Positions 1-34,996 of a stretch of 34,996 nt of DNA are shown one piece after another. The position numbers and the translations under genes are program-made. The notes below the pieces were generated by a model. The model had not been told where the DNA came from. It made no database searches and saw only the letters and a list, made by a program, of their open reading frames with translations. The number at the start of each line of letters is the position of its first letter. Position 1 is the first letter of the stretch. The DNA is from Nitrospirota bacterium (GTDB taxonomy: Bacteria; Nitrospirota; 9FT-COMBO-42-15; HDB-SIOI813), in the NCBI GenBank assembly GCA_023248395.1, contig JAHFEQ010000014.1:1-34996 (forward strand), in the 5' to 3' direction.

Positions 1-21
1 ATCCAAAAAACTCCTGCTGCA

Positions 22-101
22 TGTCATTCTGAGGGAGCGAGAGCGACCGAAGAATCTGATACCCCGGACTTATCAGATTCTTCGCTCCGCTCAGAATGAC
101 A
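22..101. repeat. Imperfect inverted repeat of the 'TGTCATTCTGAG...TCAGATTCTTCGCTCCGCTCAGAATGACA' type
   Basis: Left arm tgtcattctgag..gaagaatctgata (22-61) pairs with tatcagattcttcgctccgctcagaatgaca (71-101). A near-identical right arm recurs at about 18430-18459. Confidence 0.8.
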
Positions 102-165
102 AACCCGGGTGTTTCATGTGAATAATTATAGCACCTCTGCTCCTTTAAATGATAAAATATCACTC

Positions 166-1248
166 ATGGAACGGGATATTACGAAACGTCTCCTCCACTG
201 GTATCGCAAAGAGGGGCGTGACCTCCCCTGGCGGCGCACCTCTGATCCTTATGCTATCTGGGTCTCTGAGATCATGCTTCAACAGACCCAGGTAGCCACG
301 GTCATCCCTTACTATGAAAAGTTTATGGCAACATTCCCTACGACCGCCGACTTGGCCCATGCCCCGCTGGGGACGGTGTTAAAGGTATGGGAGGGGCTTG
401 GCTACTATGCCCGCGCAAGGAACCTTCAGAAGGCAGCCCGTATTATCTCAGGCCAATATAATGGAGAGATGCCGGATGATATCGAAACACTGACATCCCT
501 GCATGGGATAGGCCGTTCTACCGCCGGGGCGATTATCAGCATTGCTTACGGAAAGAAGGCCCCTATCCTTGATGGGAATGTCCGGCGTGTGCTCTGCCGG
601 CTCTTTGCGATCCGGCAAAACCCATCTCTCGCACCAGTACAGAAAAAACTATGGAACATCTCTGAACGTCTTGTGCCAGAGAAAAACCCCCGTTGTTTTA
701 ATCAGGCCCTGATGGACCTGGGGGCAATGATCTGTGCGCCGAAAAACCCGGATTGCACCGCCTGTTGCCTTAGGTCTCTGTGTCTTGCTTACTCAAAGGG
801 GTTGCAGAAGACTCTCCCTGTAAAATCTCCAGGACGGAAAGTCCCTCACTATCATATTGCCGCGGGGGTAATCTGGAGAGGGGGGAAGATCCTCATTACT
901 CAGAGGCCTGCTGAGGGACTGCTCGGGGGTCTGTGGGAATTTCCAGGCGGAAAATTAAAAGAGGGAGAAAACCCCATACAGGCGGCAGCCCGCGAAATCC
1001 TGGAAGAATTAAATGTCACCGCCTCCGTGGGAGACTTGATCAGCACGGTGAGACATGCCTACTCCCACTTCCACATCACCCTGCATGCCTTTCACTGCCG
1101 CTATGTGAAGGGGCCCCTGAAAACAACCCATCCCTACCGCTGGGTCTCTCCTGAGGAACTGAGCCACTACGCCTTTCCCTCCGCCAACCGAAAGATTATC
1201 ACGGTGCTGAAAAAAGGAGACCTGACCCCTATTTCCTTCCTGTTATGA
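166..1248 (+). CDS. mutY: A/G-specific adenine glycosylase with C-terminal NUDIX-like domain
   Basis: LPWRRTSDPYAIWVSEIMLQQTQVATVIPYYEKF, HhH LHGIGRSTAGAI, Fe-S CAPKNPDCTACCLRSLC, C-terminal GGLWEFPGGKLKEGE. ORF opens at GTG 109; ATG 166 (MERDITKRLL) is the more likely start. Confidence 0.95.
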   Translation: MERDITKRLLHWYRKEGRDLPWRRTSDPYAIWVSEIMLQQTQVATVIPYYEKFMATFPTTADLAHAPLGTVLKVWEGLGYYARARNLQKAARIISGQYNGEMPDDIETLTSLHGIGRSTAGAIISIAYGKKAPILDGNVRRVLCRLFAIRQNPSLAPVQKKLWNISERLVPEKNPRCFNQALMDLGAMICAPKNPDCTACCLRSLCLAYSKGLQKTLPVKSPGRKVPHYHIAAGVIWRGGKILITQRPAEGLLGGLWEFPGGKLKEGENPIQAAAREILEELNVTASVGDLISTVRHAYSHFHITLHAFHCRYVKGPLKTTHPYRWVSPEELSHYAFPSANRKIITVLKKGDLTPISFLL

Positions 1249-1530
1249 GCGGCTCCTTTTGCTTCTTTGCCCATATATACACGATAGCACAAAAGTGCAA
1301 AATATTACAAAGTACAAGATGAACATTGGAAATAGGTTTGAAGTCTGTATCTGATTTGATTTCGCTACAAGCACGGCGGCGATCGCTAATATGGTGACAA
1401 CAGGAAACAGCGTAATCAGGAGAATGTCGACGCGAGCAATGGGTTCTATCAGCGCCCAGAACAACAAAACAGTCCAGCCCAGCATCAAGGCTCCTGCGCC
1501 ACGCGTGACGTAGAGATACATTGCGGACAA
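1243..1530 (-). CDS. Small hydrophobic membrane protein, probably 5'-degraded
   Basis: Hydrophobic segments (TRGAGALMLGWTVLLFWALIEP...). Homology-like reading continues upstream (ADALATVLLFSPTVASIVLQPQSFELS) without a clear ATG. Confidence 0.5.
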   Translation of the reverse strand: MSAMYLYVTRGAGALMLGWTVLLFWALIEPIARVDILLITLFPVVTILAIAAVLVAKSNQIQTSNLFPMFILYFVIFCTFVLSCIYGQRSKRSRS

Positions 1531-1773
1531 TTCGAACGATTGTGGTTGAAGGACAATGCTGGCAACGGTTGGTGAGAACAGAAGTACTGTAGCTAAAGCG
1601 TCGGCGATAATGCCTATTCAATATGATGTGATTAGAAACTTCCTTATTTTATTTTCCTCTCATAACGAGTCTGTAGAAAAAGTCGGTTTTCGAAATATCA
1701 AAAACGATTACCAATTGAAATCTACGATGTTGGATATCACTTCTTGTGTGCATGTTTCAGGAAGAAACATTGA

Positions 1774-2181
1774 TCATGGCGACTCGTCATAGTGTTTGAC
1801 TCCTCTACGCGGATAAATCATAGTGTTTAAATGACGCTGTCCCAACAATTCTTTGTATCTGAAACAGTCCGTAGTGTGATCATTGACCATACCTACGGCT
1901 TGCATATGGGCATAGATTATAGTTGAGCCGACAAATTTGAAACCTCTCTTCTTCAGATCTTTGCTGAGGGCATCTGATTTTCCTGCATCAAAATCAGCAA
2001 ACGCCTTCCTGTAGTTCTCACGTCTTTTTAAAATTGTACTCCAGCTTAAACCCGCTTGTGCTCCTTCCAGGATAATAAATTCAAATAACTTTTTATCATC
2101 GTGTACAGGGACACCCCATTCCTTATCATGATACTCAATATAGATGGGGTCATTCCCGACCCATTTGCATCTATTCAACAT
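1774..2181 (-). pseudogene. tag: DNA-3-methyladenine glycosylase I with a large internal in-frame deletion
   Basis: N-term MLNRCKWVGNDPIYIEYHDKEWGVPVHDDKKLFEFIILEGAQAGLSW and C-term SDALSKDLKKRGFKFVGSTIIYAHMQAVGMVNDH match Tag, but the central block (GIIR..KI..NA..F..) is missing. Confidence 0.8.
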
Positions 2182-2374
2182 ATTCTCTAAACCTGGATAA
2201 ACTTCTCACCCTTTTGGAATCTACACCATCCATGATATTATTTCAATTGGTTACTTAATCCCAAACCATCTGGCTTATGTTTACTGTAAGATTGAGAAGA
2301 TGTTATAATGAGTTAACAAACCTTTCATTCCCTTTTTGCGACTAAATACTGCGTGCAACTACGAGGATAATCAG

Positions 2375-3322
2375 ATGATATTCCCGAAGGAACGAAATGA
2401 AGAAGGTGCATTTGTCAGGCCGGAAGACCAGTTTCGGGGCTGGGTGACTTGCGATGGCTCAAAAGGCTATCCCGCTGAATTAGGCCGCTATCATCTCTAT
2501 GTTTCCCTTGCCTGCCCATGGGCTCACCGTACTGTTATAATGCGCAAATTAAAAGGGCTTGAAGATGTCATCGGCATGACAGTTGTTGACCCGGTTCGGG
2601 ATGAACGTGGCTGGGCGTTTCGAAATGGTCCGGGGTACAGCGAGGACCCGGTAAATGGCTTTCAGTTCCTCAGTGAGGCATATAAGGTCTCGGAGCCTGA
2701 TTACAACGCAAGAGTCACAGTTCCTGTACTATGGGATAAGAAGACAGGCCGGATTGTCTCAAACGCTGATGATGATATTATGCGCATGTTTAATAGTGAA
2801 TTCAATGCCTTCACCAAAAGCGATCTTGATTTTTACCCCGAGGCGCTCCGTGCAGAGATTGATGCGATCAATGACTTTGTTTATCCAAATGTAAATGATG
2901 GAGTATATCGGGCAGGCTTTGCAACCACCCAGAGTACCTACGAACGGGAAGTCCGGGCACTGTTCAATGCCCTGGACCAGATAGAGGAACGCCTCAGGAC
3001 AAATAGATACCTCGTGGGCAATCAGATGACTGAAGCCGACTGGCGACTGTTTACGACCCTGATACGCTTTGATGCGGTCTATTACATCCATTTCAAGTGT
3101 AACATCCGGCGGATCATTGATTATCCAAACCTCTATGGATACTTACGGGAGCTGTATCAGCACGAAGAAATCGCAGAGACGGTTAATTTTGATCATATCA
3201 AGCATCACTATTACATCACTCATACGGATATTAATCCCACGAGGATAGTCCCTGTCGGACCTGAACTTGATTTAAATTCGCCGCACAATCGTGATAAGCT
3301 CAGTGAACAGGCCAGGAGATGA
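2375..3322 (+). CDS. yqjG: Glutathionyl-hydroquinone reductase / omega-class GST-like (YqjG/ECM4 family)
   Basis: GRYHLYVSLACPWAHRTVIMRKLKGLEDVIGMTVVDPV (CPWA motif) and C-terminal GST helical domain. ATG 2375. Confidence 0.88.
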   Translation: MIFPKERNEEGAFVRPEDQFRGWVTCDGSKGYPAELGRYHLYVSLACPWAHRTVIMRKLKGLEDVIGMTVVDPVRDERGWAFRNGPGYSEDPVNGFQFLSEAYKVSEPDYNARVTVPVLWDKKTGRIVSNADDDIMRMFNSEFNAFTKSDLDFYPEALRAEIDAINDFVYPNVNDGVYRAGFATTQSTYEREVRALFNALDQIEERLRTNRYLVGNQMTEADWRLFTTLIRFDAVYYIHFKCNIRRIIDYPNLYGYLRELYQHEEIAETVNFDHIKHHYYITHTDINPTRIVPVGPELDLNSPHNRDKLSEQARR

Positions 3323-4248
3323 CAATGAGTAAAATCAGAAAGATAAGAAAGGTGTTTAATAGCAGGCCGACGCTCGAAGGTGCCGGCGTGCATTTGAAGA
3401 GGGTGTTCGGCTACCAGCACGTTCCGCAACTTGATCCATTTCTCCTCCTTGACGACTTTCATTCGAACAACCCCGATGAATATATCAAAGGTTTTCCCTG
3501 GCATCCCCACCGGGGTATTGAGACAATCACCTATGTGCTGTATGGGAAGGTAGAACACGGCGACAGTATGGGCAATAAGGGGGTAATCTCATCAGGTGAT
3601 GTGCAATGGATGACGGCTGGCAGCGGCATTATCCACCAGGAGATGCCGAAAGGCAGAGAAGATGGATTGCTGTGGGGATTTCAACTATGGGACAATCTTC
3701 CGGCGTCGCATAAGATGATGGAACCGCGTTACCGGGATGTCCAACACCATCAGATACCGGAAATCAGGTTGAACAATAATGTGACAGTGAAAATTATTTG
3801 TGGCGAGGTCAATAGAGCCAGGGGCCCGGTGCAGGACATTGTTACCGACCCTGAATATCTTGATGTGAGTGTTCCGCCTGATACAATGTTCATACATCGC
3901 GTGCAGGAGGGATACACAGTATTTGCTTATGTGATAGAAGGCAGGGGATACTTTGAACCGGAACGGGATCCATACGGGTATGAAGTTGAAGGAAGGAACT
4001 ACTTCGATTTCAAGAGAGATTGCCTGATAGGGGCTGAAAGCCTGGTCATTTTTGACGATGGCAATGAGCTGTCTATATCGACCGGGGAGGAAGGTCTGCG
4101 TTTTCTGCTTATATCAGGGAAACCCATTCGGGAACCAGTAGCCTGGTATGGCCCCATTGTAATGAATACCCAGGAAGAGCTGAGAATAGCATTTGAGGAA
4201 TATCAAAGCGGAACGTTTCTAAAACATGGTAGTATGAATCCAGACTAA
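3319..4248 (+). CDS. Pirin family protein
   Basis: PWHPHRGIETITYVLYGKVEHGDSMGNKGVISSGDVQWMTAGSGIIHQEMP pirin cupin signature. Overlaps the upstream GST ORF by 4 nt. Confidence 0.9.
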   Translation: MTMSKIRKIRKVFNSRPTLEGAGVHLKRVFGYQHVPQLDPFLLLDDFHSNNPDEYIKGFPWHPHRGIETITYVLYGKVEHGDSMGNKGVISSGDVQWMTAGSGIIHQEMPKGREDGLLWGFQLWDNLPASHKMMEPRYRDVQHHQIPEIRLNNNVTVKIICGEVNRARGPVQDIVTDPEYLDVSVPPDTMFIHRVQEGYTVFAYVIEGRGYFEPERDPYGYEVEGRNYFDFKRDCLIGAESLVIFDDGNELSISTGEEGLRFLLISGKPIREPVAWYGPIVMNTQEELRIAFEEYQSGTFLKHGSMNPD

Positions 4249-4346
4249 CTTTTCATCAAAATTTGAAATTAAGGAAGAAGGGTTGAGCATTACACCTACT
4301 AAGCGAGCGTTTATTAATTTTGGAAATTATGGCTTACCAAGAGAAA

Positions 4347-4406
4347 GCGAGAACGCTGAAGCTCAAAGGCAGCGTACTAGCCGTCCTCTGGAGCGCCTTG
4401 TTGGGC
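4347..4406 (-). other. Degenerate attC-like (integron cassette recombination) site
   Basis: Minus strand GCCCAACAAGGCGCTCCAGAGGACGGC...TTTGAGCTTCAGCGTTCTCGC, starting 1 nt after the restriction-gene TAA. The RYYYAAC core is intact; the distal GTTRRRY core is degraded (GTTCTCG). Confidence 0.4.
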
Positions 4407-4407
4407 G

Positions 4408-5106
4408 TTATATTTCTTTTTTCAGTCGTTCGATTTCCTGTTGAATCTGTGCAATTATTTCTTTATTCCCGATTTCACCGTCCAAGCTGAAGACAACAAA
4501 TACTTTGCCCCCATATTGTTCTTCAAATTCTGCGAAGCTGGCTTTCATTCTTTCAGTAGGAGAATAATTGCCAAAGTTCGCTTTTGCTGTTACGGATTTG
4601 ATTTGAATGCCAAATGCTCTATCACCAACTTTTGCCACATAGTCAATGTCTCCTGCGTGATTAAGTTCAGAGTCGGACTCTTCAAAAATTATGTCTGGAA
4701 AGATTTTGGCCAAGCTGTCATTAACAACAGACTTCTCCCGAAGAAAACCATCAAATGTCCTATTGATGGTAAGATTATAAATGTAATCCATGCAATCCTG
4801 AAGTGTCAGTTGGCTGAAAGCCGCCTGCCATTCAGGAATAACTACTTCTGTAATTTTCTCATGAAGCCGTTCACCAAGTTCCCGCAGGCACTCCGGGGTA
4901 ATTTTAGTTGGTGTCTTTGCTGCTGTGTATGCTTTTTCAAAATACCATAGTTCCTATTTCTGGATTGTTTTTGGCTGGCATTCCCTGATAAGAGTCATTA
5001 CCGTTCCGACTTTATTAGGCCTTGATAACTGATAAGTTTGGCAGGCATAGTTCAGGACTTTTTCTTTTTTGCCAAATTCCATGGAATATCTTTGAGTTTT
5101 CGCCAT
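4408..5106 (-). pseudogene. MjaI-like type II restriction endonuclease interrupted by one in-frame TAG
   Basis: ATG at 5106, TAG at 4956-4954 (codon 51), then uninterrupted same-frame coding to TAA at 4410-4408. Nuclease-like HAGDIDYVAKVGDRAFGIQIKSVT. Directly downstream of the methyltransferase. Confidence 0.6.
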
Positions 5107-6399
5107 CTAATGCCTCTGTAGGTTTAAAAATCTATTTTTGTATTTGAAGTCAGTTAAACTGTCAACGTCCGCTAAACCCTCCTTGATTATATGGGCATTT
5201 ATAAAGGTCCTGTTCTTCAGGTAGAGATAGCAAAGAAGATTGTTGCGGTCATCATATTTCTGGTTGTCAAATTTCATAAATACTTTCTGACCCTTTGTTT
5301 TTTCGATCAGAAATCTGATTGCTTGTCCATTAGCAGTCTCTTTTTCTTTTACACCAATAAGACGAACAACCAAATCATTGTTCAGCTTCACTAACTCGGG
5401 GCTGATTACTTCTTTGACAGAATAGTAGACTTCTCTGTCACCGCTGTCTTTATCAATCTTTGAGCCGAATTGAAGTTTTTTAGGGTCCATCTTCTTGTCA
5501 AGTTTATGAGGGTCTTTGAAAATATAAGGCAGCTTTTCAATTTCTTTATCCAGGTCGGTCTTAACGCTATCATTCAGGAACACATATTCTGTAACTGCAA
5601 GGTCTGGGTGGCCGACATTGAGCTTATCTTTGATTGTTGAAATAAAATCTGGATTGATTTCATAACCGACTGAATTGCGGCCTAAATTACGGGCGGCAAG
5701 TGAAGTTGTCCCACTGCCGAGGAATGGGTCTAAAACCGTCTCACCGGAAAACGAAAACATTTTTATAAGACGTGCCGGCAATTCTTCCGGAAACATAGCA
5801 ATGTGACCGTCTTGCTTTGCCCCTGCAAAGTACCAGTGCCCTGAGAAATAAGTATTCCAGTTATCTTTTGATATTATTGAAAGATCTTTTTGTTTCTTGG
5901 TCGGAACCGGCGGGGCACCCTGGTTTTTGAAAAGTAAAATGAATTCATAGTCAATCTTCAAAATTCCGTTTCTGGGATATGGGAAACTGCCCATTATCGT
6001 TGCGCCGCCGGTTGTATTGCACGTGGTAACTTTCTGCCAGATGACAGCGCCCATATAGTCAAAACCTATGGTTTCACAAAATTTAATTATTTCTGTTCTT
6101 ATTGGAATCACTTTATACCGCCCATAATAAACCGAGCGGGCAAACTGGTCTCCGATATTAATGCAAAGCCGGCATCCCGGCTGTAATACCCTATGACATT
6201 CTTTCCAGACCAGATTTAGATTATTGATATAACTTTCATAGCTTTCGTGAAAGCCGATTTGGCTTTCAGTGCCATAATCTTTTAATTGCCAGTATGGAGG
6301 AGAGGTAATAATCAAATGGACTGATTTATCAGCTAAAAGGTTCATTTGCCTGCTGTCACCGTGTATTATTTTATGGATAGTTTTCAAGGGGGTTCTCAT
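5107..6399 (-). CDS. Beta-class site-specific DNA methyltransferase (N4-C/N6-A) with C-terminal SNase-like domain
   Basis: HGDSRQMNLLADKSVHLIITSPPYWQLKDYG (TSPPYW), DPFLGSGTTSLAARNLGRNSVGYEI. C-term VVRLIGVKEKE..GQKVFMKFDNQKYDDRNNLLCYLYLKNRTFINAHIIKEGLADV resembles a thermonuclease fold. Confidence 0.85.
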   Translation of the reverse strand: MRTPLKTIHKIIHGDSRQMNLLADKSVHLIITSPPYWQLKDYGTESQIGFHESYESYINNLNLVWKECHRVLQPGCRLCINIGDQFARSVYYGRYKVIPIRTEIIKFCETIGFDYMGAVIWQKVTTCNTTGGATIMGSFPYPRNGILKIDYEFILLFKNQGAPPVPTKKQKDLSIISKDNWNTYFSGHWYFAGAKQDGHIAMFPEELPARLIKMFSFSGETVLDPFLGSGTTSLAARNLGRNSVGYEINPDFISTIKDKLNVGHPDLAVTEYVFLNDSVKTDLDKEIEKLPYIFKDPHKLDKKMDPKKLQFGSKIDKDSGDREVYYSVKEVISPELVKLNNDLVVRLIGVKEKETANGQAIRFLIEKTKGQKVFMKFDNQKYDDRNNLLCYLYLKNRTFINAHIIKEGLADVDSLTDFKYKNRFLNLQRH

Positions 6400-6753
6400 A
6401 GATACAGTTTAACATTTTCTGATTATATCTTGCGACCAACTTATAGTCTCCTGAACTACGTAACCAAATACACTGACAGAATCCTGCAAGGCATCATGGT
6501 TGTAAATATCGAATCTCTATCTAAAAATGTTATCTTCTCTTATAGTTATGGTGGATAGCAGATGCAGTATATCCAGATACACCGCAAGCTTCGCCAGGAT
6601 AATAAAGGTAGCAGTGAACTAAACTGTAAAGGGCGGGATGGTTTTTCCGGAGGGTTTTAACGATCTGATAGGACATCGGATAAGTTCTCCCAAACCCTGC
6701 GATGCTATCCATCTTAATCAAGCAGATGAGAGATTGTCAAGAAGAATTGATAT

Positions 6754-6912
6754 ATGGTATATAGCTTCGACAACTGCCTGGAAACGCACGAATTCACCCC
6801 CCTTGAGCCCGACCTCGACGAACACAAGTTCTACTGCCCGGGGATCGGGGTGGTGCTCGAAGTGGATCAAAATACGGGGAAGCGGACCGAGCTGACGGAG
6901 GTGACCCCCTGA
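6754..6912 (+). pseudogene. C-terminal remnant of an unidentified protein
   Basis: 52-codon frame MVYSFDNCLETHEFTPLEPDLDEHKFYCPGIGVVLEVDQNTGKRTELTEVTP. Protein-like composition; not in the ORF track. Confidence 0.35.
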
Positions 6913-7088
6913 TTATCCCTTAGGTTGCTAAATGCCCCGCTGCTCCCAGTTGACCCGAACGCTCTCCGAGGGTTAGCCAAGCCGTGGTGAGACTGTTCCT
7001 CCTTCAATGAGGTGGAACGTAACCCTGACCTGCCTGCAAAGGTCTATTCCACTTTCGGCACAGAGCTTACAGAAATAAACGGACATTA

Positions 7089-7589
7089 TCAGTCCATCGT
7101 GAATTCCGGGAAACCCAGCCAGAAGCCATTGCCCTTGATTCCGTCGATTTCGGCTTCAATTATCTGGTAATGAGCGTCTTCCATTTCTGCGAGCCTCAGG
7201 TACATCTTTTTCGCCGCCGCGTCTGTCATCAGCTCGGCCTGCTTCAGGTAATATTCATTGGCTGCCCGCTCCTCCCTGAGTGCTGTAGAGAGAGCTTCGA
7301 GGTCGCTGACTCCGGATCCCCGATTGTTTTTTGTTTTAGTCTCCTTCAGCTTCGGCACTAACAATTCAATTTCCGACTTGGGGATTTCAGCGCTATACCA
7401 GCTGTCGCGGCCCGAAATGCAGTCCAGCTGTTTCTCGAGTATGGACATATGATTCCACTCGTCGAGCGCTAACGTAATGAACATGTTCTTCCCCGATACA
7501 TCCTTTGTCGCCTTTGCGTATTCCATGTATTTTTTCATTGCTTCTTTTTCAACCATTATTGCCTTCTTTAATGCATGTTCAACTTCCAT
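7089..7589 (-). CDS. Ferritin-like/rubrerythrin-type diiron protein
   Basis: MEVEHALKKAIMVEKEAMKKYMEYAKATKD...ALDEWNHMSILEKQL...EERAANEYYLKQAELM...LAEMEDAHYQIIEAE: repeated E..(E/H) helices. Confidence 0.85.
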   Translation of the reverse strand: MEVEHALKKAIMVEKEAMKKYMEYAKATKDVSGKNMFITLALDEWNHMSILEKQLDCISGRDSWYSAEIPKSEIELLVPKLKETKTKNNRGSGVSDLEALSTALREERAANEYYLKQAELMTDAAAKKMYLRLAEMEDAHYQIIEAEIDGIKGNGFWLGFPEFTMD

Positions 7590-7769
7590 TTTTTTCCTCC
7601 TATTCCATTTGCTAAACCGTCATGATCCAGCCGGTTATTATATACTGGTAATGATATCATTCATGAATTTCCTTTTAAGATGTCAGAATAGCAGTAAGAG
7701 ATTTATGTGTCAATGGAGATTTGACCTTACAACTGGGATTGGATAGAATATCCAGAAGGTATTTAACTA

Positions 7770-8094
7770 TGATAAACCACAAGCTTGTATTACCCGAGCA
7801 CCTTAACCACTACGGTTACCTCTTCGGCGCTTACCTGTTACACTATGTTGATGAATACGCCTATATCACAGCCAATCTCAATTTTCCCGGCCACAGGTTC
7901 GTCACCATAGGACTCGACAAAGTCGTATTCAGGAAGAACATCCGCCTAGGGTCGGTTTTAAAGTTCGACATCAACCACACTCGGAAAGGCAACACTTCAG
8001 CAAAGACTGTTTCACGGTCTCTTCCATAAAGGGCGAAAATATCGGCGATACGCTGGAGACGCCAGAGGAGGTCATCCGGAGGAGGTGTCAATAA
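7770..8094 (+). pseudogene. Hotdog-fold acyl-CoA thioesterase, frameshifted
   Basis: MINHKLVLPEHLNHYGYLFGAYLLHYVDEYAYITANLNFPGHRFVTIGLDKVVFRKNIRLGSVLKF; frame changes near 8005, after which FTVSSIKGENIGDTLETPEEVIRRRCQ* continues the family-like sequence. Confidence 0.75.
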
Positions 8095-8106
8095 ATCTCC
8101 GGAAAT

Positions 8107-8188
8107 CACTCTCCCCTACCCCCTCCCATCAAGGGAGGGGGACTAAGAATAAAAATGCATTCAAGTTGAGGGTAAGGGGGATTTTTGT
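8107..8188. repeat. GC-rich palindromic dispersed repeat upstream of ppc
   Basis: ctctcccctaccccctcccatcaagggaggggg...gagggtaagggggattttt; related to the copy inside the ppc ORF. Confidence 0.7.
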
Positions 8189-8204
8189 TATAGTCATAGG
8201 TAAT

Positions 8205-11045
8205 ATGGCATTACCTTTAGACGACAGCCGCTTACAATCAGACATCCAGTATCTTAAGGATGCCCTTGATGAGGTGATACGGGAGCAGGAGGGGAATCAA
8301 TTATTCCAGTTAGTAGAGGAGTTCCGTACCGCCTGTAATAAGATAAAGGACCAGTATGACCCCTCCATCGAGGCGTTTCTCCTTCGCGAGGCAGAGCAGC
8401 TTGACATTTCCATATCCTCAAAGCTTATCCAGGCATTTGCCTTATATTTCTATCTGCTCAATACAGCGGAAGAAAACTTTGGGATGCAGCAGCGAAGGGA
8501 GGTGCAACGCCACGGTGGCCGTGTTAAAGGTTCCTTTGAGGATTGTCTTGCAAGGCTGCATGAAAACAGGATCGATAGAAAGACCCTCTTTGATCTCCTG
8601 AGCAGTCTCTCTATAGAGCCTGTCATGACGGCCCACCCTACGGAGGCAAAGAGACTGACCATCCTCAAGAAATACAGAAAGATCTATCTTACAATCTTCA
8701 AAAAAGAGAACCCCATCTGGACACCAGAGGAGAAGGCCCTGCTGCGGGAGGATATCATCAATGAGATACAGAAGCTCTGGCAGACAGGGGACATATTCCT
8801 CGAAAGGCCGACTGTAGAGGAAGAAGTTTCCAATGGGCTCTATTATTTTAAAGAGACCTTTTATTCTGTGATCCCCAAACTCTACCGTTCTCTCAGGCGG
8901 AGTATAGAGAAGTTCTATCCTGATCATGATATCCGGATACCTCCTCTCTTAAAATTCGGCTCATGGGTTGGAGGGGACAGAGACGGAAATCCCAATGTCA
9001 CCCCTGAAGTCACAAGATGGACACTCAAAACCCATAGGGATGCCATTCTCTCACTCTATATTCAGTCGGTCCAGGATCTGATAGGAAGTCTCAGCCATTC
9101 AACCACCAAGGTAAATGTCTCAGAGGAACTGCTCTCTTCTATTGAAAAGGATATAAAGAATATGCCGGACATCAGTCAGCAAGTCCTTGATAGAAACCCT
9201 TATGAACCCTATAGGCAGAAGCTGTCATTTATAAGGATACGGTTAGAATCGACGGGGAAAATAGAAAGGGTCTATGGCACTCCAGCGGAGTTGCTGGAGG
9301 ATCTGCATATCATACGAAGAAGCCTTGTCTCCAATAAGGGTGCGAGAACAACAGCCATAGAGATCGATGGCATGATCAAGAGGGTGGAGGTCTTTGGCTT
9401 CCACCTGGCCAAGCTGGATATAAGGGAGGAGTCAGATAAACATACCAGGGCCATTTGCGAGGTCTTTGACAGGCTCGGGATATACCCCGGTTTTCGGGAC
9501 ATATCTGAAGACGATAAGATCCGGATCCTTTCACAGGAAATACAAAATCTCCGGCCTTTGATTTATGAAGGGATGGAACTCACCAGTGAATCCGGAAATA
9601 CTATCGAGACATTCAAGGTTATAGGATGGGCGCGGGAAGAGGTAGCCCCGGAGGCCATAGGGAGTTATATCATCAGTATGACCCACAGGGTTAGCGATAT
9701 CCTGATGGTCCTCCTCCTCGCAAAGGAGGCAGGTCTTTACAGAGTTAGTAACCCACCCCTCACCCTTCCCTCTCCCATCCCCACCCTATCCCTCCCCCGT
9801 CAAGGGGGAGGGAAAAAGGGAGGGGGAGAGGGTTTCGGTGAGGGGGAACGTGTATCAGGGATTGATATCGTCCCGCTCTTTGAGACGATCGATGATTTAA
9901 GGCGTTCACGGGCAATCATCGATGGCCTTCTCTCCCTCCCTGTATATAAGAGGTATGTTGCTTACCGTGGGGGTGTCCAGGAGATCATGCTCGGCTATTC
10001 AGACAGCAGCAAGGATGGTGGGATACTTACTTCAAGCTGGGAGTTGTATAAGGCACAGAAGGGATTATGGGATGTGGCACAGAGACATGGCATACGCCTC
10101 AGATTATTCCACGGCAGGGGAGGGACCGTGGGTCGTGGAGGCGGTCCTACTCATAAGGCGATATTGGCCCAGCCCCCCGGGACAGTCCGGGGGAATATAA
10201 AGATCACAGAGCAGGGGGAGGTCATCTCATCCAAGTATGCCAACCAGGGCACTGCCTTACATAATCTGGAACTGATGGTGGCCGGGGTGATTGAGGCGAG
10301 CTCTCCGGCATACCATGAAGAGATAAAAACTCTCGATGAAAAATACACCTCTATCTTGGACGAGTTGTCAGAGATATCCTATCGACTGTACAGAGAATTG
10401 ATCGATGGTCCTGATTTCTATACCTACTTCTCATATGCCACCCCCATCGGTGAGATCGGCCTTGCAAAGATAGGGTCGAGGCCTGAGAAGAGAAGGGATA
10501 CGTGGAAGATAGAGGACTTGAGGGCAATACCCTGGATATTTAGCTGGACACAGAGCCGGAACATGCTCCCTGCGTGGTATCCCGCAGGCAAGACCTTCAA
10601 GAGGTTTATTGACGCAGACCCTGCGGCCAATATGGAAGTATTAAAGGAGATGTACCGCAGGTGGCCATTTTTCGAAAATCTGTTAGACAATATCCAGATG
10701 ACCATGGCAAAGGCGGATATGAATATCGCCCACTTATACTCCAGCCTTGTACCGGATAAAAAGACAGGAGAGAAGATCTTTGGGATGATAAAGACGGAGT
10801 TTACCTTGTCAAGGGAGATGATCCTTCTGATAACCGGTCAGGAGAAGTTACTCAATAATGATAAGGGATTGCAACGGTCTATTCAATTAAGGAACCCCTT
10901 CATGGATCCTATCAACTATATGCAGGTCAATCTCCTGAATCAGCTGCGGAAGGAGGGGCTCACAGAGCGGGAGCAAAGGGAACTTGCGGACGCCGTGCTC
11001 CTGACCATCAGCTGCATCGCCGCAGGGATGAGAAATACAGGGTAA
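8205..11045 (+). CDS. ppc: Phosphoenolpyruvate carboxylase
   Basis: VMTAHPTEAKR, GSWVGGDRDGNPNVT, VPLFETIDDL, GYSDSSKDGG, FHGRGGTVGRGGGP, QPPGT..IKITEQGEVI. ATG 8205 (MALPLDDSRL) preferred over 8085, because the intervening residues are encoded by the palindromic repeat. Confidence 0.96.
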   Translation: MALPLDDSRLQSDIQYLKDALDEVIREQEGNQLFQLVEEFRTACNKIKDQYDPSIEAFLLREAEQLDISISSKLIQAFALYFYLLNTAEENFGMQQRREVQRHGGRVKGSFEDCLARLHENRIDRKTLFDLLSSLSIEPVMTAHPTEAKRLTILKKYRKIYLTIFKKENPIWTPEEKALLREDIINEIQKLWQTGDIFLERPTVEEEVSNGLYYFKETFYSVIPKLYRSLRRSIEKFYPDHDIRIPPLLKFGSWVGGDRDGNPNVTPEVTRWTLKTHRDAILSLYIQSVQDLIGSLSHSTTKVNVSEELLSSIEKDIKNMPDISQQVLDRNPYEPYRQKLSFIRIRLESTGKIERVYGTPAELLEDLHIIRRSLVSNKGARTTAIEIDGMIKRVEVFGFHLAKLDIREESDKHTRAICEVFDRLGIYPGFRDISEDDKIRILSQEIQNLRPLIYEGMELTSESGNTIETFKVIGWAREEVAPEAIGSYIISMTHRVSDILMVLLLAKEAGLYRVSNPPLTLPSPIPTLSLPRQGGGKKGGGEGFGEGERVSGIDIVPLFETIDDLRRSRAIIDGLLSLPVYKRYVAYRGGVQEIMLGYSDSSKDGGILTSSWELYKAQKGLWDVAQRHGIRLRLFHGRGGTVGRGGGPTHKAILAQPPGTVRGNIKITEQGEVISSKYANQGTALHNLELMVAGVIEASSPAYHEEIKTLDEKYTSILDELSEISYRLYRELIDGPDFYTYFSYATPIGEIGLAKIGSRPEKRRDTWKIEDLRAIPWIFSWTQSRNMLPAWYPAGKTFKRFIDADPAANMEVLKEMYRRWPFFENLLDNIQMTMAKADMNIAHLYSSLVPDKKTGEKIFGMIKTEFTLSREMILLITGQEKLLNNDKGLQRSIQLRNPFMDPINYMQVNLLNQLRKEGLTEREQRELADAVLLTISCIAAGMRNTG
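9751..9847. repeat. GC-rich palindromic repeat in frame within ppc
   Basis: cccctcacccttccctctccc...tccctcccccgtcaagggggaggga...gggagggggagagggtttcggtgaggggg. Encodes PPLTLPSPIPTLSLPRQGGGKKGGGEGFGEGE between KEAGLYR and IDIVPLFET. Confidence 0.9.
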
Positions 11046-11050
11046 TCAGG

Positions 11051-11106
11051 AATGGGGTCAGGTCTTGAATTTTGATGTACATCAAAATTCAAGACCTGAC
11101 CCCATT
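11051..11106. repeat. 56-bp perfect spacerless palindrome
   Basis: aatggggtcaggtcttgaattttgatgt|acatcaaaattcaagacctgaccccatt; 28-nt arms are exact reverse complements; between convergent ppc and the SurA-like gene. Confidence 0.97.
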
Positions 11107-11123
11107 TTCCGCTACGAGGTGAT

Positions 11124-11840
11124 TTATAACAGTCCTTTATTTACGTTGACGTTTGCCTTAGCCCGCATAGAAGCGGTATAGGCCATGACAGCCTTTTCCT
11201 GTTTCTGGAATTGAAGAAACTTTTTGAGCTTCTGCATCTCTTCGGCAGGCCTCTCCGTGCCCCCATCTTTACTGCCGGTCGCATTAATCGGGAATGTCTC
11301 ATTGACCTCCTCATCTGCAACAGACACAGAATCCTTTATAACCCTCTTCACCTTGTCTATAAGAATCTCCTTACGCTTCGAATCTTCAAACTCGCCTACC
11401 TTTATCCGGTTAGCTGCAAGAAGCCTCTCATAGAGGATCGGATCAAATCTGCCATCCTTATGGAATTCATTCATCTTCACGATACTATCCCTGAGTTCCT
11501 GATCGCTTACCCTGACTCCAAACCTCTCTGCCTCTTCCAGCCATAGCTCCCGGCTTACAAGGTCTTCCAAAACCTTATCCCTGACCTTCAGTTTTTCAAG
11601 CATCTCAGCATCAAATTTATCTTTGTATACCTCTCTGTAGTACTCTACCGCCCTGTTATAGGCCTTCCTGTAGTCCTGTGCATGGATGTCGTGTCCATTG
11701 ACAGAGACAACGACACTCTGTTGCGGCGCCTTAATCCCCCACCACCCCATGGTAATGACAAAGGTCACGGCAATGACGCCCATAATAACCTTTAATACCC
11801 ATGGATTATCCACTGCCAATTCCCGTACAATCTTTAACAC
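11124..11840 (-). CDS. SurA N-terminal domain (PpiD-like) membrane-anchored protein without PPIase domain
   Basis: N-terminal TM, VVVSVNGHDIHAQDYRKAYNRAVEYYRE, LVSRELWLEEAERFGVRVSDQELRDSI. No parvulin domain before the stop. Confidence 0.75.
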   Translation of the reverse strand: MLKIVRELAVDNPWVLKVIMGVIAVTFVITMGWWGIKAPQQSVVVSVNGHDIHAQDYRKAYNRAVEYYREVYKDKFDAEMLEKLKVRDKVLEDLVSRELWLEEAERFGVRVSDQELRDSIVKMNEFHKDGRFDPILYERLLAANRIKVGEFEDSKRKEILIDKVKRVIKDSVSVADEEVNETFPINATGSKDGGTERPAEEMQKLKKFLQFQKQEKAVMAYTASMRAKANVNVNKGLL

Positions 11841-11942
11841 GTTGCACCTCCTGGTATAAATATGATTACAGTGATTTGTAAATAAGATTGCAGTGATTAA
11901 TAATCGCCGTAATACTTTTATTAATCTCTGAAATCATAAAAA

Positions 11943-13070
11943 TTAATACAGATCATTCCTGAAATGCTTGCTCAGCGCCAGTTCCTGTTCATAATAGTGC
12001 GAGCCTATCTCCTTCCCATAACTTATCCGGGGCTGCTCAACCATCTTCTCATACCTTATCTTAAAAAATACCTGACCATCCTCGATGCGAAACGGGACAT
12101 CGTGCGGTCTTACTTCAAGCACGGACCGCGTCCCCTTCACCTCACCATATCCATAACCAAACCCGCTATCGAAGAAGCCTGCATAGTGGGTCCTTAATTC
12201 ACCAGAGCCGGCATCAAACTCGATCATCTCTGCGGCATATTCTAAAGGGACTCGCACCTTCTCCTTCGATGCAAATATGTGAAACTCCTCAGGCTCTAAA
12301 ATCAGAAACCCCTCTCCTGGCGCATGAATTGGCTCCCAGTAACCAGACGCGAGATAGCCTCCGGCCTTACTAAGATCTATGATGGAGCTGTTCTTCTTGG
12401 CCTTAAATCCGATAACACCATTGCTTGCCTGCCCCTTTAAATCCACCCTCATATAGAGCCCATCACGGATAATCGCAGAATCTACCGGCAACGGCACACC
12501 GGCATCATCAAAGAGCAGCCTATGGGTATTATAGATATCCCGTAAATCTCCATCTTCAACCTGTTGTCTCTCACAAAAGAGTCGTAATTGGTTTAGGCTC
12601 TGCCCTGTCTTTACCTTGACTGTAAAAGACCTGGGAAAGACCTCAAGGTATAACCTGCCGGAGTATCCATGGTCTATCTCATCAAACCGATACCCGCCAT
12701 CCGTGATTACCCTTGTAAAAATATCCAGTCTCCCAGTCGTGCTCTTGGGGTTTGTCTTTCCATTTAGCTCCCTGGGGAGATAGAGCTCCTCCATCAGCGG
12801 GATCAGGTATACGTTTTTCTTCTCCAGTATCCCATTCTCATCAAGGTCTATCTCATACATAAATAGCTCGTCTAATAGTTCGTCTATCCTACGCCGCTGA
12901 GGCAGGAAACTACTCCTCACCCTGTACGCCTTGTTTCCAAGCCTGAGGTCCATGCTCGCAGGCTGTAATTGCTTATCAATAACAGGAACGGAGGATTTTA
13001 TAACCCCCTTCTCTATCAATTTTTTCAGACTCTGAATGGGTAAGGTCCCTTTACCTGAGACAGTCATCAC
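11943..13070 (-). CDS. 2'-deoxycytidine 5'-triphosphate deaminase-like protein
   Basis: LQPASMDLRLGNKAYRVR, NGKTNPKSTTGRLDIFTRVITDGGYRFDEIDHGYSGRLYLEVFPRSFTVKVKTGQSLNQLRLF. 375 aa, apparently tandem dUTPase/Dcd-like domains. Confidence 0.8.
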   Translation of the reverse strand: MMTVSGKGTLPIQSLKKLIEKGVIKSSVPVIDKQLQPASMDLRLGNKAYRVRSSFLPQRRRIDELLDELFMYEIDLDENGILEKKNVYLIPLMEELYLPRELNGKTNPKSTTGRLDIFTRVITDGGYRFDEIDHGYSGRLYLEVFPRSFTVKVKTGQSLNQLRLFCERQQVEDGDLRDIYNTHRLLFDDAGVPLPVDSAIIRDGLYMRVDLKGQASNGVIGFKAKKNSSIIDLSKAGGYLASGYWEPIHAPGEGFLILEPEEFHIFASKEKVRVPLEYAAEMIEFDAGSGELRTHYAGFFDSGFGYGYGEVKGTRSVLEVRPHDVPFRIEDGQVFFKIRYEKMVEQPRISYGKEIGSHYYEQELALSKHFRNDLY

Positions 13071-14136
13071 ACCCCACCTTATCGTGTTCTGGTTCGTGTT
13101 CGGGCTGAGGATAGCTGTAGATCTTATCCTCGTAGTTCTTTAGTAGTACCTCTCTCTCGTTCATGTCTATGACAAAATCCGGAGGGAGCATGGGTATTTT
13201 ACCGCCGCCTGCAGGCAGATCAATAACGAATTTGGGTATGGCCATCCCGGATATCCTCCCCTGAAGCCCTTTCATGATCTCAAGGCCACACTCAACAGGC
13301 GTCCTCATATGCTCAGTCCCCCGAGTCAAATCCGCCTGATAAAGATAATAAGGTTTTACCCTGATTGCAAGGAGTTTTTGCATCAGCTCTTTAATAATCT
13401 CCGGGTCATCGTTGATCCCCCTGAGGAGAACTGTCTGGCTGCCAAGAGGAATGCCCGCATCAGCCAATCTGCCGCAGGCAATGGCTACTTCATCCGTGAT
13501 CTCCCTCGGGTGAATAAAATTGATGTTCATATAAAGGGGATGGTATTTCCTGAGCATCCTGCATAGCTTATGGGTGATACGCTGCGGAAGCGCCCCTGGC
13601 ACCCTCGTCCCTATCCTGATGATATCCAGATGCGGTATCTCCCGCAAGCCCTTTAATATTTCCTCAAGCTCTTTATCTTTAAGGATCAGGGGATCTCCAC
13701 CTGAGAGGATGACATCCTTAATCTCTTCATGGGCCCTGATGTAATCAATGCCCTTGCGTACCATCTCCCTCGATATCGCGACCTTACCGACAAATCTCTT
13801 CCTTGTACAGAATCTGCAATAGACAGGACACTGATGGGTCAACATAAGCAAGGCCCTGTCCTGATAGCGATGGACAACAGACGGGACGGGACTGTCCCCT
13901 TCCTCATTGAGGGGGTCATCGATCCCTACCTGATCGAAAAGCTCCTGCTCATCAGGTACGACCTGTCTGTAGATCGGGTCATCCTTTTCTTTGATAAGGG
14001 ATTTGAAATAGGGGTTTATCCTCGCAGGGTATTCTGCAACGACCCGCTCCATCTTTGCGCTATCGAGCTCAAATTCTGCTGATAGCTGATGGGCCTTTAT
14101 AAGACTCTTTTTTAATATGTGCTGCCATCGTTCCAT
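13051..14136 (-). CDS. kamA: Lysine 2,3-aminomutase family radical SAM protein
   Basis: LTHQCPVYCRFCTRKRFVG (CxxxCxxC), ILSGGDPLILKDKELEEIL, QTVLLRGINDD, YYLYQADLTRGTEHMRTPVECGLEIM. Confidence 0.9.
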   Translation of the reverse strand: MERWQHILKKSLIKAHQLSAEFELDSAKMERVVAEYPARINPYFKSLIKEKDDPIYRQVVPDEQELFDQVGIDDPLNEEGDSPVPSVVHRYQDRALLMLTHQCPVYCRFCTRKRFVGKVAISREMVRKGIDYIRAHEEIKDVILSGGDPLILKDKELEEILKGLREIPHLDIIRIGTRVPGALPQRITHKLCRMLRKYHPLYMNINFIHPREITDEVAIACGRLADAGIPLGSQTVLLRGINDDPEIIKELMQKLLAIRVKPYYLYQADLTRGTEHMRTPVECGLEIMKGLQGRISGMAIPKFVIDLPAGGGKIPMLPPDFVIDMNEREVLLKNYEDKIYSYPQPEHEPEHDKVGCDDCLR

Positions 14137-14159
14137 TTCTTTGTTGTGCTCCTTTGAAA

Positions 14160-14177
14160 CGCAGGCTAAAGCCTGCG
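14160..14177. repeat. Short palindromic repeat CGCAGGCTAAAGCCTGCG(GCTAC)
   Basis: Perfect inverted repeat cgcaggct/aa/agcctgcg overlapping the stop codon of the ATP-grasp ORF. Confidence 0.75.
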
Positions 14178-15602
14178 GCTACATCCACCGGCTACCACTG
14201 TGATCACTGCATCTTCCATCCCGTGGATTAACTTCTGCTCAAGTGAACACAGGGTGGCCATAATCCCTCTTAACTTCACCCCTTCTCCTTCCACAAAATA
14301 ATAGGGGCAGAGGCGTGCCCTCCCGGTCATCTTCTTCATCTCTCCTGTAGTTTCGTCTAAGTAGTCAGCCCCTACATGTCTTCCTCTGTAATACTCTTGC
14401 AGGATATACGGGGTTCTATCAAAATCCAGAAGCGCCTTATCGATGGCAGCGCTCCATCCTTCCCGGGGCATATCATGTCCAACGACAACCCCTCTGCTCC
14501 CCCATGCCAGTTCTGAAAAACCGGAGGGTTTTATCACGAACTCCCTTTCGCTCTGGGTTGTCTCTGCCAGATCTCGCCAGCGGGCCACAGGCCTTTCACC
14601 CATCTTAAGACCCGGGATTATTCCATAGGGAGGCATGTCCGCAGGATCAAGAATCCAGGTGGCAGGAAATATCTTACAAAGTATAGAAAATACCTCTTCC
14701 CCTAATTCCTCTAACCAGTATCTCCTGAGGAGAGGATGATGAAACAGGGCATACAGGAGTTTTTCCTCAAGAAAGGGCTTAAAGGGCGGGGTTACTGAGA
14801 CCGCTTTCTTTTTGGTACTGTACATCATCAGCTCAGCCTTTGGAATATTTTTGAGATCAAAGAGCTCATAAAACCGGTAGAGGACGTCGATCCTCTCTCT
14901 CTTCTCCCCTTCAGCAAAGAATAATCCCTCCTCGGTAAACAGGATATCCTCTGGTCTGATCGTATGGGCCCTTCCTCCATTCTTCCGAATGACCCCTGCC
15001 ATCCACTCCATCTCAGGCCTGTAGTCTCTGGATTCTTCAGAGACTACGATGGCTATTACAGGATCAGGTATGTGAACAGTAGCCTTAAGCATATTCGTAA
15101 AGCCATGGATCATCCCATTTTCATCACCAACCACCTTATCTCCAAATAGAGTAGAATAGGCCATTCCAAGACTTCCGGTTATACCGATACCACCCGGGAC
15201 AGAGTCTAACTCAGTTGCTACCATTCCATCGTCTGTCAATATAATATCCGGCCTGATGACGCCGGGAAGGAGCCCCTTCATCCTGTTCATGCGCGCATAG
15301 TCTACAATAGCCTGGGGTTTTCCCTGATCCAAATATCGGGAAACCCACTCGGGTTGTCTCCCATGGATGCTCTCATAATAGAGTTTGTTAGAGGCCTTAT
15401 AAAACAGATACAGGGGGGCACCGAGGGATTCGATAAACGAAAGTTCATCTTCCCCTATACGGAAAGGCTCCGGAGAAACACGCCAGTGCAGGTATACCCC
15501 ATCCTTGATGAGGTTTTCCTTAACATGCAGGCACCGTTCTACCGGGGTCTTAGCTGTAAGCACTTCTTTCACGATATCCATCTCCGTGGATATTATAACC
15601 AC
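14166..15602 (-). CDS. ATP-grasp-like conserved hypothetical protein
   Basis: VATELDSVPGGIGITG, EFVIKPSGFSELAWGSRGVVVGHDMPREGW, PYILQEYYRGRHVGADYLDE resemble ATP-grasp-type ligases. Start could be the internal ATG MDIVKEV. Confidence 0.55.
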   Translation of the reverse strand: MVIISTEMDIVKEVLTAKTPVERCLHVKENLIKDGVYLHWRVSPEPFRIGEDELSFIESLGAPLYLFYKASNKLYYESIHGRQPEWVSRYLDQGKPQAIVDYARMNRMKGLLPGVIRPDIILTDDGMVATELDSVPGGIGITGSLGMAYSTLFGDKVVGDENGMIHGFTNMLKATVHIPDPVIAIVVSEESRDYRPEMEWMAGVIRKNGGRAHTIRPEDILFTEEGLFFAEGEKRERIDVLYRFYELFDLKNIPKAELMMYSTKKKAVSVTPPFKPFLEEKLLYALFHHPLLRRYWLEELGEEVFSILCKIFPATWILDPADMPPYGIIPGLKMGERPVARWRDLAETTQSEREFVIKPSGFSELAWGSRGVVVGHDMPREGWSAAIDKALLDFDRTPYILQEYYRGRHVGADYLDETTGEMKKMTGRARLCPYYFVEGEGVKLRGIMATLCSLEQKLIHGMEDAVITVVAGGCSRRL

Positions 15603-15654
15603 GTGGTTTGTTTTGCCCTTTAAGGTTTAATTAATATTAACATAGGGGGTTAAA

Positions 15655-16590
15655 TTACTTCAAGGAGCCTGGCTGGCTGGAAGATGCCTGAGCTATTTTC
15701 TTCTGGGCAATATATTCGTAAGGTATGGCATCTACCTTGGGATTCCTTAGACCGAGCATATAGATCGTAAGTGCCCTGGCCTGATCCGGTTTAAACCCGA
15801 AGTTAGGCATAATGGTAGGGGCTAAGTTTAATTTAGGATCTCCTGGAACAACCTTCTGCGGGTTTAAGAAATGCTCATATTCCCACTGGGCCATCATATG
15901 TGGACCTTCTATATGCCCCAAATCATGGATCAGCAGAAAAGCAAGCTCTGTCCTGCTTCCAAATCCGCTCAATTCCGGACCTATACTACCCCCTTCTCCA
16001 TTGATCTTATGGCACCCTCTGCAGCCATATTGGAAGGAAAGCCTTCTCCCTTCAAGGAATGTTGATCCCCAGGGAAAATGATCAGTCGTTATAGACAGAT
16101 CATAAAGATCCACATGGCACTTCACGCATGAGGCCTGCACAAACTCCTTTGTAAGCAGTTGTCGGTTTAAGTGATGAACCGCCCCATGAGTAGCCTCTAC
16201 AGTGACAGCCTGACCATCACCCTGGTGGCACACCGTACACCCGAATTTATCCACAGGATGTGTCTTTAGAAAATCACCAGGATGTGTCGTGAAGGGCTGT
16301 GGTTCATTCGCAAAGAGGGGATTTTCTAATCCCACGTGGCACGTGGTACATCTATCGGTGGTGTTAAGTTGCGGAAGCCATATCTGATTGATCCTGACCG
16401 GTGTATTACGAAACTCTGGTTTGTTTAATCTCGATGCCAATTTTTCATTATAAGTTTTCTGATAGGTCATCCACTCCTTGCTGGCCTCTCCATGGAAGAT
16501 AACCATCAGGATGATAAGAATGGCCATAACAACGACACCAAATATCCTGTGCCGCCACTTCGTAGCACTCCTTTCCCACGCTAAATCCAT
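15655..16590 (-). CDS. Membrane-anchored tetraheme c-type cytochrome of a bc-type complex
   Basis: Four CxxCH motifs (CTTCH, CTVCH, CVKCH, CRGCH), N-terminal TM, C-terminal c-like MPNFGFKPDQARALTIYMLGL. Confidence 0.88.
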   Translation of the reverse strand: MDLAWERSATKWRHRIFGVVVMAILIILMVIFHGEASKEWMTYQKTYNEKLASRLNKPEFRNTPVRINQIWLPQLNTTDRCTTCHVGLENPLFANEPQPFTTHPGDFLKTHPVDKFGCTVCHQGDGQAVTVEATHGAVHHLNRQLLTKEFVQASCVKCHVDLYDLSITTDHFPWGSTFLEGRRLSFQYGCRGCHKINGEGGSIGPELSGFGSRTELAFLLIHDLGHIEGPHMMAQWEYEHFLNPQKVVPGDPKLNLAPTIMPNFGFKPDQARALTIYMLGLRNPKVDAIPYEYIAQKKIAQASSSQPGSLK

Positions 16591-16599
16591 AAGTCCTCT

Positions 16600-16716
16600 C
16601 TATTTATTCTTTTTCTTGTATAACCTTTCCATAAAACTGGAAAGACCGATAATGGTAAACATTATAGCCGCCGTAGTCACGACAAAAAATATCCCTATGC
16701 CAAGCTTATCCCACAT
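16600..16716 (-). CDS. 38-aa single-TM small protein in the cytochrome bc operon
   Basis: ATG 16716 to TAG 16600: MWDKLGIGIFFVVTTAAIMFTIIGLSSFMERLYKKKNK. Purine-rich ggggagaag just upstream as RBS; fills the gap between two operon genes. Confidence 0.7.
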   Translation of the reverse strand: MWDKLGIGIFFVVTTAAIMFTIIGLSSFMERLYKKKNK

Positions 16717-16729
16717 AACTTCTCCCCAT

Positions 16730-17554
16730 TTATATCTTAAACCACGGCGTTATAATCGCATATTTGATCGAAAAGACCAGTCTCAAGGCAACCTTTATCG
16801 GTATACCCACCATCATGAGAAACAACGACATAGTAGCAATGTATCTAAAGAGTCCGAGCTTCTTTAAAAAATCTTTAAAGAGGTACGCAGGGATAATGAG
16901 TCCAATTGCAAAGTATGCAAGCATAAGAAGATCGGCAATAGCATTTCCAGCAAAGGCGCTTATCCCAAGCACCCTCGAAAGCATCACCGGAAGATCCCCA
17001 AGTCCTGCGACAACGGGTTTATGCATATGCCCGTTCTCCCAGGGCCAGTACCAGTTCCAGTCAAGCCCCCTGAACCATACACCTATTACAATAAACACAA
17101 ACCATAGCGCCATACCAAAGGAATAGCTTGAGATGGCAAATTTACGTTCAGAGAATGTATAGTAACCTTTCCCTTTTGAGTTTATATCAAGGAAGGGTAT
17201 TAGCATCAGTCCGATGATAATAAGGACCGGAATTCCGACACCGGCTATCCAGGGATCAAAAAAGACAAGGAGTTCCTGAAGTCCCAGAAAGTACCACGGG
17301 GCCTTCATGGGATTGGGGGTCGTATCCCTGCTCGCCTCCTCCTCAAGAGGTGCCTGAACGTAGAGGGACAGGAAGAGTAACAGGGCGGTAACGCCAAGCA
17401 CCACAAGAAATTCAATATAGAAGAGATGTGGCCAGGAAAAAATTGTATCCTCCGGCTCTTTCTCAACAGAAGAACTTGTCCCCTTGACAAGCTCCATCAG
17501 ACCATACGTCTTCTTAGGGCTTCTCGGAAATACCTCAAAAGATTTTTCTGGCAT
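16730..17554 (-). CDS. Cytochrome b C-terminal (PetD-like, extended) subunit
   Basis: TTPNPMKAPWYFLGLQELLVFFDPWIAGVGIPVLIIIGLMLIPFLD, followed by extra TM helices. Confidence 0.88.
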   Translation of the reverse strand: MPEKSFEVFPRSPKKTYGLMELVKGTSSSVEKEPEDTIFSWPHLFYIEFLVVLGVTALLLFLSLYVQAPLEEEASRDTTPNPMKAPWYFLGLQELLVFFDPWIAGVGIPVLIIIGLMLIPFLDINSKGKGYYTFSERKFAISSYSFGMALWFVFIVIGVWFRGLDWNWYWPWENGHMHKPVVAGLGDLPVMLSRVLGISAFAGNAIADLLMLAYFAIGLIIPAYLFKDFLKKLGLFRYIATMSLFLMMVGIPIKVALRLVFSIKYAIITPWFKI

Positions 17555-17569
17555 TTACACCCTCACTGA

Positions 17570-18340
17570 TTATAGTGGCCCTGAAAATCCGTCTTTTCTG
17601 ACTCTCCAGAAATGGACAGCAAGAAAGACCACAACTAATAAAGGTAACACAACACAATGAAGTACATAGAAACGGAGGAGTGCATTCTGCCCAACCTCAG
17701 TTCCCCCTAAGAGCATGAATTTGACATCATTGTCGGGTCTCATCCCAAGTTGTGCGCCAAATGGACCTTCCACCCCAAACAATGGCGTAGCTGCCGCCAT
17801 CTTTGTACCTACAGTGATAGCCCAGAGTGCAAGCTGATCCCAGGGGAGCAGATATCCTGTCCAACTGAGTAACAGCGTTAATGCTAAGAGCAACACGCCG
17901 ACAATCCAGTTAAATTCCCTCGGAGGTTTATAGGCCCCTGTCAGGAAAACCCTTGTCATATGGACCCAGACCGTAAAGACCATCCCGTGGGCCGCCAGTC
18001 TGTGTACATTTCTGAATGTAGGTCCAAAGGATACCACGGTCATGATATCTTTAATGTCATTATAAGCACGCCTTGCATCAGGGACGTAGTAGAACATCAG
18101 CAGAACCCCCGTAACGGTCAGTATGGCAAAGAGGAGAAGGGATGTCCCTCCCATACACCATGTGTATCTGATTTTTATAGACTCTCTTCTTGTCTTAACA
18201 GGATGGAGGTGGTAGAGGACATTACTAAAGGTGGTCAGTGCCCTGGTGCGCGGGGTATCGTCATAACCATGACGGAATATGGCCTTATAGACCGGGCTAC
18301 TGGTAAACCCGTCTGAAATCTTTTTCCAGAGATTACTCAT
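17570..18340 (-). CDS. Cytochrome b6-like N-terminal subunit
   Basis: [62 protein letters not shown]: di-heme b signature. Confidence 0.92.
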
Positions 18341-18354
18341 TATGCCTCCTGACC

Positions 18355-18499
18355 AAATTTGACGGCATCGTAAAAAGTCTCAATATGTCACCCTGAACGA
18401 AGTGAAGGGTCTGATGACCTATTGATAATATCAGATTCTTCGCTTCGCTCAGAATGACAAAACGGCCCGTTTTAGACTTTTTACGATGCCGTCAAATTT
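18355..18499. mobile_element. MITE-like element with 26-bp perfect terminal inverted repeats
   Basis: aaatttgacggcatcgtaaaaagtct (18355-18380) and agactttttacgatgccgtcaaattt (18474-18499) are exact reverse complements. The interior carries the TCAGATTCTTCGCTTCGCTCAGAATGACA repeat. Confidence 0.85.
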
Positions 18500-19031
18500 A
18501 AACCTTCAAAAAGAAAGGCTCCACCTCACGCGAAGCCTCTTCAACCATCAGGCCATTCTCAGTAGAAATAGGATCAGGGTCCTGCCTGTGGTTAAAATCC
18601 ACGATGATCTGACCGTCCACCGGGTCTATTTTAATCGCGGCCCGCCACAGTAGTTTCGGCGCTGGCCCCCCCAGAACATTCCCTGCGATATCATAGATAC
18701 TCCCGTGACACGGGCATAAAAATTTCTTTTTATCATCAAACCAGTTAGGGGTACAACCCAGGTGCCGGCAAATTGAGATCATCGCATAGAGACCCCCCTC
18801 ATTGCGGACTACCCATATCTGCCTTTCTTTCTTCCATTTTTCACTCAGACCCATAGGATAATCCGAGGGCTTTCCTATTTTAAAGACCTTCTGGGACTCA
18901 TAAAGCACATTGGGGAAATAGAACTTATAGAAACTAAAGGCAGACCCCCCAAGTGTAGCGGCCATTCCGCCCCACCCTACGATAGAAAAAAAGTCCCTTC
19001 GCGTTATCTGTTCATCCCCGTTATTATTCAT
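18498..19031 (-). CDS. Rieske [2Fe-2S] iron-sulfur protein
   Basis: ISICRHLGCTPNWFDDKKKFLCPCHGSIYDIAGNVLGGPAPK; N-terminal ITRRDFFSIVGWGGMAATLGG. Confidence 0.94.
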   Translation of the reverse strand: MNNNGDEQITRRDFFSIVGWGGMAATLGGSAFSFYKFYFPNVLYESQKVFKIGKPSDYPMGLSEKWKKERQIWVVRNEGGLYAMISICRHLGCTPNWFDDKKKFLCPCHGSIYDIAGNVLGGPAPKLLWRAAIKIDPVDGQIIVDFNHRQDPDPISTENGLMVEEASREVEPFFLKV

Positions 19032-20869
19032 TTCACCGGGACCTCCTCTATCTCTTCTATATATTCAAAAACCTCCAGCGTTACTGCATCCGTGGGGCAT
19101 CGTTTGGCACAGTGTCCGCACCGGATACATCGATCTTCATCCTTGATCATTGCCGTCCCCATCTGGGCCACCAGGGTGCTGTCACCCCTCATCAGATCTT
19201 CCCACGATATCTTATACCTCGCCTCAACCACCTTTTTCAGATCGTCATCCCCTTCAACCTCGGTTATGGGAACCATCTTCAGGCAGAATGTGGGACAGAC
19301 ATCCACGCAACCGCCGCACAAGATACATAAATCTCCATCAAAGATGGTATTGATATGGCACTTCAGACAACGTCTTGCCTGGGCGCTCGCCTCCTCCTCT
19401 CCATAACCTATCTCAACCAGTGAAATATCGTACTTTCTCTCATGGGCATCTGTTGCCGCAGGCTCTTTACGCCTCAGGAGGTCATAATCCCTGAACATGC
19501 TATATTCCTTTGGCCCCGCAACCGGATGCATGATACCCTTTCTCTTTATATTGAAACTTACCCCCCTTAAATATTCATCGATAGACCTTGCTGACTTCTG
19601 CCCGGCAGCAACGGCAGTGATTAAAAGCTTGGGACCATAGGCCACATCGCCGGTTGCAAATATCCCCGGGGCACTGGTCTTATAATTATCCAGATTTACC
19701 TTTAAGACGCCAGGCCTTGACATCTCAAGGCCGTCACCTTCCTCAATAAAAGATATGTCTGCGGCCTGGCCTATTGTAATGATCACCGTATCGCATTCGA
19801 TGATTGACTCACTGTTCGGGGCAAACTGCGGGTTAAACCTCTTATTTTCATCAAAAACACTGAGACACTTTGTCGTCTCAAGGCCCGTGACCTTGCCGTC
19901 TTTTCCGACTATCCTCTTTGGGCCACGGCCGTCATGAAGGATGATCCCCTCCTCTTCCCCCTCCATGATCTCCACCGGGTCAGCAGGCATGATATTCCTG
20001 GTCTCAAGGCACGCCATATGGACTTCCTTTACACCCAGACGAACAGCAGACCTTGACGCATCATAGGCCACATTACCACCGCCGATCACAAGAACCCTCG
20101 GCCCGATCTTGGGTGGACGGCCATAATTTGCAGCCCTGATGAAGTCCATACCGATCAACACCCCTTCCAGGTTGGTCCCTTCAATAGGAAGGGATCGTCC
20201 GAGCTGCAGTCCAACTGCGATCAGGATGGCCTTATAGCCCCTATCCTTCAGGTCCTTAATTGAGAGGTTTTTTCCAACAGGGGTGTTACATTTGATCTCC
20301 ACGCCCAATGCCTCTATTGAGGCAATTTCTGTTTTTACAAGCTTTCTGGAGAGTCTATAATGGGGGATGCCCTGGATCATCATACCCCCTGGCTCAGGCT
20401 CAGATTCAAAGACTGTAACCTTATAGCCGAGGAGGGCAAGATCATGGGCTGCTGAAAGACCGGCTGGCCCGGCGCCGATGATGGCAACCTTTTCACGGGT
20501 ACCTAATCCAGCCTTGCTACGCCTTACATTGGAGAATTTCAGGACACCAGAAGGGTCAATGATGGCTTCAACACCAAATCTCTCGGTTACAAAGCGCTTG
20601 AGCGCCCTGATGGAGACTGCCTCGTCAATATCGCTCCTGCGGCAGGCCGCTTCACAGGGATGACCACAGACACGTCCGCATATAGAGGCAAAGGGGTTAG
20701 GCGCCCGTGCAATGGCATAGGCCCTCTCATAATCACCTTCAGCAATAGCCTGGACATAGGCACCCGAATCAGTCCCCACAGGGCATGAGGTCCGGCACTT
20801 TACCATCCCTGCAAAGTAGTCTACGTCAGGGACTACTACACGATATCTTTCCTTCAACGCCCCCCTCAT
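19028..20869 (-). CDS. GltD-like FAD/NAD(P) oxidoreductase with Fe-S and C-terminal ferredoxin domains
   Basis: CRTSCPVGTDSGAYV, ICGRVCGHPCEAACRR, VAIIGAGPAGLSAAHDLALLG, GIFATGDVAYGPKLL, CILCGGCVDVCP, CIRCGHCAKRCP. 4-nt overlap with the Rieske gene. Confidence 0.9.
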   Translation of the reverse strand: MRGALKERYRVVVPDVDYFAGMVKCRTSCPVGTDSGAYVQAIAEGDYERAYAIARAPNPFASICGRVCGHPCEAACRRSDIDEAVSIRALKRFVTERFGVEAIIDPSGVLKFSNVRRSKAGLGTREKVAIIGAGPAGLSAAHDLALLGYKVTVFESEPEPGGMMIQGIPHYRLSRKLVKTEIASIEALGVEIKCNTPVGKNLSIKDLKDRGYKAILIAVGLQLGRSLPIEGTNLEGVLIGMDFIRAANYGRPPKIGPRVLVIGGGNVAYDASRSAVRLGVKEVHMACLETRNIMPADPVEIMEGEEEGIILHDGRGPKRIVGKDGKVTGLETTKCLSVFDENKRFNPQFAPNSESIIECDTVIITIGQAADISFIEEGDGLEMSRPGVLKVNLDNYKTSAPGIFATGDVAYGPKLLITAVAAGQKSARSIDEYLRGVSFNIKRKGIMHPVAGPKEYSMFRDYDLLRRKEPAATDAHERKYDISLVEIGYGEEEASAQARRCLKCHINTIFDGDLCILCGGCVDVCPTFCLKMVPITEVEGDDDLKKVVEARYKISWEDLMRGDSTLVAQMGTAMIKDEDRCIRCGHCAKRCPTDAVTLEVFEYIEEIEEVPVK

Positions 20870-20896
20870 CCTCTAACTTCTAACTTCTGATTTCTC

Positions 20897-21292
20897 CTAC
20901 CAGGCCTCCTCATCATACTGCGAAGGATTGATCAGATCACGAATCGATACCACACCAATCACTTCTCCGCCCTCCGTAACTGCGAGGTGCCTCACCTTCT
21001 TCTGGTCCATTAAATCGCCGGCCTCAAATATTGTCTTCGCACTCTCTATAGCAACAAGGGGGGAACTCATCACCCCTTTAACCAGATAGCTGCTCCCATC
21101 CAGGCCCTTTGCTACTACCTTTCTTATGATATCCCTCTCAGTCACAATCCCTACAAACTCGCCATTTCCTTTATCAACAACCAACACACTCCCTACATTC
21201 TTAGAAGCCATTATCTCTGCCACTTGCATAACAGTAGACTGCTTGTCCACGGTTACAATGTTTCTTGCCATCACTCTCTTTACAGGTATCAT
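20897..21292 (-). CDS. CBS-domain pair protein
   Basis: VKRVMARNIVTVDKQSTVMQVAEIMASKNVGSVLVVD...GIVTERDIIRKV...VKGVMSSPLVAIESAKT. Confidence 0.92.
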   Translation of the reverse strand: MIPVKRVMARNIVTVDKQSTVMQVAEIMASKNVGSVLVVDKGNGEFVGIVTERDIIRKVVAKGLDGSSYLVKGVMSSPLVAIESAKTIFEAGDLMDQKKVRHLAVTEGGEVIGVVSIRDLINPSQYDEEAW

Positions 21293-21424
21293 CTATAGTA
21301 AACCTCCTAAAATTAGGGTAAGGGGTGGATTTTCACTTTAACATGTTGTTGCCGCGCTTGTCAACAGGTTTTTGAGGTTTTTGGCTTGCCTTTTCCTCTA
21401 ATCTGTATTATCTTTCCTTTTAAA

Positions 21425-22849
21425 ATGGGTAAATACGATTATGATCTTATCGTCATCGGAGGAGGGGCCGGGGGGTTTGTCTCTTCAAAGCTTGCGGCTG
21501 GTCTGGGTAAAAAGGTCGCCATGATTGAAAAGGACAGGCTGGGGGGAGAGTGTACCCTTACTGGCTGTGTCCCAAGCAAGACCCTCATCCACACAAGTCA
21601 GATAGCCCAAGAGATAAGAAATGCCAAAAAATACGGGCTGACTATTGATTCAACTGCGCACATCAACACAGATCATGTCATGGCTCATGTCCGCTCCGTT
21701 GTGCAGAAGGTCTATGACGGACATCCTCCGGAGGCGTTTCAAAAACTTGGGATCGATGTCCTTTTTGGGGCCCCGCAGTTTATAGACAATCAGCAGATTG
21801 AATTAAACGGGAAGAGGCTTTCGGCAAAGAATTTTATCGTCTCAACAGGCTCATCCCCCCTGATCCCTCCTATCGAGGGCATAGACACAATACCTTTTCT
21901 TACCAATCAAACTGTTTTTGACCTTGAGAGATTGCCGTTGTCCATGATCGTCCTCGGCGGCGGTCCAATCGGGACAGAATTGGGCTCAGCCTTCAGTCTT
22001 CTGGGCATTGATGTCTCCATTGTAGATCAATTTGAAAGGATCCTTAATCGGGAGGATGGAGAACTGGTGGATATTCTATCCAGTAAACTTATCGAAGACG
22101 GAATAAAGCTGATCACTGGATACACCCCCCTCAAACTTGCTTCTAAAGATAGAAAAATAACCCTTACCATTCAGAATAGTAAGAACCAGACACAAGAGAT
22201 CAAGGCGGACTCCCTCCTCATCGCCATCGGAAGGAAGGCGAATGTGGAGGGACTTAATCTCGAAAGCGCTGGCGTTGAATATACCCTGAAAGGAATAAAG
22301 ACGAATCATACCCTCAGGACAACAGCCCCCAACATTTATGCCTGCGGCGATGTGGTCGGTCCGTATCAGTTTAGCCACGTGGCAGAGTATCAGGCCATCA
22401 TTGCCACACAGAATGCCCTCTTTCCTATTAAAAAGAGGGTTGATTATCAGCATGCTGCCTGGTGTACCTTTACCAGCCCTGAGATCGCCCATGCCGGGTT
22501 AACGGAAAGAGAGGCAAGGGAAACCTATGGAGATAAGATCAAGATCTTCAGGTACGAGTACAGGAACATCGACAGAGGGGTTACAGATGTGGCCGATACA
22601 GGGATGAGTAAATTTATATGTGACCCCAGAGGAAATCTTATTGGAGCCCATATACTGGGGGCACGTGCCGGAGACTTAATCCATGAGGCCCAGATCGCCA
22701 AATCCCTCGGCATCCCCTTTTATAAATTGTATTCCGTGATACATATCTATCCCACATTCACAGACGTTGTTAAACATGCGGCAAAATTGTGCTATATTGA
22801 TAGACTTCAGAACAACCCTTTTCTGAGACTGTTGAGAAAACTTTTATGA
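21425..22849 (+). CDS. Pyridine nucleotide-disulfide oxidoreductase (MerA/dihydrolipoamide dehydrogenase-like)
   Basis: YDLIVIGGGAGGFVSSKLAAGLGKKVAMIEKDRLGGECTLTGCVPSKTLIHTS, NIYACGDVVGPYQFSHVAEYQ, VIHIYPTFTDVVKHA. ATG 21425 preferred. Confidence 0.92.
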   Translation: MGKYDYDLIVIGGGAGGFVSSKLAAGLGKKVAMIEKDRLGGECTLTGCVPSKTLIHTSQIAQEIRNAKKYGLTIDSTAHINTDHVMAHVRSVVQKVYDGHPPEAFQKLGIDVLFGAPQFIDNQQIELNGKRLSAKNFIVSTGSSPLIPPIEGIDTIPFLTNQTVFDLERLPLSMIVLGGGPIGTELGSAFSLLGIDVSIVDQFERILNREDGELVDILSSKLIEDGIKLITGYTPLKLASKDRKITLTIQNSKNQTQEIKADSLLIAIGRKANVEGLNLESAGVEYTLKGIKTNHTLRTTAPNIYACGDVVGPYQFSHVAEYQAIIATQNALFPIKKRVDYQHAAWCTFTSPEIAHAGLTEREARETYGDKIKIFRYEYRNIDRGVTDVADTGMSKFICDPRGNLIGAHILGARAGDLIHEAQIAKSLGIPFYKLYSVIHIYPTFTDVVKHAAKLCYIDRLQNNPFLRLLRKLL

Positions 22850-23565
22850 AGTTTTCTGTTTTCCATATTCTGTTATTATTGATTGTCCTTTTCCCATCCA
22901 TTGTTATTTCTCAGGGTGGAAAGGAATCCTTTTTTATGAAAGAAGATTTTAATAATCTTGACAACTGGGGGTCACTCTATTTCCCAAAGATCAAGAAACA
23001 CACCTCTTATACGATAGAAACCAACGGTAGCGAAAGATATTTGAAGGCAGAGAGTACAGCCTCTGCTTCAGCGCTGGTATATAAGAGGGAGTTTAACGTC
23101 CACGAATATCCCAATATGCGATGGCGCTGGAGGGTGGAGAACGTATATGATAAGGGGGTTAGCGGGACAAAAGAGGGGGATGACTATCCCCTCCGAATTT
23201 ATATTACCTTTAAATACGACCCGCAAAAGGCGAGTTTCCTGGAAAAGTTGCAGTATGAAGGGGCAAAGCTGTTGTACGGAGAATATCCGCCGCACAGTGC
23301 AATAAACTATGTCTGGGCGAATAAAGAGAATACTCAAAGGGTCGTTACAAGCCCTTATACATCAAAGACCAAGATTATTATTATTGAAAAGGGTACTAAT
23401 CGTATCGGCTCGTGGGAAACAAAAGAGGCCAATATCTTAACAGATTACCGGCAGGCATTCGGAGAAGATCCCCCGGCTCAAGCGGGCATCGCCATCATGA
23501 ATGATTCTGACAATACAGGCGAAGGGTCGGTATCGTATATTCGTTTTATTGAAGTCTACCGGTGA
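22846..23565 (+). CDS. DUF3047-like secreted protein
   Basis: Signal peptide; MRWRWRVENVYDKGVSGTKEGDDYPLRIYITF...NYVWANKE...RQAFGEDPPAQAGIAIMNDSDNTGE. ATGA overlap with the upstream gene. Confidence 0.8.
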   Translation: MKFSVFHILLLLIVLFPSIVISQGGKESFFMKEDFNNLDNWGSLYFPKIKKHTSYTIETNGSERYLKAESTASASALVYKREFNVHEYPNMRWRWRVENVYDKGVSGTKEGDDYPLRIYITFKYDPQKASFLEKLQYEGAKLLYGEYPPHSAINYVWANKENTQRVVTSPYTSKTKIIIIEKGTNRIGSWETKEANILTDYRQAFGEDPPAQAGIAIMNDSDNTGEGSVSYIRFIEVYR

Positions 23566-23570
23566 TCTCT

Positions 23571-24248
23571 TCATTCAACCGGTTTAAATTCAAGAAAATA
23601 CTGGTAGGGCAAAAAAACGGGCGATCGGGTCAGATGATAACCGGCCTGGCGGAACTCTTCTCTGACAGTTTCTTCCGACAGCTTCATTTCAAGGGGTGGG
23701 CCAACCGGAGTCTCCCTTTTGTAAAACTCCACAATAACAATCCGGCCATTCGGTTTCAGTGCCTTTTTCAAGTTGGCTAAATACATAACCCTCTCTTCGA
23801 TATGATGATAGGTATCACAGATAAATATGATATCCACGGATTCAGGCGCAAGCTCCGGGTCATCCGCTTTAACTATACGGGCCTCATAATTTTTAAGCCC
23901 CAGCTTTTGTGCATCCTCTTTCATATATTTGACCATGGAAGGTTCAATATCAAGGCCGAGGGCCTTTCCCTCCGGCCCAACAGCCACAGCGAATCTTCTG
24001 GTGAAATAACCCGTTCCTGCCCCAATGTCTGCAATAACGTCTCCAGGCCTCAGGTTTAACATCTTTACAACCTCATCCGGCTTCTGCCATTCCTCCCGCT
24101 TCGGGTCTTCAAAGATAGTCACCCACCGGTCAATATCTTCGAAACTATGCTGCCTTGTGAGAGCCATGCGCTGGCCGAGGGCCCCGCTCTCTAAAAATGG
24201 CACAAGGGCTATAAGCAAGAACAATGAGATAGCTATTTTTTTGTTCAT
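23571..24248 (-). CDS. Exported class I SAM-dependent methyltransferase
   Basis: N-terminal signal; VVKMLNLRPGDVIADIGAGTGYFTRRFAVAVGPEGKALGLDIEPSMV, LKKALKPNGRIVIVEF. Confidence 0.88.
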   Translation of the reverse strand: MNKKIAISLFLLIALVPFLESGALGQRMALTRQHSFEDIDRWVTIFEDPKREEWQKPDEVVKMLNLRPGDVIADIGAGTGYFTRRFAVAVGPEGKALGLDIEPSMVKYMKEDAQKLGLKNYEARIVKADDPELAPESVDIIFICDTYHHIEERVMYLANLKKALKPNGRIVIVEFYKRETPVGPPLEMKLSEETVREEFRQAGYHLTRSPVFLPYQYFLEFKPVE

Positions 24249-24418
24249 ATATTCACCTGGAAAAATAAATCTGTCCCTTTTTCTGCCGCATCTTTATCTC
24301 GTACATCACAGATATAGGATACAAGAAACGGGATGCAGAATGCAAGATACATTTCCACTATTTTGCTTCAATAGATTTGATGATTCAGTGTATAATGTCA
24401 CCGGAAGGGGCAATAACT

Positions 24419-25483
24419 ATGTCAAGGTCTTTAAAGAAAAGGGCAAGAAACATCGGGCTTCCACCCGGGACTCTTATTCATGTTGGAGAAAAAAGGTCTG
24501 AGAAGGTAAAGATCAAAGTCATCGATTACAGTGAGATGAATTTTGAAGAGGAAGAGTTAGAAGGGATTGAAGCATGTTTTTCCTTTAAAGACAAACCGAC
24601 GATGACCTGGCTGAACATAGAGGGCATTCATGAGGTTAGCATTTTAGAAAGGCTTGGAGAATGCTATGGTTTTCATTCCCTGACTCTCGAAGATATCCTG
24701 AACACAGAACAGCGACCCAAGATGGAAGACCATGGGGATTACATCTATGTGGTTCTGAAGATGCTTCACAGCAATGAGGGCAATAGCGTCGTCATAGAAC
24801 AGATAAGCCTCCTCCTCGGAAAAAACTTTGTCATCTCCTTTCAGGAAGGGATGGAGGGGGATGTCTTCGATCCTGTCAGGGAACGGATCCGGAGTGGCAA
24901 GGGGCGTATCAGAAAGATGGGTAGCGATTATCTCGCTTATGCCCTGCTCGACTCCATCGTGGACAACTATTTCATCGTCCTTGAAAAACTGGGTGAAAAA
25001 ATAGAGTATCTTGAAGAGGAACTGGTGACGAATCCCACCCGGGCAACCCTCCAGTCCATACACAATTTAAAAAGAGAGATGATATTCCTGAGGAGATCTG
25101 TCTGGCCATTAAGAGAGGTCATCAGCGGTCTTGAGAGGGGAGAATCCCCGTTAATCAATGACACCACCCGGATATTCCTCAGGGACCTCTACGATCATAC
25201 CGTTCAGGTCATTGATACCGTAGAGACATTCCGCGACATGCTCTCAGGGATGCTGGACATCTATCTTTCAAGTATTAGTAATAAGATGAATGAGGTGATG
25301 AAGGTTTTGACCATCATCGCCACGATCTTTATCCCGCTGACATTCATCGTCGGGGTATACGGAATGAATTTCAAATACATGCCGGAGATTGAATGGCGCT
25401 GGGGTTATCCCCTGATATTACTGCTCATGGCTGGAATTGCAGTCTTCATGCTGTTCTATTTCAGGAGAAAAAAATGGCTGTGA
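24419..25483 (+). CDS. corA: CorA-type magnesium/cobalt transporter
   Basis: C-terminal FIPLTFIVGVYGMNFKYMPEIEWRWGYPLILLLMAGIAVFMLFYFRRKKWL (GMN motif). Confidence 0.95.
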   Translation: MSRSLKKRARNIGLPPGTLIHVGEKRSEKVKIKVIDYSEMNFEEEELEGIEACFSFKDKPTMTWLNIEGIHEVSILERLGECYGFHSLTLEDILNTEQRPKMEDHGDYIYVVLKMLHSNEGNSVVIEQISLLLGKNFVISFQEGMEGDVFDPVRERIRSGKGRIRKMGSDYLAYALLDSIVDNYFIVLEKLGEKIEYLEEELVTNPTRATLQSIHNLKREMIFLRRSVWPLREVISGLERGESPLINDTTRIFLRDLYDHTVQVIDTVETFRDMLSGMLDIYLSSISNKMNEVMKVLTIIATIFIPLTFIVGVYGMNFKYMPEIEWRWGYPLILLLMAGIAVFMLFYFRRKKWL

Positions 25484-25506
25484 GGTTAGTTTATAAAAGG
25501 ATTAAT

Positions 25507-25552
25507 TGGCGCCCCCCGGGTGAATCAAACACCCGGCAAACGGTTTAGGAAA
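25507..25552 (-). tRNA. 3'-half tRNA-Arg(CCU) fragment; candidate displaced integration (att) site
   Basis: Minus strand t|TTCCTAA|ACCGT|TTGCC|GGGTG|TTTGATT|CACCC|GGGGGGC|G|CCA fits anticodon loop, 3' anticodon stem, variable loop, T-arm and acceptor-CCA with canonical lengths. The 5' half is absent. Confidence 0.72.
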
Positions 25553-25662
25553 AGAAACCCGTCTTGTAACTCCTCAATTTTACTGAAGCTGCCTAAAGAA
25601 AACTAAACAACTTTGGGGGGTTTGTTGGTTACAGTCCGGTTACAATACCACAGGAGGCCACC

Positions 25663-25788
25663 TTGAAGCAATCACGGCATGAAACAAAGAAAAGTAAGCG
25701 AAATGAAGAAGCTCTTCTGGAAAGAATCAAGCGGGCGAAAGAGAACAAGAAGAAAAGGAAGAGTGATACGGAGCAGGGAGAACGATGA
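25663..25788 (+). CDS. 41-aa Lys/Arg-rich small ORF (TTG start)
   Basis: caggaggccacc TTG: (M)KQSRHETKKSKRNEEALLERIKRAKENKKKRKSDTEQGER. Strong Shine-Dalgarno; not in the ORF track. Confidence 0.45.
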   Translation: MKQSRHETKKSKRNEEALLERIKRAKENKKKRKSDTEQGER

Positions 25789-25855
25789 AGTTTTTTAAAG
25801 TATTTGTCGTGTTCTCTTCTCTTTACTCACATAAAAAGGTGCCTATTCTTTTTTA

Positions 25856-26170
25856 TTGCAAAAAGAGAGAGAGAGTCCTGTTATTCCTTACAGCAAAGCC
25901 ATAACAGGCTATAAGCCGGGTGACAGGGTCCAAGAGCGGGCACTGGATGAGCTGTTGACAGAGAAGGAAGTGGCAGAATTGAAGATCTACCTTGAAACTG
26001 AATACGACTACCAGTTAATGTACTTTCGACCGGTTCAAGTAGACTTACCAGTAGAGGGCATGGAGAGTATTCAGGACATGGTTGTCTTCCAGGGTGAAGG
26101 ACACGTCGACCTTTTACAGCACTTGCCACAGCCACGGACCCCGAAAGCACCTCCTCCGAGTTCCCAGTAG
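25856..26170 (+). CDS. Hypothetical acidic protein
   Basis: ORF MQKERESPVIPYSKAITGYKPGDRVQERALDELLTEKEVAELKIYLETEYDYQLMYF..., followed downstream by a + strand terminator. Confidence 0.5.
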   Translation: MQKERESPVIPYSKAITGYKPGDRVQERALDELLTEKEVAELKIYLETEYDYQLMYFRPVQVDLPVEGMESIQDMVVFQGEGHVDLLQHLPQPRTPKAPPPSSQ

Positions 26171-26318
26171 GGGGCTTCTATTCTCTTGTAGAGGCTAAGG
26201 CAGGCGCCACTACTCCGCTCAAAAATATGGCAATAGAACAAGACCGTATTTTAAAGAGTATCTTAGCGATGCAACTCTGAAACAGATTCACTCGAACTAT
26301 AGACGGGTATGATCCTCC

Positions 26319-26353
26319 GGGCCGGATAGTTTATCCCATCCGGCCCTCTCTTT
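26319..26353 (+). terminator. Rho-independent terminator
   Basis: gggccggat-agtttatccc-atccggccc then tctctttt. Confidence 0.75.
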
Positions 26354-26708
26354 TATAGGGAAGAGATCGTATCTCACTCCTTTATCATTGGCCGGTTTTT
26401 TTGAAAAATGTAGTCCACACCGTGAAAATTTACCAGAAAAGTTAAAAGGGTTGTCAACTTTACCGCATCCTGAGAGGTTTGCAATCAAGTTGAAGGTGAC
26501 AGAGCATCGGTTAAGGTAACCGCTTTCCCCATTGTAATACCTTGTTTTTAAATATAAACTGCTCAGGTGTAACCGGACTGTAACTGTATTCAAAGTCTAT
26601 TGGTTACAGATCCTTACCTTTCAACATACCCCCCGTATACCGAAAAGCATTCCCCCGTCTCCTTGTTTAGTGCTCTTCTTTCCGAAATTTTCCGGCCATT
26701 TTCCCAAA

Positions 26709-26996
26709 ATGCCCCTTTTCCCCCGACAAGCAATAGACAGTCTCTACCAGAGTGCCGAGCGGCGTATCGGGGAATTCTCATGGGAACTGCCGAGGACAGA
26801 TAATAATACAAGATTCGGTTCACGGACTCCCCACGATGGGGAACCCGATACTACTAAGACATCCATTCTCAAGTCCGTTGGTATAACCCATTCTGAGCGT
26901 TACGAAGCCATAGCAAGCCTGCCGGATAAGGTGTTTGAAAAAGAGCTCTTGACACGGACGTTTCATTTTATTACCTTGAGTAAGGTTCTATTATGA
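26709..26996 (+). pseudogene. Fragment resembling ParB-like/MT-A70-associated island proteins (AERxxGE...LGI...S..A..P...FE)
   Basis: QAIDSLYQSAERRIGEFSWELPRTDNN...TSILKSVGITHSERYEAIASLPDKVFEKELL. Upstream portion not recognisable. Confidence 0.35.
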
Positions 26997-27016
26997 AACG
27001 ATATACGGAGGACGCT

Positions 27017-27062
27017 ATGACGAAACTATTGACGCCGGCGGAGACTGTCTGCAGATTGAATA
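27017..27062 (+). pseudogene. N-terminal fragment of an excisionase-type HTH protein
   Basis: cggaggacgct ATG: MTKLLTPAETVCRLNI, like LLTPxEVAxxLNVS N-termini; runs into an oppositely oriented gene fragment. Confidence 0.35.
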
Positions 27063-27198
27063 TCATTCTCCCTGAAAATATTCTCACACCTGCCTTCTCT
27101 AAGGTCTTAGGCAGCAACCCTGATTTCCGCATGTCTTCAACGGCAAGTTTTACCAGGCCGTCATCTGGGGAGTGCCCGTTAAGAAAATTACCGTTCAT
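27060..27198 (-). pseudogene. N-terminal fragment resembling a phage/plasmid primase-type replication protein
   Basis: FLNGHSPDDGLVKLAVEDMRKSGLLPKTLEKAGVRIFSG; the ORF then loses family-like character. Confidence 0.35.
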
Positions 27199-27389
27199 TT
27201 CGTTCCCCCTTTTTTTCCAAGTACATTTCCCCCCTCTGCGTTCAAGAACCGTTCAAGCTCTTCTTCACTCACGCGCCGGTGCTTTCCAATTTTCACTGAT
27301 TTGAGCCGCCCTTGCCTGATATAAAGGCGTAAAGTGTTTTCCGCTATTGCCAGGTCGTCTGCAACCTCTTTAAGAGTTCTTAATTTCAT
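27195..27389 (-). CDS. Excisionase-family (MerR-like) helix-turn-helix DNA-binding protein
   Basis: MKLRTLKEVADDLAIAENTLRLYIRQGRLKSVKIGKHRRVSEEELERFL. Confidence 0.85.
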   Translation of the reverse strand: MKLRTLKEVADDLAIAENTLRLYIRQGRLKSVKIGKHRRVSEEELERFLNAEGGNVLGKKGGTK

Positions 27390-27610
27390 TTTTTTCCTCC
27401 TTTTTAAATTGTCTGTTGCTATTTATTGTCGTTCGCTCCCCCCATTTATAAGGTAGGACTGCAAAGTCTCGACGCAACAGCTTGAATTTAAAGGCTTTTA
27501 TTGAACCAAATGTCTGGGTCTTACTGATGGGTTATACCGGTTGTAGGCTATGGCCCGGATCTTCGTTGATAGTCAGAAAAGGGTAGGGGGAGCCCCTCAC
27601 TTGATAGGAA

Positions 27611-27627
27611 AGTAAAAATATTTTACT
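27611..27627. promoter_or_regulatory. Candidate operator upstream of the toxin-antitoxin pair
   Basis: agtaaaaa-t-attttact near-palindrome about 30 bp upstream of the AbrB-like start. Confidence 0.35.
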
Positions 27628-27658
27628 ATTTTAATATTACATTATAAGGGGTAAACAA

Positions 27659-27937
27659 TTGAAGACGGCGACGATATCAGCAAAGGGACAAATTGCCATA
27701 CCGAAAGAGGTCAGAGAGGTTCTACATATCAAAGAAGGGGATCAGTTTGCCTTTGAGATTACAGAAGAAGGCAAGATAATCATGGAGCCGAGAGTAAATA
27801 TCCCGCGCTCTCAAGCCTGGTTCTGGACTAAAGAGGTACAGGAGAAGATAGTTAAGGCAGAGAAGAACTTTAAGAGGGGTGATTATAAGACCTACGATCC
27901 AGGCAAACTTATTAAGGAACTGGAAGACAGGGATTGA
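27659..27937 (+). CDS. AbrB/MazE-like antitoxin
   Basis: MKTATISAKGQIAIPKEVREVLHIKEGDQFAFEITEEGKIIMEP swapped-hairpin signature; TTG start. Confidence 0.88.
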   Translation: MKTATISAKGQIAIPKEVREVLHIKEGDQFAFEITEEGKIIMEPRVNIPRSQAWFWTKEVQEKIVKAEKNFKRGDYKTYDPGKLIKELEDRD

Positions 27938-28197
27938 GTAAATATATAGTTGCCATAGAGATAGGGTTCTTATCTCTGGATGATAATTTGCCTAAAGAGA
28001 TAAAGAAGAAATTTATTAAACAGTTATCCTACCTTAAAGATAATTCAGCACATAAATCATTACAGATACACCGGATAGAAGGGACAGATTTTTGGGAGTT
28101 CTATGTCGATAAAGGTTATCGGTGTGCCTTTAAGGTTGAAGGCAATATTTATAAACTCTATTTTGTAGGTACCCATAAGCTGATTGATAGATTTTAG
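27934..28197 (+). CDS. RelE/ParE-like toxin
   Basis: LPKEIKKKFIKQLSYLKDNSAHKSLQIHRIEGTDFWEFYVDKGYRCAFKVEGNIYKLYFVGTHKLIDRF; 4-nt overlap with the antitoxin. Confidence 0.8.
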   Translation: MSKYIVAIEIGFLSLDDNLPKEIKKKFIKQLSYLKDNSAHKSLQIHRIEGTDFWEFYVDKGYRCAFKVEGNIYKLYFVGTHKLIDRF

Positions 28198-28222
28198 GCC
28201 GGGGTGCCAGAACCCCGGCCTA
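28195..28222 (+). terminator. Stem-loop overlapping the toxin stop codon
   Basis: taggccggggt-gccaga-accccggccta, 11-bp perfect stem; no clear T-tract. Confidence 0.6.
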
Positions 28223-28376
28223 TAGAGGAAGAAACGGCCTGTCGGGGGGGGGGAGTTTTACGCCGGGCCCCGACAGACCTAAACAACCGGCACCCCCCCC
28301 TGTAGGGGATAATTTAAACTGCCCCAAAAAGGATAATTTAGGGACAGGGGAAAAGGGATATGGGTAGACCACTCCC

Positions 28377-28972
28377 TTAACTTTCTGCTGAATGAGCAGA
28401 AAGGTGCGTATGAGTGGTAACGATTGTAGGAAGTATCTCAGACCTTTTGGATATAATCTGGAAGATGATGTCCGTATCTTCCTTTTTATGAAATGTGTAG
28501 CCGATCTCATCGATACACAGTACCCGCATTTTTGCATAGTATTCTATCTTGGTGCCAGGATTCAGTGCCTTCTGGATTTTTGATATGAGGTCATAGGCTG
28601 TGTGATAAAGGCAGTTGGGAAGCCCTCGAGGATTGCCTCATAGCATAGCGCTTGTGCTACATGCGTTTTCCCAAGGCCTGTATCCCCCACAAGGACAAGG
28701 TTAGATGCCTCCCTGACCCAGTGGGAATTGGAAAAGCCCAGGATATCTTCTTTACTGATCCTGGGGTTAAACTGCCAATCAAACTGTGCGAGGGTCTTTA
28801 CCTGTTTTATGCCGGAGAGCCTCAGGAGTCTTTTGATCTTGTGTTGTTTATAATACTCCTGTTCCGTCTTGAGGAAATCGGCAATAATCCCCCGACTCTC
28901 AGCCCCTATTGCATTTATAAGGGTCTTAAGCCCCAGCTCATTGAGAAGTGTTTCAAGGTTATTCTGACTCAT
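28377..28972 (-). pseudogene. istB: IstB-like ATPase, frameshifted and C-terminally truncated
   Basis: MSQNNLETLLNELGLKTL...NLVLVGDTGLGKTHVAQALCYEA (Walker A); after a shift, ...RVLCIDEIGYTFHKKEDTDIIFQIISKRSEILPTIVTTH then early stop. Confidence 0.85.
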
Positions 28973-30247
28973 CTTCGTACTCCTCCAATGCCCTGGCCTT
29001 ATAAGTGATATTGAGAAGATCAGGATTTTGAGGACAAACCACCTCACTCTCTTCTTCTGGCTGTATCTGAAGATAGGAGAGGAGTGTCTTTAATCTTGGG
29101 CTTCTCCTCGTAAGACACTCGGATATAATGCTTAGGATCATCCCCCTGCTGAACTGTTTCAGGAGCTTAAATATCTGGTATGCTGTTTTCTGTGGGTCTT
29201 CACCACAGGTTTGATTTTTTGTGAGGAACTCAGCTACGGCAGGGTGCAGGCCAGCTATCACCTCATATATACGCTGCATCTTGGCCTTTGTGGAGAGCCT
29301 GGAATAATTGCGGTGAAGGGGGTTTATGATCTGTTTATATCGTTCAAATGACCTTGGGTGAGAGGCTACCTCCCGATTTCCGTCATATATCTTGAGCATG
29401 GTTGAGGTGGAATAAATAGACAATGCCCTCCCGACAAGATAATCAGGGACAGAGTATGTGTTTATATCAAAGATCATCATGGCTGTCTTGGTGGTTTTTA
29501 CCGGTGAATGGATATGAACATTCTTCCAGGGTATGGCGGGAAGTGGTTTCAGCCTCTCCTCTCTGAACAGATCAACAGGGTTTTTTTCCTGTGGCCCTGT
29601 GCAGGGTGTTATTTTTATCATCAACCCATTCATGGAGTCCCTGGTTTATGGCAGAGATAGAACCATACCTGGCCATATTGTTAAAGAAGGTGGTTCTCAT
29701 CGTGCGTATCACTCTCTCGACACGGCCTTTCTCATTTCCGCGTGCAGGATTACAGAGGCGTATCTTCGCGCCATAGTGGCGTGAGAAGTCCAGGAATCGT
29801 GGATTGTATTGGATCTCTGGTCTGCGTCTCAGGACGACCGTTTTAAGGGAAGACTGCGGGCGGTGCCATTCATGGAAGAAAATGCCTTGATGTGTCCCTC
29901 TATGAAGAACTCAAAGGAGGAGCGGGGGAATATATGAGCAAAGAGATAACGGGAATAACTCAGGATGAGCACAAAACAATAGAGTCTACCCATCCCCAGA
30001 TGAGAGATGATACACCAGTCTACCTGACCTTCTTCACCAGGGAGAAAATCAAGTGGATGATAGACCTTCTCCTTTTTACTTCTAAGCTCCCTTGTGTGCT
30101 TCACTACAAGTGGATAGCTCACTTCAACCCCTCTTTCGCATAACCACTTGTAGACCTGTAGCGCCTTAAGAGATGGATCATCATCAAATAGAAGCTAAGC
30201 CCTATGACGTCCCGCAGATAGAGTATCCTCTGCCTTATCTCCTCCAT
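28959..30247 (-). pseudogene. istA: IstA-like transposase, multiple frameshifts
   Basis: MEEIRQRILYLRDVIGLSFYL / VSYPLVVKHTRELRSKKEKVYHPLDFLPGEEGQVDWCIISHLG / DLFREERLKPLPAIP...YSVPDYLVGRAL in three frames. Confidence 0.85.
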
Positions 30248-30513
30248 GACACCTCCTCACCGGAATATCTCATGCCCACCAGTAGGGCCATAAGCCCTTC
30301 ATTGATTAATTGCGAACGGGCAGACTCAAGCTCCTTTCTACCAGGACGCAGTATATCCATCACCGTAGTACCGGCATAAACACTCCTCCACGCCCTGTCA
30401 CCTACTACCACCAAAAACAGATACAGGATCATTGACTCATGGCAGAACCGGTGAAGGTAGCCTGATTGTAGTATCTCTTGACCGATAATGGAGTAGCTCT
30501 TTGCCCATCTCAT
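30235..30513 (-). CDS. IS21 passenger ORF, winged-HTH-like
   Basis: LYLFLVVVGDRAWRSVYAGTTVMDILRPGRKELESARSQLINEGLMA; overlaps the istA start. Confidence 0.5.
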   Translation of the reverse strand: MRWAKSYSIIGQEILQSGYLHRFCHESMILYLFLVVVGDRAWRSVYAGTTVMDILRPGRKELESARSQLINEGLMALLVGMRYSGEEVSWRR

Positions 30514-30525
30514 GATGTGTCTATG

Positions 30526-30783
30526 CTATCCTGGGTCTTTATAGAAAACAATCTCGTCTTGTATCTCACATCTTTTTGCCCGCCACTCCCGCACGTAGGC
30601 GTATCGCCCCTGGAAATACCCGGGATTGGCCTCTACCCACATCTTTTGATTCTCCCCCTTCCGCCTCTTCTGACACTCCCTCTCCTTACAACTCTTCTGC
30701 CTGGCCCTTACCCGCCGGTCAGGTTTAAAAAACCGGCCGCAATAGACACACCTCTTCTGTTTTATATTTGCATTTGTCTCCAT
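30526..30783 (-). CDS. IS21 passenger ORF, zinc-ribbon-like
   Basis: KQKRCVYCGRFFKPDRRVRARQKSCKERECQKRRKGENQKMWVEANPGYFQGRYAYVREWRAKR: CxxC...CxxxxC. Confidence 0.6.
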   Translation of the reverse strand: METNANIKQKRCVYCGRFFKPDRRVRARQKSCKERECQKRRKGENQKMWVEANPGYFQGRYAYVREWRAKRCEIQDEIVFYKDPG

Positions 30784-30931
30784 CCTGCTATTCTATGTCA
30801 GGAGGAAGACAGAAAATTACTCTGATGAGAATAAAGGAATTAAATACATTAAGTTTATGGGGGGGGAATTAAGGAATTAAATGGGACAATAATAATTATT
30901 ACTTTCGGGGATATTTTGATTATCCCCTACA

Positions 30932-31330
30932 CTATTCTGTATAAGTATCTGTAAAAATGCCTGCAGAGAATCCTGAGTATTTGTCGAAGAGCTCGTAGTA
31001 CCGGAGCCAGTGTTGCCCTGCAGTGACTGCACCAAATTCTGAAAATCATTGTTCAGGTTATTCAAAGTGCTGTCTTGCGCCGTCCCAGTTGCAACTGATG
31101 TAAGGTTTTGCAGCAGGTTTTGAAGTTTTGTAGCGAAATTGCCATGCCTCCCATGCCCGTAACTGCTCTGAATCGCAGAGGCGTTACCGCTGCCGCTGCC
31201 ACTGTTATCGTTGTCCCCATCGCTGTCCTGACCTAGCCCAGCAACCTGAGAATTCCCGGCCAGCTGGTAATTGCTTCATACCTGGTTACCATAGATACTG
31301 TTCTCTCCCACTGTCTTTACATAAGAAGAA
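30932..31330 (-). pseudogene. Low-complexity (Ser/Gly/Asn/Gln-rich) protein gene truncated at its 3' end by the IS21 element
   Basis: ...SIYGNQV*SNYQLAGNSQVAGLGQDSDGDNDNSGSGSGNASAIQSSYGHGRHGNFATKLQNLLQNLTSVATGTAQDSTLNNLNNDFQNLVQSLQGN...QDSLQAFLQILIQNS | IS end; in-frame TGA near the N-terminus. Confidence 0.65.
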
Positions 31331-31347
31331 GAGATTAAATTACGATT

Positions 31348-31386
31348 ACTCTACTTTTGCACCTTTTACGGGTGCAAAAGTAGAGT
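31348..31386. repeat. Perfect 16-bp inverted repeat with 7-nt loop
   Basis: actctacttttgcacc-ttttacg-ggtgcaaaagtagagt. Confidence 0.95.
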
Positions 31387-31423
31387 ATTATAACCGTGAA
31401 AGGTAAATCCCATCATTTACATA

Positions 31424-33313
31424 CTACTCTTTAACTGACCTATGCACAAAGAAAAAGCCTGTGTCAGTGCCACCGGTTACGTTAAGCGAAAAGTCTCCTA
31501 CAAGCCTGACTTTGACAACACCCATGGATGCATTTCTACTCCCACCTGGGGCAACTGTAAACGTCGTACTTCCTCCTGTGGCGCTACCACTCACCTGACC
31601 GGATGTGGTATCTGCAAAACTTAGACTCCCACCGGTCAAGTTAACTGTGGCACTGTCAAGCTGTATCCTTCCATCTTTTATGTTACCTGAGGAATCCATC
31701 TTCAAGGTCAAATTAAAGCTACTACCTTTATCAGGTCCACTGGTCACATGGTACCTTCCCTTAAATATAGAATTTATGGTTGTTCCATCATATTTCACTT
31801 GTGCAAAGTCGCTCGTTGTAAAGTGTGGAGGATTTTCTATTTTTGCCCCCCAGAAAGGACCATATGCAGTTTTGCTACCATTAGTTATGGAGAAAAGACC
31901 GCTAACATGCCTTTTCCTGGGGCCGAGTAATCCTGAAATTGTAACAGTAGTGCCATCTGAAGAAGTAAGAGTCCCGGAGAAAATACCTAAGCTTGTATCT
32001 GTAACAGAAAATGCAGATGAGGTAGACAACGTATTACCTGTTGTATCCTTACCATCGGATATAGTTCCTGAGGCTACCGTAAATGAGCTGTTATATTGGA
32101 AAGGCCCTTTATAGGTAGCAGTTGGTGCATTAACCGTAAGGAGAGGCCTCTTTATAAATTCTGACCAGACCCAGTCACCATCCAAGTCGCTTGTAGCCCA
32201 TGTAAAACCCTTGGTAATATGGCAGCGCCCAAAGATATTAACTACGGCTGAGGGTGTTGTGCTGGTGTCAGTAATCGTGGCTTGTAAGTATCCTACAAAA
32301 TTTGATGGGCTTGTAGCTGAATCGAGTTTCCCTATAAGGGTAAGGTCTACTGTCCTATACGTACCGGCTGTGAACGTTGAGGTAATCTCATAAAATCCTT
32401 TACTCGCATCTATAAGCGTCAGTGTACCTGTGAAATTATCCGCTACTACCCCCCACGAAGCCGGATCTATAGTAGGTTCTATCCTGATTTCTGCAACCTT
32501 ACCTGTTACCGTAGTTCCTGAGATATCAAAACTGATATTTGTGTGCCTTTTGTCACCTACCCCTTTGTCATCCGCATCAAGGGAGGCTCTATGAAACTTT
32601 AAGCTTCCAGCCCAATTGTCCGCAAATGTTGAAGTGCTAAAACTGCCTGATCCTGAAGCGCCACTGACAGAAGCAACCCCGACATTTGCTCCTACCCTCC
32701 CCGTATCATCTATTGCAAATACTTTTATCAATGCTAAAGGACCTACGAAGGTCGAAGGTACCGTTATCGTAGCAGAGTAAGTTGAACCGCTTGCAGTCAT
32801 TACACTTCCTACTCCGTAGCCTATAAGCTCGGCTCTGGTGTCAGATACAGAATCCCCATCATCACCTGGATTTATGGTGGCCGTTACAGAGATATTTGAA
32901 CCAGAGATACTTACTTGCACGTTGGTAACCTTAGGCGCATTTGACACATCATCTACCTCTGGAAGACGTACTGCCGCGGGGATTGCTGTAGTGCTATCTT
33001 TGCTTACGGTAACAGAAAAGCTATTTGTTTCATAACCCGGTGCAATCGTATTAACAGGCACTGTGCCTTCTGAGACACCCAGAATCGTAAAATTCCCATC
33101 TTTATCCGTTATAGCTGTTGGAGAACTATTTCCAGCTACAATAGTAGCCCCCTCTATAGGATCACCACTTGAATCTGTAAGCTTACCTGAGATAGCGCCA
33201 GTACCACCTCCGCTTCCGCCTCCACCTCCACAACTAACAAGGGTAAAGACTATCGCCATAGATATTATGGCTATGGCAAAAAGGTTAACCCACAAGATCT
33301 TTTTTGTTTTCAT
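31424..33313 (-). CDS. Lipoprotein with carboxypeptidase-regulatory-like domain and large beta-rich region
   Basis: MKTKKILWVNLFAIAIISMAIVFTLVSCGGGGG lipobox; GAISGKLTDSSGDPIEGATIVAGNSSPTAITDKDGNFTILGVSEGT. Confidence 0.8.
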   Translation of the reverse strand: MKTKKILWVNLFAIAIISMAIVFTLVSCGGGGGSGGGTGAISGKLTDSSGDPIEGATIVAGNSSPTAITDKDGNFTILGVSEGTVPVNTIAPGYETNSFSVTVSKDSTTAIPAAVRLPEVDDVSNAPKVTNVQVSISGSNISVTATINPGDDGDSVSDTRAELIGYGVGSVMTASGSTYSATITVPSTFVGPLALIKVFAIDDTGRVGANVGVASVSGASGSGSFSTSTFADNWAGSLKFHRASLDADDKGVGDKRHTNISFDISGTTVTGKVAEIRIEPTIDPASWGVVADNFTGTLTLIDASKGFYEITSTFTAGTYRTVDLTLIGKLDSATSPSNFVGYLQATITDTSTTPSAVVNIFGRCHITKGFTWATSDLDGDWVWSEFIKRPLLTVNAPTATYKGPFQYNSSFTVASGTISDGKDTTGNTLSTSSAFSVTDTSLGIFSGTLTSSDGTTVTISGLLGPRKRHVSGLFSITNGSKTAYGPFWGAKIENPPHFTTSDFAQVKYDGTTINSIFKGRYHVTSGPDKGSSFNLTLKMDSSGNIKDGRIQLDSATVNLTGGSLSFADTTSGQVSGSATGGSTTFTVAPGGSRNASMGVVKVRLVGDFSLNVTGGTDTGFFFVHRSVKE

Positions 33314-33613
33314 AATAAAATCCTCCGCTATCAAACAGAATATAACCCCAGAAGACTTCCTATTTTTCACTTGTGAACTTTATAGGATGTCTTCTTTTTA
33401 ATATAACTAAAACCAGAGTCTGCTGCACAAACATTTCTTTTTGACCTACGGGAAAAATACACGATTTATCGGAAAATAATTAATCATGGGTAAACACCCG
33501 GTTTTGTTTGGGGACTCCCGGAGTTAGGCGTTTACGCAAAAAAATACGACATGCAATAACCTGCTTTGTAGTTGCGCCCCACCGACTTGGCCTTTTCAGT
33601 TTCTTCCAGTGGA

Positions 33614-34039
33614 TCAGGGAGGGGAATTAGTCCTCTTACTGTGCTGAAGAGCCTGATCGACACTCCATAAACCTCCACCAGCCGTGGCAAAATAGAAGAA
33701 AATGAAACAGTAAAGCACGGCCAGCTCCCCCTGGTTCAGAACTGGAAAGAAGCCCCGTGGCGCATGCACCATAAAATAGGCCACCGCCATTTCGCCAGAC
33801 AGGATGAAGGCTGTCGCCCGGGTGAAGAGGCCAATAACTAACAGCGCACCGCCAAAAAGTTCAAGCATGCCGGCGAAACCAAGCAGCGAGAAGAGTTGAA
33901 GTCCCTTGAACATTTCGGACGGAGGGTAGCCCAGCAATTTCATAGTCCCGTGTTCCATAAACAAGAGCGCCACCACGACCCGTAAAACGCTCAAAATGCG
34001 TGGCTGCCATACTGCAAAAAAGTCTGTTCTATCTTTCAT
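33614..34039 (-). CDS. DoxX family membrane protein
   Basis: ILRVVVALLFMEHGTMKLLGYP...LQLFSLLGFAGMLELFGGALLVIGLFTRATAFILSGEMAVAYF. Confidence 0.92.
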   Translation of the reverse strand: MKDRTDFFAVWQPRILSVLRVVVALLFMEHGTMKLLGYPPSEMFKGLQLFSLLGFAGMLELFGGALLVIGLFTRATAFILSGEMAVAYFMVHAPRGFFPVLNQGELAVLYCFIFFYFATAGGGLWSVDQALQHSKRTNSPP

Positions 34040-34123
34040 TGATCCTCCTTAATTTCTGTAATGAATTTTTTAAACCGTCCCATTATCTTTTGTGTTTCAA
34101 TTTGCTATTGAGGTGAAACGTTT

Positions 34124-34729
34124 TCATCGCATATCCCCCATGCACCCGTGAGATTCGCCCATCATCTTATGAGGTTCCATCCATCCAAGTATAAGGTTTG
34201 CAAGACCTTCATACTGCTCATCAGATAGAAATTCCCTCGTCTTTAGAAGCGCCTTAACTCTGTACATGTTCAGATTTGACCTTAAGGACTCAAGGTTATT
34301 AACCCTATCCTCTATTGCCTTTTCATCAGACCCCCTCGTCTTCAGTAAGTCTCCAAGTTCTATCTCAGCAATCTGAATGTCAGCCTTTTTTCTCAACATC
34401 TCTTTTTTATAGTCAGAATAAATCTTCCCGAGTTTATTAGCCTGTTCACCCGTAAGATTTAGTCTCTTTTTCAGGTATTCCCACTGATATGCTCCCTGCA
34501 TCATCATACCCCTTTTCATCATGTGTTCACCTCTCTTATGCATACCCATATCTCCCTGCATCATCTTATCATGCATACCAGGCTCTTTCTCACATGACTC
34601 TTCTTTCATTTCATCTCCCATCATCATGCTGGATTCATATCCTTCCCCCATATGTCCAAAAACTATTTTTGTGCCTAAAAATATAGACCCCATCAATACA
34701 ACTAAGAGTATGTATTTTTTCCGCCCCAT
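34124..34729 (-). CDS. Met/His-rich Spy/CpxP-like periplasmic protein
   Basis: Signal peptide, Met-rich HDKMMQGDMGMHKRGEHMMKRGMMMQGAYQ, LNLTGEQANKLGKIYSDYKKEMLRKKADIQIAEIELGDLL, FLSDEQYEGL. Confidence 0.8.
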   Translation of the reverse strand: MGRKKYILLVVLMGSIFLGTKIVFGHMGEGYESSMMMGDEMKEESCEKEPGMHDKMMQGDMGMHKRGEHMMKRGMMMQGAYQWEYLKKRLNLTGEQANKLGKIYSDYKKEMLRKKADIQIAEIELGDLLKTRGSDEKAIEDRVNNLESLRSNLNMYRVKALLKTREFLSDEQYEGLANLILGWMEPHKMMGESHGCMGDMR

Positions 34730-34882
34730 AGCCTACCTCCTTTGTAAATGGTTATTGGTTCACTTAAAAACAACTTCAAAAGATAGATGTAATATACTGA
34801 TTCGCCTCTTTTGTACCCCAGTCACTGCTCCCGTTAACCTTACCAATAATCTTACCTTCAGCATTGGCAAAATACTTGGCAA

Positions 34883-34996
34883 TTAATAATTCCTTTCTTT
34901 CTCATGTATCTTTTCTATTTCACAACGCCCTTTGAGCAGTTCTGAATATTTCGCCTGCTGTTCCTTGTTGAAAACAGTCCTTTCCTCAAGGATGTG
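34883..34996 (-). CDS. C-terminal end of a second Spy/CpxP-like protein (runs off window)
   Basis: ...HILEERTVFNKEQQAKYSELLKGRCEIEKIHEKERNY*; position and 'NKEQQAKYSELL' motif. Confidence 0.5.
   Translation of the reverse strand, partial: HILEERTVFNKEQQAKYSELLKGRCEIEKIHEKERNY

Follow-up and report, generated by a model that had tools for sequence, protein, structure and literature searches.

The phosphoenolpyruvate carboxylase (PEPC) gene, ppc, of a Nitrospirota bacterium carries two nested palindromic repeats within its reading frame, and we found palindromic repeats at the same loop of the enzyme in related genera. The insert is very likely best explained by recurrent selfish insertion of several palindrome families, filtered by the tolerance of the protein. 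Several unrelated short, non-autonomous palindromic families would multiply in this Nitrospirae family and insert widely, genes included; insertions breaking conserved proteins would be removed, and those in frame, free of stops and placed in a loop or linker would survive. The two element families, their nesting, the frame, the site reuse, and the purifying selection on ppc were read directly from the sequences. The window, meaning the whole stretch of DNA analyzed (34,996 nt), corresponds to contig 112 of the source genome, G000, a 2.01-Mb draft assembled in 119 contigs.

Two nested palindromes in ppc

The ppc gene (8205..11045, + strand; ATG at 8205 and stop ending at 11045) encodes a PEPC of 946 aa; no second ppc match was found in G000. 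The first-pass annotation had reported a dispersed palindromic repeat inside it, and the palindromic sequence was present as quoted. A search of the genome with the insert returned 49 partial matches, which bore out its dispersed character; the idea of a single palindrome did not stand, as the insert consists of two nested elements, a palindrome A split by a palindrome B. The matches in G000 form two classes, covering insert positions of about 12–32 plus 78–105 (A) and about 32–88 (B). Element A, of ~48 nt, is made of CCCCTCACCCTTCCCTCTCC, a short loop, and GGGGAGAGGGTTAGGGTGAGGGG; element B is the 48-nt CCCCACCCTATCCCTCCCCCATCAAGGGGGAGGGAAAAAGGGAGGGGG.

The composite A[B] insert, PLTLPSPIPTLSLPRQGGGKKGGGEGFGEG, occupies 9756..9845 (+) and, as the annotation had proposed, is in frame: its 90 nt make up 30 codons, and the product matches the PF00311 (PEPcase) profile over the full length, positions 1–919 of 919. 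The left arm of A, CCCCTCACCCTTCCCTCTCCC (9756..9776, +), recurs in the uninterrupted A copies L068 and L072, and the right arm, GGGGAGAGGGTTTCGGTGAGGGG (9823..9845, +), has matches elsewhere in G000. Between them lies B, CCCCACCCTATCCCTCCCCCGTCAAGGGGGAGGGAAAAAGGGAGGGGG (9779..9826, +), whose final G run is common to A. Elsewhere in the genome, A copies are uninterrupted with a loop of 4–5 nt (e.g., L072 and L068) and B stands alone (e.g., L052–L055); the composite occurs once, and none of the other G000 matches spans both elements. The simplest reading is that A landed first and B then entered the loop of this pre-existing A, an order that we infer from the nesting.

In its usual form, the A arm would be read in ppc as GGT TAG GGT GAG and would end translation; the ppc copy reads GGT TTC GGT GAG, with both base differences within the TAG/TTC codon. 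This TTC codon (GGGTTAGGGTGAG, 9834..9836, +) stands where several other A copies have an in-frame TAG. Some other A copies in G000 likewise deviate at the codon, so that the ppc copy is plainly stop-free but the timing of the change is not dated. The surviving A arm lacks the usual TAG, and ppc would be read through. A related C/G-rich palindrome-like repeat, with no strand assigned, lies just 5' of the ppc start at 8105..8180, outside the protein.

The hairpin predicted for the ppc insert is very stable, at –74.5 kcal/mol against –53.3 ± 4.0 kcal/mol for dinucleotide shuffles (z –5.3), as would be expected if the palindrome were retained for a regulatory role in the ppc mRNA through pausing, folding, or attenuation. 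Such stability follows from the palindromic nature of the sequence, however, and the ppc site is free of any such hairpin in four relatives (G002, G006, G007, and G008). The hairpin sequence also varies between genera, and an Rfam search gave no match at the insert; we consider a regulatory role very unlikely. No paper came up when the literature was searched for the repeat peptides.

At the protein level, 42 residues separate LLAKEAGL from DIVPLFETIDD in the source PEPC, and the same interval spans 3–18 residues in repeat-free PEPCs of the same family; aligning relatives without repeats placed their short loop at the insert position. A structure predicted from the sequence by itself was of no use (pLDDT 35) and was replaced by an AlphaFold model based on 36 homologues, which retained the PEPC fold (pLDDT 86, pTM 0.88) and whose top PDB matches were all PEPCs, with a TM score of about 0.85. 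The insert maps between helix 496–508 and strand 554–559 of the model, and residues 516–550 form its sole long stretch with pLDDT below 50. As the insert precedes the barrel strand, it probably lies, judging from the order of the elements, on the face opposite the catalytic strand ends. In comparison with G003, ppc shows a dN of 0.058 and a dS of 0.60, and the dN/dS of about 0.10 indicates strong purifying selection on the gene. The intact modeled fold, the PDB matches, and the dN/dS together suggest that the enzyme is most likely functional. The insert would be translated as a Pro/Gly-rich disordered loop and would be nearly neutral, in keeping with the tolerated, probably disordered loop proposed in the first-pass annotation.

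The same loop in related genera

The loop of PEPC holds repeats in several genomes of the same family. G003, with a PEPC 87% identical to the source, has two C-type hairpins at the site, ATCCCCCTTAATCCCCCTTT...AAAGGGGG; in G001, the C-type repeat is a composite enclosing a CCCGTTGC...GCAACGGG palindrome; and G005 has an A-type palindrome. In G004, the left arm of A begins at the site and runs into an N gap. G002, G006, G007, and G008 show no repeat and a short loop, the one of G007, a sister species in the genus of G003, being of 8 residues, and the readable PEPCs from other families of the phylum have ordinary short loops. No homologue with a nonrepeat sequence of equal length was found; the long loops of G001, G003, and G005 are also repeats. 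The counts of half-sites differ strongly among the genomes, with 32, 511, and 2 A half-sites in G000, G005, and G003, and 86, 117, 8, and 3 C half-sites in G003, G001, G005, and G000, respectively. By these counts, the palindrome type at the PEPC loop tracks a repeat that is abundant in each genome, consistent with one tolerant loop just before the VPLFE strand that would be filled in each genus by the locally abundant family. The peptide SQGLTKGDEN, which belongs to another shared repeat, occurs both in an unrelated G000 open reading frame (ORF) and in the G001 PEPC insert (L003 and L037).

The pattern in all genera could go back to a single ancestral insertion into the PEPC loop that has since diverged or been replaced in part by recombination among repeats. 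The flank AACNCA followed by CCCCTCA is found at the same position in G000 and G004, and the flank AGTAA also in G003. For G000 and G004, which share the left flank SNPP / SNTPL, it is possible that the A in ppc traces back to one ancestral insertion. As an account of all genera, a single origin is rather improbable: the C-type arms of G003 and G001 differ from A, and C is common in these two genomes and almost lacking in G000; G007 has its 8-residue loop despite being a sister species in the genus of G003; and CarA and NagA repeat the pattern with other combinations of types.

We surveyed site reuse more widely: for other genes carrying an insert in one of the genomes, the equivalent position was inspected in the relatives. 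The CarA inserts lie between the two domains of the protein. G000 has an A-type half there and G002 a C-type; in G003, a C-type repeat encloses a GGGGACAGAATT palindrome; G005 shows multiple G/C palindromes, and G001 a different repeat. G011, a member of another family, has a C-type, and the site has no repeat in G004, G006, G010, G012, and G013. The linker in the G001 carA (L199) consists partly of direct CATTCCG units (FRIPHSAFR), next to a small hairpin. NagA has an A-type repeat in G000 and a C-type in G003, GltX several palindromes in G005 and a different short one in G001, and UvrD a B-type in both G000 and G001. In LigA, the repeat is found in G005 only and no reuse was seen among the relatives compared, leaving a site common to genomes in five of the six genes (PEPC, CarA, NagA, GltX, and UvrD).

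The repeats at the shared sites of PEPC, CarA, and NagA are clearly of different families. Independence is strongly supported where the families differ (PEPC of G000 and G003, CarA, and NagA) and weakly where they agree, namely in UvrD, whose B copies in G000 and G001 may stem from a single event, and in the ppc A elements of G000 and G004. With insertion assumed uniform, the probability of the observed site sharing is about 1e-5 for PEPC and about 1e-6 for CarA, values that assume independent events and reject only a uniform survival, as selection already predicts.

A further reading is that the loops are selected by a DNA target preference of the elements and not by protein tolerance. The elements do nest, in ppc of G000 and G001, in carA of G003, and in a ligA composite of G005, and because of the nesting in ppc and carA, existing palindromes may be favored targets or may simply be places already tolerated. 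Against such a preference, the sites are common to unrelated families, and repeat-free relatives vary in length exactly there, as tolerant loops would; we regard it as about as improbable as the single ancestral insertion. In another reading, which we hold to be unlikely, a few loops of each conserved enzyme would be shared safe harbors: an early palindrome would lengthen the loop and become a preferred landing site, different families would accumulate there by nesting, and some of the disordered Pro/Gly-rich loops so formed might have been taken into use.

The draft state of the assembly, in 119 contigs, and the N gap of G004 exactly at the ppc insert site leave room for a misassembly having joined repeat copies into ppc. 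The junctions, however, are in frame, the protein is conserved and full-length to either side of them, and the phenomenon recurs across genomes that were assembled independently and across several genes; a misassembly is extremely unlikely.

In-frame copies and mobilization

The search for other in-ORF copies returned many in G000 and G005, supporting the likeness to Rickettsia palindromic elements (RPEs) that had been drawn from the ppc case. In-frame copies inside single conserved domains in G000 affect UvrD/PcrA, NagA, CarA, HsdM (twice), AddB, PilM, and a P-type ATPase, and AddA also has one, adding up to about ten conserved genes in a census that was based on search matches and is non-exhaustive; the genomes used are mostly drafts. 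Among sampled stretches of G005, 14 of the 75 A places lie inside ORFs that extend 60 codons or more to each side, and the in-ORF copies of this genome include LigA, SMC, CheB, and GltX. On contig 102 of G000, three paralogous membrane TPR proteins (L064, L065, and L007) have palindromic inserts in roughly the same loop, from either duplication after insertion or repeated insertion.

Mobilization by a RAYT is not supported, because the Y1 (RAYT/IS200-type) transposase (PF01797) is absent from G000 and G005 (drafts 95 and 100% complete, respectively) and none of 13 Y1 loci in relatives has a copy of A, B, or C, an unrelated F motif occurring at one locus only. G005, the relative richest in copies, has its 511 A half-sites even without Y1, and no mobilizer of A, B, or C was identified among the Y1 genes and loci searched in G000, G005, and the relatives. 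The G000 copies, read by eye, have no GTAG or CGTC tag at the ends of A or B; terminal inverted repeats are present in the sense that the whole element is an inverted repeat.

Other repeats were seen in the window. A perfect 56-nt palindrome, AATGGGGTCAGGTCTTGAATTTTGATGT plus its complement, lies at 11051–11106, just 3' of the ppc stop. As its ends, GGGGTCAGGTCTTGAAT, also flank, in inverted orientation, the Y1 transposase gene of G006 (L133), it appears to be a minimal non-autonomous element related to a Y1 unit; the Y1 gene is absent from G000 despite this palindrome. A 44-nt dispersed repeat with the core TTCTTCGCTNCGCTCAGAATGAC is found at 71–114 and 18429–18472, the two copies being 86% identical, and the latter is enclosed by inverted arms at 18355–18383 and 18471–18499.

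Relation to known systems

In-frame palindromes were described in Rickettsia as RPEs (Ogata et al. 2000, 2002; reviewed in PMC10969869 and PMC2229807). Like them, the repeats studied here comprise several palindrome families found in frame within unrelated conserved genes as tolerated extra segments. RPEs are Rickettsial and ~100–150 nt long, whereas the present units are of 48 nt, GC-rich, and from Nitrospirae; host and unit length set the two apart, and nesting and the reuse of loops by several families are features of the present elements. Intragenic GTAG/CGTC REPs in several species are short stem-loops within ORFs, often of DNA repair genes, and different REPs are reported from about the same recB site in two Xanthomonas species (PMC3733652). 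The stem-loops here also occur in DNA repair genes (UvrD, AddAB, and ligase), but A and B have no GTAG/CGTC tag at their ends, G000 has no RAYT, and the site reuse extends over several genes in several genera and involves several repeat families. The MITEs known to form in-frame fusions, such as ERIC, YAPL, and Correia/NEMIS (PMC2229807), are likewise non-autonomous repeats translated as parts of proteins, as we infer for ours; they are larger elements, and for ours no parent transposon was identified and no target duplication could be made out, as the relatives with an empty site are too diverged at the junction. By analogy, the ppc case works like RPEs and intragenic REPs, and the phylum, the element families, the nesting, and the reuse of loops in multiple enzymes across genera are new as far as our literature searches reached.

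The results extend protein-coding palindromes from Rickettsiales and a few surveyed species to groundwater Nitrospirae. They also call for caution in annotation, as the LPSPxxGEG, PPLLKGG, and FRIPHSAFR peptides are repeats and not domains. In PEPC, CarA, and NagA, different repeat families occupy the same loops in different genera, at a scale previously only hinted at by recB, and through this reuse the genomes therefore amount to a naturally occurring insertion-tolerance screen for conserved enzymes and to a testing ground for how selfish repeats create protein segments.
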